From assembly GCA_021805825.1 (NCBI GenBank), contig JAJZEC010000019.1, forward strand, positions 1 through 55,253: a stretch of DNA of 55,253 bases, given 5' to 3'. A program made the translations under genes and the position numbers. The DNA comes from Pseudomonadota bacterium. Lineage in GTDB: Bacteria; Pseudomonadota; Gammaproteobacteria; Burkholderiales; Burkholderiaceae_C. Under the pieces are notes generated by a model that did not search any database, had not been told where the DNA came from, and was given only the letters and a program-made list of their open reading frames with translations. Of this stretch, positions 1-55,253 are shown piece after piece (the stretch's first letter is position 1; the number at the start of each line of letters is the position of its first letter).

Positions 1-96
1 GCCGGCTCGACTGCGGTGGCCCCGATCGTGACCACCGACTACGCCCTGACGCCGCGCTCCCCGACCTCCATCGACATCGGCGCCTATACGCACTGA
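1..96 (+). CDS. C-terminal end of a possible parallel beta-helix (choice-of-anchor Q-like) protein, partial
   Basis: An open frame enters from the left edge and stops at TGA 94-96, giving 31 residues. The end, SIDIGAYTH, resembles the 'vDIGAYE' closing motif of extracellular parallel beta-helix proteins of the choice-of-anchor Q type. This is a motif resemblance only, because the body of the gene lies outside the window. It is convergent with the aldehyde dehydrogenase gene, with a hairpin between them. Confidence 0.45.
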   Translation, partial: AGSTAVAPIVTTDYALTPRSPTSIDIGAYTH

Positions 97-113
97 GCCC
101 AGGGAACCCCGCC

Positions 114-138
114 GCTGCGCCCCCTCGTGGGGCGCAGC
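114..138. terminator. Hairpin between two convergent genes, likely bidirectional terminator
   Basis: A perfect 10-bp inverted repeat (GCTGCGCCCC / GGGGCGCAGC) with a 5-base loop lies between the stop at 96 and the minus-strand stop at 143. There is no T-tract. Position and symmetry suit termination from both sides, as is common in GC-rich genomes. Confidence 0.55.
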
Positions 139-142
139 GCGT

Positions 143-1660
143 TCAGCGCGCCTCGATGCGCATCCAGGTGGTCTTCAGTTCGCTGTACTTGTCCAGCGCG
201 TGCAGCGACTTGTCGCGGCCGTTGCCCGACTGCTTGACACCGCCGAAGGGCACGGTGATGTCGTCGTCGTCGTACTGGTTCACATGCACGGTGCCGGCGC
301 GCAGCGCGCGCGCCACCCGCACCGCGCGGTCGAGGTTGCGCGTCCAGACCGCCGCGTGCAGGCCGTAGCTGGAATCGTTGGCGATGCGCAGCGCGTGTTC
401 CTCGTCGCGGAAGCGGATCACCGACAGCACCGGGCCGAAGATCTCCTCCCGTGCGATGCGCATGTCGTTGCCGACGCCGTCGAACACCGTGGGTGCGACA
501 AACTGCCCGCCGCTGTCCTGTCGCACCTGCTCGCCGCCGGCCACGCAGCGCGCGCCCTGCGCACGGCCGCTGCGGATGTAGTCCATCACCAGCGCGGTGT
601 GGCGTTCGTCGACGAGCGCGCCCATGCGGGTTTCGGGATCCAGGGGGTCGCCGGGGGCGTAGCCCGGTGCCAGCGCCGCCAGGCGCTCGACGAAGGCGTC
701 GGCGATACTCTCCTGCACCAGCAGCCTCGACGGCGCGTTGCAGGATTCACCCTGGTTGTAGAACATGCTGCCGGCCGCGGTGGCCGCAGCGCGGTCGAGG
801 TCGTCGAAGTCGTCGAACACCAGGTTGGCCGACTTGCCGCCGAGTTCGTTGTACACCCGCTTGAGGTTGCTGCGCCCGGCGTATTCGAGCATCAGGCGCC
901 CGGTGCGGGTCGATCCCGTGAAGCCCACGGCGTCGACATCCATGTGCAGCGCCAGGGCCTCGCCGGCTTCATTGCCGTAGCCGGGGAGCACGTTGAGCAC
1001 CCCGGGCGGCAGGCCGGCGTCGAGCGCGAGCTCGGCTAGGCGCAGCGCGCTGAGCGGCGAGCGTTCGCTGGGCTTGAGCACCACGCTGTTGCCCGCGGCC
1101 AGCGCCGGAGCGATCTTCCACGCGGTCATCAGCAGCGGGTAGTTCCAGGGCACGATGGCCGCCACCACCCCGACCGGCTCGCGGCTGACCAGCGCCAGCG
1201 CATCCGGCCCGGTGGGGGCGATTTCGCCGTAGACCTTGTCGACCGCCTCGGCGTACCACTGGATGCAGCGCGCCGCGCCCGGAACGTCGGCCGACAGGCT
1301 CGCGGCTATGGGCTTGCCCATGTCCAGGGTCTCGAGCAGCGCGAGCTCGTCGCGCGCCGCGCGCACGCGTTCGGCGAAGGCCAGCAGCACCTTCTTGCGC
1401 GCGGCCGGCGAACGCGCGCTCCAGCGCCCGTCGGCGAAAGCTGCGCGTGCGCTGGCCACCGCGAGTTCCGCATCGGCGGCCTGCGCGCGCGCGACGCGGG
1501 CGATGACCTTGCCGTCGAGCGGACTGACGCTGTCGAAGCAGCGGCCGTCGACCGCGTGGTAGCGCTGGCCGTCGATCAGCAGCCGGCCGTCGATGCCGCG
1601 GGCGAGCAGGTCGGCGGCGCGGCCGTGCCACAAGGCATGCTGGGAGGGGGGAGTGCTCAT
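143..1660 (-). CDS. puuC: Aldehyde dehydrogenase, gamma-glutamyl-gamma-aminobutyraldehyde dehydrogenase type (PuuC-like)
   Basis: The 505-residue protein is a full-length NAD(P)-dependent aldehyde dehydrogenase. Visible motifs are PWNYPL with the catalytic Asn near 173, the general-base motif ELGGKS at 272-277, the nucleophile in GESCNAPSR at Cys307, and a C-terminal FGGVKQSG. In the Puu pathway PuuC oxidises gamma-glutamyl-gamma-aminobutyraldehyde to gamma-glutamyl-GABA in the cytoplasm; it can also act on free 4-aminobutyraldehyde from the transaminase route. The assignment within this broad superfamily rests mainly on context: it is the last gene of a minus-strand run with puuP, a putrescine-type aminotransferase, puuA and puuD. 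A general omega-aminoaldehyde dehydrogenase (KauB-like) is an equivalent reading. Confidence 0.85.
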   Translation of the reverse strand: MSTPPSQHALWHGRAADLLARGIDGRLLIDGQRYHAVDGRCFDSVSPLDGKVIARVARAQAADAELAVASARAAFADGRWSARSPAARKKVLLAFAERVRAARDELALLETLDMGKPIAASLSADVPGAARCIQWYAEAVDKVYGEIAPTGPDALALVSREPVGVVAAIVPWNYPLLMTAWKIAPALAAGNSVVLKPSERSPLSALRLAELALDAGLPPGVLNVLPGYGNEAGEALALHMDVDAVGFTGSTRTGRLMLEYAGRSNLKRVYNELGGKSANLVFDDFDDLDRAAATAAGSMFYNQGESCNAPSRLLVQESIADAFVERLAALAPGYAPGDPLDPETRMGALVDERHTALVMDYIRSGRAQGARCVAGGEQVRQDSGGQFVAPTVFDGVGNDMRIAREEIFGPVLSVIRFRDEEHALRIANDSSYGLHAAVWTRNLDRAVRVARALRAGTVHVNQYDDDDITVPFGGVKQSGNGRDKSLHALDKYSELKTTWMRIEAR

Positions 1661-1697
1661 GCTGCTTCTCCTGGGTTCTGGAAGGGCGCGCCTGCGC

Positions 1698-3146
1698 TCA
1701 GAGTTCGTTCACCGGCTGCGTCTGCGCCGTGGGCTGGGACTTGCCGCGATGCAGCCAGAACGGCAGCAGCCCGAGCAGGATGCCGCCGATGGCGATCACG
1801 TTCACCGTGGTGCCGAAGGTCGGCAGGCTGTAGATGGCGATGAACCAGAGGAACAGTCCGGAGGCCAGCGGCCACAGCAGGTACAGCAGCAGGTGCGCGG
1901 CGCTCCTGCGCTCGGAGTTCCAGACATGCCAGGCGCACGCCAGGCAGGCCAGGCCGTAGTAGAACGAGGCCTGGAAGCCGATGGCGTCGATGGAATCCTG
2001 GATGATCTGGTTGACCGTCGGGATGAAGGAGGCCAGGAACAGCAGCACGAGGCCGAAGCCGGCGATCGCCAGCGTGGCCACCCACGGCGTGTCCCAGGTG
2101 GGGTGAAGGTGGGCGTAGCGGTGGTGCAGCAGGCCGTCGCGGCTTTGCGCGAACATGGTGCGGGTGAATTGCAGGATCGAGGTTTCCAGCGTGCCCAGGG
2201 TGCTGAGCATCACCGCGAGCACCGCCATGTAGCTCCAGGGCCTGGGGAACAGCTTGTCGGCCACCGCGAGCAGGATGTTGGTGTTGGCGGCCTGGATCTC
2301 CTTGTCGCTCAGCGCCAGCAGCGCCACGATCATGAACAGCATGAACAGGGCGATGATGACGAGCATCGCGAGCAGCGAACCGAGGCTGGCGACCCAGCTG
2401 CCGTCGCGCGTTTCCTCGTTGAGGTTCACCGTGACGTCCCAGCCCCAGTAGAAGAAGATGGCGGTCAGCGCGCCCAGGGTGAACATGTGCGGGCTGAATG
2501 CCGCGGGGCTGAAGTCCGCCCAGTGCAGGTGGTGCAGCGGGGCGGCCGAGAACTTCCACAGCGCGGCGCCGACGATGAGTACCAGGATCGCCAGTTCGAG
2601 CATGGTCAGCGTGACCTGCACGTAGCTGGTGAGCTTGATGCCCTTGAGGATCACCGCGCTGACCACGATCAGCCAGCCGGCGGCCACCAGCGTGACCACC
2701 GCGGTGCTGCCCGCTTGCGAGGGCGCCACCAGGGCCAGCGTCGCGGTGGCCGCCGGAATGGTTCCCGACACCATGAACATGGCCGACGCGACCAGCAGCG
2801 CCCAGCCGGCGAGGAAGCCCAGGCCGCGGTTGAAGATCCTGCTGACCCAGGCATAGGAGGCGCCGGCGTTGGCGTCCATGCGGTTCAGGTGCATGTAGGC
2901 GAAGGTCACGCCGAACATGATCAGCCCGCAGTACAGCAGGCTGGCCGGCGCCAGCACGCCGACGCTGCCGACCAGCGCCGCGCTGGTGGCCGCGATGGAG
3001 AACACCGGCGCGGTTCCGGCCACGCCCATGATGGTGGATTCGGTCAGTCCGAGGGCGTTGCCGTCGAGGGCGGCGGGTTCCGGGCGGTGGGACATGGCGG
3101 GAAGTGGCACCGTGGGGGGAGGATCGGCTGGCTGCGCATTATCCAT
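1698..3146 (-). CDS. puuP: APC-superfamily amino acid/polyamine permease (PuuP-like putrescine importer)
   Basis: The protein of about 482 residues has roughly 12 hydrophobic helices. It opens with LGLTESTIMGVAGTAP, the first helix of APC-family transporters, followed by segments typical of amino acid/polyamine exchangers. Flanked by puuC and the aminotransferase, the expected substrate is putrescine taken up across the inner membrane. The start is uncertain: ATG 3146 is used here, GTG 3170 and ATG 3095 are in frame, and none has a well-placed Shine-Dalgarno sequence. The gene lies 37 bases upstream of puuC and 45 bases downstream of the aminotransferase, so co-transcription is likely. Confidence 0.82.
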   Translation of the reverse strand: MDNAQPADPPPTVPLPAMSHRPEPAALDGNALGLTESTIMGVAGTAPVFSIAATSAALVGSVGVLAPASLLYCGLIMFGVTFAYMHLNRMDANAGASYAWVSRIFNRGLGFLAGWALLVASAMFMVSGTIPAATATLALVAPSQAGSTAVVTLVAAGWLIVVSAVILKGIKLTSYVQVTLTMLELAILVLIVGAALWKFSAAPLHHLHWADFSPAAFSPHMFTLGALTAIFFYWGWDVTVNLNEETRDGSWVASLGSLLAMLVIIALFMLFMIVALLALSDKEIQAANTNILLAVADKLFPRPWSYMAVLAVMLSTLGTLETSILQFTRTMFAQSRDGLLHHRYAHLHPTWDTPWVATLAIAGFGLVLLFLASFIPTVNQIIQDSIDAIGFQASFYYGLACLACAWHVWNSERRSAAHLLLYLLWPLASGLFLWFIAIYSLPTFGTTVNVIAIGGILLGLLPFWLHRGKSQPTAQTQPVNEL

Positions 3147-3191
3147 CCCTTGCGGCGGCGTGGGCGCCACGCAGGCGCATCGTGCGCCGGC

Positions 3192-4589
3192 TCAGCGCAG
3201 CCAGCCGCCGCGCCGCAGTGCCTGCTGCGTGCGGTCGAGGGCGATGCCGATGCGCTCGACCATGCGGTCGATGTCGTCGATGGTGCTGACCAGCGGCGGG
3301 GCGATGATCATGCGCTGGCCGACCGCGCGCATGACCACCCCGGAGTCGAAGCAGGCGTCGCGGCAGAGCAGGCCGGCGCGTGCCTCGTCGGGGAAGGGCC
3401 GGCGCGTCGCCTTGTCCTGCCACAGCGTCAGGGCCGCGGTCATGCCCAGGCCTTCCGGGTCGCCGGCCAGCGGGTGGCGTGCGAGATCGGCGAAGCGCTG
3501 TTGCAGATAGGGCGCGGTGACCTGGCGCACCTGCTGCAGCACCTGCTCGTGTTCGAGTGCGTGCAGGTTGGCCAGCGCCAGCGCGCAACAGCTCGGGTGC
3601 CCGGAATAGGTGAATCCATGGGCGAATTCGCCGGCGCGCGCCGACAGCACCTCGCCGACCTCGGCACCGACCAGCACCCCGCCCAGCGGCAGGTAGCCCG
3701 AAGTCACGCCCTTCGCGAAGGTGATGAGGTCGGGCTCGATGTCGATCGCCGGGTGCTGGCAGCCGAACCAGTAGCCCAGGCGGCCGAAGCCGCAGATGAC
3801 CTCGTCGCTGACCAGCAGCACCTGGTGGCGGCGGCAGATGCTTTCGATGGCACGCGCGTAGCCGGCCGGCGGAACGATCACTCCGCCTGCCCCCTGCACC
3901 GGTTCGAGCACGAAGGCGGCTACGCGCTCGGCGCCGATTGCGCGGATGCGCTCGTCCAGCCAGCCGGCGGCGCGCAGCGCGAAATCCTGCTCGCTTTCGC
4001 CGGGAAGCCCAAGCTGCAGGCGGTGCGGTTGCTCGATATGGCTGAAATCGGGCAGCGGCAGGCCGCCCTGCGCGTGCATCGATGCCATGCCGCCCAGCGA
4101 GGCGGCCGCCAGGGTGCTTCCGTGGTAGGCGTTGCGCCGGGAGATGATGACCTTGCGCAGCGGCTGCCGGCGCAATTCCCAGTAATGCCGCACCATGCGC
4201 ACCATGGTGTCGTTGGCGGTGGATCCGCATTCGGTGAAGAACACCTGGCGCATGCCCGGCGGCGCGATGCGGGCGAGAGCCGCGGCCAGTCGGGCCGCCG
4301 GCTCGGTGGTGGTCTGGAAGAAGGTGTTGTAGTACGGAAGGCGCAGCATCTGCCGCTGCGCGGCCTCGACCAGGTCGGTGCGACCGTAGCCGAGGTTGAC
4401 GCACCACAGGCCCGACATGGCGTCGAGGATCTCGTGGTCGTCGGCGTCCCAGATGCGCACCCCCTGCCCGCGCACGATCAGCCGCGGCGGGCGCCGGCGC
4501 AGTTCGTCGGCGTCGGTGAAGGGGTGCAGGTGGTGGGCGACGTCGGCGGCCTGCAGGCGATCCAGCGGCCGCTTCGGGGCTTCAGACAT
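3192..4589 (-). CDS. spuC: Class III PLP aminotransferase, putrescine/omega-amino acid:pyruvate type (SpuC-like)
   Basis: The 465-residue class III aminotransferase has the PLP-binding signature: CGSTAND for phosphate contact near 121-127, SDEVICGFGR with the cofactor aspartate at 262, and Schiff-base Lys293 in ITFAKGVTSG. SpuC-type enzymes transfer the amino group of putrescine to pyruvate, yielding 4-aminobutyraldehyde and alanine. Its start overlaps the puuA stop by 8 bases, so the two are translationally linked. Finding both a transaminase and a glutamylation enzyme in one locus implies two parallel routes from putrescine to GABA. Substrate choice among diamines and omega-amino acids cannot be fixed from sequence. 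Confidence 0.85.
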   Translation of the reverse strand: MSEAPKRPLDRLQAADVAHHLHPFTDADELRRRPPRLIVRGQGVRIWDADDHEILDAMSGLWCVNLGYGRTDLVEAAQRQMLRLPYYNTFFQTTTEPAARLAAALARIAPPGMRQVFFTECGSTANDTMVRMVRHYWELRRQPLRKVIISRRNAYHGSTLAAASLGGMASMHAQGGLPLPDFSHIEQPHRLQLGLPGESEQDFALRAAGWLDERIRAIGAERVAAFVLEPVQGAGGVIVPPAGYARAIESICRRHQVLLVSDEVICGFGRLGYWFGCQHPAIDIEPDLITFAKGVTSGYLPLGGVLVGAEVGEVLSARAGEFAHGFTYSGHPSCCALALANLHALEHEQVLQQVRQVTAPYLQQRFADLARHPLAGDPEGLGMTAALTLWQDKATRRPFPDEARAGLLCRDACFDSGVVMRAVGQRMIIAPPLVSTIDDIDRMVERIGIALDRTQQALRRGGWLR

Positions 4590-6000
4590 GCTGCAGCAGG
4601 TGTTCGCGTTCCCAGGAGCTGATGACCCGCATGAATTCGGCGTATTCGCTGGTCTTCACGGCCCGGTAGATGGCGCAGAAGCGCCGTCCCAGCAGCGCCT
4701 CCAGCTCCGGGGGTTCGCCGAGCATCCGCACCGCCTCGGGCAGGCTCTGCGCCAGCGCGATGGCGCTGCGCTGGTTGCCTGCGTCGCCGGTCATTTCGGG
4801 CAGGGCCTCGATCTGCCCGACCATGCCGAGGTAGCCGCAGGCCAGGGTCGCGGCCAGCGCCACGTAGGGATTCGCATCGGCACCGATGACCCGGTTCTCC
4901 AGCCGCCGGTTCTGCGCGTTGGCCGCCGGCACGCGGATGCCCACGGTGCGGTTGTCGTTGCCCCATTCGACGTTCGTCGGCGCCGACGCGCCGCCGCCGA
5001 GGCGGCGGTAGGAGTTCACGTAGGGGGCGAACAGCGCGATCACGTGGGGTATGTATTTCTGCAAACCGCCGATGTAGTGGGTGAAGGCCGCGGAGGCCGA
5101 TCCGTCGGGCTGGCTGAACAGGTTGCGGCCGCTGGCGATGTCGACCACGCTCTGGTGCACGTGCATCGCGCTGCCCGGCTCCTCGGCCATCGGCTTGGCC
5201 ATGAAGGTCGCGTACATGTTGTGCCGCAGTGCGACTTCGCGCAGCGTGCGCTTGAAGAAGAACACCTTGTCGGCCAGATCCAGCGCGTCGCCGTGCAGGA
5301 AGTTGATTTCCATCTGTCCGGCGCCGACCTCGTGGATCAGGGTGTCGACGTCGAGTTCCATCGCTTCGCAGTAGTCGTAGATGTCCTCGAACAGGGGGTC
5401 GAACTCGTTGACGGCATCGATGCTGTAGTGCTGGCGCGAGGTCTCGGCGCGGCCCGAGCGCCCCAGCGGCGGGCGCAGCGGCTGGTCGGGATCGGTGTTC
5501 TTGGCCACCAGGTAGAACTCGATCTCCGGGGCGACCACCGGGCGCCACCCGCGCTGCGCGTACAGGCGCAGTACCTGCTTGAGCACGCTGCGTGGCGCGT
5601 AGTCGACCTCGGCGCCGTCGCGGAAATGGCAGTCGTGGATGACCTGCGCGGTGGGGTCGGCGGCCCAGGGCACCGGGCGCACGGTGGCCGCGTCGGGCAC
5701 CAGGTGCATGTCGCGGTCGTTGGCGCTGATCAATTCGTCCAGCCGTTCGTCCTCGGGCCAGTTGCCGGTGACGGTCAGGCCGATGATGCTTTCCGGCAGG
5801 CGCATGCCGCGGTCTTCGGTGAACTTGCTGCGCGGCAGGATCTTGCCCCGCGCGACCCCGGTGAGGTCGGGAACCAGGCACTCGATCTCGGTGACGCGCC
5901 TGCGGTTCAGCCAGGCTTCGAGTTCGTTGAAGTTGCGCGGCAGCGCGTCGGAAGCCGCGCCTTCCTGCGCTGGGGTCGGGGACGACGGGGGCTGATGCAT
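4582..6000 (-). CDS. puuA: Gamma-glutamylputrescine synthetase (glutamine synthetase family)
   Basis: The 472-residue length equals that of the Escherichia coli enzyme. The protein is a type I glutamine synthetase fold lacking the adenylylation-site tail; it carries the glutamate/metal-binding VGAGQMEINF segment, the ammonia-site-like NGSGMH equivalent rewritten as PGSAMHVHQS, and the RVPAANAQNRRLENR segment that binds ATP phosphates. PuuA ligates glutamate to putrescine using ATP, the first step of the gamma-glutamylated pathway. It lies 60 bases downstream of puuD and overlaps the aminotransferase gene. Related glutamylpolyamine or glutamyl-ethanolamine synthetases cannot be excluded, but the neighbouring hydrolase and oxidase support putrescine. 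Confidence 0.88.
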   Translation of the reverse strand: MHQPPSSPTPAQEGAASDALPRNFNELEAWLNRRRVTEIECLVPDLTGVARGKILPRSKFTEDRGMRLPESIIGLTVTGNWPEDERLDELISANDRDMHLVPDAATVRPVPWAADPTAQVIHDCHFRDGAEVDYAPRSVLKQVLRLYAQRGWRPVVAPEIEFYLVAKNTDPDQPLRPPLGRSGRAETSRQHYSIDAVNEFDPLFEDIYDYCEAMELDVDTLIHEVGAGQMEINFLHGDALDLADKVFFFKRTLREVALRHNMYATFMAKPMAEEPGSAMHVHQSVVDIASGRNLFSQPDGSASAAFTHYIGGLQKYIPHVIALFAPYVNSYRRLGGGASAPTNVEWGNDNRTVGIRVPAANAQNRRLENRVIGADANPYVALAATLACGYLGMVGQIEALPEMTGDAGNQRSAIALAQSLPEAVRMLGEPPELEALLGRRFCAIYRAVKTSEYAEFMRVISSWEREHLLQHV

Positions 6001-6060
6001 GCGGGCTTCCTCAGGGTTGCGCGGCCGTGTTGCCCGGCCGCAAGGAACGCCCGTGCGGCT

Positions 6061-6867
6061 TCAGGCGGCTTCGGCGTGGGCGTGCAGGCTGTCGTGCGCT
6101 TCGAGCGCGGCAGCCCCGCGCGCCGCACGCGCCCGGCAGGCATCGCCGAAGGCGCGGAACAGCGCGGTGGACACCGGGTTGGACGCTGCCCGCCATTCCG
6201 GATGCCATTGAACCCCGAGCAGCAAGGCTGTTGCATGCGCGTGGACATAGGCTTCGACCAGGCCGTCCGGCGCATGGGCCTGCGGCAGCAGTTGCGGGGC
6301 CAGGCGCTTGATTCCCTGCCCGTGCAGGCTGTTGACCTGCCAGCTCGGGCGCCCGACCAGGCGCTCCAGCCAGCTGCCGGGGACTGCGCGCACTTCGTGC
6401 GCCGGGCCGTATTGCAGCTCCAGCGGCAGGCTTTCGTCCTCGCGGTGGTCGGCGTAGCCTTCGGTGCGATGCACCTGCTGCAGCAGCGTGCCCCCGAGGG
6501 CGACGTTGATCTCCTGGAATCCGCGGCAGATGCCGAACACCGGGACGCCGCGCGCGATCGCTGCGCGGATCAGCGGCAGGGTGGTGGCATCGCGCGCCGG
6601 ATCCGCCGGGGAGGCGGGATTGTCCAGCGGCTCGCCGTAGTGGTGGGGTTCGATGTTCGACGGCGACCCCGTGAACAGCAGGCCATGCACCGAGGCCAGC
6701 ACATGCTCGATGGGCGTGCTGGCGCCGAAGGCCGGCAGCAGCAGCGGCAGGCAGCCGGAGATTTCCAGCAGGGGATCGACGTATTTGCGCGCCACCGCAT
6801 GCACGGGCTGGCCGCAGAGTTGCTTGAGGTCGGTGGCCACCGCCACCACGGGCACTGCTTGGGTCAT
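6061..6867 (-). CDS. puuD: Gamma-glutamyl-GABA hydrolase (class I glutamine amidotransferase family)
   Basis: The 268-residue peptidase C26/class I amidotransferase domain has the nucleophile elbow GICRGFQE (Cys114) and the His-x-Glu pair in QWHPEW (His222, Glu224), completing the catalytic triad. PuuD cleaves gamma-glutamyl-GABA to glutamate and GABA, the last step of the Puu route. The start is taken at MTQAVPVV because a longer upstream frame is arginine-rich and unlike the family. It heads the puuDA-spuC-puuPC run after a 222-base gap from livF. Confidence 0.88.
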   Translation of the reverse strand: MTQAVPVVAVATDLKQLCGQPVHAVARKYVDPLLEISGCLPLLLPAFGASTPIEHVLASVHGLLFTGSPSNIEPHHYGEPLDNPASPADPARDATTLPLIRAAIARGVPVFGICRGFQEINVALGGTLLQQVHRTEGYADHREDESLPLELQYGPAHEVRAVPGSWLERLVGRPSWQVNSLHGQGIKRLAPQLLPQAHAPDGLVEAYVHAHATALLLGVQWHPEWRAASNPVSTALFRAFGDACRARAARGAAALEAHDSLHAHAEAA

Positions 6868-7046
6868 GATCCGCTTGGGCGAGCCTGGCGCTGGTGCCCG
6901 CGGCCTGCGCGGGCATTCCGCCTGCGCGCCCCGCAAAGCCTTCCTCCGCCACCATGGCGGCCAGTGCATCGGCTCGGTTACACCGCTAGTGTCCCGCGTC
7001 GTCGCCCGGAGCGCAAGGACAAACCCTGATGGCAGTGCGGACGAAT

Positions 7047-7069
7047 CCCTGCCCCGTGGCGCGGCAGGG
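7047..7069. terminator. Stem-loop between livF and puuD
   Basis: An inverted repeat (CCCTGCC / GGCAGGG, 9-base loop) lies just downstream of the livF stop, within the 222-base gap before puuD. It could end or attenuate the ABC transporter transcript. The remainder of 6868-7089 probably contains a promoter for the puuD-puuC run, but I cannot place one with confidence. Confidence 0.3.
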
Positions 7070-7089
7070 GCCTGGGCCGCGCCGCGTTT

Positions 7090-7803
7090 TCAGGCCGCCG
7101 AGTGCGCCACCCCGGCCAGCTGTTCCATGCGGGCGGTGTCGGCGCGCAATTCCGCGGCGGATCCGTCGTACAGCACGCGGCCTTCGCCGAGCACATAGGC
7201 GCGGTCGGCCAGTTCGAGGGCGCCGAACACGTTCTGCTCCACCAGCAGCACCGCAATGCCCTCGCTCTTCATGCGTGCCACGGTGCGCATGACCTCCTGC
7301 ACGATGATCGGAGCCAGCCCCTGCGAAGGTTCGTCGAGGATCAGCAGCCTGGGGTTGAGCAGCAGCGCGCGGGCGATGGCCAGCATTTCCTGCTCGCCCC
7401 CGGACAGCCTGCCCCCCTTGCTGGTGCGCCGTTCGTGCAGCCGCGGGAACAGCTGGTAGACGGTGTCGATGTTCCACTGTCCGCTCGTCTGGCGCGACAC
7501 CAGCAGGTTCTCGTGCACCGACAGGTGGCCGAAGATGCGCCGGCCCTCGGGAACGTAGCCGACCCCGGCGGCGGCGATGCGGTGCGCGGGGGCCCCGGTG
7601 CAGTCCTTGCCGAACAGTTCGATGCGTCCCTGGCGCGGAGGCGTCAGCCCCATGATGGAGCGCAGGGTGGTGGTCTTGCCGGCGCCGTTGCGACCCAGCA
7701 GCGCGACCAGTTCGCCCTCGCCGATGTTCAGCGAGACGCCGTCGAGGATGTGGCTCTTGCCGTAGTAGGTGTGAATCGATTCGACCTGTAGCACCTTGGC
7801 CAT
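7090..7803 (-). CDS. livF: ABC transporter ATP-binding protein, LivF type
   Basis: The 237-residue ATPase has Walker A GRNGAGKTT, the signature LSGGEQEML and Walker B LLILDEPSQGLAP, with the short C-terminus of LivF rather than the longer LivG. It powers a hydrophobic-amino-acid-type (HAAT) importer with livG, livM, livH and the binding protein at 10571. It begins 23 bases after livG. Substrate is inferred only from context; see the binding protein. Confidence 0.9.
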   Translation of the reverse strand: MAKVLQVESIHTYYGKSHILDGVSLNIGEGELVALLGRNGAGKTTTLRSIMGLTPPRQGRIELFGKDCTGAPAHRIAAAGVGYVPEGRRIFGHLSVHENLLVSRQTSGQWNIDTVYQLFPRLHERRTSKGGRLSGGEQEMLAIARALLLNPRLLILDEPSQGLAPIIVQEVMRTVARMKSEGIAVLLVEQNVFGALELADRAYVLGEGRVLYDGSAAELRADTARMEQLAGVAHSAA

Positions 7804-7826
7804 GCTTTTGCGCAGCTCCTGCCTTG

Positions 7827-8579
7827 TCAGTTCTGGCGGCCCAGGTAGGCCGACTGCACCGCCGGATTGGCGGCGATTTCCTGCGCGTTGCCTTCGGCCA
7901 GGAAATGTCCGTTGTCGAGTACCGTGATGCGGTCGGCGATGCCGAACACGATTTCCATGTCGTGCTCGACGAACAGGGTGGTGATTCCCTGCTCCTTGTT
8001 CAGGCGCTTGATCAATGCCGTCATCAGCTGGGTTTCCTCGTCGCCCATGCCCGCGGTGGGCTCGTCGAGCAGCAGCAGCTTGGGCTGGCGCGACAGGGCG
8101 ATGCCCACCTCCACCACCCGCTGGTCGCCGTGCGAGAGTTCACCGGCGATGCGATCGCCTTTGCCCTGCAGGCCGACCAGGTTCATCAGCTCTTCCACCC
8201 GGGCGTCGACCTGCGCGCGCTGCGCGCGCGACAGCCACGGCCGCGCGCTCCATCCCATCGCGACCTCGGCCGCGATGCGCAGGTTGTCGGCGACGCTCAA
8301 GGAAAGGAAGATCTCGGTGACCTGGAAGGTTCGGATGATTCCGCGGCGCACCAGCGCCGCCGGGTTCACGCTCTGGATGGCTTCCCCGTCGAACACGATC
8401 TCGCCGCTGCTCGGCGGGAAGAAACCGCTGATCAGATTGAACAGCGTGGTCTTGCCCGCGCCGTTCGGCCCGATCACCGCGCGCAGTTCCCCCTTCGCGA
8501 CATCGAGCGAGATGTCGCTCAACGCCTGCAGCGCGCCGAAGCGGCGCGAAACCGAGCGCAATTGCAGCAGGTGGCTCAT
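7827..8579 (-). CDS. livG: ABC transporter ATP-binding protein, LivG type
   Basis: The 250-residue ATPase has Walker A GPNGAGKTTLFN, a degenerate signature LSHGDQRVVEV in place of LSGGQ (normal for LivG and UrtD proteins), and Walker B LLLLDEPTAGM. The C-terminal extension ending near VQSAYLG is diagnostic of LivG, which usually ends in 'vqeaYLG'. Its ATG overlaps the livM stop by 4 bases, indicating coupled translation. Confidence 0.9.
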   Translation of the reverse strand: MSHLLQLRSVSRRFGALQALSDISLDVAKGELRAVIGPNGAGKTTLFNLISGFFPPSSGEIVFDGEAIQSVNPAALVRRGIIRTFQVTEIFLSLSVADNLRIAAEVAMGWSARPWLSRAQRAQVDARVEELMNLVGLQGKGDRIAGELSHGDQRVVEVGIALSRQPKLLLLDEPTAGMGDEETQLMTALIKRLNKEQGITTLFVEHDMEIVFGIADRITVLDNGHFLAEGNAQEIAANPAVQSAYLGRQN

Positions 8580-9577
8580 TCCTGGCTCCGGCCCTTGCGT
8601 TGCAGGAACCCCATGATTCCCAGGGGGAAGAACAGCACCGAAAGCACGAAAATCAGTCCGATCACGGTCATCCAGTTGTTGGTGACGTTGCTGGCGTAGT
8701 CGCGCACCAGCACGAAGATGGCGGCCCCGACGAAGGGGCCCCAGAAGTTGCGCATGCCGCCGAGAACGGCAATGATCACCAGGTCACCCGAAAGGTTGTT
8801 GGCCAGGCTGTTGGGGGAGGTGAAGTTGTCGAGCAGCGCGTTGAGTCCCCCGGCCAGCGCGACGACGAAACCGGAGATCGCGAACGCTGCCGCCGCGTAG
8901 TGGTTCACGCCGACGCCGAGGAAGCGCAGGCGCTTCTGATTTTCGCGCACGGCGACGAAGCTGCGCCCCAGCGGAGACTGCAGGATCATCCAGATCAGCC
9001 AGGCGCCGATGGCGAAGCACAGCAGCACCAGGTAGTAGAACCCGGTCGCGCCCAGGGTCCACGTCCAGCCCGGCAGGTGGATGGCGTGGCGCGAGAAGCC
9101 GGTGAGGCCGTCGTAGCCCCCGGTGACCGAGGCCCAGCGGATCGCCACGAAATAGAACAACTGGCCGATGGCGATGGTGATCATCGCGAAGTAGATTCCC
9201 CGTCGCCGCACCACCAGAGGCGCCAGCACGGTGGCGACGACGCCACCTACCAGGGTTCCGACGATCAGCGCCAGCGGCACGCTGTGGGTTGCATACTTGA
9301 GCATCAGCCCGACGGAGTAGGCACCGAGGCCGAAGTACGCGGCGTGCCCGAACGAAAGACCGCCTGTGAAACCCAGCAGCAGGTTCAGCCCCATCGCGGC
9401 CAGCGCGTAGATGAGCACACGCGAGACGATGTCGGTGTAGCCCCCGACATGGCTGACCCAGAAGGGCACGGTCAACAGCACCAGGCCGAGCAGCGCGGTG
9501 GCCGGGTGCAGGCGCCACGCCGTGGCGTGTGCGCCGGGAGCGGATCGCAGCTTGGCTGCGGTTTCGCTAGCACTCAT
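8576..9577 (-). CDS. livM: ABC transporter permease, LivM type
   Basis: The 333-residue integral membrane protein has about ten hydrophobic helices, the family segment AMGLNLLLGFTGGLSFGHAAYFGLGAY in its first third and, later, the EAA-like coupling loop AVRENQKRLRFLGV. It forms the heterodimeric inner-membrane channel with LivH. It overlaps livH (ATGA) upstream and livG downstream by 4 bases each. Confidence 0.9.
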   Translation of the reverse strand: MSASETAAKLRSAPGAHATAWRLHPATALLGLVLLTVPFWVSHVGGYTDIVSRVLIYALAAMGLNLLLGFTGGLSFGHAAYFGLGAYSVGLMLKYATHSVPLALIVGTLVGGVVATVLAPLVVRRRGIYFAMITIAIGQLFYFVAIRWASVTGGYDGLTGFSRHAIHLPGWTWTLGATGFYYLVLLCFAIGAWLIWMILQSPLGRSFVAVRENQKRLRFLGVGVNHYAAAAFAISGFVVALAGGLNALLDNFTSPNSLANNLSGDLVIIAVLGGMRNFWGPFVGAAIFVLVRDYASNVTNNWMTVIGLIFVLSVLFFPLGIMGFLQRKGRSQE

Positions 9578-10443
9578 TCGAGAAGGCCCTCCTGGCCGAG
9601 CAGGCCGCGGGGACGGATGATCAGCATCAGTCCCATCAGCAGGTAGATGACGGCCTCGCTGGCCGACGGATAGAACGCGGTGGTCAGTCCCGAGGCCAGG
9701 CCGATCAGCAGGCCGCCGAGCAGCGACCCCAGCAGCGAGCCCACGCCACCGACGACGATCGCGACAAAGGCCGGCATCAGCAGGCCGTCGCCCATTGTCG
9801 GATCCAGGCCCAATTGTCCGGCGGCCAGGATTCCGGCGACACCGGCGAACATGATGCCGATGACGAAGTTGGCGCTGCGCAGGAAGTAGATGTTCACCCC
9901 CAGCGCAGCCACGGTCTCGAGATCGGCATTGCCGGCGCGGATGCGGATGCCCAGTCGCGTATAACGCAGCAGGGCGAACAGCACGCCGGTGCCGATCAGC
10001 GCCACCGCGACCACGAACAGCCGGTAGCCGGTGAGGAAGAAGTAGGTCTGGCTCAGCGGATGGGCGAGTGCGTCGGGAATGCTCAGCGGCACCCCGACCG
10101 GGCCCCAGATCGTGCGGATCATATCCTCCATGATCAGCGCCAGGCCGAAGGTCATGAGCAGCGAGTACAGCGGGTCGCGCTTGTACAGTCTGCGCACCAG
10201 CAGCACCTCGACGACCAGCCCGAGCACCCCGGACAGCACCGGTGCCAGCACCAGCGCGCCCCAGAACCCCACATGGGGAACCAGGGTGTAGGCGAAGTAC
10301 GCCGACAGCGCCATGAAGGTTCCCTGGGCGAAATTGATGGTGTTGTTCAGCCCGAGGATGAGCGCCAGGCCGAGCGCCAGCAAGGCGTAGAAGGCGCCGG
10401 TGATGAGGCCGTTGAACAGGTTGAAAACGACAACAAGGCTCAC
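9574..10443 (-). CDS. livH: ABC transporter permease, LivH type
   Basis: The 289-residue membrane protein opens FNLFNGLITGAFYALLALGL and contains LNNTINFAQG, both typical of LivH. I choose GTG at 10441-10443 because GGAG lies six bases upstream and the protein then begins at the conserved first helix; the longer in-frame extension is arginine-rich and unlike the family. It partners LivM. A strong stem-loop precedes its ribosome-binding site. Confidence 0.88.
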   Translation of the reverse strand: MSLVVVFNLFNGLITGAFYALLALGLALILGLNNTINFAQGTFMALSAYFAYTLVPHVGFWGALVLAPVLSGVLGLVVEVLLVRRLYKRDPLYSLLMTFGLALIMEDMIRTIWGPVGVPLSIPDALAHPLSQTYFFLTGYRLFVVAVALIGTGVLFALLRYTRLGIRIRAGNADLETVAALGVNIYFLRSANFVIGIMFAGVAGILAAGQLGLDPTMGDGLLMPAFVAIVVGGVGSLLGSLLGGLLIGLASGLTTAFYPSASEAVIYLLMGLMLIIRPRGLLGQEGLLE

Positions 10444-10454
10444 AAGCAACTCCG

Positions 10455-10484
10455 CGGCGGCCGGAACGCAGGCTCCGGCCGCCG
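10455..10484. repeat. Intercistronic stem-loop upstream of livH
   Basis: A perfect 11-bp inverted repeat (CGGCGGCCGGA / TCCGGCCGCCG) with an 8-base loop sits between the binding-protein gene and livH, directly 5' of the livH Shine-Dalgarno. A second perfect repeat (GCCCGCG / CGCGGGC, 5-base loop) lies at 10496-10514. Such structures often protect or attenuate the mRNA so that binding protein exceeds permease. Confidence 0.5.
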
Positions 10485-10570
10485 TTGGGTGGTACGCCCG
10501 CGCGGTGCGCGGGCTGCTGAATCGGCGCCGCGCGGGCCGGTTCAGGCCCGAGACCCGCGGAACCGCAACT

Positions 10571-11836
10571 TCAGGCCTTGGGCAGCTTGCAGCCCATTTC
10601 CGCCGCCGACTTGGCGATCGAAGCACCCGGAACGATGCTCGAGACGTCGAACAGGTTCGGGTACTTGCCGGTCGCGTTGACGTGGCCGGGGAACATGCTG
10701 ATCAGCAGCTGGTGGTCGGCCGCGCGGTACATCGGCGCATGCGGCTGCAGCGCGACTTCGGGCGGCAGCACCAGGCCCTCGAGCGCGGCGACGACCTTCG
10801 CCGAGTCCGTGGACTTGGCCTTTTCCACGGCCAGGCGGAAGGCATGGGTTGTCGCGTAGCCGAACCACACGCGCGCGGTCGGATATTCGCCGCCGTTGGC
10901 GGCCGCGAAGCGCTTGACGAAGTCGGCCACGTGCGGCGTCTTGGGCTGATTCCAGTACCACTCCATCGTCCACCAGCCGTAGCGCGCGGCCGGGGGAAGC
11001 GCATGCGCCTGCTCGAGTTCGAACAGCGCGCCGCCGACGGCGATGTCCTTGTCGATGCCGAACTGCGCGATCTGTTTCATCGCGTTGACCTGGTCGTTGC
11101 CGGCCAGCAGCAGGCACAGCACCTGCGGGCTCTTGGCCTTGACGTCGATCAGGTAGGAGGAGAAGTCGGTCGTTCCCACCGGCGCCAGTGCCTGGCCGAC
11201 CACGGTGCCGCCAGCCTTCTTCAGTTGCGTCGTGTAGTCCTCCTGCTCCGACTTGCCGAAGGCATAGTCGGTGGTGAGGAAGTACCACTTCTTGCCGAAC
11301 TTCTTGAACAGGGTCTCGAAGTCCCCGGCGGTCAGCATCCAGGTCGTCGAGCAGGTACGGAAGGTGTAACTGTTGCACGAGCTGCCCGTCAGGGAATCGA
11401 CGTGCCCGCCAGTGCAGATGAACACCTTGCGATGGCGGTCGGCGAACTGCGACACCGCCAGCGAGGCGGCCGAGTTCACCGTTCCCATCAGGAAGTCCAC
11501 CTTCTCCTGGCTGAGCAGGCGCGAGCACTTGTCCACCGCGGTGCCGGGATTGCCGGCGCTGTCCTCGACGAGAACCTGCACCGGGCGGCCCATGATCCCG
11601 CCCATCTTGTTGATCTCGGCCTCGGCGAACTTGGCGCCCTTGATTTCGCTCTGGCCCAGCGCGGCGAAGGTGCTGGTGACCGGATCGACCAGCCCGATCT
11701 TGATCGGCTTCTCGCTCGCCGCCCAGGTCGGCGTCGGCGTGGCCAGCAGCGCCGCGGCTCCCGCCGTTCCGGCGGTCTTCAGGAAATCACGACGATCGAA
11801 ATCTTTGCCAGAACCAGTCTTGCGCGGTAGCTCCAT
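10571..11836 (-). CDS. HAAT-family ABC transporter substrate-binding protein, Tat-exported
   Basis: The 421-residue periplasmic binding protein (Peripla_BP_6 type) starts at ATG 11836, preceded by GGAGAG. A twin-arginine signal is visible: RRDFLK followed by an alanine-rich helix ending near WAA. The mature part begins IKIGLVDPVTSTFAALG, as in branched-chain-amino-acid, urea and amide binding proteins. It captures the ligand for livHMGF downstream. Because the operon is embedded in putrescine genes, the ligand may be a polyamine-related or glutamylated compound or a short amide. The family usually binds amino acids or amides, so this is inference. Tat export suggests folding in the cytoplasm before secretion. 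Confidence 0.85.
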   Translation of the reverse strand: MELPRKTGSGKDFDRRDFLKTAGTAGAAALLATPTPTWAASEKPIKIGLVDPVTSTFAALGQSEIKGAKFAEAEINKMGGIMGRPVQVLVEDSAGNPGTAVDKCSRLLSQEKVDFLMGTVNSAASLAVSQFADRHRKVFICTGGHVDSLTGSSCNSYTFRTCSTTWMLTAGDFETLFKKFGKKWYFLTTDYAFGKSEQEDYTTQLKKAGGTVVGQALAPVGTTDFSSYLIDVKAKSPQVLCLLLAGNDQVNAMKQIAQFGIDKDIAVGGALFELEQAHALPPAARYGWWTMEWYWNQPKTPHVADFVKRFAAANGGEYPTARVWFGYATTHAFRLAVEKAKSTDSAKVVAALEGLVLPPEVALQPHAPMYRAADHQLLISMFPGHVNATGKYPNLFDVSSIVPGASIAKSAAEMGCKLPKA

Positions 11837-12091
11837 GACGTCTCTCCAGTTGGGTGTCGGTTGCGGGCCTCGGGGAGCCTCTTCTGAGAATCGGAGGTTG
11901 TGACCCGCGATCGTAGAACCCAACGAGGCCGCCCCGCATACGGGTTTGCCGGGGTTGCGCCGGGCCAACATGTAACGACAATGCACAGGCGCGGGCAAGG
12001 ATTCGCGGTCTGCTGATGCGCTGGTCTGCGGCGCCTGGAGCGCGGTGATGCGCTAGGCTCAGCGGCGATCAGGGGTGTCGGTGGCGCGCGC

Positions 12092-13414
12092 TCAGCCGCC
12101 AACCGTGTGCTGCAGGCGCCCCCACAGCGAGCCGAGCATTCCCACGGGTACCCGCAGCCATCCGCGCGTCGGCAGGGCCGCGTGCGGCAGGCGGGCGAAC
12201 AGCTCGAACTCCGGGCAGGAGCCGGGGCCGCCGAGCAGGGCCCGCGCGCCGAGTTCGCCGGCCAGTCCGGCCAGCGCCAGGCCATGGCCGGAAAATCCCT
12301 GCAGGTACACCCCGGCAGCGCCGACGCGGCCGAAGTCCGGCGCGCGGTTGACGCTGACGTCGATCCAGCCGCCCCAGTCATGGGTGATGGCGGTGTCCTG
12401 CAACTGGGGAAAGACGCGCAGCATCGCGCTGCGCAGCCGGCGTCGGCGCTCGGCGCCGTCGTGCAGCATCGCGCCGGCATGGTGGGCGCCGCTGCCGAAC
12501 AGCAGCCGGCCGTCGGCGGACTGCCGGTAGTAGTCGGGAATGAAGGCGCTGTCGCACACCGCGACCTCGCGCGGAACGACCGGCTCGCGCAGCGCTTCGG
12601 TGGCCAGCATGCAACTGGCCACCGGAAGCACGCGGGCGCGCAGTCGCGCCAGCGGGGCGCCGGGCACCGCGCCGGTGGCCAGCAGCAGGCGCGCCGCGCG
12701 CAATCGGCCGCCGGCGCAGCGCAGCACATGGCGCCCGCCCTCGCCGTGCAGTTGCAGTACCTGGCTGCCTTCGTGCACGGTCACGCCCAGCCGGCGCGCC
12801 GCGCGTGCCAGCCCGAGGGTGTAGTTCAGCGGGTGCAGGTGGCCGGCCATCGGGTCGAGCACCCCGCCGCGGTAGCGGGAGCTGGCCACATGCTGGCGCA
12901 GTTCCGCCGCCTCGAGCCAGCGCAGGTGGGTGGCGCCGTAGACCTGCTGGCGGTGGCGCATCGCCGCCTGCAGCGCGGCGGCCTGGCGCGCGTCGGCCGC
13001 CACGGTGAGCGCGCCGTTGCGCCAGTCGCAATCGATGGCATGTTCGGCGATGCGCTGCCGCAGTCGATGCAGCGCCTGCTGCGCGCATTGCCACGCTTGT
13101 TGCGCGGCCGCTGCGCCCAGCCGGCGTTCCAGCGCCTCGATGCCGCAGGCGAAGTCGCCCAGCGCCTGGCCGCCGTTGCGCCCGGAGGCGCCGCAGCCGA
13201 TGCGCCCGGACTCGAGCAGCGTGACCTGCGCGCCCTGCCGCGCCAGTTCCAGTGCGGCGCACAGGCCGGCGATGCCGCCGCCGACGACCGCGACCTCGGC
13301 CGTCGCGTCGCCTTGCAGTTCGGCGGCGGCGGGCCGGGGATGGGCGGTGGCGGCGTAGTAGGACGAGCCGTCGAGCGACGGGAGCGGGCGGGGCTGGGAA
13401 GGCCGCAGGGTCAT
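12092..13414 (-). CDS. puuB: FAD-dependent oxidoreductase, gamma-glutamylputrescine oxidase type
   Basis: The 440-residue DAO-family flavoprotein has the dinucleotide-binding motif VVGGGIAGLCAALELA near residue 40, followed by ESGRIGCGASGRNGG, which is characteristic of PuuB/OrdL oxidases. PuuB oxidises gamma-glutamylputrescine to the aminoaldehyde, releasing ammonia and hydrogen peroxide. ATG 13414 is chosen because the FAD motif then lies at the usual distance; a longer frame runs through the next gene. It completes the Puu pathway although separated from puuD by the ABC operon. Another amine or D-amino acid oxidase is the alternative. Confidence 0.82.
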   Translation of the reverse strand: MTLRPSQPRPLPSLDGSSYYAATAHPRPAAAELQGDATAEVAVVGGGIAGLCAALELARQGAQVTLLESGRIGCGASGRNGGQALGDFACGIEALERRLGAAAAQQAWQCAQQALHRLRQRIAEHAIDCDWRNGALTVAADARQAAALQAAMRHRQQVYGATHLRWLEAAELRQHVASSRYRGGVLDPMAGHLHPLNYTLGLARAARRLGVTVHEGSQVLQLHGEGGRHVLRCAGGRLRAARLLLATGAVPGAPLARLRARVLPVASCMLATEALREPVVPREVAVCDSAFIPDYYRQSADGRLLFGSGAHHAGAMLHDGAERRRRLRSAMLRVFPQLQDTAITHDWGGWIDVSVNRAPDFGRVGAAGVYLQGFSGHGLALAGLAGELGARALLGGPGSCPEFELFARLPHAALPTRGWLRVPVGMLGSLWGRLQHTVGG

Positions 13415-13542
13415 GGCAGGCGGGAACGCAAGGCCGCGGCCGGTGCAGCCACGATCGCCGTGCAGCCTAGGCCGACGGGCTTTCCCCGCGCAGGGGCTCG
13501 GGCAATCCGGCTTCCGGCGCAGCCCCGCGCCGGTGTGCGCGC

Positions 13543-14046
13543 TCAGGGGCGCACGTACGCGAAGCCCGCCTTCTCCAGTTGCATGATGCGCACCACTCCG
13601 GCGGGCACGACCACCGCCTGCGGGGCGAGCACCGGCATGTGGCCGATTTTGCGCGCCATCGCCTCCATGGTGTTGTGGCAGGCGTCGAACTCCACGCCCT
13701 CGCTGTCCTCGGACTGCAGGCGCGCCGCCACGGCGCTGTTCTTCAGCAGCATCGGCAGCCCGGGGCCGAAGGCGACGACGACGATGCGCACGTTCTGCTG
13801 GCCGAAGCTGTCCAGCAGGTTCTGCGCGTTGTTGAGCACCAGGTTCCAGTAGGCGGGCTGGTTCACGCTGACCTGGATCACGACCTTGCGGGTGGCGAAG
13901 GGAAGCTCGTGCTTGAAGCTGGGGTGGTCGAAATGGAAATCCGCCGGCAGTCCGCTCGCGGCGGCGAAGGCGCAGGATCCGCCGCACAGCAGGCAGAGCG
14001 CCAGCAACGGGGCAGCAAGGGCGCGAAGGCGGCGCGGGATGGGCAT
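13543..14046 (-). CDS. Periplasmic DsrE/DsrF-like protein
   Basis: The 167-residue product has a classic signal peptide (basic MPIPRRLR, leucine/alanine-rich core, cut near AFA-AA). The mature domain has DsrE-like features: KVVIQVSVNQ, the NAQNLLDSF helix, IVVVAFGPGLPML and a single conserved-type cysteine in FDACHNTM. Cytoplasmic DsrE proteins carry sulfur; exported homologues are uncharacterised. ATG 14046 has AGGAGAG upstream. It lies downstream of rodA on the same strand with its own AT-rich leader, so it is probably separately transcribed. Function unknown. Confidence 0.75.
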   Translation of the reverse strand: MPIPRRLRALAAPLLALCLLCGGSCAFAAASGLPADFHFDHPSFKHELPFATRKVVIQVSVNQPAYWNLVLNNAQNLLDSFGQQNVRIVVVAFGPGLPMLLKNSAVAARLQSEDSEGVEFDACHNTMEAMARKIGHMPVLAPQAVVVPAGVVRIMQLEKAGFAYVRP

Positions 14047-14103
14047 GGTCAGGCTCTCCTCGACAGTCGGTGGCGTGCCGCAGTGCGTGGCTGCATGGCA
14101 ACG

Positions 14104-14135
14104 TAGATATATACAAGTAAAACAATTTTTACCCG
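14104..14135 (-). promoter_or_regulatory. AT-rich leader, probable promoter region of the DsrE-like gene
   Basis: This is one of the few AT-rich stretches in the window, containing TATATAC and AAAACAATTTTTA 58-90 bases upstream of the DsrE-like ATG. On the minus strand TGTATATAT resembles an extended -10 element. No convincing -35 is visible. Confidence 0.35.
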
Positions 14136-14199
14136 ATGATGCGCCGCCGCGGCCGAAGCCGCCATGGGTACTTCCGAGCATACGCGGCGAGGCCCGCGC

Positions 14200-15315
14200 T
14201 CAGCTCTGCACCAGGCGGCGCGAGCGGGCGATCGACAGCAGGATGGCCGTTCCGAGCATCAGCGTGGCCAGTGCGGTGCCCCCGTAGCTGACGAAGGGCA
14301 GGGGCACGCCGACCACCGGAAGGATGCCCGACACCATGCCCATGTTGACGAAGGCATAGGTGAAGAAGATCATGGTGATCGAAGCTGCCAGCAGACGCGA
14401 GAACAGCGTGGGCGCCTGCGAGGCGATGTACAGGCCGCGGCCGATGAAGAACAGGTAACTCAGCAGCAGGAACACGTTGCCCGCCAGCCCCCATTCCTCG
14501 GCGAGCACGGAGAACACGAAATCCGTGTGCGCCTCGGGGACGAAGTTCAGGTGCGCCTGGGTGCCGTGCAGGTAGCCCTGGCCCCAGACTCCGCCCGAGC
14601 CGATGGCGATCATCGATTGCAGGATGTTGAATCCGGTGCCCAGCGGGTCGGCCTGGGGGTCGAGGAGCATCAGGATGCGCTGGCGCTGGTAGGCGTGCAT
14701 GAAGTGCCACAGCACCGGCGCCGCCGCCGCCGCCGCCAGCGCGCCGGCCAGCAGCACGCGCCAGGACAGCCCGGCGAAAAAGATCACGAAGAAGCCGGTG
14801 GACAGCACCAGCATCGCGGTACCCAGATCCGGCTGCTTCATGATCAGCCCCACCGGAACCGCCAGCAGGAGGCCGGCGATCGCGTAGTCGCGCAGCCGGA
14901 TCAGTCCTTCGCGCTTCTGGAAATACCACGCCAGCATCAATGGCATGGCGATCTTCATCACTTCCGAGGGTTGCACCACCACCCCGACGTCGAGCCAGCG
15001 CCGCGCGCCCTTGCGCACCAGGCCGAAGGCGGCGGTGGCCACCAGCAGCGCGACCCCGAAGGCGTACAGGGGCACGGCGATCTGCATCAGCCGCTGCGGC
15101 GGCACCTGCGCCACCACGAACAGCACGACGACGCCGAAGGCCAGGTTGCGCAACTGGTCGCTGAAGGCGATGGACTGGCCCTGCAACGCGGAGTACAGCA
15201 CCACGCAGCCGATGCTGACCAGCAGCGCCAGGCCGAGCAGCAGCGGCAGGTCGAATCCGCTGCAATAGGGGCGCAGCCGCTGCCCCAGCGACGGGCGATG
15301 GATGACGGTATTCAC
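14200..15315 (-). CDS. rodA: Rod-shape peptidoglycan glycosyltransferase RodA
   Basis: The 371-residue SEDS-family membrane protein has about ten helices. Diagnostic segments are QPDLGTAMLVLSTGF, the GTGFNILQSMIAIGSGGVWGQG loop and the C-terminal VGVPLPFVSYGGTA. RodA polymerises lipid II glycan in the elongasome, paired with PBP2. It begins at GTG 15313-15315, overlapping the mrdA TGA (GTGA), with AAGGAG eight bases upstream; this is also where RodA homologues begin. Confidence 0.93.
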   Translation of the reverse strand: MNTVIHRPSLGQRLRPYCSGFDLPLLLGLALLVSIGCVVLYSALQGQSIAFSDQLRNLAFGVVVLFVVAQVPPQRLMQIAVPLYAFGVALLVATAAFGLVRKGARRWLDVGVVVQPSEVMKIAMPLMLAWYFQKREGLIRLRDYAIAGLLLAVPVGLIMKQPDLGTAMLVLSTGFFVIFFAGLSWRVLLAGALAAAAAAPVLWHFMHAYQRQRILMLLDPQADPLGTGFNILQSMIAIGSGGVWGQGYLHGTQAHLNFVPEAHTDFVFSVLAEEWGLAGNVFLLLSYLFFIGRGLYIASQAPTLFSRLLAASITMIFFTYAFVNMGMVSGILPVVGVPLPFVSYGGTALATLMLGTAILLSIARSRRLVQS

Positions 15316-17495
15316 AGCCGCACTCCTTCCTGCGGGTCGTCGCCGGGCGGGCGCGCGCCGAAGCGGCTGAACATCGGCCCCGGGGCGCACTTCGGCGCCA
15401 GGTAGCGGCCCTCGTCGAGGCTGGCCACGGTGGCCGCCGACGCCGCAGCCGGCGGCTGCGGCCACGGCTGCACCGGAACGGGCGCGGCAGCGGGTGCCTC
15501 GGCCGCCGACGCTGCTGGCACCTGTGGCGGCACCTGGGCGCGCGGCACCTCGGGCATGCCGTCGCGCTTGCCGGCGTAGCGAAAGCGCAGCGGCACGGGC
15601 CGCCGCCCGGAGATCTTCTGGATGTCCGCGTCGCTGGGCAGCTGGCCGAGCAGGTGGTAGTCGACCAGCTTGCGCGCGATCGGAGCGGCCGCGCTGGCGC
15701 CCCAGCCGCCATGCTCGACGATCAGCGCCACGCAGATGCGGGGATCTTCGGCCGGCGCCCACACCGTGTACAGCGCGTTGTCGAGCAGGTGGTGCGCGAG
15801 ATCCGCGGCCTTGTAGCGCTGGCCCTTGGGGACGCTGAATACCTGGGCAGTTCCGGTCTTGCCGGCGCTGGTGTACGGGGCGTCGCGGAACACCCTGTAG
15901 GCGGTGCCCTGGGGACGGGTGTTGACCGCTTCCATGCCGCCGTGCACCACCTGCCAGTCGGCCTGGTTGAAGTGCAGTCGCTCGCCCACCCGCGGCGGTG
16001 TCGGCTCGAAGCGCCGCGCGGAGACGTTTTCCACCATGCGCACCACGCGCGGTTCGAAACGCGTTCCCCCATTGGCCAGCGTGGCCAGCGCATTGCCGAG
16101 CTGGATGGGGGTGAAGCTGTTGTAGCCCTGGCCGATGCCCAGGCTGACGGTCTCGCCCGCGTACCAGAACTGCTGCGCCGGGGTCTTGAAGGTGCGCCGC
16201 TTCCAGGCCTTCGACGGCAGCACCCCGCGCACCTCTCCGGGCAGGTCGATCCCGGTGTGCCGGCCGAAGCCGAAGCGCTGCACCCAGTCGTGCATGCCAT
16301 CGACTCCCCAGTCGTGCGCCAGCATGTAGAAATAGGTGTCGCAGGACACCTGGATCGCGCGGTGCATGTCGACCATGCCATGCCCGCCGGGAACGTCGTC
16401 GCGGAATTTGTGGCGCCCGAGCATGAAGTAGCCGGGATCCTTCAGGGTGTAGCTGGCGGTGCGCAGCCCCAGGGTCAGCGCGCCCAGCGCGAGGTAGGGC
16501 TTGTAGGTCGAGCCCGGAGCGAAGGTGCCGCGCAGCGCGCGGTCGAGCAGAGGCCGGCGCGGGTCGGTATTGAGCTGGTTCCAGTTCTGCGGGTCGATGC
16601 CCTCGACGAACAGGTTCGGGTCGAAGGTCGGCATCGATACCAGCGCCAGCACCTCGCCGTTGCGCGGATCGATGGCCACGCAGGCCCCGGAGCGATCCCC
16701 GTAGAGATCCTCGGCGAGCTTCTGCAGGCGCGCGTCGAGCGACAGCACCAGGGTGCTTCCGGGAACCGGCGGGATGCTGCGCAGCTTGCGCACCGGCCTG
16801 CCGGCGACATTGACCTCCACCTCGTCGTAGCCTATGCGTCCGCGCAGTTGCTCCTCCCAGCCGAGCTCGACCCCGGTCTTGCCGATGTGCTGCGCGCCCT
16901 GGTAGGCAGAGGCCAGACCGCGTTCCTGCAATTCCTGCAATTCCCGGGCGTTGATGCGGCCCACCATCCCGATCGCATGGCAGCCCAGCGTGCCCAGCGG
17001 GTAGGAGCGGAACAGCCGGGCGCGCACCTCGACCCCGGGGAAGCGGAAGCGCTGGGCGACGAAGCGCGCGACCTCGGCGTCGCTCAACCGGGTGCGGATG
17101 GGCAGCGACTGGAAGTTGCGGCTCTGCTCGAGCAGCGCACGGAAGCGCCGCTCGTCATGGGGCGAGATCGGCACCACGGCGCGCAGCGCTTCGATGGTCT
17201 GCGCCAGCCCCACGGTCTTGCTGGGGGTGATTTCCAGGGTGTAGGCGGCGAAGTTCTCGGCCAGCACGATGCCGTTGCGATCGACGATCAGCCCCCGCGT
17301 GGGCTGCACCGGAACGATGGCGATGCGGTTGTCGCGCGCCTGCAGCGAATATTTCTTGTGGCGCAGCACCTGCAGCCACAGCCAGCGGCCGACGAGCAGG
17401 CCGAAGGCCAGCACCACCCCGATGGCCGCCAGCAGCAGACGACGGCGGAAGCGTTGCAGCTCGCGCTGGATGTTGCGCAGCTCGGGAGTGTTCAC
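15312..17495 (-). CDS. mrdA: Penicillin-binding protein 2, elongasome transpeptidase
   Basis: The 727-residue class B PBP has an N-terminal membrane anchor (about 20-42), a pedestal domain, and a transpeptidase domain with the acylation motif STYK (Ser329, Lys332), SCD at 384-386 and KTG at 546-548. It crosslinks sidewall peptidoglycan with RodA. It is about 90 residues longer than the E. coli protein because of a Pro/Ala/Val-rich tail from about residue 640. It starts with GTG inside a GTGA overlap with mreD, implying coupling to mreD translation. Confidence 0.93.
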   Translation of the reverse strand: MNTPELRNIQRELQRFRRRLLLAAIGVVLAFGLLVGRWLWLQVLRHKKYSLQARDNRIAIVPVQPTRGLIVDRNGIVLAENFAAYTLEITPSKTVGLAQTIEALRAVVPISPHDERRFRALLEQSRNFQSLPIRTRLSDAEVARFVAQRFRFPGVEVRARLFRSYPLGTLGCHAIGMVGRINARELQELQERGLASAYQGAQHIGKTGVELGWEEQLRGRIGYDEVEVNVAGRPVRKLRSIPPVPGSTLVLSLDARLQKLAEDLYGDRSGACVAIDPRNGEVLALVSMPTFDPNLFVEGIDPQNWNQLNTDPRRPLLDRALRGTFAPGSTYKPYLALGALTLGLRTASYTLKDPGYFMLGRHKFRDDVPGGHGMVDMHRAIQVSCDTYFYMLAHDWGVDGMHDWVQRFGFGRHTGIDLPGEVRGVLPSKAWKRRTFKTPAQQFWYAGETVSLGIGQGYNSFTPIQLGNALATLANGGTRFEPRVVRMVENVSARRFEPTPPRVGERLHFNQADWQVVHGGMEAVNTRPQGTAYRVFRDAPYTSAGKTGTAQVFSVPKGQRYKAADLAHHLLDNALYTVWAPAEDPRICVALIVEHGGWGASAAAPIARKLVDYHLLGQLPSDADIQKISGRRPVPLRFRYAGKRDGMPEVPRAQVPPQVPAASAAEAPAAAPVPVQPWPQPPAAASAATVASLDEGRYLAPKCAPGPMFSRFGARPPGDDPQEGVRL

Positions 17496-18049
17496 AACGG
17501 TCGATTCTGGTCAGGCTCGGGCGCGCGTCGCTGGGGCGCCAGCAGCATCCAGCTCAGCAGTGGCCACAGCGCTGCCTGCAGCACGGGGGCGGCGAAGAAG
17601 GTGATTCCCGGCATCGCTCCGCCGGCCATCATCGAGACCAGGAACTCGACCAGTCGCGCGGCCAGGAACAGCGGCAGGATCTGCAGGGCCTGCTGCGGCA
17701 GCGCGAACCACAGCAGCCGGCGGTGCAGCATCACGGCGAAGAATCCAAGCAAACTGTAGGCCAAGGCATGCTCGCCGAGCAAGGCCGCGTGCTGCGCGTC
17801 GATCAGCAAGCCGCACACGAAGCCCACTCCGATGCCCACGCGACGCGGCTGGTGCACGTTCCAGAACACCAGGCACATGGCGAGCAGATCGGGCAACCAC
17901 GGGCGGCGGCCCAGGGGCATGCATTCGACCAGCAGGGCGGCGAGCAGGGTGGCCCAGATGAACCATGGGCGCACCGCCAGCAGCAGCACCTCGCGGTGCG
18001 CGCCGGGTTCCCGGGGCTGGGCCGCCCCCCCGGCCCGCTGCGGTCTCAT
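17492..18049 (-). CDS. mreD: Rod shape-determining protein MreD
   Basis: The 185-residue membrane protein has five to six helices and the MreD-like pattern WLPDLLAMCLVFWNVHQPRRVGIGVGFVCGLLIDA. ATG 18049 overlaps the mreC stop (ATGA). It links MreC to the membrane elongasome. A short Pro/Gly-rich N-terminus precedes the first helix. Length and position between mreC and mrdA make the call firm despite low family conservation. Confidence 0.88.
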   Translation of the reverse strand: MRPQRAGGAAQPREPGAHREVLLLAVRPWFIWATLLAALLVECMPLGRRPWLPDLLAMCLVFWNVHQPRRVGIGVGFVCGLLIDAQHAALLGEHALAYSLLGFFAVMLHRRLLWFALPQQALQILPLFLAARLVEFLVSMMAGGAMPGITFFAAPVLQAALWPLLSWMLLAPQRRAPEPDQNRPL

Positions 18050-18936
18050 CGCTTGCGCGCCGGCTTCGGCGCGGCGGCCAGCGCCTGCTCGGGCCTGAGC
18101 ACCAGCACGAGGCGCCCGGCATCCACATGCGCCAGCGGCGCGCACAGCACGCGCGCGAAGGACGATCCCGGTTCGCGGCTGACCGCGGTGATGCGTGCCA
18201 CCGCCAGCCCCGAGGGGTAGATGCCGCCCAGCCCGCTGGTCACCAGGACGTCGCCCGGGCGCAGGTCGTCGTCGTTGGCCTGCCACAGCAGGCGCAGGCT
18301 GCCGGGGGTGGCCCCTGCATCGCCCACCAGAACCCCGCGCGCACGGTTGCGCGCGACCTCCACCGGCACCGAGGAGTCCTGGTCGGTGATCAGCGTGACC
18401 TGCGCGCCGCTGGCCCACAAGGTGGTGACCTGGCCGAGCAGGCCGTAGCGATCCATCACCGGCGAGCCCAGCGCGATGCCGGCGGCCGAGCCCTTGTCGA
18501 GGATCAGCTGGCGGGAAAATGGATCACGAGCCTGCGCGATGATGCGTGCCGCGCTGGACTGCACCGGTACGCTGGCGCGCAGCTGCAGCATTTCCCGCAG
18601 CAGGGCATTCTGGCGTTCGAGCTCGCGCGCCTGCTGCGCCAGCAGCGACAGTTGCAGATTGCTTCGCTGCGCCTCGGTCAGAGCCGAGCGCGCCTGCGCC
18701 AGGGACTCGAAGTGTCCCTCCAGCGCGCGCCAGCCTTGCAGGGGCGCGCGCGCCACCTCGACCACCGGCGTCAGCCCGAGGTCGATGCCCTGGCGCAGCG
18801 GCCCGAGCAGGTGCCAGCGCGCATCCAGTGCCATCAGCAGCAGCGACAGCGCCCCGTAGAACACCAGGCGCGCCGCCGCGGAGGGCCCCTGCCGGAAGAA
18901 CGGCGGCGGCGAGCGCTCCAGGGTTGCGAAAGACAT
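18046..18936 (-). CDS. mreC: Rod shape-determining protein MreC
   Basis: The 296-residue protein has one N-terminal transmembrane helix (about 22-42), then a coiled-coil segment (roughly 70-115) and the beta-rich MreC core with RDPFSRQLILDKGSAAGI and GLGGIYPSGLAVA. It forms periplasmic filaments that activate PBP2. It follows mreB by 54 bases and overlaps mreD by 4. Confidence 0.92.
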   Translation of the reverse strand: MSFATLERSPPPFFRQGPSAAARLVFYGALSLLLMALDARWHLLGPLRQGIDLGLTPVVEVARAPLQGWRALEGHFESLAQARSALTEAQRSNLQLSLLAQQARELERQNALLREMLQLRASVPVQSSAARIIAQARDPFSRQLILDKGSAAGIALGSPVMDRYGLLGQVTTLWASGAQVTLITDQDSSVPVEVARNRARGVLVGDAGATPGSLRLLWQANDDDLRPGDVLVTSGLGGIYPSGLAVARITAVSREPGSSFARVLCAPLAHVDAGRLVLVLRPEQALAAAPKPARKR

Positions 18937-18990
18937 CGCGTCGTCCCTGCGTGCCGCGCTGCCGCCGGAGGCGACGCCGCGGCAGTTGCA

Positions 18991-20153
<1,163 letters not shown>

Positions 20154-20234
20154 GCCTCCTCCCTCCGCTTCCACGTTCCGGCCGCAGGGGCCCGCAGCCA
20201 CGGGCTTCGCGCGGTCGTCTGCGCGCCTGCCCCC

Positions 20235-20537
20235 ATGCCCCTGCAACCCAGCGACATCCAGCGCATCGCCCGTCTCGCGCGCCTGCACCTGCAGGAAGCC
20301 GAGCAGCTGCAGATGCTGGAACAGATCAACGCCTTCTTCACCCAGGTGGTCGAGCCGATGCGCAGCGTCGACACCCAGGACGTCGAGCCCCTGGCGCATC
20401 CCCTGCAGCTGCTGCAGGACATGCCGCTGCGCCTGCGCGAGGACGTCGCCCGCGAGCCCGCGCTGCGCGAGGCGGCGCTGGCCAACGCCCCGGCGGCGCA
20501 GGAAGGCCTGTTCATCGTTCCGCGGGTGGTCGAATGA
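20235..20537 (+). CDS. gatC: Asp-tRNA(Asn)/Glu-tRNA(Gln) amidotransferase subunit C
   Basis: The 100-residue length is normal for GatC. It begins [17 protein letters not shown], matching the N-terminal helix, and has the [17 protein letters not shown] segment that wraps GatA. ATG 20235 is chosen over an upstream in-frame ATG because it gives the family N-terminus. GatC stabilises the GatAB heterodimer. It overlaps gatA by 4 bases. Confidence 0.93.
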
Positions 20538-22021
20538 ACCTGGCCGACGCCGATCTGCGGCAGCAGCAGGCCGCGCTGCTGCAGCGCAGGATCTCCAGCG
20601 AGGAACTCGTGCGCGAGCATGTGCTGCGCATCGAGCAGCGGGCCGATCTGGGCGCCTTCGTGCATGTCGACGCGCAGGCCGCGTTGCGGGCCGCGCGCGC
20701 CGCCGACGAGCGCCTGGCGGGCGACGAGCCGCCGCCGCTGTGCGGGCTGCCGCTGGCGCACAAGGACGTGTTCGTCACCCGCGACATGCCGGCCACCGCG
20801 GGTTCGCGCATGCTGCAGGGCTACCGCAGTCCCTTTGACGCGACCATCGTGGCGCGGCTGCGCGAAGCCGGCGCGGTCTGCCTGGGCAAGACCAGCATGG
20901 ACGAGTTCGCGATGGGGTCGTCCAACGAGAACTGCGCCTTCGGCGCCGTGCGCAACCCCTGGGACGCAGCGGCGATTCCCGGCGGCTCCTCGGGCGGTTC
21001 GGCGGCCGCGGTCGCCGCGCGCCTGGTGCCGGCGGCCACCGGCAGCGATACCGGCGGATCGATCCGCCAGCCGGCTGCAATGTGCGGGGTCACCGGGATC
21101 AAGCCGACCTACGGCCTGTGCTCCCGCTTCGGCATGATCGCCTACGCCTCCAGCCTGGATCAGGCCGGGGTGATCGCCCGCAGCGCCTGGGATTGCGCGC
21201 TGGTGCTGGGGCAGATGGCCGGCTTCGATCCGCGCGACTCCACCAGTGCGCAGCAGCCGGCGCAGGACTACACGGCTCGGCTCGACGCGCCGCTGCCCGG
21301 CGCCGATGCGCAGCGCCCGCTGGCCGGGCTGCGCATCGGGCTGCCGCGGCCATGGTTCGCCGACGGGCTGGCCGACGAGGTCGAGCGCCCGCTGCGCGAG
21401 GCGCTGCAGCAGTTGCAGCAGCTGGGCGCGCGCCTGCTCGATATCGATCTGCCGCGCAGCCAGCTGGCGGTGGCCGCCTACTACATCCTGGCACCGGCCG
21501 AGGCCTCGAGCAATCTGTCGCGCTTCGATGGCGTGCGCTATGGGCACCGTGCCGCGCAGTACCACGATCTCGAGGAGATGTACGCGCGCAGCCGTGCCGA
21601 GGGCTTCGGCCCGGAGGTCAAGCGACGCATCCTGATCGGCACCTACGTGCTCTCGCATGGCTACTACGACGCCTACTACCTGCAGGCGCAGAAGGTGCGC
21701 AGGCTGATCGCGCAGGATTTCCTCGCCGCCTTCGCCGACTGCGACCTGATCGCCGGCCCGGTGGCGCCGACCGTGGCCTGGAACCTCGGCGAGCTGCCCG
21801 ACCCGCTGGCCAACTACCTGGCCGATGTGCACACCCTGCCAGCGAGCCTGGCCGGGCTGCCGGGCCTGAGCCTGCCGGTGGGCTTCGGCAGCGGCGCCCA
21901 TGCCCGCCGCCCGGTCGGGCTGCAGCTGGTCGCGCCGCACTTCGGCGAGCAGCGCCTGCTGCATGCCGCGCACCAGCTGCAGCGCGCCACCGACTGGCAC
22001 CTGCGCGCGCCGACGGACTGA
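20534..22021 (+). CDS. gatA: Asp/Glu-tRNA amidotransferase subunit A (amidase)
   Basis: The 495-residue amidase-signature protein has a complete catalytic triad: Lys77 in GLPLAHKD, cis-Ser152 in PGGSSGGS and Ser176 in TGSDTGGS. It releases ammonia from glutamine and channels it to GatB for amidation of mischarged tRNA. ATG 20534 overlaps the gatC stop. The operon implies an indirect pathway for Gln-tRNA and/or Asn-tRNA in this organism. Confidence 0.96.
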
Positions 22022-22074
22022 TCGGCGAACGCGCACGCCACCGGCCTTTCCCGAACCCTTCGCCACCGTACACC

Positions 22075-23529
22075 ATGCCCCATTCCCCGAGCAGCAGCTG
22101 GGAGGTCGTCATCGGGCTGGAAACCCATGTCCAGCTGTCGACGGCGTCCAAGATGTTTTCCGACGCCCCCAACGTGTTCGGGCGCGAACCCAACAGCCTG
22201 GCCAGCGAGGTCGACCTCGCGCTGCCGGGGGCCTTGCCGGTGGCCAACCGCGCCGCGGTCGAACGGGCCATCAGGTTCGGCCTGGCCATCGGCGGCACGG
22301 TCGCGCCGATGTCGGTGTTCGCGCGCAAGAACTACTTCTACCCCGACCTTCCCAAGGGCTACCAGATCAGCCAGTACGAGATCCCGGTGGTGCAGGGGGG
22401 GCAGGTGCCTTATGTGTTCGAAGGCCAGCCCCGGCTGGCCCAGCTGACCCGCGCGCACCTGGAGGAGGATGCAGGCAAGTCGGTGCACGGCATCGACTGG
22501 GGCGGCCAGGACGCCACCGGCATCGACCTCAACCGTGCCGGCACGCCGCTGCTGGAGATCGTCAGCGAGCCGGTGCTGCGCAGCCCCGCCGAGGCGGCCG
22601 CCTATGCGCGCGCACTGCATGCGCTGGTGGTGTGGCTGGACATCTGCGACGGCAACCTGCAGGAGGGGTCCTTCCGCTGCGATGCCAACGTGTCGGTGCG
22701 GCGCCCGGGACAGCCGCTGGGCACGCGCTGCGAAATCAAGAACCTCAACAGCTTTCGCTTCCTCGAGCGGGCGATCGAGTACGAGGCCCGGCGGCAGATC
22801 GAGCTCATCGAGGATGGAGGCACGGTACGCCAGCAGACCCTGCTCTTCGACCCCGATCGCGGGCAGACGCGGCCGATGCGCAGCAAGGAGGATTCGCACG
22901 ACTACCGCTACTTCCCCGATCCCGACCTTCCGCCGCTGCTGATCGATGCGCCATGGGTGCGCAGGGTGCGCGAGGGCCTGCCCGAACTGCCGGCGCAGAT
23001 GGCCGAGCGCCTGGTGCGCGAGCATGCGCTGCCTCCGGCCGACGCGGCCTGGCTGACGCAGAGCCGCGCGCACGCCGCCTACTTCGAGGCCTGCGTGGGC
23101 GCCGGCGCGGCACCCAAGCCGGCGGCCAACTGGATCATGGGGGAGCTGGCCGCAGCGCTCAACCGCGCCGACCTCGACATCGCCGACAGCCCGCTGCCGG
23201 CCGCCGAGCTGGCGCAGCTGCTGCTGCGTCAGGCCGACGCCACGCTGTCGGGCAAGACCGCGCGCGAGGTGTTCGCCGCCCTCTGGGAGGGCGAGCGCGG
23301 GGTGGACGCGATCATCGACCGCCGCGGCCTGCGTCAGATCGACGACGGCGCGGCGATCGCCGACGCGGTGGCCGCGGTGCTGGCGGCGAACCCGAAGAAC
23401 GTCGCCGAATACCGGGCCGGCAAGACGAAGGCGCTGAACGCCCTTGTCGGGCAGGTCATGAAGGCCACCGGCGGGCGCGCGAACCCGCAGCAGGTGGGAC
23501 AGGCGCTGCGCGCGGCCCTCGACGCCTGA
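22075..23529 (+). CDS. gatB: Asp/Glu-tRNA amidotransferase subunit B
   Basis: The 484-residue protein starts with [15 protein letters not shown] and has [20 protein letters not shown], the phosphorylation/Mg-site region, plus a C-terminal YqeY-like tRNA-binding tail. It phosphorylates and amidates Glu-tRNA(Gln) or Asp-tRNA(Asn) using ammonia from GatA. It begins 53 bases after gatA. It is the last gene of the operon; xth follows beyond a small gene on the opposite strand. Confidence 0.96.
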
Positions 23530-23567
23530 CGCAGCGGCCCGGCCGGTTCCCTCTGCCGCCCACGCTC

Positions 23568-24209
23568 CTAGCGGGAGGCGTCGTCGACGGCGCGCTCGTG
23601 CGCCCACAGCGGAATCAGGCGCTGGCGCAGCCGCGCGTAGCGCTGGCGGATCATCTGCATCTGCTGCATCTGGCCGCTCACCAGTTGCTGCTCCTGGATG
23701 CGCTCGTCGTGGTTCATCTTCATGCGCGCGCGCAGATCCTGCGGGTAGTTCCCGCTGGGGTAGAACTGCGCGTCCTGGCCGAGGTTGGCCCGCTCGCGGC
23801 CCAGCACCTGCAGGCGCGTGCGCGCCGCATCGATCAGCGCCTGCACGCTGTGCAGGTCGTCGGCCTCGGACTGCCGCAGCACGCCTTCGTCGGGGTAGTG
23901 CGCGAGCAGTGCGCGCCGCTCGCGCTGCGCGCGCAGGTGCTGTTCCTGCACGCGCAGCGCCCGATCCTGGAGCGCCTGCTGCTGCTGTTGCTGCTGCTCG
24001 GTGAGGATGCGCTGGCGCACGCTGCCGTCCGGGTTGAGCTGCTCGCCACCGTACTGCAGGCAGTCGGTGCTCAGGTGGTCGGTGGTCACCGTGCCGCCAC
24101 CGGCGTCGTGGCAGACGAACACCGCGGCACGCGCGGCAGCCGGCAACAGGGCGGCCAGCGCGCCGACGAGCGCCCACATGGGGAGGCGGCGGACTGCGGC
24201 AGTGGTCAT
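23568..24209 (-). CDS. Secreted DUF4124-type protein with glutamine-rich coiled-coil segment
   Basis: The 213-residue protein has a signal peptide (MTTAAVRRL, hydrophobic core, cut after ARAA). A short DUF4124-like module follows (VFVCHDAGGGTVTTDHLSTDC, two cysteines that could pair), then a long charged helical region starting with seven consecutive glutamines and rich in Gln, Arg and Glu. DUF4124 proteins are common in proteobacterial periplasms and of unknown function. GGAGG lies nine bases before the ATG. It is convergent with gatB and divergent from xth. Confidence 0.7.
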   Translation of the reverse strand: MTTAAVRRLPMWALVGALAALLPAAARAAVFVCHDAGGGTVTTDHLSTDCLQYGGEQLNPDGSVRQRILTEQQQQQQQALQDRALRVQEQHLRAQRERRALLAHYPDEGVLRQSEADDLHSVQALIDAARTRLQVLGRERANLGQDAQFYPSGNYPQDLRARMKMNHDERIQEQQLVSGQMQQMQMIRQRYARLRQRLIPLWAHERAVDDASR

Positions 24210-24403
24210 GAGGGCGATCCTCCGGAGAACGCTGCGCCGGGGTGTCCGGCAGGCTTCAGCGGCATCAAGCACAATGTACGCTTGGCGCGCAGGGCATGCC
24301 TTGCCTGCCTCGCGGTCAAGCCCCTGCAGTGCATGCCAGGAAGTCGGCAACCGGCGGGCCCGGTGTGATGTTGCACGGCGTGATGCTGCCAGTCTATCCA
24401 ACC

Positions 24404-24455
24404 CCTGTCCGCCTGTCCGCCTGTCCGCCTGTCCGCCTGTCCGCCTGTCCGCCTG
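24404..24455. repeat. Octanucleotide tandem repeat (CCTGTCCG, six perfect copies plus a partial unit)
   Basis: Six exact copies of CCTGTCCG occupy 24404-24451, followed by CCTG. The array ends four bases before the xth start codon, exactly where a Shine-Dalgarno should be, and none is visible. An eight-base unit shifts spacing and frame when it slips. Just upstream, TTGCAC (24372) and TATCCA, 18 bases apart, may be a weak promoter that would place the array at the very 5' end of the message. Confidence 0.9.
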
Positions 24456-24459
24456 CCCC

Positions 24460-25281
24460 ATGCCCGATCCCGCGCGCAGTCGCGACCTGCGCATCACCAC
24501 GCTGAACGTCAACGGCCTGCGCAGCGCGCTGGCCAAGGGCCTGGGCGACTGGCTGGGCACGCAGGCCCGGCCCGACTGGCTGTGCGTGCAGGAGATCCGC
24601 ATCGCCGCGGCGGATCTGCGCGACGACATGCGGGAACTCGCGGGCCTGCGCGGAGCCTTCCACCACGCGCAGCGCGCCGGCTACAGTGGCGTGGGGGTGT
24701 ATTTCCGGCATACGCCGGACGATCTCCGGGAGGGCTTCGGCAGCTCCGAATTCGATGCCGAGGGCCGCTACCTGGAGGCGCGTTACCGCCTGCGCGACGG
24801 CAAGCGGCTGGCCGTCGTCTCGGCGTACTTCCCGTCGGGCTCCAGCGGTGACGCGCGCCAGCAGGCCAAGTTCCGCTTCCTGCAGGAGTTCGAGCAGCAC
24901 ATGCGCGAACTGCAGTCGCAGGGGGAAGTGATCCTGTGCGGCGACGTGAACATCGCCCACCATCCGATCGACATCCGGAACTGGAAGGGCAACCTGAAGA
25001 ACAGCGGCTTCCTGCCGGAAGAACGGGCATGGATGAGCCATGTGCTCGACGACCTCGGCTGGGTCGACGTGTTCCGCAGCCTCAATGCCCTGCCCGACCA
25101 GTACACCTGGTGGAGCAACCGCGGGCAGGCGCGCGCGCGCAACGTCGGCTGGCGCATCGACTACCACCTGGCCACCCCGGGCGTGGCCTGCCTGGCGCGG
25201 CGCGGCAGCGAAAGCATCCATGTGGCGCAGCGCTTTTCCGACCATGCGCCGCTTTCCATCGACTACGGGCTGGAACTGTGA
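24460..25281 (+). CDS. xthA: Exodeoxyribonuclease III / AP endonuclease (Xth family)
   Basis: The 273-residue endonuclease/exonuclease/phosphatase-fold protein has ITTLNVNGLRSA, the metal-binding glutamate in WLCVQEIRI, GDVNIAHHPIDIRNWKGN with the catalytic Asp and Asn, and the C-terminal SDHAPLSIDY histidine. It cleaves abasic sites and trims 3' ends in base-excision repair. ATG 24460 gives the normal N-terminus. The unusual feature is the tandem octanucleotide abutting the start codon with no ribosome-binding site. Confidence 0.92.
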   Translation: MPDPARSRDLRITTLNVNGLRSALAKGLGDWLGTQARPDWLCVQEIRIAAADLRDDMRELAGLRGAFHHAQRAGYSGVGVYFRHTPDDLREGFGSSEFDAEGRYLEARYRLRDGKRLAVVSAYFPSGSSGDARQQAKFRFLQEFEQHMRELQSQGEVILCGDVNIAHHPIDIRNWKGNLKNSGFLPEERAWMSHVLDDLGWVDVFRSLNALPDQYTWWSNRGQARARNVGWRIDYHLATPGVACLARRGSESIHVAQRFSDHAPLSIDYGLEL

Positions 25282-25320
25282 GCGCGGATCTCGGCACCAC
25301 GCCGCACTGCGGAGACGCGC

Positions 25321-26208
25321 ATGCGCATCCGTGACCTGCTGCTGGCGCTGCTGGTGGTCGTCGTGTGGGGCAGCAACTTCATCGTGATGAAGCTGGGGGT
25401 CCACGACATCCCCCCGCTGTTCTTCGGCAGCATGCGTTTCGGCTTCGCCGCCCTCCCTCTGGTGCTGTGGCTGCGCCCGCCGAAGCTGCCCTTGCGCAAG
25501 GTGGCGGCCTGGGGGCTGACGCAGTTCGCGCTGCAGTTCGGCCTGCTGCTGAGCAGCCTGAAGCTGGGCATGCCGGCCGGGCTGGCCTCGCTGGTCATGC
25601 AATTGCAGGTCTTCTTCACCATTGCCCTGGCCTGGCTGGTGCTGCGTGAGCGCGCCCGCCCGGTGCAACTGCTCGGCGGGGCCATCGCGCTGGCCGGCAT
25701 GGCACTCGTGGCGTGGAACCTGCAGGCGCGCAGCACCCTGATCGGCTTTGTGATGGTGATGGCCGGCGCGCTGGCCTGGGCGGCGGCCAATGTGCTGTCC
25801 AAGCGCCTCGGAACCCCGCAGGCGCTGGCGCTGGCCGCCTGGGGTAGCTTGTTCGCCGCCCCGCCGCTGTTGCTCGCCTCGCTACTCTTCGAGGGCGCCG
25901 GCGCCGACCTGCACGCGTTGCACGCCATGGGCCTGGGGGCCTGGCTGGCGGTGGCCTTCCAGAGTTATCCGGCCACGCTGTTCGGCTTCGGGGTATGGTC
26001 GATGCTCATCCGTCGCTACCCGGCAGCGCAGGTCGCTCCCTTCACCCTGCTGGTGCCGATCAGCGGCATGCTCGGCGCGGCCCTGGTGCTGCACGAGCCC
26101 CTGCAGTCGTGGAAGCTTGGCGCCGGGGCGATGGTGCTGGTCGGCCTGGTGCTCAACCAGCTGCCGGCCCTGCGCCAGCGCTGGCGCGCCCGCGGCGTTT
26201 CTGTTTAG
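25321..26208 (+). CDS. EamA/DMT-family transporter
   Basis: The 295-residue protein has ten predicted helices in two EamA repeats. The first repeat opens LLLALLVVVVWGSNFIVMK; the second starts near LIGFVMVMAGALAWAAANV. It most resembles EamA/RhaT-type exporters of amino acids or small metabolites. It lies 39 bases after xth and 77 before the amidotransferase gene on the same strand, so it could be co-expressed with the 26-33 kb cluster and export its product; that link is inference. Confidence 0.85.
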   Translation: MRIRDLLLALLVVVVWGSNFIVMKLGVHDIPPLFFGSMRFGFAALPLVLWLRPPKLPLRKVAAWGLTQFALQFGLLLSSLKLGMPAGLASLVMQLQVFFTIALAWLVLRERARPVQLLGGAIALAGMALVAWNLQARSTLIGFVMVMAGALAWAAANVLSKRLGTPQALALAAWGSLFAAPPLLLASLLFEGAGADLHALHAMGLGAWLAVAFQSYPATLFGFGVWSMLIRRYPAAQVAPFTLLVPISGMLGAALVLHEPLQSWKLGAGAMVLVGLVLNQLPALRQRWRARGVSV

Positions 26209-26285
26209 CATGCTGGCCGACAAGCAGGCGCGGGCAGGCTGCGCGGCAGCGTGCCGCGCCATCGCGCGTGGAGCTGGATGAAGCC

Positions 26286-28208
26286 ATGTGCGGGATCGCA
26301 GGTCTGCTGGATTTCCGGGACGCGCCTTCGGCGACGCTGGTTGGGGCGATGGTGCGGGCCTTGCATCACCGCGGGCCGGACGGCTCCGGGGTGCAGGACT
26401 GCGGGGCCGCCGTGCTCGGCCATTCCAGACTGGCGATCGTCGACCTCGAGGGGGGCGCCCAGCCCCTGTGCAACGAGGATGCCACGATCTGGGTCAGTTT
26501 CAACGGCGAGATCTACAACCACGAAGCATTGCGTGGCGAGCTGATCCGGCTCGGGCATGTGTTTCGCAGCCATTGCGATACCGAGGTGCTCGTGCATGCC
26601 TACGAGTCATGGGGCGACGACCTGGTGCGGCGGCTGGACGGCCAGTTCGCGTTCGCCCTGTGGGACGGCGGGCGCCAGCGCCTGCTGCTCGCGCGCGATC
26701 GCGTGGGCATTCGCCCGCTGTACCTGCGTCGTCATGGCCATTGCCTGGGCTTTGCCTCCGAGGTCAAGGCGCTGGCGGTGATGCCCGGTTGGAGCCCGCG
26801 CCTGGCCCCCGCAGTGCTGGCGGAGATCTTCACCACCTGGGCGCCGCTGCCGGGACACAGTGTGTTCGAGGGGGTACGAAGCCTCGAGCCCGGTTGCTGC
26901 CTGGCTGTCGACCGCCATGGCGAGCGCGGCTGGCGGTACTGGGACTGGGATTTCCCGGCGCGCGGGGACGACATGTCCGAGATCGGCGCCGACGAATGCG
27001 CCGCGCAATTGCTCGAGTGCCTGCAGCGCAGCGTCGCGCAACGCCTGCGCGCGGATGTCGCGGTCGGTGCCTACCTCAGCGGAGGGCTGGATTCGGCGGC
27101 AGTGGCTGCCCTGGTGCGCAGGCATGGGGTTCGCGGCCTGCGTACGTTCTCGATCCGCTTCGATGATCCCGAATTCGACGAAGGCGGGCCGCAGCAACTG
27201 CTGGTGCGCGAACTGGGTTGCGAGCACAGCGAGTGGCGTTGCAGCGATGCCGAGATCGCGGGCGCCTTCGCCAGCGCCGTCTGGCATGCCGAACATCCGA
27301 TGCTGCGCACGGCGCCGATTCCCATGATGCTTCTGGCCAGCCAGGTTCATGCCAGCGGCTACAAGGTCGTGCTGACGGGCGAAGGCGCCGACGAGGTGCT
27401 GGGAGGCTACGACCTGTTCAAGGAGGCGCGCGTGCGGCGTTTCATGGCGCGTGCCCCGCAGTCCGCGTGGCGCGGCGCCTTGCTGACGCGGCTCTATCCC
27501 TATCTGAGCCATTCGCCGACCGCGAACGCAGCGCTGGCCCAGCGCTTCTTCCGCGCCGAGCCGCAGCTGCTGCACCAGGCCGGTTACGGGCACCTGCTGC
27601 GCTGGCAGACCACCCAGCGCACCTGGCAACTCTTCTCCGAAGACCTGCGCAGTCGCCTGCGCCAGGAGGATGTGCAGGCCGGGGTGCAGCGCATGCTGCC
27701 GGCGCGCTTCGCGAGTTGGGCGCCCTTGCAGCAGGATCAGTACATCGAGGCATCGACACTGATGTCCGGCTACCTGCTGAGCACCCAGGGAGATCGCATG
27801 GCGATGGCCCATTCGGTCGAAGGACGCTTTCCCTTCCTCGATCACCACCTGATCGAATTTGCGGCACGCCTGCCGTCACGCTACAAGATCATGGGCCTGG
27901 CCGAGAAGTGGATTCTCAGGCGCGCGTTGCGCGGCCTGCTGCCGCACTCCGTGCTGAACCGCACCAAGCAGCCGTACCGCGCCCCGGACAGTCGTTGCTT
28001 CTTCCCGCAGGGCAGGGAACTGGAATGGGTTGCCGAGATCCTCAGCCCGGAGTCGCTGCGGCAAGCCGGCTACTTCGACGTCGATGCCGTGCAGCGCCTG
28101 CGCGCCAAGTGTCGTGCCGGGCGTGCCATCGGCTTCGCCGACAACATGGGTTTCGTCGGCGTGCTGTCCACCATGCTGCTGCAGCGACAGTTCGCTCGCG
28201 CCGGATAA
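26286..28208 (+). CDS. Asparagine-synthase-like glutamine-dependent amidotransferase
   Basis: The 640-residue two-domain protein has an N-terminal class II glutaminase domain with nucleophile Cys2 (MCGIAG), HRGPD and SFNGEIYNH. Its synthetase domain has the ATP-pyrophosphatase loop SGGLDS (265-270) and a GEGADEVLGGY segment. These enzymes adenylate a carboxylate and amidate it with ammonia from glutamine. Similar paralogues are common in polysaccharide, exosortase-A-associated and natural-product loci, where they modify substrates other than aspartate. Being first in a run with an acyl-AMP ligase, carrier protein and NAD-synthase homologue, a biosynthetic role is more likely than asparagine supply. 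No exosortase gene is in the window. Confidence 0.85.
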   Translation: MCGIAGLLDFRDAPSATLVGAMVRALHHRGPDGSGVQDCGAAVLGHSRLAIVDLEGGAQPLCNEDATIWVSFNGEIYNHEALRGELIRLGHVFRSHCDTEVLVHAYESWGDDLVRRLDGQFAFALWDGGRQRLLLARDRVGIRPLYLRRHGHCLGFASEVKALAVMPGWSPRLAPAVLAEIFTTWAPLPGHSVFEGVRSLEPGCCLAVDRHGERGWRYWDWDFPARGDDMSEIGADECAAQLLECLQRSVAQRLRADVAVGAYLSGGLDSAAVAALVRRHGVRGLRTFSIRFDDPEFDEGGPQQLLVRELGCEHSEWRCSDAEIAGAFASAVWHAEHPMLRTAPIPMMLLASQVHASGYKVVLTGEGADEVLGGYDLFKEARVRRFMARAPQSAWRGALLTRLYPYLSHSPTANAALAQRFFRAEPQLLHQAGYGHLLRWQTTQRTWQLFSEDLRSRLRQEDVQAGVQRMLPARFASWAPLQQDQYIEASTLMSGYLLSTQGDRMAMAHSVEGRFPFLDHHLIEFAARLPSRYKIMGLAEKWILRRALRGLLPHSVLNRTKQPYRAPDSRCFFPQGRELEWVAEILSPESLRQAGYFDVDAVQRLRAKCRAGRAIGFADNMGFVGVLSTMLLQRQFARAG

Positions 28209-28292
28209 GGCGCGGCAAATGGCGGCCATGCATTGCAAAATGCCTTCCCCGCCTGTTGTAAGCTGAAGGCTTCGCCAGTTTACGACCGGATC

Positions 28293-29834
28293 ATGCCGTA
28301 TCTGCTGCATCAAACGCTCGAGGTGCAAGTGCAACGCGTGCCGACCAGGACAGCCCTGGTGCGCGAGGGCAGAAGCAGCAGCTACTCTGACATCGATGCC
28401 CTGAGCCGTGCCATGGCGCGCAGCCTGTTGCAGCAGGGCATCGGCCGCGGCGACCGCGTGGCGCTGTTCCTGGACAACTCCGAGCAGCTGGTCGCCGCCT
28501 TGTATGCGGTGCTGCGCATCGGTGCCGTGTTCATGCCGGTGAACACCCTGACCAAGGCCGACAAGCTCGGCTACATGCTGGACGATGCGCAGGCCAGCGC
28601 GCTGGTAACCCAGCATGCCCTGGCCGAAGTGGCGCGGCAGGCGCTGCTGCTTGCGCCTTGCATCCGGGGCTGCTGGATGGTCGACGATGGACATCCACCG
28701 CCGCAGCCGCTGCCCGGCCAGTTGCCCTTCCCGCATGCAGACCTCGCTTCGCAGCAGCCGCTGGAGATCGCCACGCAGGGCATCGATCAGGATCTGGCCG
28801 CGCTGATCTACACCTCGGGTTCGACCGGTCGGCCCAAGGGCGTGATGCTCAGCCACCGCAACATGCTCAGCGCACTCCACTCCGTCAGCACCTACCTCGG
28901 GCTGCGCGAGGACGATGTCCTGGCCTGCGCCTTGCCGATGGCCTTCGACTACGGGCTGTACCAGGTGCTGATGGCCTTCGCGCTCGGCGCCACCGTGCTG
29001 CTGGAGCGCTCCTTCGCCTACCCGGCACGTGTACTGCAGAACATGGCCCGCGAGGGCGCCACGGTGTTCGCCGGCGTGCCCACCATGTTCGCGGTGCTGC
29101 TGGGCATGGATCTGCAGGCCTTCGACCTGGCTCGGTTGCGTCTGATCACCAATACCGCGGCGGCGCTGCCGGTCACCCACATCCAGCGCATCCGCAGCAT
29201 TTTCCCGCAGGCGCGCTTCTATTCGATGTATGGCCTCACCGAATGCAAGCGGGTCAGCTACCTGCCCCCGGAGCAGCTTGACCTGCGCCCGTCCAGCGTC
29301 GGGCGTGGCATGCCCAATGAGGAGCTCTGGCTGGTCGACGAGCAGGGGCGACGCCTGCCGCACGGCAGTACCGGGGAACTCGTCGTGCGCGGCAGCCATG
29401 TCATGCGCGGCTACTGGAACAAGCCAACGGAGACCGCCGAGCGCCTGCGCCCCGGGCCCCTGCCCGGGGAGATGGTGCTGTACACCGGCGATGTGTTTCG
29501 CAGCGATGCCGAAGGGTGGCTCTATTTCGTCGCGCGCAAGGACGACATCATCAAGAGCCGCGGCGAGAAGGTGAGCCCGCGCGAAGTCGAGAATGTGCTC
29601 CACGAAATCCCCGGTGTGCAGCAGGCGGCGGTGGTCGGTGTGCCCGATGCCTTGCTGGGTGAAGCGATCAAGGCCTTCGTCGTCGTCGCCGAAGGCTGTT
29701 CACTGGAGTCGCGCGCCGTGCTGCGGCACTGCCAGGCGCGACTCGAGAGTTTCATGGTTCCGCGCCAGGTGGAATTCGTTTCCGAGTTGCCTCAGACCGA
29801 CACCGGGAAGGTTCGCAGGGCTTCGTTGCAGTGA
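28293..29834 (+). CDS. Acyl-AMP ligase (AMP-forming acyl-CoA synthetase family)
   Basis: The 513-residue ANL-superfamily enzyme has the phosphate loop YTSGSTGRPKG (173-183), YGLTE (313-317), TGD near the hinge, and C-terminal catalytic Lys506 in TDTGKVRR. It activates a carboxylic acid as acyl-adenylate and passes it to a thiol. The N-terminus (LLHQTLE, RGDRVALFL, FMPVN) is reminiscent of ligases associated with exosortase-A polysaccharide loci. The acceptor is probably the carrier protein encoded 46 bases downstream. The acid substrate is not predictable by eye. It follows the amidotransferase gene by 84 bases. Confidence 0.88.
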   Translation: MPYLLHQTLEVQVQRVPTRTALVREGRSSSYSDIDALSRAMARSLLQQGIGRGDRVALFLDNSEQLVAALYAVLRIGAVFMPVNTLTKADKLGYMLDDAQASALVTQHALAEVARQALLLAPCIRGCWMVDDGHPPPQPLPGQLPFPHADLASQQPLEIATQGIDQDLAALIYTSGSTGRPKGVMLSHRNMLSALHSVSTYLGLREDDVLACALPMAFDYGLYQVLMAFALGATVLLERSFAYPARVLQNMAREGATVFAGVPTMFAVLLGMDLQAFDLARLRLITNTAAALPVTHIQRIRSIFPQARFYSMYGLTECKRVSYLPPEQLDLRPSSVGRGMPNEELWLVDEQGRRLPHGSTGELVVRGSHVMRGYWNKPTETAERLRPGPLPGEMVLYTGDVFRSDAEGWLYFVARKDDIIKSRGEKVSPREVENVLHEIPGVQQAAVVGVPDALLGEAIKAFVVVAEGCSLESRAVLRHCQARLESFMVPRQVEFVSELPQTDTGKVRRASLQ

Positions 29835-29879
29835 CAGGCGCAGCGAGGGCTCGGGTATCCAACGCAAGGGAAGATCGCC

Positions 29880-30146
29880 ATGTCCGACAGCATTCAGCAG
29901 AAGGTGCGCAGCTATATCCGCGAGAACTTCCTCCTCGGTTCGCAGGAAATCGCCTTTGGCGACGCCGACTCGCTGCTCGACAAGCATATTGTCGACTCGA
30001 CCGGAATCCTCGAGTTGATCCTGTATCTGGAGGAGAGTTTCGGGGTGCAGGTGCTCGATGACGAGATGGTTCCGGAGAATCTCGATTCGCTGGATGCCAT
30101 CGCCGCCTTCGTGGCGCGCAAGCAGCAGGCCAAGGCAGCGGCCTGA
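29880..30146 (+). CDS. Stand-alone acyl carrier protein
   Basis: The 88-residue acidic helical protein has the phosphopantetheine attachment motif as VDSTGILEL, with Ser40 the predicted modification site (DST instead of the usual DSL), and helix III residues DEMVPENLDSLDAI. It is distinct from a fatty-acid AcpP. It should hold the acyl group loaded by the upstream ligase for transfer or modification by the following enzymes. Only two bases separate it from the next gene. Confidence 0.88.
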   Translation: MSDSIQQKVRSYIRENFLLGSQEIAFGDADSLLDKHIVDSTGILELILYLEESFGVQVLDDEMVPENLDSLDAIAAFVARKQQAKAAA

Positions 30147-30148
30147 AC

Positions 30149-31138
30149 ATGGCGCATACCGAAATCTCGCCGCGCAGGCTTGAAATCGACTGCGACGCCG
30201 AGGTCGCGCGCATTGCGGAGTTCCTGCGCGCGAGCCTGGCGCGGATGCACAAGCGCGGTGTCGTGCTCGGTCTGTCGGGGGGCGTGGACAGCTCGGTCTG
30301 CGCCGCGCTTGCGGTGCGCGCGCTGGGCCCGCAGAGGGTGCTGGCGCTGTCGATGCCGGAGCGCGATTCGAGTGCCGATGGCCTGCGCCTTGCCGAAGAG
30401 GTGGCCGCGCAGCTGGGCATCCTCTGCGTGCAGGAGGACATCACCCCTGCCTTGCAGGCCCTGGGCTGCTACTCCCGCCGCGACGAGGCCGTGCGGGCTC
30501 TGCTGCCGGCCTACGACGAGCGGTGGAAGATCAAGCTGGCGATCGCCGAGGGCGCCGCGGGCCGCCTGCACTTCTTCGATCTCGTGGCCCGGGATCCCGA
30601 AGGCCGCATGCACCGCCGCAGGTTGCCGCTGCAGGCCTACCTGCGCATCGTCGCCGCGACCAATTTCAAGCAGCGTGTGCGCAAGAATCTCGAGTATTTC
30701 CACGCCGACAGCCTGAATCATGCCGTCCTCGGCACTCCGAATCGCCTTGAGTACGACCAGGGTTTCTTTGTCAAGAACGGCGATGGTGCCGCGGATCTGA
30801 AGCCCATTGCCCATTTGTACAAGAGCCAGGTCTATGCGCTGGCGCGCCACCTTGGTCTGCCGTCGGAGGTATGTGCCTCGAGCCCGACCACCGATACCTA
30901 CAGCCTGGCTCAGGGGCAGGATGAGTTCTATTTCGCGCTGCCATGGGCGCAGATGGATCTGGCGCTCTGGGCACGCAATCAGGACTTGCCGACGTCGTCG
31001 CTGGCGGAGGCACTGGGTCTGACGCCGCAGCAGGCTCAGGCGATCTACGCGGATATCGATGCCAAGCGCCGCAACGCGGCGTACCTGCACAGCCCGCCGC
31101 TGTGCATCGACGCTGGCCTGTCCGGGGTGCCGGCATGA
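30149..31138 (+). CDS. NAD-synthase-like ATP-pyrophosphatase (NadE paralogue)
   Basis: The 329-residue protein has the NadE hallmarks: LGLSGGVDSS (P-loop at 43-49), GTPNRLEYDQGFF, NGDGAADLKPI and YKSQVYALARHLGLP. Relative to ammonia-dependent NAD synthases it seems to carry an extra segment around residues 100-160. NadE adenylates a carboxylate and amidates it with ammonia; it lacks a glutaminase domain, so ammonia would be free or supplied by a partner. Its location between a carrier protein and a methyltransferase argues for a dedicated amidation step, but a true NAD synthase cannot be excluded from this window alone. Confidence 0.8.
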   Translation: MAHTEISPRRLEIDCDAEVARIAEFLRASLARMHKRGVVLGLSGGVDSSVCAALAVRALGPQRVLALSMPERDSSADGLRLAEEVAAQLGILCVQEDITPALQALGCYSRRDEAVRALLPAYDERWKIKLAIAEGAAGRLHFFDLVARDPEGRMHRRRLPLQAYLRIVAATNFKQRVRKNLEYFHADSLNHAVLGTPNRLEYDQGFFVKNGDGAADLKPIAHLYKSQVYALARHLGLPSEVCASSPTTDTYSLAQGQDEFYFALPWAQMDLALWARNQDLPTSSLAEALGLTPQQAQAIYADIDAKRRNAAYLHSPPLCIDAGLSGVPA

Positions 31139-32055
31139 TCGTCGGAGGGGTGCAGTGGGAGCAGCGCCTGCGCAGGCTCGAGCAGGGGCTGCGCACGCTG
31201 CCTGATAAGCCCGAGGAAAGTCCGCAGGCGGCGCTGCGCGCCTTGTGGTTTCTCGCCGCTGGCACCAGGCTCTCGGTCCAGGCGGCGGCCGAACGACAAC
31301 CGCCGCAACTCGATGCGGCGCAGTTGCAGGCGCTCGACGCCTGGATCGATCGCCGGCTGCAGGGGGAGCCCCTGGCCTACCTGCTCGAGCGCCAGGGCTT
31401 CATGGGGCTGGAATTGCTGTGCGGCCCGGTGGCGCTGATCCCGCGCCGGGAAACCGAGATGCTGGGCCAGGCAGCGGTGGCCCTGCTGCGCGAGGCGGCA
31501 CAGTCCGGGCACGAGCCCTGCTGCATCGACGTGTGTTGCGGCAGCGGAAACCTCGCGCTGGCGGTGGCCCATGCCGTGCCGACGGCCCGCGTGCATGCCA
31601 GCGACCTGTCGCCGCAGGCTCTGCAGCTGGCAGCGGCCAACGTCGCTCGGCTCGGGCTGCAATCCCGGGTGCAACTGCACGAGGGCGACCTGCTGGCGCC
31701 GTTCGACGGTGCGCAATGGTCCGCGAGCGTCGACCTGCTGCTGTCGGCGCCGCCCTATATTTCGAGTGCGCGCATGGAGGCGCTGCCGTCCGAGATCATC
31801 TCCCACGAGCCGGCCATGGCTTTCGATGGCGGGCCCTTCGGCATCGATATGCTCATGCGCCTGCTGCGCCGGGCCCCGCGACTGCTTCGCGCCGGGGGAT
31901 GGCTGTGCGTGGAAGTCGGTCTGGGACAAGGCCCGGCGATGGGCAGGTTGGCGCGTGGCGATGCGCGGTACTCCGAGGTGCGCATGGTTCTTGATGAACA
32001 GGGCAACGAACGGGTGCTGCTGGCGCGGCGGGCAGCCGCGGGCTCAGATGCCTGA
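31135..32055 (+). CDS. PrmC/HemK-like SAM-dependent methyltransferase with altered catalytic motif
   Basis: The 306-residue protein has the PrmC layout: an N-terminal helical region, then GEPLAYLLERQGFMGLEL and IPRRETEML, SAM-binding motif I VCCGSGN (133-139) and the motif IV position SAPPYIS (205-208). In PrmC and other N-methyltransferases motif IV is NPPY; here the Asn that contacts the target nitrogen is Ala. SAM binding looks intact, so it may methylate a different group (oxygen or carbon) or a different substrate from release factors. Its ATG overlaps the NadE-like stop (ATGA), tying it to the cluster. Confidence 0.8.
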   Translation: MIVGGVQWEQRLRRLEQGLRTLPDKPEESPQAALRALWFLAAGTRLSVQAAAERQPPQLDAAQLQALDAWIDRRLQGEPLAYLLERQGFMGLELLCGPVALIPRRETEMLGQAAVALLREAAQSGHEPCCIDVCCGSGNLALAVAHAVPTARVHASDLSPQALQLAAANVARLGLQSRVQLHEGDLLAPFDGAQWSASVDLLLSAPPYISSARMEALPSEIISHEPAMAFDGGPFGIDMLMRLLRRAPRLLRAGGWLCVEVGLGQGPAMGRLARGDARYSEVRMVLDEQGNERVLLARRAAAGSDA

Positions 32056-33124
32056 GCGCGGCGCCGATGCGGGCTACGGAGTCGACGCCGCATGCCTGCC
32101 GGACGACGCGCCCGCGGTCGTGCGACTGTGGGGAGAGGCCCTCGGGCGCGTCGAGAAGAGGCAGCAGAAGCTGCAATGGTTCTACGCGCATCCGGGGCGC
32201 GAGCGAGCACGCCTGTTCGTATTGCGGCACACCGGAGAGATCGTCGGCGCCACGGGAATCGGGCCGCGATCGCTGTGGTGGCGCGGCAGTTCCGTCGATG
32301 CCGCGCTGATGGGTGACTTCGCGGTTGCGTCCCGGCACCGCACGCTGTACCCGGCCATGCTGCTTCAGCGCTCGACACTCCAGCAAGGCCTGCAGGAGTA
32401 CGCCTTGCTGTACGGCTTTCCCAACGCGCGCTCGCTGCCGGTGGTGCGGCGCGTCGGCTACCAGGTGCTCCCCGGCATGGCCCGCTACGCGCGCATGCTG
32501 CGCAGCTCCTTCTACCTGCCGTCCTTCTGGCCGGCAGCGCTGCGCCGCGCGGGTGGCGCGCTGCTGGATCGGCTGCTCGGGCTGCGGCACGCGCTGGCTC
32601 TGATGCTCCCGCGCCGGGGGCTGCACACGGCGTGGCTGCATGAACCCGATGCACGCTTCGACGCCTTGTGGCTGCGGCTGCGCGAGCAGGTGGGCGACTG
32701 CGTGATCGGCGTGCGCGACTGTGCGCTCCTGCGTTGGCGTTTCCCTTCGCACACTGCGCGCCAGCCGCGGTTCTTCGTGCTGAGTGACCGCCAGGGGGAG
32801 CGCTTGCTCGGCTACGCGGTGTGCCAGCCGAATGCACAGGCCTCGGCGCTGCAGATCCTCGACCTGCTGGTCGACGCGCCAAGCCCGGCTTGCGTGGCCA
32901 GGCTGCTGCGACTGCTCGCCGAGACGGCGCGCGCGCAGGGCTACCGCAGCCTGTCCGTGCAGTGCGGCGGCCCGGACTGGTTGCTCGCCGGGGTGCGGGC
33001 GGCCGGCCTCGTGCCGCGCCAGAGCACGCAGAGGGAGCCGATGATCCTGGCCCTGGCGCCGGGCATGCCGCAAGAGATGGCCACCGTCGGGTGGTACCTC
33101 AGCTACGCCGATACCGACGAGTAG
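32048..33124 (+). CDS. GNAT-superfamily protein with two GNAT-like halves
   Basis: The 358-residue protein has an N-terminal acetyltransferase-like half, visible as LFVLRHTGEIVGATGIG, LMGDFAVASRHR and YGFPNARSLPVVRRVGY, and a C-terminal half repeating the pattern (RFFVLSDRQGERLLGYAV, ILDLLV, then a GNAT-like RSLSVQCGG strand). Such enzymes transfer acyl groups to amines. It overlaps the methyltransferase gene by 8 bases and is the last gene of the run. With a ligase and carrier protein upstream it is the obvious candidate for the acyl-transfer step. Its 3' end overlaps the convergent hydrogenase gene by 26 bases. Confidence 0.7.
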   Translation: MPERGADAGYGVDAACLPDDAPAVVRLWGEALGRVEKRQQKLQWFYAHPGRERARLFVLRHTGEIVGATGIGPRSLWWRGSSVDAALMGDFAVASRHRTLYPAMLLQRSTLQQGLQEYALLYGFPNARSLPVVRRVGYQVLPGMARYARMLRSSFYLPSFWPAALRRAGGALLDRLLGLRHALALMLPRRGLHTAWLHEPDARFDALWLRLREQVGDCVIGVRDCALLRWRFPSHTARQPRFFVLSDRQGERLLGYAVCQPNAQASALQILDLLVDAPSPACVARLLRLLAETARAQGYRSLSVQCGGPDWLLAGVRAAGLVPRQSTQREPMILALAPGMPQEMATVGWYLSYADTDE

Positions 33125-34454
33125 CCGCCGCATCGGCCGCGGCGCGCCGGGGATCCTGCCAGGCTTCGGCGGGCAGCCTGCGCAGGCGCAGCATGTGCGT
33201 GGCGCAGGAGATGCAGGGATCGTGGTTGCGGATGGCCTGCTCGCAGCGCTGGCGCAGCACCTCGTCGGGTTGCTGCAGCAGCGAGGTGGCGAGCAGGGCC
33301 AGGTCGGCCTCGATCGAGGCCTGGTTCTGCGCGGTCGGCGGCACGATGTCGGCGCGCTCGATGCTGCCGTCGGCGGCGAAGGCGTAGTGGTGCCAGCAGA
33401 TGCCGCGTGGAGCTTCGGTGCAGCCGAAACCCTCGGCGGCGCGCGGCACGACCGTGGCCGCCGGCTGCGTCGGGGGTTGCCAGGCGTCGAGCAGGCGGAG
33501 CGCCTCCTCGCAGGCATAGGCGATCTCGATGGCGCGAACGAGGATCGAGCGGAAGGGGTTGCGGCACACGGGGCCGAGCCCGGCCTGCAGCGCGCGCCGT
33601 TGCAGTCCCCCGGGCAGGCGCTCGAAGTTCAGCGCGTAGCGCGCCAGCGGGCCGACGAGATAGGCGCCGCGACCGCGCAGCATCGATTGCAGCGCGGTGG
33701 AATGTTCGACCTGCCGTTCCTCGAAGGCGTCGCGGTAGTCGGCGATGTCGATGTCCAGGCCGCCGCTCGAGCACAGCCTGCCTTCGGTGATCGGATATTC
33801 CTCGGGGTGCCGCAGCGCGACGAATTCATAGTCGCGCTCGAAGTCCGGAACATCCAGCCGCGCCACGCGATCGAGCAGTACGTCGGCTTGCGCGCGTGCC
33901 TCCTCCAGGGTGCTGCGCAGTGCGCCCAGTGCCTGCGCCTGCGGCAGCGCGTGCACGCCTCCGGCGCGCAGGCACACCGGATGGATCTCGCGCCCGCCGA
34001 TGACGCGCAGAATCTGCCCGCCGGCCGATTTCAGTGCCATCGCGGTGCGCAGCCACTCGGGCTGCTGCGCGGCCAGGGCGAGCGCGTCGGGCAGGCCCAG
34101 GAAGTCCGGCGCATGCAGCAACCCCACATGCAGTGCGTGGCTGCTCATCCATTCGCCGCAGTACAGCAGCCGGCGCAGAGCGCGCAGCGCGGGGTCGATG
34201 CGTACGCCGAAGGCCTGCTCCACCGCCTGCACCGCGCTCATCTGGTAAGCCACCGGGCAGATGCCGCACACGCGCGAGACGATGTCGGGCAGCTCCTCAT
34301 GGTCGCGCCCGCGCAGCAGCGCCTCGAAGAACCGTGGTGGCTCGAAGATACGCAGCCGCGCATGCTCCACGCGATCGCCGCGGATGAGCAGCTCCAGCGC
34401 GCCTTCGCCTTCGACGCGCGTGAGGTAATCGACTTCAATCTTCCGGCGAGGCAT
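33099..34454 (-). CDS. [NiFe] hydrogenase large (alpha) subunit, group 3b type
   Basis: The 451-residue large subunit has both nickel-ligating motifs: RVCGICPVAYQMS (Cys63, Cys66) and DPCISCATH (Cys414, Cys417). Their wording fits cytoplasmic NAD(P)-linked group 3b enzymes (sulfhydrogenase/HydA type). It holds the NiFe(CN)2CO centre. ATG 34454 is chosen as the conserved start RKIEVDYLTRVEGEG. A 31-residue tail follows the last motif and would be a candidate for maturation-protease removal. It overlaps the delta-subunit gene by 20 bases and the opposing GNAT gene by 26. Confidence 0.92.
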   Translation of the reverse strand: MPRRKIEVDYLTRVEGEGALELLIRGDRVEHARLRIFEPPRFFEALLRGRDHEELPDIVSRVCGICPVAYQMSAVQAVEQAFGVRIDPALRALRRLLYCGEWMSSHALHVGLLHAPDFLGLPDALALAAQQPEWLRTAMALKSAGGQILRVIGGREIHPVCLRAGGVHALPQAQALGALRSTLEEARAQADVLLDRVARLDVPDFERDYEFVALRHPEEYPITEGRLCSSGGLDIDIADYRDAFEERQVEHSTALQSMLRGRGAYLVGPLARYALNFERLPGGLQRRALQAGLGPVCRNPFRSILVRAIEIAYACEEALRLLDAWQPPTQPAATVVPRAAEGFGCTEAPRGICWHHYAFAADGSIERADIVPPTAQNQASIEADLALLATSLLQQPDEVLRQRCEQAIRNHDPCISCATHMLRLRRLPAEAWQDPRRAAADAAATRRYRRS

Positions 34455-35205
34455 GGGCGTCAGCCGGCAGGGGTACGACATGGATGGAGTGCAGCGCCAG
34501 GCGCAGGCGCCGCGGCGAGGCGCCCAGGCGCAGCCACTGCGCGGCCAGCGCGGAGGTGGACGCATCGGGCAGCGGGCCGAAGCAGCCGTAGCAGCCGCGT
34601 CGCAGCCCCGGGCACAGCGCGCCGCAGCCGGCATGGATGATCGGCCCCAGGCAGGGTTCGCCCTGCACCATGACGCACACGTGGCCGGCGACCTTGCAGT
34701 CCATGCACACACTGCCGCCTGCAGGCTCGGCCCGGCGCCCGGCGAGCAGCGCGGCGAGCAACTGCTGCAGCTGTCCGGCGTCGACCGGGCAGCCCTGCAG
34801 TGCATGATCGACCTGCACATGCGCATGCAGCGGGGTCGCGGTGGGCAGGCTGTGCAGCCACTGCGGCCGCGGGTAGACGGCGCGCTCCCAGGCCTGCGCA
34901 TCGTCCGGGTTGCGCAGGGCCTGGATGCCGCCGCCGGTGGCGCAGGCGCCGATGGCCACCAGCAGGCCTGACTGTTCGCGCACGCGCTGCAGGCGCTGCA
35001 CGTCTGCGGTGGTGCTGACCGAGCCTTCCACCAGGGAGATGTCGTAGGGCCCGTCGCGCATGCTGCTCGAGGCTTCAGCGAAGTAGGCGATGTCCATCGC
35101 CTGCGCCATCTGCAGCAGATCGCCGTGGCTGGCCAGCAGCGACAGCTGGCAGCCGTCGCAGGAAGAGAACTTCCAGACCGCGAGGCGTGGGCGGACCGCG
35201 GACAT
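34435..35205 (-). CDS. [NiFe] hydrogenase small (delta) subunit
   Basis: The 256-residue small subunit has FSSCDGCQ (Cys16, Cys19), EGS, IGACATGGG and GCP for the proximal FeS cluster, plus a C-terminal cysteine-rich part GCGALCPGLRRGCYGCFGP for further clusters. It relays electrons from the active site to the beta and gamma subunits. It has no signal peptide, in keeping with a cytoplasmic enzyme. It sits one base after the gamma-subunit gene. Confidence 0.92.
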   Translation of the reverse strand: MSAVRPRLAVWKFSSCDGCQLSLLASHGDLLQMAQAMDIAYFAEASSSMRDGPYDISLVEGSVSTTADVQRLQRVREQSGLLVAIGACATGGGIQALRNPDDAQAWERAVYPRPQWLHSLPTATPLHAHVQVDHALQGCPVDAGQLQQLLAALLAGRRAEPAGGSVCMDCKVAGHVCVMVQGEPCLGPIIHAGCGALCPGLRRGCYGCFGPLPDASTSALAAQWLRLGASPRRLRLALHSIHVVPLPADAHASPED

Positions 35206-35206
35206 G

Positions 35207-36064
35207 TCAGATCTGCGGCCAGGGCAGCAGCCCGGCCAGGCGTTGCAGGCTCATGACCGGGCCGTCGCGGCAGACAAAGGCAGGCCCGAGCTGGCAGTGT
35301 CCGCACAGTCCGATGCCACACTGCATGTTGCGCTCCATCGACGCATGGATGTCCCTGTCGGCCAGCCCGGCCGCACGCAGCGCGCCGGCGCAGGCGCGCA
35401 TCATCGGTTCCGGGCCGCACAGCATGGCCACGCTGCGCGCGGGGGCGAGGTCGATGGTGTCGAGCAACGCCGTGACCACGCCGACATGTCCGCGCCAGGC
35501 GGCATCGGCGCGATCCACCGTGCACTCCACCCGCACCCCGGGCAGCGCAGCCCATGCGCGCAGGTCCTCCGCCCACAGCTGCTGCGCGGGCGAGCGCGCT
35601 CCGGTCAGCAGCGTGATGCGGCCGTACTGCGCGCGCGCGGCGAGCGCCGCTTCCAGCGCCGGGCGCAGCGGCGCCAGGCCAAGCCCGCCGGCGATGAGCA
35701 GCAGGTCGCGCCCGCGTGCCCGTTCCAGCGGCCAGCCATGGCCGAAGGGGCCGCGCACACCCAGCATCGCCCCCGGAGCCAGCGCGGCCAGCGCGCGGCT
35801 GACCGGGCCGACGGCGCGGATGGCATGCAGTCGTCCGTCGCCCCGGGCGCCGCTGATCGAAATGGCGGCCTCGCCGACACCGAAGGCGTAGAGCATGTGG
35901 AATTGCCCGGGTGCGAAGCAAGGCAGGGTGCCGTCGGCCGCCTCCAGCTCCAGGCTCACGGTGTCGTCGAGCTCGCGCCGGGTGCTGCGCACGCGCGCCA
36001 GTCGCGGCCGCATCGGCTCTGCCGCCGCGGGTCGCTGGGCTGCCTGTGGTTCAGCGCTCGACAT
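35207..36064 (-). CDS. Hydrogenase gamma subunit, FAD/NAD(P)-binding diaphorase
   Basis: The 285-residue ferredoxin-reductase-like protein has an FAD-binding barrel (APGQFHMLYAFGVGE), an NAD(P)-binding region with LIAGGLGLAPLRP and CGPEPMM, and a C-terminal [2Fe-2S] site with Cys249, Cys254, Cys257 and Cys265. It exchanges electrons between NAD(P)H and the FeS chain. It overlaps the beta gene by 14 bases. Confidence 0.92.
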   Translation of the reverse strand: MSSAEPQAAQRPAAAEPMRPRLARVRSTRRELDDTVSLELEAADGTLPCFAPGQFHMLYAFGVGEAAISISGARGDGRLHAIRAVGPVSRALAALAPGAMLGVRGPFGHGWPLERARGRDLLLIAGGLGLAPLRPALEAALAARAQYGRITLLTGARSPAQQLWAEDLRAWAALPGVRVECTVDRADAAWRGHVGVVTALLDTIDLAPARSVAMLCGPEPMMRACAGALRAAGLADRDIHASMERNMQCGIGLCGHCQLGPAFVCRDGPVMSLQRLAGLLPWPQI

Positions 36065-37214
36065 GATCGGCGGCCGCTAGCGCCCCGCCGCGCATCGCAG
36101 CCACTTCGGCGGTCATGTCGATGGCCGCCGGGCACCAGGTGATGCAGCGCCCGCAGCCCACGCACCCGGCGGTGCCGAAGGCGTCGATCCAGTGCGCCAG
36201 CTTGTGGCTGAGCCAGTGGCGGTAGCGCGCCGCCAGTTCGTGGCGCACATTGCCCGCGTGCAGGTGGCTGAAGTCCGGGGCGAAGCAGGAATCCCAGCGC
36301 ATTTCCCGCGAGGCCTCCCGCAGCGCGAGGTCGCCGTGGTCGTCGACGCGGGTGCAGAAGCAGGTCGGGCAGGCCATCGTGCAGTTGCCGCACCCCAGGC
36401 AGCGGCTCGCGATGGCCTGCCAGTGGGGATGCCCGGGGTTGTCCTGCAGCCACTGCCGCAGGCCGTCGGTGTCCAGTCGCCTGTCGATCGCATCGCGCGC
36501 CTGCTGCACGCGCCGCGCCGCGGTCTCGCATTGCGCCGCGGTGGCCTGCCTGTGGGCGATGCCTTGCAGCAATTGCGCGCCGTTCTGGCTGCCGACCTCT
36601 GCGACGAAGGCGCCGGCTCCGTCCGTGGCGATTTCGGTGAGCGCGAGGTCGAAGCCCGAGGTGGCGCGCGGGTCGCCTCCCATCGAGGTGCAGAAGCAGT
36701 TGGCCGACGGGTCGGTGCAGTGCACGGCGACGACCACGCAGGAGGCCCGGCGCGTCGCGTAGCCGGGGTCGGCATAGGCACCGTCGCGCAGCACGCGATC
36801 CTGGATGCGCAGCGCATGCAGGTCGCAGGCGCGCAGCCCGAGCAGCGCCAGCGCGCCTTGCCTGTGCGTCGCGGGATCGTCGAAATGCAGGCTGCCGTCG
36901 GCGTCGCGACGCATGCGCCACAGCGTCTGCCGCGGCGGATGCATCCAGGACTTGGCCGAATCCGGCCCGACGGCGTAGCCGAACAGGGCCTCGTCGCCGC
37001 GCCGCCGCAGGCGGTAGCTGGCAGGCTGCTGGAAGTCGCCCCAGCCTGCCGGCAGGTCGCGCACCTGGCGCAGCTCGCCGAGCACCACCGCGCCGTCGCG
37101 CAGCGTGGGCCCGAGAACCTGGCGGCCTGCGCCACGCAGAGCGTCGATCAGCTGCTGCAGCCCCTGCGCGTCGATCAGCGCCGCGGGCGGCGCGGTGCCG
37201 GCGGGCTGGCTCAT
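36051..37214 (-). CDS. Hydrogenase beta subunit, 4Fe-4S electron-transfer protein
   Basis: The 387-residue protein has a long N-terminal domain and two ferredoxin-like clusters near the C-terminus: [16 protein letters not shown] starting at Cys272 and [12 protein letters not shown] starting at Cys351. This matches the HydB/anaerobic sulfite reductase A-like subunit of group 3b hydrogenases, which carries electrons between the delta subunit and the flavin subunit. ATG 37214 overlaps the HupK-like stop (ATGA). Confidence 0.9.
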
Positions 37215-38374
37215 GCCTTGCCCCCTCTTGGCGCGCCCGCACCGCCGGCCTCGCCTTCGTCGACCACGCACTGGCTGCTCACGCAGGGGTCGGCCGCATG
37301 CACCGCCAGGCGCGCGAGCTCGGCGCGCCGGGATGTCGGCAATGGCGCCGGAATGGCCTGCAGCAAGGTGGCGGCCGCGCCGCGGGGATGGAAATTCCAC
37401 TCCGTGGGCGCCACCGCACGCCAGCGCGCGACGCTGCCGTCGGGCGCCATGGCGATGCGGTGCAGCAGGCTGCCGCGCGAGGTTTCGACGCAGGCGATGC
37501 CCGGCGCGCTGCGCAGCAGGCCGTACCACGGGTCGTCTCGTGCGTCGGGCCCGCCTTCGATGGCCTGCGCCAGTTCGCGCAACCGCGCCGCGTAGCGCGC
37601 CAGCAGCGGCCGCCCGCGCGCCTGCAGATCGGCCAGCAGCGGCGCGCCGCACTGGCGTGCCCAGGCGCCGGTCTGCCGGCACGCGCCGTCGATTTCGGGC
37701 TGGCGGACGAAATCATCGGCGCGCGCCGCGTCCAGCCGCTGCGCGGCCCGCGGCAGGTCGATGACGCCCAGCGGCGCCACTTCCGCCAGCGGCAGCAGCG
37801 CAGGCTGCCGCGCCACATGCAGCAGCATCGCGGCCGCCGGGCGCTGCGCGGCGTGGGCGCGTGCCCAGCGCAGCAGCGCAGCGGTGTCGGGCAGATCCAG
37901 GAAGGCCTGCGTGGCCATGCCCAGGGTATGCTCCTCGACCAGTCGCCGGGCCGCAGCCGGATCGGCGTCGAGGTCGGCGCAGGCCTGCAACAGGCCTGTG
38001 GGCAGGCTCGCCTGCGGGTTGCGCCCGAGCAGCAGCGGCCAGTCCAGATACACCCGCAGCAGGTGCTCGCGCAGGTTTTCCGCGCGCAGTTCGGCGCGCC
38101 CGGCGGGCGAGGCGATGCCCAGCGCCGCGGCAGCCGCTGCCTGGTGTGCGCGGACGCAGACGCCGAACAGACGCGGCAGTCCTGCCACCGCCTGCACGGC
38201 GGATCGTCCTTCGAAGCAGCCCACCGCGTGGGTCGGCCGCGACGACAGCAGTTCGACGCGCGAGCCCGGGTCTGCGCGCTGCAGCAGCACGCGAATGCTT
38301 CCGGCGGCGCTCTCGATGCCGGGCGCGGGCCTGCCGGCGGTCTGGGGGGCGGGCGCAATCATGAGGGCGATCAT
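37211..38374 (-). CDS. HupK/HoxV-like degenerate [NiFe]-hydrogenase large-subunit paralogue
   Basis: The 387-residue protein aligns in outline with hydrogenase large subunits but has lost metal ligands. The N-terminal RxCGxC position reads LFGVCVRAHQ (only Cys73), and the C-terminal motif reads DPCVSSQC (362-369) without the histidine. This pattern fits HupK/HoxV scaffold proteins proposed to assist assembly of the iron cofactor on uptake hydrogenases. It is first in the operon and overlaps the beta gene by 4 bases. An alternative reading is a structural or regulatory subunit without catalysis. The start could also be ATG 38362. Confidence 0.7.
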   Translation of the reverse strand: MIALMIAPAPQTAGRPAPGIESAAGSIRVLLQRADPGSRVELLSSRPTHAVGCFEGRSAVQAVAGLPRLFGVCVRAHQAAAAAALGIASPAGRAELRAENLREHLLRVYLDWPLLLGRNPQASLPTGLLQACADLDADPAAARRLVEEHTLGMATQAFLDLPDTAALLRWARAHAAQRPAAAMLLHVARQPALLPLAEVAPLGVIDLPRAAQRLDAARADDFVRQPEIDGACRQTGAWARQCGAPLLADLQARGRPLLARYAARLRELAQAIEGGPDARDDPWYGLLRSAPGIACVETSRGSLLHRIAMAPDGSVARWRAVAPTEWNFHPRGAAATLLQAIPAPLPTSRRAELARLAVHAADPCVSSQCVVDEGEAGGAGAPRGGKA

Positions 38375-38522
38375 CTGCCAGCAGCGTGCTACCGACCATG
38401 ATGCAACGCAAAGCCCGGATCAATGGTTGCCTTCGCCCCCATTCCCCGCTTTCCCCTCGGATGCACCCATGATCGAATAGCGGCGTAGGCTGAGCCGCCG
38501 CGCAGCCCGTCGATCCTCCCGC

Positions 38523-40286
38523 ATGTCCTCCCCGCCCGATCTTCCACTGACGCCTTCCCGCGACCCCCGTGCCCGCGCCTGGCTGCAATCCTTCGTGCCC
38601 GGCTTGCGGGCGCCGTTGCGCGGCGCCGTCGCGCTGGCCAGCGTGTCCGGCGTGCTGGTGGTGGCGCAGGCGCTGGTGCTCGCACGGGTGGGCGCGGCCG
38701 CCGTCGACGGGCGTTTCGAAGCCGCGGCGCAGTTGCCGTGGCTGCTGGCTTTGCTGCCGCTGTTCGCGCTGCGCTTCCTGCTCGTGCGGGCTGCCGAGCG
38801 TGTGGCCTTCGGCGCCGGCGCCGCGTTGCGCCAGCGCCTGCGCGTCGATCTGCTGCGCCGGTTGCAGGCCATGGGGACGCCGTGGTTGCAGCAGCAGCAG
38901 CGCGGCGACCTGCTCAATACCCTGGTCAATGGCATCGAGGCGCTGGAAGCGTATTTCGCGCGCTACCTGCCGGCCGCGCGCACCACCGCGCTGGTGCCGG
39001 CCGCGATCCTCGTGGCGGTGGCCTTCGTCGACCGCCAGTCGGCCGCCATCCTGTTGTGCACCGCTCCGCTGATTCCGCTGTTCATGTGGCTGATCGGGCG
39101 CGGTGCCGAGGACTTGAACCAGCAGCAGTGGCTGCGCCTGGCGCGCCTGTCGGCACGCTTCCTCGATGCCCTGCAGGGCTTGAGCACCCTGCGCCTGCTG
39201 GGGGCGAGCCGGCGCGAGGCTGCGGTGGTGGAGCAGGTTTCGGAGGACTATCGCGCGGCCACCATGCGCGTGCTGCGGGTGGCTTTCCTGTCCGCGGTGG
39301 TGCTGGAATTCCTGGCCACGCTGAGCATCGCCATGATCGCCGTGTGGATCGGTTTCCGGCTGTTGTGGGGGCAGATGCACTTCGCGCAGGGCTTTTTCGT
39401 GCTGCTGCTGGCGCCGGAGTACTACGCCCCGCTGCGCGCGCTGGGCGGTGTCTACCACCTGCGCATGGACGCGCTGGCCGCGGCGCAGCGCATGCACGCG
39501 CTGTTCGAGCTGGAGCCCGAGCCAGCGCGCCAGGGGCTGGTTCTGCCGCCCCGGCATGCGCCGGGGATCGTGCTGCGCGACGTGCACTACCGGCATGAGG
39601 ACGGTCGCCAGGCCCTGTGCGGCTGCGACCTGCGGATCGCGCCGGGGCAGGTGACCGCGCTGGTCGGCGCCAGCGGCGCCGGCAAGAGCAGTCTGCTGCA
39701 CCTGTTGCTCGGGGGATCCGCGCCGCAGCGCGGGAGCATCGAGATCGACGGCCGCGATCTCGGCGCCTTCGACTCCCGCCAATGGTTGCAGCAACTGGTG
39801 CTGCTTCCGCAACGCCCGCGGCTGTTCGCCGCCAGCATCGCCGACAACCTGCGGCTGGCCAGGCCCGATGCCGATACGGCAGCCTTGCGCGAGGCGCTGC
39901 GCATGGCCTGTGCCGACGAATTCGTTGATCGCCTTGCGCAGGGCCTGGACACCCTGGTCGGCGAGCGCGGCGCCGGGCTGTCGCAGGGCCAGCAGCAGCG
40001 CCTGGCACTGGCACGCCTGCTGCTGCGCGACCCCGCGCTGGTGCTGCTCGACGAGCCCACCGCCAGCCTCGACGGCGTCCTGCAGCAGCGCCTGCTGCCA
40101 TCGCTGGCATCATGGCTGCGTGGGCGCACCGTGCTGCTGGTGGCGCATCGCCTGCGCACCCTGGATCTGGCGCAGCAGGTCGTCGTGCTGGATCGCGGCC
40201 GGGTCGTCGAACAGGGAACGGCGCAGCAGCTGGCCGCTGCCGGTGGCGCTTTCGCGCGCCTGCTGCGCGCGCAGGAGCTGGCATGA
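38523..40286 (+). CDS. cydD: Cysteine/glutathione ABC exporter subunit CydD
   Basis: The 587-residue fused ABC exporter half-transporter has six helices, then an ATPase with Walker A GASGAGKSSL, signature LSQGQQQRLALAR and Walker B LVLLDEPTASLD. CydDC exports reductant thiols and is required for cytochrome bd assembly. It overlaps cydC by 4 bases (ATGA) and is convergent with the cydAB genes. No clear ribosome-binding site precedes ATG 38523. Confidence 0.92.
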   Translation: MSSPPDLPLTPSRDPRARAWLQSFVPGLRAPLRGAVALASVSGVLVVAQALVLARVGAAAVDGRFEAAAQLPWLLALLPLFALRFLLVRAAERVAFGAGAALRQRLRVDLLRRLQAMGTPWLQQQQRGDLLNTLVNGIEALEAYFARYLPAARTTALVPAAILVAVAFVDRQSAAILLCTAPLIPLFMWLIGRGAEDLNQQQWLRLARLSARFLDALQGLSTLRLLGASRREAAVVEQVSEDYRAATMRVLRVAFLSAVVLEFLATLSIAMIAVWIGFRLLWGQMHFAQGFFVLLLAPEYYAPLRALGGVYHLRMDALAAAQRMHALFELEPEPARQGLVLPPRHAPGIVLRDVHYRHEDGRQALCGCDLRIAPGQVTALVGASGAGKSSLLHLLLGGSAPQRGSIEIDGRDLGAFDSRQWLQQLVLLPQRPRLFAASIADNLRLARPDADTAALREALRMACADEFVDRLAQGLDTLVGERGAGLSQGQQQRLALARLLLRDPALVLLDEPTASLDGVLQQRLLPSLASWLRGRTVLLVAHRLRTLDLAQQVVVLDRGRVVEQGTAQQLAAAGGAFARLLRAQELA

Positions 40287-42013
40287 GCACGCGCCCGGGG
40301 TCTTCGTCCGCCGACCTGGCACGGCTGGTGCGTCTGCTCGGCGGGCAGCGGCGCTGGATGCTGGGCGGTGCCGCGGTGGCCTTGCTCGCGCTGGTGGCCA
40401 ACGTCGCGCTGCTGGCGGTGTCGGGCTGGTTCATCGCCGCGATGGCGGTCGCCGGCGCGGCCGCGGCGGCGATCAACTATTTCACCCCGGCAGCGCTGAT
40501 CCGCCTGCTGGCCATCCTGCGCACCGGCGGGCGCTACGCCGAACGGCTGCTCACCCACGAAGCGACCTTTCGCATCCTGTCGCGGCTGCGGCTGTGGCTG
40601 TACCTGGCGATCGAGCCGCTGGCGCCGGCACGCCTGGATCTGCTGCACAGCAGCGACCTGCTGTCGCGCCTGCAGGCCGACGTCGATACCCTGAACCAGG
40701 CCTACCTGCGGCTGTTGCTGCCGGTCGTGGTAGCCCTGGTGGCCCTGCCGACGATGCTCGCGGTGGCGGCCTGGTTCAGCCCGGCGCTGGCTCTGGTGCT
40801 GCTGGGCTGGCTGCTGCTCGCCGGCCTGCTCGTTCCCTGGTGGGCATGGCGGCGCGGTCGCGGCGCGGCGGTCGCTGCGCTGCAACTGCGCAACGACTTG
40901 CGCATCGAGCTTGCCGATGCCCTCGCAGGGGCTCTGGAATTGCGGTTGTTCGGCGCAGAGCAGCGTTGGCTGCAGCGCGTGGACCAGGCCAGCGCCGCGC
41001 TGTTGCGGGAGCAGCGTCGACTCAGCGATCTGTCGGGAGCCGCCGCGGCCGCGGTCGGTCTGTGCGCCAACCTGGCGCTGGCCAGTGCGCTGGCCATCGC
41101 CGCCTTCGCGGTGGCCGAGGCGCGGCTACCCGGCCCGCTGCTGCCGATGCTCGGGCTGTTCGCCCTCGGCGTGTTCGAGGCGGTGGCGCCGCTGTCGCCG
41201 GCCTTCGTGCTGCTCGGCGAGGTGCTGGCCGCGGCGCGCCGGGTCTTCGAGTTGGTCGACATGCCGCCGGCGGTGCGCGAACCCGAGGTGGCGCAGCCCT
41301 TGCCGGCATCGCCGGATCTGCGCGTCGAGGGCCTGCGCATGCGCTACGGCCCCGGGCAGCCCTGGGTGCTCGACGGTGTCGGGCTGCATCTGGCCCCCGG
41401 CTCGCGGCTGGCGCTGCTCGGCGCCAGCGGCGCCGGCAAGACCAGCCTGCTGCAGGTGCTGACCCGGCTGCGCGACTACGAGCAGGGCAGCGTGCTCCTG
41501 GGTGGCAGCGAATTGCGCGCGCTGCGCGGCGACGACGTGCGCGCGCGCTGCGCGGTGGTCGCGCAGGATGACTACCTGTTCCATGGCAGCGTGCTCGACA
41601 ACCTGCTGCTGGCCAAGCCGCAGGCTAGCGCCGCGCAGATCGAGGCGGCCTGCCGTGCGGCGCGGCTGCACGACGAGATCGTCAGCTTTCCCGCCGGATA
41701 CCACACCCAGCTGGGGGAGGGTGGGGCGCTGCTGTCCGGCGGCCAGGCCCGGCGGCTGGCCGTGGCACGGGCGCTGCTCAAGGATGCGCCCCTGCTGCTG
41801 CTCGACGAGCCGGCCGAGGCGCTCGACGCGACCACCCAGCGCCAGCTCTACGAGGCGCTGGGCGAGGCCATGCGCGGGCGTACGGTGCTGCTGATCACCC
41901 ACCGCCTGGGCTCGCTGGCCGAACTGGTCGACGAGGTGGCGCTGCTGCGCGACGGGCGCATCGCCTGGCGCGGGCCGGTCGCCGCCTGGCGCGAGGCGGC
42001 GCTGCCGGCCTGA
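40283..42013 (+). CDS. cydC: Cysteine/glutathione ABC exporter subunit CydC
   Basis: The 576-residue second half-transporter has six helices with the CydC-like RTGGRYAERLLTHEATFRIL loop, then Walker A GASGAGKTSL, signature LSGGQARRLAVAR and Walker B LLLLDEPAEALD (the usual T of DEPT is A). It pairs with CydD. A hairpin follows its stop, shared with the converging cydX. Confidence 0.92.
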   Translation: MSTRPGSSSADLARLVRLLGGQRRWMLGGAAVALLALVANVALLAVSGWFIAAMAVAGAAAAAINYFTPAALIRLLAILRTGGRYAERLLTHEATFRILSRLRLWLYLAIEPLAPARLDLLHSSDLLSRLQADVDTLNQAYLRLLLPVVVALVALPTMLAVAAWFSPALALVLLGWLLLAGLLVPWWAWRRGRGAAVAALQLRNDLRIELADALAGALELRLFGAEQRWLQRVDQASAALLREQRRLSDLSGAAAAAVGLCANLALASALAIAAFAVAEARLPGPLLPMLGLFALGVFEAVAPLSPAFVLLGEVLAAARRVFELVDMPPAVREPEVAQPLPASPDLRVEGLRMRYGPGQPWVLDGVGLHLAPGSRLALLGASGAGKTSLLQVLTRLRDYEQGSVLLGGSELRALRGDDVRARCAVVAQDDYLFHGSVLDNLLLAKPQASAAQIEAACRAARLHDEIVSFPAGYHTQLGEGGALLSGGQARRLAVARALLKDAPLLLLDEPAEALDATTQRQLYEALGEAMRGRTVLLITHRLGSLAELVDEVALLRDGRIAWRGPVAAWREAALPA

Positions 42014-42031
42014 GCCGACGCGGCGTCGGCT
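42013..42031. terminator. Palindromic hairpin between convergent cydC and cydX
   Basis: A nearly perfect palindrome AGCCGACGC-G-GCGTCGGCT fills the 18 bases between the two stop codons. It can fold as an 8-bp stem on either transcript and probably terminates both cyd units. Confidence 0.6.
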
Positions 42032-42223
42032 TCAGCGCGCCTGATCCTGCTCGGCTTCCTGCGCGTCGAACCAGGCGCCGCCGGCTGCGGCCACCAGTAC
42101 CAGCATCACCGTGCCGACGAGCCAGGCGAAGTACCAGGGGGCGTAGTCGCCGAGCACCACCCCGAGCAGGATGGCAAGCAGCGCGACCAGCAGGTAGACG
42201 AAGAACTGCAGCCAGAGGTTCAT
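42032..42223 (-). CDS. cydX: CydX-type cytochrome bd small subunit with extra N-terminal helix
   Basis: The 63-residue protein has a C-terminal half (WYFAWLVGTVMLVLVAAA, then an acidic tail) that matches CydX/YbgT, the small subunit that stabilises the haem pocket of cytochrome bd. Typical CydX is about 37 residues and begins MWYFAW. Here an additional hydrophobic helix of about 24 residues precedes it, and the W of WYFAW follows Pro rather than an initiator Met. GGAG six bases before ATG 42223 supports the long form. It follows cydB by 21 bases. Confidence 0.8.
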   Translation of the reverse strand: MNLWLQFFVYLLVALLAILLGVVLGDYAPWYFAWLVGTVMLVLVAAAGGAWFDAQEAEQDQAR

Positions 42224-42244
42224 GATGGGCTCCGTGGGGCTGGT

Positions 42245-43378
42245 TCAGTACGCATGTTCATCGTGCTCGATTTCGCGCGCATCGACGACTCCGCGCATCA
42301 CCCAGAAGGCCCAGCTGGTGTACCAGAGGATCAGGGGGACGAACACCGCGGCGAAGCCCGTCATCCACAGCAAGGTGGTACGGCTGGACGCCGCGTTCCA
42401 CAGCGTCAGGCTTTGCGAGGGGTCGCTGCTCGAAGGCATCATGAACGGGAACAGGGCCACCCCGGCGGTGCCGATGACTCCGATCCAGGCCAGCGCCCCG
42501 CTCCACCAGGCCAGAACGGGCGCGCGCCGGCGCAGCGCGAACAGCGCCAGCAGCATGCCCGCGTAGCCGAGCAGGGGAATCAGCCAGAGCAGCGCATGGG
42601 CGTGGAAATTCGTCAGCCACGCTCCGTGCTGCAGCGCCACGGTCTGCTGCAACGGCGTCTGCGCAGCCGCCGCTGCCGGAGCCCGCTGCAGCAGGTAGCC
42701 GGGCATCGCCGCGACCCAGGCACCGCACACGCTGAACAGCAGCAGCGCCAGCAGCAGCGCCAGGCTGGCCGCGGCGCGTGCGCGCTCGGCCACCGCGCCG
42801 CCAGCGCGCCCCATCAGCATCGAGGCGCCCATGTGGATGGACAGCGCCAGCGACAGCAGGCCGCACAGCACCGCGAAGGGGTTGAGCAGGGTGATGAAGC
42901 TGCCCGTGTAGTACGAGCGCAGATCCCAGGCGAAGTGGAAGGGCACGCCGCGCAGCATGTTGCCGACGGCCGCGCCGTAGACGATCATCGGCACCGCGCC
43001 GCTGACCAGCAACGCCCAGTCCCAGACGTTGCGCCACTGGGGTGAGGCGATCTTGCTGCGGTACTCGAAACCCAGCGGCCGGACGATCATCGTCCACAGC
43101 AACAGCAGCATCACGATGTACAGGCCGGAGAACGCGGTCGCGTAGATCAGCGGAAAGGCCGCGAAGATCGCTCCGCCGCCGAGGATGAACCAGACCTGGT
43201 TGCCATCCCAGTGCGGGCCGATGGCGTTCAGGCAGACGCGGCGCTCGCTGTCCGTGCGGCCGACGAAGCGCAGCAGCGTGCCCACGCCCATGTCCATGCC
43301 GACCATGATCGCCAGGCCCATCAACAGCACGCCCAGCAGCAGCCACCACAGCAGCTTGAGTGCGAAGTACAGATCCAT
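42245..43378 (-). CDS. cydB: Cytochrome bd ubiquinol oxidase subunit II
   Basis: The 377-residue membrane protein has about nine helices, the N-terminal LKLLWWLLLGVLLMGLAIM, GPHWDGNQVWFI and a C-terminal SNLT-like LTLWNAASSRTTL. It forms the core with CydA. It starts three bases after the cydA stop. It is a genuine CydB rather than an AppB/CioB by general length and layout, though that distinction is soft. Confidence 0.94.
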   Translation of the reverse strand: MDLYFALKLLWWLLLGVLLMGLAIMVGMDMGVGTLLRFVGRTDSERRVCLNAIGPHWDGNQVWFILGGGAIFAAFPLIYATAFSGLYIVMLLLLWTMIVRPLGFEYRSKIASPQWRNVWDWALLVSGAVPMIVYGAAVGNMLRGVPFHFAWDLRSYYTGSFITLLNPFAVLCGLLSLALSIHMGASMLMGRAGGAVAERARAAASLALLLALLLFSVCGAWVAAMPGYLLQRAPAAAAAQTPLQQTVALQHGAWLTNFHAHALLWLIPLLGYAGMLLALFALRRRAPVLAWWSGALAWIGVIGTAGVALFPFMMPSSSDPSQSLTLWNAASSRTTLLWMTGFAAVFVPLILWYTSWAFWVMRGVVDAREIEHDEHAY

Positions 43379-43381
43379 GGC

Positions 43382-44986
43382 TCAGTCCTCCTTGCGCATC
43401 ATGGCCCCGACGGTGGCCAGGCCGCCGCCGTACAGGGGGTGCAGCGGCCCCGAACCGCCGCCGGCCGGCTGCGGGCCCTGGCGGACGAAGCGCAGCATCA
43501 GGTACATCTCCACTGCGATGAACACGGTGTACAGGGTGACGAAGCCGCCCAGCGAGAACACCATGTAGCCCACGCTGTGGGTGGATGCGCTCATCCAGGT
43601 CGGCAGCAGGCCGTAGACGGTCCACGGCTGGCGCCCGACCTCGGCGGTGATCCATCCCATTTCGCAGGCCAGCCAGGGCACCGGGATCATCCACGGCGCG
43701 AGCCTGAGGAACCAGCGCTGACGCTGCACTTCGTTGCGCAGGCTGTACAGGGTCGCCAGCACGAAGAAGGCCAGCATCAGCAGCCCGAAGCCGACCATCA
43801 GGCGGAAGGCCCAGAACTCGGCGAACACATCGGGGATGCTGTCCCAGGCGGCTTGCTGCACATCCTGCGGCGTGGCCCTGGACACATCGCCGCCGGGGGC
43901 GAAGCGCTGCAGCAGGAAGCCGTAGCCCAGATCCTTCTGGTGGGCATCGAACTGCGCCAGCGCGGCGGCGTCCTGCGGATCCCGGCTCAGCACCCGCAGC
44001 GCCTGCACCGCCGGGATGCCGTTGCGGATGCGCTGCGCGTTGTCGGCGACGATCTGGTCGATTCCAGGAACCTGCTGGTCCAGGGTATGGGTCAGCAGCG
44101 GAGTCAGCACAAAGGGGATCTGCAGCGCGAACAGGTTGCGGTGCTGGCTCTGCGAAGGCCAGGCGATCACATGGAAGGGCGCCGGGGCCTTCTCGGTGAC
44201 CCACATGGCCTCCATCGCAGCCAGCTTCGCGGGCTGCGCGTGGGCGCCGACGAAGCCCAGCGCATCGCCCAGGGTGATCACCCCGGCGGTGGCCAGCACC
44301 CCGAACAGTGCGGCGACGCGGAAGGAACGCTTGGCCAGTTCCATATGGCGCCCGCGCGCCATGTACCAGGCGCTGATGCCGCAGACGAAGATCGCCGCGG
44401 TGACGTAGCCGGCGATGCTGGTGTGCACGAACTTGGCCTGTGCGTCGGGGCTGAAGATCAGCGCCGGCAGGCTGCCCAGTTCCATGCGCATGGTCACCGG
44501 GTTGAAGTGCGCGCCCTGCGGATCCTGCATGAAGCCGTTGGCGACCAGGATCCACAGCGCCGACAGGTTCGAGCCCAGCGCCACCAGGTAGGTCACGAAC
44601 AGGTGCTGCACCTTGCTCAGGCGCTTCCAGCCGAAGACCATCAGCCCGATGAAGGTCGACTCCATGAAGAAGGCCATCAGGCCTTCGATGGCCAGCGGCG
44701 CGCCGAAGATGTCCCCGACGAATCCCGAGTAGAAGGACCAGTTGGTTCCGAACTCGAATTCCATGGTCAGCCCGGTGGCCACGCCGAGGGCGAAGTTGAT
44801 GAGGAAGAGCTTGCCCCAGAAATCGACCATCTGGCGGTAGATGGGCTTGCCGGTGGTGACGTAGACGGTCTCCATCGCCGCGAGCATGAAGCTCATGCCC
44901 AGCGTCAGCGGCACGAACAGGAAGTGGTAGAGCGCGGTGGCGGCGAACTGCCAGCGCGATAAGGCGACAACCGTGGCGTCGATCAT
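43382..44986 (-). CDS. cydA: Cytochrome bd ubiquinol oxidase subunit I
   Basis: The 534-residue protein has His21 near the N-terminus as a haem ligand (LYHFLFVPLTLGMSF), the quinol-oxidase GRQPWTVYGLLPT motif and a long Q-loop comparable with the E. coli long-form enzyme. The oxidase reduces oxygen with quinol at high affinity, suiting microaerobic life. ATG 44986 has GGGAGA upstream; the longer frame lacks family similarity. It is the first gene of cydABX. Confidence 0.95.
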   Translation of the reverse strand: MIDATVVALSRWQFAATALYHFLFVPLTLGMSFMLAAMETVYVTTGKPIYRQMVDFWGKLFLINFALGVATGLTMEFEFGTNWSFYSGFVGDIFGAPLAIEGLMAFFMESTFIGLMVFGWKRLSKVQHLFVTYLVALGSNLSALWILVANGFMQDPQGAHFNPVTMRMELGSLPALIFSPDAQAKFVHTSIAGYVTAAIFVCGISAWYMARGRHMELAKRSFRVAALFGVLATAGVITLGDALGFVGAHAQPAKLAAMEAMWVTEKAPAPFHVIAWPSQSQHRNLFALQIPFVLTPLLTHTLDQQVPGIDQIVADNAQRIRNGIPAVQALRVLSRDPQDAAALAQFDAHQKDLGYGFLLQRFAPGGDVSRATPQDVQQAAWDSIPDVFAEFWAFRLMVGFGLLMLAFFVLATLYSLRNEVQRQRWFLRLAPWMIPVPWLACEMGWITAEVGRQPWTVYGLLPTWMSASTHSVGYMVFSLGGFVTLYTVFIAVEMYLMLRFVRQGPQPAGGGSGPLHPLYGGGLATVGAMMRKED

Positions 44987-45064
44987 GGAATCTCCCGGGC
45001 GCGAACGGGGTTCGCGGTGCGCGCGCGACGCTGCGAGTCCCAGACGCCGCTTACAAAAACGAAC

Positions 45065-45088
45065 ATACGTATCCGATCCGGAATGGAT
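45065..45088. promoter_or_regulatory. Palindromic elements in the cydA / methyltransferase divergent region
   Basis: ATACGTAT (45065-45072), an 8-base perfect palindrome, overlaps ATCCGATCCGGAATGGAT (45071-45088), an imperfect palindrome with seven of nine pairs matched. They lie 79-102 bases upstream of the cydA ATG and 111-134 upstream of the divergent methyltransferase ATG. A regulator site is possible. I see no clean FNR box (TTGAT-N4-ATCAA). Confidence 0.3.
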
Positions 45089-45198
45089 GTTGACGAACCG
45101 CAAATTCGTGCGCGAGCAACCAGTGGCGACGCATTCCTTCGATGCCGGCTAGAGTATCGACCGGACAATCCTTCCCCTTCGAACCCTTGTTGCGCACC

Positions 45199-46233
45199 AT
45201 GACGAACACCACTGCATCCACCACCGACGAACTGCGCGCGCGCCTGCGCCAGCAGGCGCAGGGCGCGCTGAGCCTGAACATCGCCTACATCGGCGTGGTC
45301 AACGGCCTGTTCGAAGCCTTGCACGGGCTCGGCGCGGGCGATGCGGCGCGGCTGGCGCAGGCGGCGGGCATGGATCCCGGCTACGTGTTGCGCTGGTGCG
45401 ACGCCGCCTACGCCTTCGCTTACCTGGAGGCCGATGGCGACACCTTCCGCCTGAGCGAGGCCGGACAGGCGATGCGCCCGCAGCAGCCGGGCACCCTGAT
45501 GCCGCTGGCGGTCGGCGCGGTGCTGTCGTCGCATATGGCCGAGCGCGCCGCGTCGCTGATGCGCAGCGGGGAGCGTCCCGGAGAGCAGGTGCTGGGCGAG
45601 CGCGAAACCGTGCTGCCGTGGTTCGGCCCGATGCTGGAGGCCAATTTCGCCGGCATGTTCGAGAACACCATCTGCCCGGCGATCGCAGCGTTCGCCGAAG
45701 TCGACTCCCGCGGCGGTCTGGCCGTCGACCTGGGTTGCGGCAACGGCTGGTACCTGCGCGCGCTGGCCAGGCGTTGCGCCGGACTGCGCGGGCTGGGCAT
45801 CGACGGCTTTGCACAGAATATCGAGCATGCGCGCCAGCTCGCCGACGCGCAGCGCCTGGGCGAGCGCCTGCAGTTCGTGCAGGGCGACATCCACGAACTG
45901 CGGCTGCAGGAGCCGGCCGATCTGATCGCCATGAACCGCGCGCTGCACCACGTGTGGGAGAAGGATCCGGCCGGGCTGTTCGCCTGGTTGCGCGACAACC
46001 TCAAGCCCGGCGGATACGCGATGGTGTGGGAGCCGGCGTGGAGCGAAGAACGCAGCGCGTTGCGCGATCCGGCCCGCCAGCGCATGGCTTTCCAGAACCT
46101 GACCGAGCACGTGCAGGGCAACCACTTCCTGCGGCCGCAGGAGATCGTGCAGGCCTTCGAGACCGCGGGCATGTCGGCGCAGCCCCACTTCTTCGCCCAG
46201 GGCACCGAGGTGGTGGTCGTGGCCCGACGCTGA
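45199..46233 (+). CDS. Class I SAM-dependent methyltransferase with N-terminal winged-helix region
   Basis: The 344-residue protein has an N-terminal helical/winged-helix segment resembling the dimerisation domain of small-molecule methyltransferases (ALHGLGAGDAARLAQAAGMDPGYVLRW). The C-terminal Rossmann domain has motif I VDLGCGNGWYLRALA, IDGFAQNIEHAR and the post-motif HVWEKDPAGLFAWLRDNLKPGGY. Substrate unknown. ATG 45199 is preferred over the in-frame ATG 45142, which would add unrelated residues. It is divergent from cydA and followed by a strong hairpin. Confidence 0.78.
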   Translation: MTNTTASTTDELRARLRQQAQGALSLNIAYIGVVNGLFEALHGLGAGDAARLAQAAGMDPGYVLRWCDAAYAFAYLEADGDTFRLSEAGQAMRPQQPGTLMPLAVGAVLSSHMAERAASLMRSGERPGEQVLGERETVLPWFGPMLEANFAGMFENTICPAIAAFAEVDSRGGLAVDLGCGNGWYLRALARRCAGLRGLGIDGFAQNIEHARQLADAQRLGERLQFVQGDIHELRLQEPADLIAMNRALHHVWEKDPAGLFAWLRDNLKPGGYAMVWEPAWSEERSALRDPARQRMAFQNLTEHVQGNHFLRPQEIVQAFETAGMSAQPHFFAQGTEVVVVARR

Positions 46234-46258
46234 GGCGGGCGGGCCGCCTGCCCTGCCG

Positions 46259-46286
46259 GCTGCAATACGCCTGTGGGTATTGCAGC
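46259..46286. terminator. Stem-loop after the methyltransferase gene
   Basis: A perfect 10-bp inverted repeat (GCTGCAATAC / GTATTGCAGC) with an 8-base loop lies 26 bases after the stop. It is a likely terminator, though without a T-tract. The remaining bases to the pilin gene are AT-richer (CAAAAACACC, GCGCAAAAACGG) and probably hold its promoter. Confidence 0.5.
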
Positions 46287-46472
46287 GCAGCATTCTGTGT
46301 CAAAAACACCATGGCAGGCCTCGGATTGCCGGGGGATTCCGTGTCTAATGCTGGAATCATTGCGCAAAAACGGATAGTGTCCCTCTGATAGCGCTGCCTA
46401 CCTGATGCGAAGTCATCCCGGCCGGGCCTTGTCGACCGTTGCCTCCCAGCCATGCCCCTTGCTCCGTCATCC

Positions 46473-46913
46473 ATGTCGCACAAGGCCCCGTCCCTGGGAT
46501 TCACCTTGCTCGAGCTGATGATCGTCGTCGCCGTGGTCGGCATCCTGGGAGCCATCGCGATTCCCGCGTACAACGCCTACGTGTTGCGTGGATACATGGA
46601 AGCTGCGCAGGACGCGCTGGTCGAGCAGGCGGCGGAGATGCAGAAGTACGCCCAGGATCATGACCTCTATCCGACGAGCTGCTCGAGCCCGGTGCCGACC
46701 ACGGATTTCCAGATCAGCTGCAGTTCGACCCCGCCGACGACCACGCTGGCCCCGACCTACACCCTGGTTGCCGTCGGCAACGGCCCGGCCGCCGGGCTGT
46801 CCTTCACCCTGAAGAGCGATGGCAGCAAGTCGACCACCAGCAGCCGCAGCGGCTGGGCCTCGAATTCCGCGTGCTGGACGCGCGATGCGGAGGGCGACTG
46901 TGCCGTGCAATAA
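46473..46913 (+). CDS. Type IV pilin-like protein (PilE/minor pilin)
   Basis: The 146-residue class IVa pilin has the short leader MSHKAPSLG cut before FTLLELMIVV, Glu5 of the mature protein, a hydrophobic helix, and a C-terminal disulfide-type cysteine pair (SACWTRDAEGDC). I prefer ATG 46473 because it gives a nine-residue leader; ATG 46452 would give 16. It starts the minor-pilin operon and resembles the PilE that accompanies PilY1 in beta-proteobacteria rather than the bulk PilA. Confidence 0.85.
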   Translation: MSHKAPSLGFTLLELMIVVAVVGILGAIAIPAYNAYVLRGYMEAAQDALVEQAAEMQKYAQDHDLYPTSCSSPVPTTDFQISCSSTPPTTTLAPTYTLVAVGNGPAAGLSFTLKSDGSKSTTSSRSGWASNSACWTRDAEGDCAVQ

Positions 46914-47448
46914 CAGCAGCAGAAGCAGCAGAAGCAGCCGGGACGCCCTGCCGCGTCGGGGCGGGCGCGCCGAGCGGGGTTTCACCCTGGTCGAACTGAT
47001 GTTCACGCTGCTGGTGATGGCTATCCTGCTGGCGGTGGCGGTACCTTCCTTTCTGTCGGTGCTGCAAGGCCAGCATGGCACCGACCTGGCGAACCAGTTC
47101 GCGCAGGACATGGCATGGGCCCAGGGGGAGGCCTTGTCCGGGCAGGTGGTGCAGATCGTGCTGACGGTCAATGGTTCGTGGACGACCACCGAAAACGGCC
47201 AGGCGGTTCCGGATCACTCCCTGAGCATGGCGCAATTGCAGGCCGACGATCCCGGCGCCACCTGCACCCTGCAGCCGGCGACCGCGGGCGCCAGCAGCAG
47301 CTGCGCCGCGACCCTGAGTTTCGATTCCCTGGGCATCGTCAGCGGCGCCCCGGTGGGCGTGGTGCAGTACCACGTAGGCAGTTCGGTGTCCTCGTTCCAG
47401 GTCTTCGCATCGGGCGCCGTGGTGCCCAATCCCACCTATGCCTCCTGA
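46900..47448 (+). CDS. fimT: FimT/GspH-like minor pseudopilin
   Basis: The 182-residue protein has a prepilin peptidase site G-FTLVELM and a GspH/FimT-like hydrophobic helix and beta-rich body. GTG 46900 is chosen because GGAGGG lies five bases upstream; the leader is then about 27 residues and Ser/Arg-rich (NNSSRSSRSSRD), longer than usual. It overlaps the preceding gene by 14 bases. FimT/PilH proteins act in pilus assembly and, in some species, DNA uptake. Confidence 0.8.
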   Translation: MPCNNSSRSSRSSRDALPRRGGRAERGFTLVELMFTLLVMAILLAVAVPSFLSVLQGQHGTDLANQFAQDMAWAQGEALSGQVVQIVLTVNGSWTTTENGQAVPDHSLSMAQLQADDPGATCTLQPATAGASSSCAATLSFDSLGIVSGAPVGVVQYHVGSSVSSFQVFASGAVVPNPTYAS

Positions 47449-47890
47449 CGTCCCGCCCGCAAGCGCGCAGCGCGGCTCCAGCCTGATCGAGGTGCTGGTC
47501 GCGCTGCTGATCTTCTCCTTCGGCCTGCTGGGCCTGGCCGCGCTGTACGTGCGGGGTGCGCCCACCCCCTACGCCAACCAGTCGGTGATTGCGGTGCAGA
47601 CCGCGGCCGACAGCCTGATGTCGGTGCTGGCCAGCGACCCGGGTGCGCTGTCGGCGCTCAGCGTGAGCAATGTCAGCGCTCCGAGCAAGATGCCCGCCTG
47701 GCTGAAGGGCTGGCTGACCCAGGCCCAGGCCCAGGTACCCAGCCTGAGCGTGAGCATCGTCCCGGGCGCCGACGCACTTGGCAACAGTTGCTCCTCGCTC
47801 AGCTGCGGCATCACCGCCACCCTGGCGTGGACGGAAGGCGCCACCCAACGCTCGCAGGTATTCCATGGCCAGATCGGCATCCACAACTGA
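47438..47890 (+). CDS. pilV: Minor pilin PilV
   Basis: The 150-residue protein has the leader MPPDVPPASAQRG cut before SSLIEVLVALLIFSFGLLGLAAL, which is the PilV signature, with two C-terminal cysteines (NSCSSLSC). It is part of the PilVWXY1 tip complex that primes pilus assembly. It overlaps fimT by 11 bases. Confidence 0.88.
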   Translation: MPPDVPPASAQRGSSLIEVLVALLIFSFGLLGLAALYVRGAPTPYANQSVIAVQTAADSLMSVLASDPGALSALSVSNVSAPSKMPAWLKGWLTQAQAQVPSLSVSIVPGADALGNSCSSLSCGITATLAWTEGATQRSQVFHGQIGIHN

Positions 47891-47894
47891 GCGC

Positions 47895-49103
47895 ATGGCG
47901 CGGCTGCAGGCCGGGGTGACCCTGGTCGAGCTGATGGTGGCGTTGGCGGTGGCGCTGATCCTGTCGCTGTCGGTTCTCGGCGTGCTGGTGTTCGCGACCA
48001 GCAGCAACCGCAATGCCACCACCCTGGGCTCGCTGAACAACAACATCCGCGCCGTGCTGACGCTGCTGACGCGCGATGCCGACAGCGCGGGTTTCATGCT
48101 GGGTGCGGCGCAGGCGCAGTGCGGCCTGACGCTGCTCGTCGATTCCGCACTGAGCAGCGCGCCGCCCGTGGCCTACCCGGTCTGGGCGCAGGCGCAGAGC
48201 AACGGCAACGACTTGCCGCTGACCGCCACTGTGGCCACCTATCCGCCGGCCAGCTGGGGCAGCGGCAACGCCACGGACGTGCTGATGATCGCCGCGGCGC
48301 CTTCGGTGCCCGAGTACACGACCACCGGCAGCGCCGGGAACACGACGCTGCTGCCCGGGCCGATCGCCACCGCGGCCTACGGAAGTTGGTCCAACGCGAT
48401 GACCAACGGGGTGCTGCAGATGAGCACGACCAACGGCCTGAACGCGGGGGATACCGCGCTGTTGCAGGTGCCGATGACCGGCGGGCTGGTGTGCATGCGC
48501 GTGCCGATCAGTTCGGTCGGCACCGGCAGCATCACCAGCACGCCCGCGACGACCTACATGCCCTCCACCGGCTACAGCGGATTCTCTTCGATGATTCCGT
48601 CGAGCTACGGAACGCTGGGGGTCGGGCAGCTGCAGCACGCGCGCCTGATCGACCTCGGCTCCTCGCAGAATGCGATGCACATCATCGAATACTGGATCGA
48701 TGACAGCAACGGCTACCCGGTGCTGATGCGCAGCGTGTTCAGCGGCCTGACCGACCAGGCGATCGAGACCGATGCCCTGGCGCCCGGGGTAGTCAGCCTG
48801 CAGGCGCTGTTCGGCACTGTGCCGGCGGGTTCGGCTGGGACGACCACGCCGACCTTCAAGGCCTGGGCCGACGTGAACCCGGCCACCGAGCAGGTCGTAT
48901 CGGTGGCGCTGGCGGTGGTCACGCGCAGCCTGTACGACGACAGCAGCTACACCGCGCCGCAGACCATCATCGTGCCGCAGCCGACGAGCAGCCAGCAGTC
49001 CCCGGACGCCTTCGCCAACTACACGCGGTCGACGGCCGAGCAGCATCGTCATTTCCAGGTCAGTACCGTGCTGATCGCGCTGAGGGACTCGACATGGCAA
49101 TGA
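47895..49103 (+). CDS. pilW: Minor pilin PilW
   Basis: The 402-residue protein has leader MARLQAG cut before VTLVELMVALAVALIL, followed by a long Thr/Ser-rich beta domain, typical of PilW, the largest minor pilin. ATG 47895 gives a seven-residue leader and begins four bases after the pilV stop; ATG 47865 is an in-frame alternative. The C-terminal PilX-type contact region HFQVSTVLIALRD is conserved in the family. Confidence 0.87.
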   Translation: MARLQAGVTLVELMVALAVALILSLSVLGVLVFATSSNRNATTLGSLNNNIRAVLTLLTRDADSAGFMLGAAQAQCGLTLLVDSALSSAPPVAYPVWAQAQSNGNDLPLTATVATYPPASWGSGNATDVLMIAAAPSVPEYTTTGSAGNTTLLPGPIATAAYGSWSNAMTNGVLQMSTTNGLNAGDTALLQVPMTGGLVCMRVPISSVGTGSITSTPATTYMPSTGYSGFSSMIPSSYGTLGVGQLQHARLIDLGSSQNAMHIIEYWIDDSNGYPVLMRSVFSGLTDQAIETDALAPGVVSLQALFGTVPAGSAGTTTPTFKAWADVNPATEQVVSVALAVVTRSLYDDSSYTAPQTIIVPQPTSSQQSPDAFANYTRSTAEQHRHFQVSTVLIALRDSTWQ

Positions 49104-49630
49104 ACCCGGCCCACCGCCAGCGCGGCGCGATCCTGGTCTATTCGCTGATCGCCCTGCTGCTGCTCTTCCTCGGCGCCCTGTACGCACTGCGTGGGGGACT
49201 GACCGACACCACCCTGACCGACCGTTTCAGCGAACGCCAGAAGAACACCCAGGCGAGCGACATGGCGCTGCAATGGGCGGCCAACCAGATCGGCACCACG
49301 GCGACGGTGGCGCCGCTGGAAGTCTCGGCGCAGGGACTGGCGTGGTTCCTCAACGTGTCGGCGGCCAAGGCCGTGGTTCCCGATGCGGCCTACTGGACCA
49401 CCTGCATGACGAGCCCGACCAGCACCGACACCTGCGCCGCCGCGAGCCTGCCCAGTTCGGTGCCGCAACGCGCCTGGGTGTTCGTGCAGCCCACCGGCCG
49501 CACCGACTCGGCGGCCTGCGCCACCCAGGGCCTGACCGCCGTGTACTACGACGTCTGGGTGCACACGGTGGACTCGCGCAACGAGGCCGCCACCGATACC
49601 GAAGCGGTCTACAAGCTCTGTGTGCGCTGA
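49094..49630 (+). CDS. pilX: Minor pilin PilX
   Basis: The 178-residue protein begins MAMNPAHRQRGAILVYSLIALLLLFLGAL. Processing would be after the RQRG glycine, and Glu5 is replaced (AILVY), as usual for PilX. The body includes ERQKNTQASDMALQWA. It overlaps pilW by 10 bases. It links PilW/PilV to PilY1 at the tip. Confidence 0.85.
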   Translation: MAMNPAHRQRGAILVYSLIALLLLFLGALYALRGGLTDTTLTDRFSERQKNTQASDMALQWAANQIGTTATVAPLEVSAQGLAWFLNVSAAKAVVPDAAYWTTCMTSPTSTDTCAAASLPSSVPQRAWVFVQPTGRTDSAACATQGLTAVYYDVWVHTVDSRNEAATDTEAVYKLCVR

Positions 49631-49655
49631 ACGCATCCAGGGTAGGAGGAGCACA

Positions 49656-52600
49656 ATGCATCCAGTCATCCGCACCCTGGCCGTTGCCGGATTGTTTCTG
49701 CTCGGCAGCTGCGCTGCGGCGCAGGCGCAGGTGACCAGCAATGTGGTCAGCGACGATTTCACCGGTGCTTCTGCGTCGCTGCCGTGGGTAGCCACGGGCG
49801 GCGCCTGCCTGACCGCTGGAGATGCCACGACCCAGGTGCTCAACGGCATCGGCATCCCCGCGTGTGGCACTACCGATTACAAGGGCAAGGCCGAGCTTGG
49901 CGGTTACAGCGGAGCCATGCCCGATGTCAAGGGCGAGGGCGCCTTGCGCCTGACCAACGACGCCAATGTCTTCGAGCAGGGGGGGGTTATCGACACCCAG
50001 GCTTTTCCGACCAGCCAAGGCATCCAGATCACCTTCAGCACCTACACGTACGACGCCTTGCAGAACGGTTCGGTTCGGGAGTACAACGACGGAACCTGCC
50101 CCTCCGGCCAAGACTATATCTGCTCGGGTCACGGAGGCGACGGCATCCTGTTCTTCCTCCTGTCGGTGCAGGCAGGCGACGACGGCCAGCCTGCGGAGTT
50201 CGACACCAAGAACCTCCCGGTGGGCGGGGCCGGCGGCAGCTTGGGCTATTCCTGCAATAACCGCAATTACGGCCAGACGACCGCCGATCCCACGTATGGG
50301 GTTGACGGCATGCCCGATGCATATATCGGCCTGGGCATGGACGATGGTGGCTTCTACCTTGACCATACGGACAATACCAGTACCGAGTTCACGACGCAGA
50401 TCCCGGAGACCATCGGTTTGCGCGGCTCGGGCAACGTCAACTGGGCTTGGCTGCGCGCTACGTATCCCAATGACTACGGTCAGGCATTGACGACGACCTA
50501 TTCCACTTCGAAGTGCAACGGAAGCTTGTGCAACTACGCCGAGCTCGCAGTTGCCAAAACCTGTGAGACGGGTTATGTGTGGGACTATTCCACGCCATCC
50601 AGCCCGAAAGAGACGAGCACGGCCATTCCCTACGACTACAACTACCTGGCCGCGGCACACCTGCCGTCGACGACGCCCATGTCGTCCGTCTACACGACCA
50701 AGCGCAGCGCCGCCTATCCGATCACCTACCGCCTGATCATCACACCCAGCGACAAGCTCAGCCTTGAATACAACTGGAATAACACCGGGTTCAAGACCAT
50801 CCTTCCGTCTACGTCGATCACTGCCAGCAACGGAACCTTGCCGCCTTACTTCCGCTTCGGATTCGCCGGCACCGCGGGCGGTGCCAGCAACATCCATGAA
50901 ATTACCTGCTTCGAGGCCTCACCGGCCGCGCGCACCATCGGCGCTCCGGTGGCTCCTCTGACCGTGTCCACTGGAAGCCTGCTGTACACGGTGACCAGCA
51001 ACCAGAGCCCCGTGCAGGGTTATGTCACCGCTTACGCGCTGGGATCTGACGGGAGTGCGGCCACCAAGGATACCTGGGAGGCAGGTTCACTTATGTCCGC
51101 TGCCGGGCGCCAGCAAGCGTTGTATTCGACCGAGTCCGACGGGTCGACAGTGCAGTTGCTCACCAACCTGGAGACGGAAACACCCAACGCTTTCGTGACC
51201 AACACCTGTGCGCCCAGTGCTGCAACCATTGTCGATTACACGATCGATCCAGGTTCTGTTTCGGCGCCTTCAGGTTGCGCTGCATACCTTGGTTCGCGCG
51301 CCTCCGGGAGCCTGCTCGACGGATTCTCCCAGGGGGATGCGGCCGCGCTGCTGACACCGCCGCACGATGCATTGGACCTGCTCCAGCCGGGCTACTCCAG
51401 CTTTGCTGCGGCCGAGGCCAAGCGTGCCTCGGCGCTTCTGTTCACCAACGACGACGGATTCCTGTACTCGATCGACGCAGCCGCGGGTACGCTGAACTGG
51501 GCCTGGATGCCTCGTGCCTTCCTCGGCCAGTTGCAGAATTACACGAGCTGGCCCTACGCCGACAATTTCGCCGGCAATTTCACGGTGGCGGATGCTTCGA
51601 CCACGACTTCCTCGACCAACGGAAACACCACCTCCTGGGGCACCTACATCGTCGGCAGTGCGCAGGGTGGTGCACTTTGGTACGACCTGGCCCTGGACAA
51701 GAACGGCAATCCCTCGAAAGTCGTGACGACATTTCTCCCCTATCAGGCAACGATGGCGTCCAACACGCAGGCCCTGCCCGATGGAACCTCCCCGGTGAGC
51801 TATGCGTACCCACAACGCCAGGCCCCTGTTGTTGGCAATGTGGGCGATTCCCAGTGGGCGGCCTTCGTTGTCAATACGACGAGCGGAACGACGAATCCCA
51901 CAACCACCAGCACGCTGTATGAATTCAACGTGGCTACCGGTCAGTCCAACTACGCCACCATCCCCTCGAAGTCGATCGGCGGCGGTATAGTCAGCAGCAA
52001 TCTCTTCTACGATACCGGTACTGGCGCGTTGTTCTTCGGCAGTTCCGTGGGCGGCGCCTACGTAATGTCATTCACTGGTTCGGCCAGCGCCGACGTGGGC
52101 AACATCGGGCTGCTGGGCACCAGTGAAGACGGTCTTGCCGTCGACTACATCGGCTACCAGCAGGTGGGTACTCAGCCCTACCTTTGGACCGCCAGTCAGA
52201 CCGGCCTCACAGTCTTTGGCATCAGCAACGTGGGCTGGAACCCGCTGTACGCGACCTCGCCCAGCGCTGCCTATACCTATGGCAGCGGCAAGTGGACGAA
52301 GGTTACAGGCACTGGCCCGGCCGTGTTGCAGGCAACGGCGACGATTTCCGCCCTGCCTATAGTCGTGGACAACATTCTTGTCGTCCCAGTCTACGTTCCG
52401 CCCGCCTCCACCGCCTGTAATGCTGTGGGCAATGGCTACTACGATTTTTACAGTCTGGCCGACGGTAGTTTCCCGAAAAATGCGATCACCCAGGATGGGA
52501 ACGCGATCACGGGCGACTTTCTCGTCGGCTTGGGGGCGGTCTATACACCAAGTTATTCGCTAACCTCCAACAGCCTCCCGGTCTACGGGAGCTCGCAGAA

Positions 52601-52676
52601 CGCTCCGACCCCGGACAAACCTCTGGTGTTCAGCCGATCCCAGATCAACAACGTCGTTCAGTGGCGGGTGCACTGA
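49656..52676 (+). CDS. pilY1: PilY1-like type IV pilus tip protein with lectin-like N-terminal region
   Basis: The 1006-residue secreted protein is translated from ATG 49656 with TAGGAGGA upstream. The signal peptide ends near AAAQA-Q (an LGSC segment could alternatively be a lipobox). Residues about 25-310 resemble an L-type lectin/concanavalin fold (GGDGILFFLL, VDGMPDAYIGLGMDDGGFYLDH) instead of the von Willebrand A domain of many PilY1 proteins. The C-terminal half has PilY1 propeller features: LLFTNDDGFLYSIDAAAG, MPRAFLGQLQNY, QRQAPVVGN and a Ca-site-like DKNGNPSK. It caps the pilus and probably binds a surface glycan. It ends a six-gene operon. Codon use is less GC-biased than neighbours. 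Confidence 0.82.
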   Translation: MHPVIRTLAVAGLFLLGSCAAAQAQVTSNVVSDDFTGASASLPWVATGGACLTAGDATTQVLNGIGIPACGTTDYKGKAELGGYSGAMPDVKGEGALRLTNDANVFEQGGVIDTQAFPTSQGIQITFSTYTYDALQNGSVREYNDGTCPSGQDYICSGHGGDGILFFLLSVQAGDDGQPAEFDTKNLPVGGAGGSLGYSCNNRNYGQTTADPTYGVDGMPDAYIGLGMDDGGFYLDHTDNTSTEFTTQIPETIGLRGSGNVNWAWLRATYPNDYGQALTTTYSTSKCNGSLCNYAELAVAKTCETGYVWDYSTPSSPKETSTAIPYDYNYLAAAHLPSTTPMSSVYTTKRSAAYPITYRLIITPSDKLSLEYNWNNTGFKTILPSTSITASNGTLPPYFRFGFAGTAGGASNIHEITCFEASPAARTIGAPVAPLTVSTGSLLYTVTSNQSPVQGYVTAYALGSDGSAATKDTWEAGSLMSAAGRQQALYSTESDGSTVQLLTNLETETPNAFVTNTCAPSAATIVDYTIDPGSVSAPSGCAAYLGSRASGSLLDGFSQGDAAALLTPPHDALDLLQPGYSSFAAAEAKRASALLFTNDDGFLYSIDAAAGTLNWAWMPRAFLGQLQNYTSWPYADNFAGNFTVADASTTTSSTNGNTTSWGTYIVGSAQGGALWYDLALDKNGNPSKVVTTFLPYQATMASNTQALPDGTSPVSYAYPQRQAPVVGNVGDSQWAAFVVNTTSGTTNPTTTSTLYEFNVATGQSNYATIPSKSIGGGIVSSNLFYDTGTGALFFGSSVGGAYVMSFTGSASADVGNIGLLGTSEDGLAVDYIGYQQVGTQPYLWTASQTGLTVFGISNVGWNPLYATSPSAAYTYGSGKWTKVTGTGPAVLQATATISALPIVVDNILVVPVYVPPASTACNAVGNGYYDFYSLADGSFPKNAITQDGNAITGDFLVGLGAVYTPSYSLTSNSLPVYGSSQNAPTPDKPLVFSRSQINNVVQWRVH

Positions 52677-52697
52677 GGCGCGCAGGGCTTCGCGCCT
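52676..52697. terminator. Hairpin directly after pilY1
   Basis: A 7-bp inverted repeat (AGGCGCG / CGCGCCT, 8-base loop) begins at the last base of the pilY1 stop codon. It is likely the operon terminator. Confidence 0.45.
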
Positions 52698-52775
52698 GGG
52701 CCGCCCCTGTCGGCAACCACGCCAGGAGCATGGTTGCTTCTGGCCGCGGGGCGGGCCTCGGCGCATACTGTGCGC

Positions 52776-53117
52776 ATGGCTCTGGAACATGCCCGCTCAG
52801 GCGATGTGGTGGCGCTGCCCGATCTCGAGGCTGCGCCACCCTGCGCGCGCAGCCATGCGCTGCTCAAGTCCGGGCAGCTCGAGGTCATGCGTCTGGTGCT
52901 GCCGGCCGGCGCGGCGATGCCGGAGCACCGCGTTGCCGGCGACCTGACCCTGCAGTGCCTGCAGGGCGCGGCGCGGGTGGTGGCCGAAGGCAGCGCGCGG
53001 CCACTGCGCCGTGGCGACCTGCTGTACCTGCGCGGCGGATCCGAGCACAGCGTGCAGGCGCTGGAGGACTGCACGCTGCTGCTCACGCTGGTGCTGGCTC
53101 CGGGGCCGGCGGCCTGA
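52776..53117 (+). CDS. Small cupin-domain protein
   Basis: The 113-residue single cupin_2 barrel contains MRLVLPAGAAMPEHRVAGDLTLQCLQG (motif 1, including a His) and RRGDLLYLRGGSEHSVQALEDC (motif 2, His). Only some canonical metal-ligating histidines are visible, so metal binding is uncertain. Role unknown. It stands alone between pilY1 and a methyltransferase. ATG 52776 is preferred to the upstream in-frame ATG 52734. Confidence 0.7.
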   Translation: MALEHARSGDVVALPDLEAAPPCARSHALLKSGQLEVMRLVLPAGAAMPEHRVAGDLTLQCLQGAARVVAEGSARPLRRGDLLYLRGGSEHSVQALEDCTLLLTLVLAPGPAA

Positions 53118-53164
53118 TCCGGCGGCCTGAGCCCGCGTCCGGGTGGCGGTCGCGACGGGCAGGC

Positions 53165-53194
53165 TTGCCGGCCGGCGCATGCGCTGGCTACACT
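53165..53194 (+). promoter_or_regulatory. Candidate sigma-70-type promoter
   Basis: TTGCCG (53165-53170) and TACACT (53189-53194) are separated by 18 bases, 97 bases upstream of the methyltransferase ATG at 53291. These are plausible -35 and -10 elements in an otherwise GC-rich gap. Confidence 0.4.
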
Positions 53195-53290
53195 GCCCGC
53201 AGCGAACCGCAGCCGCGATGGCTGAGCACCGCCCCTGACGGCGGTGCCTGTCTTCGCGCCGCGCAGTGTATCGACAACGATCCGTAGAAC

Positions 53291-53893
53291 ATGCACAAGG
53301 CAGGGAGAAGCCGCTACGGCGTGGCCGCGGCGTACTGGCAATTTGCGCGGGAATTCCTGCGCCACCCCAGGCAGATCGGCGCGGTGTGTCCCAGTTCCCC
53401 GGTGCTGGCGCGGCGCATCGCCAGCCTGGTGCCTCCCGGCAGGGGACTGGTGCTGGAACTGGGCCCCGGCGGCGGCGCGGTGACGGCGGCGCTGCTGCGT
53501 CACGGCATCGCCGCGAAGGATCTGGTGCTGCTCGAGCGCTCCGACGCCCTGGTGCGTCAGCTCGCCAGGCGCTTTCCCGGGGTGCGCCTGATCCATGGCG
53601 ATGCCGCGCGCCTGGCGTCCTACGACGTTCTGCGCAGCCGCCACGTGCGCGCCGTGGTGTCCAGCCTGCCCCTGCGCAGCCTGCCGGCGCCGCAGGTGCG
53701 GGCGATCCTCGACCAGATCTCGGCGATCGCCGGGCCGGACACCGTGTTCATTCAGTTCAGCTACGCGCTGCACGCAAGCTACCTCGGCATGGCGCGGGGC
53801 TTCGAGCGCGAGTTCAGCCACCTGGTCTGGCGCAACCTGCCTCCGGCGCGCGTCGAATCCTTCCGCTACTGCATGCAGGCAGCGGCCGCCTGA
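53291..53893 (+). CDS. Class I methyltransferase, phospholipid N-methyltransferase-like
   Basis: The 200-residue protein begins with AYWQFAREFLRHPRQIGAVCPSSPVLARRIA, the signature of the PmtA-like/rRNA-dimethylase-like small methyltransferases, then motif I LVLELGPGGGAVTAALL and a motif IV position SSLPLRSLP. PmtA makes methylated phosphatidylethanolamine; homologues of this type are often unproven. ATG 53291 is the only sensible start. Confidence 0.72.
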   Translation: MHKAGRSRYGVAAAYWQFAREFLRHPRQIGAVCPSSPVLARRIASLVPPGRGLVLELGPGGGAVTAALLRHGIAAKDLVLLERSDALVRQLARRFPGVRLIHGDAARLASYDVLRSRHVRAVVSSLPLRSLPAPQVRAILDQISAIAGPDTVFIQFSYALHASYLGMARGFEREFSHLVWRNLPPARVESFRYCMQAAAA

Positions 53894-53944
53894 GCGCGGC
53901 TGTCGCCTCTTTTCCGCAACCCCTTCGCGCGCGAGCCGCCGACG

Positions 53945-54826
53945 ATGAACGCATCCGCACGACCCCTACGCATCGGTTTCATCGGCCTGGGCATCATGGG
54001 CCGGAGCATGGCCGGGCACATCCTGGCCGCCGGCCATGACTTGCACGTGTACAGCCGCACCCGTGCGAAGGCCGAGGATCTGCTGCAGCGCGGAGCGCAT
54101 TGGTGCGAAAGCCCCGGCGAAGTGGCTGCGCGCAGCGAGGTCGTGATCACCATGGTCGGGCTGCCGTCGGATGTCGAGCAGGTCTACTTCGAAGTCCGGG
54201 GCATCCTGCAGAGCATGCGCGCGGGCACGCTGCTGGTGGACATGACGACCTCCAGTCCGGCGCTGGCCGCGCGCATTGCCGAGGCCGCGCGCGCCAAGGG
54301 CTGCGGAGCGCTCGACGCTCCGGTGTCCGGGGGCGACATCGGCGCGCGCGACGCCAAGCTGTCGATCATGGTGGGCGGCGCGCAGCGCGACTTCGATGCG
54401 GCGCTTCCGGTGCTGCGGCTGATGGGCAGCAACATCGTGCTGCAGGGAGGCGCCGGCGCCGGACAGCACACCAAGATGTGCAACCAGATCGTCATCGCCT
54501 CGACCATCGTCGGTGTCGCCGAGGGCATCGCCTATGCGCGCCGCGCCGGACTGGACGCGCGCACCGTGCTGCAGTCCATCGGCGGCGGCGCGGCATCGGG
54601 CTTCCAGCTCAACGTGCTGGGTGCGCGCATGATCGAAGGCGACTTCGCGCCGGGCTTCTTCGTCGAGCATTTCCTCAAGGATCTGGGCATCGCCCTCGGC
54701 GAGGCTTCGCGCATGGGCCTGCAACTGCCCGGGCTGGAACTGGCGCGCTCCCTGTACGAACGCCTGGCGGCGCGCGGCGGCGCGCGCGACGGCACGCAGG
54801 CGCTGCTCAAGCTGTACGCCGATTGA
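53945..54826 (+). CDS. 3-hydroxyisobutyrate dehydrogenase-family oxidoreductase (GarR/MmsB-like)
   Basis: The 293-residue protein has the N-terminal NAD(P)-binding FIGLGIMGRSMAGHILAAGH, the substrate signature DAPVSGGDIGARDAKLSIMVGG and the catalytic lysine region GAGQHTKMCNQI. The family includes tartronate-semialdehyde reductase (GarR) and 3-hydroxyisobutyrate dehydrogenase (MmsB). GarR is the closer guess from the FIGLGIMG and GQHTKMCNQ wording. No pathway genes are adjacent. It overlaps the convergent MFS remnant by 20 bases. Confidence 0.85.
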   Translation: MNASARPLRIGFIGLGIMGRSMAGHILAAGHDLHVYSRTRAKAEDLLQRGAHWCESPGEVAARSEVVITMVGLPSDVEQVYFEVRGILQSMRAGTLLVDMTTSSPALAARIAEAARAKGCGALDAPVSGGDIGARDAKLSIMVGGAQRDFDAALPVLRLMGSNIVLQGGAGAGQHTKMCNQIVIASTIVGVAEGIAYARRAGLDARTVLQSIGGGAASGFQLNVLGARMIEGDFAPGFFVEHFLKDLGIALGEASRMGLQLPGLELARSLYERLAARGGARDGTQALLKLYAD

Positions 54827-55172
54827 GCGCGGACAGGGTGGCCGCCAGGCCGGCGGTCAGGAGCGCGCAGCCGGCCAGCGGCGCGATGCCGCTCAGAGGC
54901 GAATGCGTCCAGTCCCACAGGCGGCCGCTGCCCATGGCCACCGTCATCGCGCAGCCGTAGCTGATGGTGAACATGCCCGCCGCGGTGCGCGGAACGTCGG
55001 CGGCCTCGCACAGCAGCGGGGGCAGCGCCAGCACCAGCACCAGGGTGCTCGAGTCGCTGAAGCCCAGCACGGCACTCCAGGCCACGAGGCCCCAGTCGCG
55101 CGACAGCAGGATGCCCACCACGGCCAGCAGGGACAGCAAGGCCGTGCCGACATAGGCCCCCGGAGTTCGACA
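54807..55172 (-). pseudogene. C-terminal remnant of an MFS transporter (CynX/cyanate-permease-like)
   Basis: About 120 residues (AYVGTALLSLLAVVGILLS through TAGLAATLSALNRRTA) cover roughly the last four helices of a major facilitator transporter. MFS proteins are about 400 residues; here the frame runs into an unrelated, basic N-terminal stretch (KNARKSLIH, PRKLPFRGW) within 90 bases of the window edge, so the first eight helices are missing. The fragment is in frame to its stop. It looks like a truncated gene cut by an insertion or rearrangement near 55160-55180. The open frame extends to an ATG at 55244, so a short protein is possible. Confidence 0.6.
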
Positions 55173-55179
55173 TCCCCAG

Positions 55180-55202
55180 CCCCGAAACGGGAGTTTTCGG
55201 GG
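55180..55202. repeat. Inverted repeat at the breakpoint of the truncated transporter gene
   Basis: CCCCGAAA (55180-55187) and TTTCGGGG (55195-55202) form an 8-bp stem with a 7-base loop, immediately beyond where MFS similarity stops. The sequence beyond it (55210-55253) is noticeably AT-richer. It may be the end of a mobile element that lies outside the window. Confidence 0.4.
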
Positions 55203-55253
55203 GGCGCTGTCCATATGAATCAAGGATTTACGCGCGTTTTTCACGGGTCGCTT

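Follow-up and report, generated by a model that had tools for sequence, protein, structure and literature searches.

A conserved six-gene cluster joining a stand-alone ligase and carrier protein to AsnB-type and NadE-like enzymes in a Pseudomonadota bacterium

Stand-alone adenylation enzymes paired with small carrier proteins are known from systems of the DltA/DltC type. The cluster analyzed here likewise pairs a ligase, with an NRPS-like pocket Asp, with a small carrier, and differs in adding two amidating enzymes, a methyltransferase and a GNAT acyltransferase. The ligase and amidotransferase of the XrtA/PEP-CTERM systems (TIGR03098, TIGR03108) are the same types of enzyme, and relatives of the cluster partly share their exopolysaccharide surroundings, whereas the cluster scores below both cut-offs, has a NadE-like partner, lies in a genome without exosortase and, in one other genome, coexists with separate paralogues. 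A related AsnB-type amidotransferase is also found in the N-acetylglutaminylglutamine amide pathway (AsnO type, TIGR03104), but the enzyme of the cluster reached only 384 bits against the cut-off of 570, and we know of no place in that pathway for a ligase, a carrier or a NadE-like enzyme.

The six genes occupy positions 26286-33124 on the forward strand of the window, i.e., the whole 55,253-nucleotide stretch of DNA that was analyzed, in the order asnB, ligase, carrier, NadE-like gene, methyltransferase and GNAT. All six reading frames are intact and of the families claimed in the preliminary description, and the complete catalytic motifs it reported for the ligase, AsnB, NadE-like protein and carrier were all seen in the translations. 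The spacings are 84 bp between asnB and the ligase gene, 45 bp between ligase and carrier and 2 bp between carrier and NadE-like gene, followed by overlaps of 4 bp (NadE/PrmC) and 8 bp (PrmC/GNAT). The claim that the genes from the carrier onward are two bases apart or overlap is thus right, and their operon-like packing, together with the conservation of the set as a unit across genomes, supports the predicted single operon. A scan gave 0 promoter-like sites (0.6 in shuffled sequences) and 7 terminator-like sites (3.5 in shuffles, sd 2.0) and was uninformative.

The ligase (28293..29834; 513 aa from ATG, with TTG at 28233 a possible start) is a stand-alone adenylating enzyme with AMP-binding and C-terminal domains and the motif YTSGSTGRPKG, and it scored 291 bits to the NRPS amino-acid adenylation domain TIGR01733, below the cut-off of 317. 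Its acid-pocket motif, FDYGLYQ, is of the Asp type, and the FD aligns to an FD of linear gramicidin synthetase; this Asp may correspond to D235 of GrsA, the residue that contacts the amino group of the substrate. Many relatives have Ser, Ala, Gly or Asn at the position, so the Asp was not accepted as proof of an amino-acid substrate, and reading the ligase pocket by eye pointed to no substrate. The carrier (29880..30146, 88 aa) has its phosphopantetheine Ser in IVDSTG, and the DSTG motif recurs in relatives. Its best family was NF052616 (54.5 bits, below 130), and the match to Pfam PP-binding was weak (E 0.05, below the Pfam cut-off).

The AsnB-like protein (26286..28208, 640 aa; PF00733, PF13537) is a glutamine-hydrolysing amidotransferase with glutaminase and adenylating synthetase domains. 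It passed TIGR01536 with 480 bits (cut-off 267) and retains MCGIAG, SGGLDS and GEGADE, i.e., the glutaminase Cys and the ATP loop are kept. It is not the only asparagine synthetase candidate of the organism, a point raised in the preliminary description, as another AsnB-type enzyme (by sequence) is encoded on contig C80 near a sugar transferase. The last gene (32048..33124, 358 aa; PF13527) encodes a tandem GNAT acyltransferase, which has the tandem fold and an acidic C-terminal end (here DTDE) in common with Eis-type acetyltransferases and N-myristoyltransferase. The predicted fold (pLDDT 93.5) matched structures of both, but identity was low, at 8-16% among the 50 matches listed. Sequence searches recover the GNAT at some of the loci only, and a remote version is present in some plasmid and alphaproteobacterial loci.

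The methyltransferase (31135..32055, 306 aa) resembles PrmC/HemK glutamine-amide N-methyltransferases, but it passed TIGR03534 narrowly (205.6 bits, cut-off 199.1) and a stronger PrmC match, of 251 bits, lies on contig C16. This match rules out the cluster enzyme as the only PrmC candidate of the genome, and a better PrmC was present elsewhere in 9 of the 9 genomes tested. Motif IV of HemK/PrmC enzymes is normally NPPY, in which the Asn has a known role. It reads APPY here, LPPY in some relatives and NPPY in most, including the aligned motif of L030. The methylation step proposed earlier is weakened for this copy, because its motif lacks the Asn.

We fetched stretches of 11-20 kb around the NadE subfamily gene (NF002048) from 23 other genomes, which were chosen solely for carrying this subfamily. 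The families recur together, a check named in the preliminary description: the ligase and carrier adjoin the NF002048 gene in all 23 genomes and AsnB is beside it in 21, and the six genes are a real conserved module. Across all the loci examined (n = 106), the ligase was found in 102 and the carrier in 100; five of the six loci missing ligase or carrier end at a contig edge, and AsnB was missing in 7 of the 71 full-context loci. Near kin are over-represented, because loci L004-L083, which supplied the core and polysaccharide models, are the best 80 among at least 575. Three sampled loci lie on contigs already used for model building (L159 = L039, L160 = L022, L163 = L017); they were kept in the 23-genome, polysaccharide, C-terminus and 106-locus counts and in the ligase-motif set behind the hand count given below. 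As controls we used 20 stretches from 19 of the 23 genomes, hand-picked at arbitrary positions along the contigs that carry the clusters, with a match criterion (E 1e-8) that differed from that for the loci (bit scores or tblastn).

The methyltransferase gene occurs only where the ligase carries the Asp pocket motif. With the three duplicates excluded, 28 loci had both, 2 had the Asp motif only, none had the methyltransferase only and 38 had neither. The pattern was first noticed in L004-L083; for the later loci, the presence of the methyltransferase was already known when the pattern was checked and the ligase motifs were not. The 23 loci with ligases unseen at discovery gave hand-counted numbers of 12, 1, 0 and 10 in the same order (p 1e-5), or 10, 1, 0 and 10 when only full-context loci were considered. 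Mapped onto the NadE tree, the pocket Asp shows 13 changes of state and the methyltransferase 11, with no independent pair running in opposite directions. Kinship-corrected support is limited: when only its supported branches were counted, the NadE tree gave about five pairs that were the same, none opposite and one tied (p 0.0625), and the ligase tree gave four pairs (p 0.125), both from quick trees with long branches flagged.

We tentatively prefer to read the six genes as a dedicated module in which an amidated acyl (or aminoacyl) group would be made on the carrier and transferred to an amine; all of the chemical steps and the sequence in which they occur are inferred, as are both the acid and its acceptor. 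The ligase would adenylate an acid and load it as a thioester onto the phosphopantetheine of the carrier, and the acid would have an amino group with Asp-type ligases, as here, and lack one with the Ser, Ala, Gly or Asn types of relatives. AsnB, using glutamine-derived ammonia, and the NadE-like enzyme, using free ammonia, could each adenylate a further carboxylate and convert it to a carboxamide. At Asp-type loci, the HemK/PrmC-like enzyme may then modify the product, most simply by N-methylation of an amide or amine. Finally, the tandem GNAT would pass the finished group to an amine, which in many relatives may belong to an amino sugar within a surface polysaccharide. As GNATs usually take acyl-CoA, the carrier as acyl donor is conjecture.

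It is a real possibility that the same enzymes instead make a free small molecule, such as an amino acid or short peptide in amidated form that serves as an osmolyte or signal, with no polysaccharide involved. Seven polysaccharide models had no match in the whole 55 kb window, and 8 of the 9 loci of its own family likewise had none (1/9 matched). A candidate exporter is also at hand, as an EamA-family gene (25321..26208, forward strand; PF00892), whose membership of the unit is uncertain, ends 77 bp upstream of asnB. EamA is also found upstream of asnB, at about 0.9 kb, in the three nearest relatives (L004-L006), but it is absent from this position in the remaining loci compared and is not a general neighbor. 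The kinship of AsnB to the N-acetylglutaminylglutamine amidotransferase, below cut-off as given above, fits a small product as well, and three loci of one genus (L125, L130, L132) encode an adenylation-thioesterase protein of 911-930 aa beside the NadE-like gene. On the other hand, polysaccharide genes are enriched in the wider sample, being near 10 of the 23 sampled loci (L159, a model-building contig, among them) versus none of the 20 controls under the differing match criteria. Two other stretches of the present genome, which were fetched because they carry its other AsnB and NadE genes and are not controls, also match the polysaccharide models.

The cluster could also be an XrtA/PEP-CTERM exopolysaccharide module (ligase, carrier and amidotransferase) that remained after loss of the exosortase, which we consider very doubtful. 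TIGR03098 is the best family of the ligase and TIGR03108 the second for AsnB, but both scores are far below the cut-offs (471 versus 592 bits and 401 versus 817 bits, respectively). Relatives of the cluster sit inside exopolysaccharide loci, and two of them (L043, L029) have neighbors that exceed the cut-offs for XrtA-type sugar transferase, chain-length, export or deacetylase genes; these gene clusters are shared by other loci. The earlier statement that the locus matches no nameable pathway is qualified to this extent, while its remark that no exosortase is present held genome-wide in a search with PF09721. Exosortase was found in 9 of 24 cluster carriers and is absent in 15, including the present genome. 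Moreover, G461 has a true TIGR03098 ligase (784 bits; pocket motif FDAGFSQ; 37% identical to the ligase of the window) in addition to the cluster's own ligase (480 bits). Membership of the XrtA module was rejected based on the scores, the absent exosortase and these separate paralogues. Two asparagine synthetase genes are mentioned for a floc-forming exopolysaccharide cluster of other bacteria (PMC9012009).

The NadE-like protein (30149..31138, 329 aa; NF002048/PRK00876, NAD_synthase), a predicted ATP-dependent amidase, could be an accessory NAD synthase as annotated, supplying or amidating a pyridine compound within the cluster. It passed NF002048, which is named NAD(+) synthase, with 472 bits (cut-off 313). 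It also shares with normal NadE the predicted fold, the ATP loop (SGGVDSS) and many conserved, catalytic-type residues, and NAD or NMN synthetases account for all of the 50 best matches listed for the fold. We nevertheless hold this to be quite improbable. The protein differs from normal NadE in an insert at about residues 106-160 with its own invariant or near-invariant residues (Y108, W126, K129, G152) and at three positions that are fixed in both groups but different, and its constant partners are the ligase, the carrier (both in 23/23) and AsnB. Another NAD synthase match over the cut-off was present in 24 of 24 genomes (the 23 sampled plus the present one), only narrowly so in G167 and G282, and the present genome has its second copy on contig C110. 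The NadE-like protein as the sole candidate NAD synthase, a case raised in the preliminary description, is thereby ruled out, and given the 24/24 pattern the "NAD(+) synthase" label of NF002048 is probably a misannotation. There is also precedent for a NadE-fold enzyme with a different main substrate, namely the Francisella NMN synthetase (PMC3376133).

Chance adjacency has practically zero probability and was rejected, as the controls matched the carrier, AsnB, NadE, PrmC and GNAT models in 0/20 and the ligase model in 3/20, under the differing criteria, compared with 23/23 for ligase and carrier and 21/23 for AsnB at the loci, and the 106-locus counts agree.

A broader version of the carrier-bound amidation module, which we regard as somewhat unlikely, would make NF002048 a NadE-fold amidase serving a carrier-protein pathway, with a wrong family name; as far as our searches reach, it would be the first such enzyme. 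The pathway would have two chemical forms switched by one ligase-pocket residue (acids with an amino group where it is Asp, acids without one where it is Ser, Ala, Gly or Asn). Only the Asp form would recruit the HemK/PrmC-like enzyme, and its product, an N-methylated amide or amine, would decorate the surface glycans of several Proteobacteria classes. No paper describing the gene set was found in the open full-text literature searched, which is not proof of absence. The cluster is widespread and, as a bacterial pathway, apparently undescribed. The analysis flags a family that recurs under the NAD(+) synthase label as probably not the NAD synthase of the cell, and it delimits a compact pathway for whose product a search can now begin. 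The coupling of Asp motif and methyltransferase gives a concrete prediction on the substrate class.

Among 398 sampled Pseudomonadota genomes, 15, including the present one, had NF002048 over the cut-off. The adenylation-thioesterase protein was absent from two further loci (L128, L129) of the genus that includes L125, L130 and L132. Relatives were found in 116 plasmid records and are present on plasmids of well-studied rhizobia; the single Sinorhizobium meliloti copy inspected was seemingly broken in two genes.

We are certain enough that the six-gene cluster is a conserved, dedicated module. Searching genome contigs with the NadE-like protein returned at least 575 relatives, and in the first set, the best 80 of these, the ligase and carrier genes adjoin the NadE-like gene in most loci, most of which also have asnB. 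To avoid selection by neighbours, we also took every genome with a match over cut-off to the NadE-like subfamily model NF002048, i.e., 15 of 398 in a Pseudomonadota (phylum) sample and 11 of 150 in a sample of the window's family. Both counts include the window's own genome and the samples share one further genome, leaving 23 others. Within 11-20 kb stretches around the NadE-like gene, all 23 had ligase and carrier genes, and 21 had asnB. Across all 106 loci examined, the ligase was found in 102 and the carrier in 100; five of the six loci missing either reach a contig edge, and L076, from a planctomycete-labelled bin, truly lacks both. No other full-context locus lacks all three partners of the NadE-like gene: across the 20.9 kb of L076, the ligase, carrier, and AsnB are each without a match. 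In 20 control stretches of 20 kb from elsewhere in 19 of the sampled genomes, the carrier, AsnB, NadE, PrmC, and GNAT models had no match, and the ligase model matched three.

In the window, the six genes (26286-33124) all lie on the plus strand with intact reading frames. These are asnB (26286-28208; TIGR01536, 480 bits, NCBIfam cut-off 267), the ligase (28293-29834; best family TIGR03098, 471 bits, below the NCBIfam cut-off of 592), the carrier (29880-30146; over no NCBIfam cut-off), the NadE-like gene (30149-31138; NF002048, 472 bits, NCBIfam cut-off 313), the PrmC-like methyltransferase (31135-32055; TIGR03534, 205.6 bits, narrowly over the NCBIfam cut-off of 199.1), and the tandem GNAT (32048-33124; Pfam PF13527, no NCBIfam match). 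Gaps of 84, 45, and 2 bp separate the first four genes, and the last three overlap by 4 and 8 bp. Upstream, the gene for an EamA exporter stops 77 bp short of asnB. On the minus strand, a frame with a NiFe-hydrogenase match (PF00374; 33099-35921) overlaps the 3' end of the GNAT gene, and a small-subunit-like match (PF01058) lies at 34435-35205; an ABC transporter at 38523-40286 resembles cydD by eye. In the Sinorhizobium meliloti AK57 pSymB locus (L168), asnB and the ligase seem split over several frames, by sequencing error or decay, and the carrier and NadE-like gene each match in a single frame.

We compared 107 sequences of the NadE-like family with 13 of ordinary NadE in one alignment. 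The ATP loop is kept in both groups, as are many other residues, e.g., N172, R176, R178, E201, K209, D212, D216, and K225 (window numbering). The NadE-like family is set apart by an insert at ~106-160, within which Y108, W126, K129, and G152 are invariant, and by positions K179, V208, and T250, which are fixed within each group but differ between them. The Francisella NMN synthetase (PMC3376133) is a precedent for a changed substrate in an enzyme of the NAD synthetase type. In the predicted structure (pLDDT 86.1) the insert forms additional strands, and the 50 best matches listed among solved structures are NAD or NMN synthetases. The retained residues, the family-specific insert, and the predicted fold suggest that the chemistry (carboxylate adenylation, then ammonia attack) is probably retained and the substrate probably changed relative to NAD synthetase.

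The acid-pocket motif of the window ligase is FDYGLYQ, whose FD aligns with an FD of linear gramicidin synthetase, an enzyme whose pocket Asp binds the amino acid substrate through its amino group. The corresponding residue in relatives is Asp, Ser, Ala, Gly, or Asn, and once Thr. When only loci with both flanks of 7 kb or more are counted (three duplicates excluded), a HemK/PrmC-like gene was found in 28 of 30 with Asp (not in L080 and L135) versus 0 of 38 with other residues. In 23 loci whose ligases were unseen when the pattern was noticed, a hand tally gave 12 Asp loci with and one without the methyltransferase, and none with and 10 without among the others (p = 1e-5). Asp ligases are spread over more than one clade (five changes; single clade rejected), and the NadE tree shows 13 changes of the Asp state and 11 of the methyltransferase. 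No independent pairs ran in opposite directions, and supported branches only gave too few pairs for significance (NadE tree, p = 0.0625; ligase tree, four pairs, p = 0.125). These sequence patterns indicate that the link is likely real, and that the methyltransferase is likely part of a pathway form whose acid presumably bears an amino group. Motif IV of the methyltransferase (n = 46, duplicates removed) was NPPY in 25, APPY in 12, LPPY in eight, and undetermined in one. With enough context, AsnB accompanied 18/18 NPPY and 8/9 APPY loci; all eight LPPY loci are without AsnB nearby (context sufficient to judge in six), though these are mostly Thiomonas-labelled relatives and the absence may be a single event. 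A methyltransferase acting on an AsnB-made amide would fit this pattern.

The GNAT protein was predicted to have a tandem GNAT fold (pLDDT 93.5), with acetyltransferases (Eis among them) and N-myristoyltransferase as the nearest structures. N-myristoyltransferase uses its C-terminal carboxylate as the base, and a D-x-D stretch is among the last residues of all 41 GNAT relatives examined. A ~370-aa protein without a family match adjoins the cluster in three plasmid loci (L169-L171) and in some sampled loci, L128 and L129 among them; a profile built from six of these proteins aligned with the GNAT as a remote relative (hhalign probability 95.8%, E = 7e-9).

Overall, among known systems the cluster resembles a stand-alone adenylation and carrier pair, extended by two amidating enzymes. 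We scored the surroundings for seven polysaccharide gene families, and at least one model matched in 33 of 61 first-set loci longer than 14 kb, and in 10 of 23 sampled loci versus 0 of 20 control stretches (p = 7e-4). Two additional stretches from the window's genome, which were chosen for their AsnB and NadE genes and are not random controls, both matched. Glycosyltransferases and sugar transferases (3-4 members each) were among the top Pfam families of the sampled neighbours (122 of 130 proteins scanned), along with thioesterases (4), a helix-turn-helix family (3), and RTX repeats (3). A strong rival is that the product is a free small molecule, chiefly because the cluster in the window's own family lies mostly away from polysaccharide genes: 9 of 14 phylum-sample loci matched versus 1 of 9 family-sample loci, and the whole 55 kb window matched none of the seven models. 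Membership of the XrtA/PEP-CTERM exopolysaccharide module was rejected by the tests made, as an exosortase was not found in 15 of 24 carrier genomes, the window's own included, and one genome has a true XrtA ligase plus the cluster's own; in L043 and L029, the two loci checked against family models, XrtA-type genes did score over their cut-offs. Housekeeping roles were rejected, given an additional NAD synthase hit above cut-off in 24/24 genomes (on contig C110 in the window's; just over in G167 and G282, 67 bits vs 63.65), a better PrmC match elsewhere in 9/9 genomes tested, and a second AsnB-type amidotransferase in the window's genome (contig C80, 29394-31748; TIGR03108, 477 bits, below cut-off); the NadE-like protein is likely not the cell's NAD synthase.

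The second AsnB-type gene lies near a sugar-phosphate transferase, perhaps in a separate glycan locus. Genes suggestive of acyl-group synthesis for decorating sugars occur in seven loci (L032, L042, L047, L052, L057, L059, and L074), which carry various combinations of a ketoacyl-ACP synthase III, a short-chain dehydrogenase and a second carrier (both by eye), and another GNAT. In L125, L130, and L132, adenylation-thioesterase proteins of 911-930 aa, with no carrier domain matched, adjoin the NadE-like gene and may activate a second acid. Contig C52 of the window's genome has several adenylation-domain matches in long frames of 1663-2733 aa (7456-36675 and 59278), which are probably NRPS genes, and also bears a sugar-phosphate transferase.
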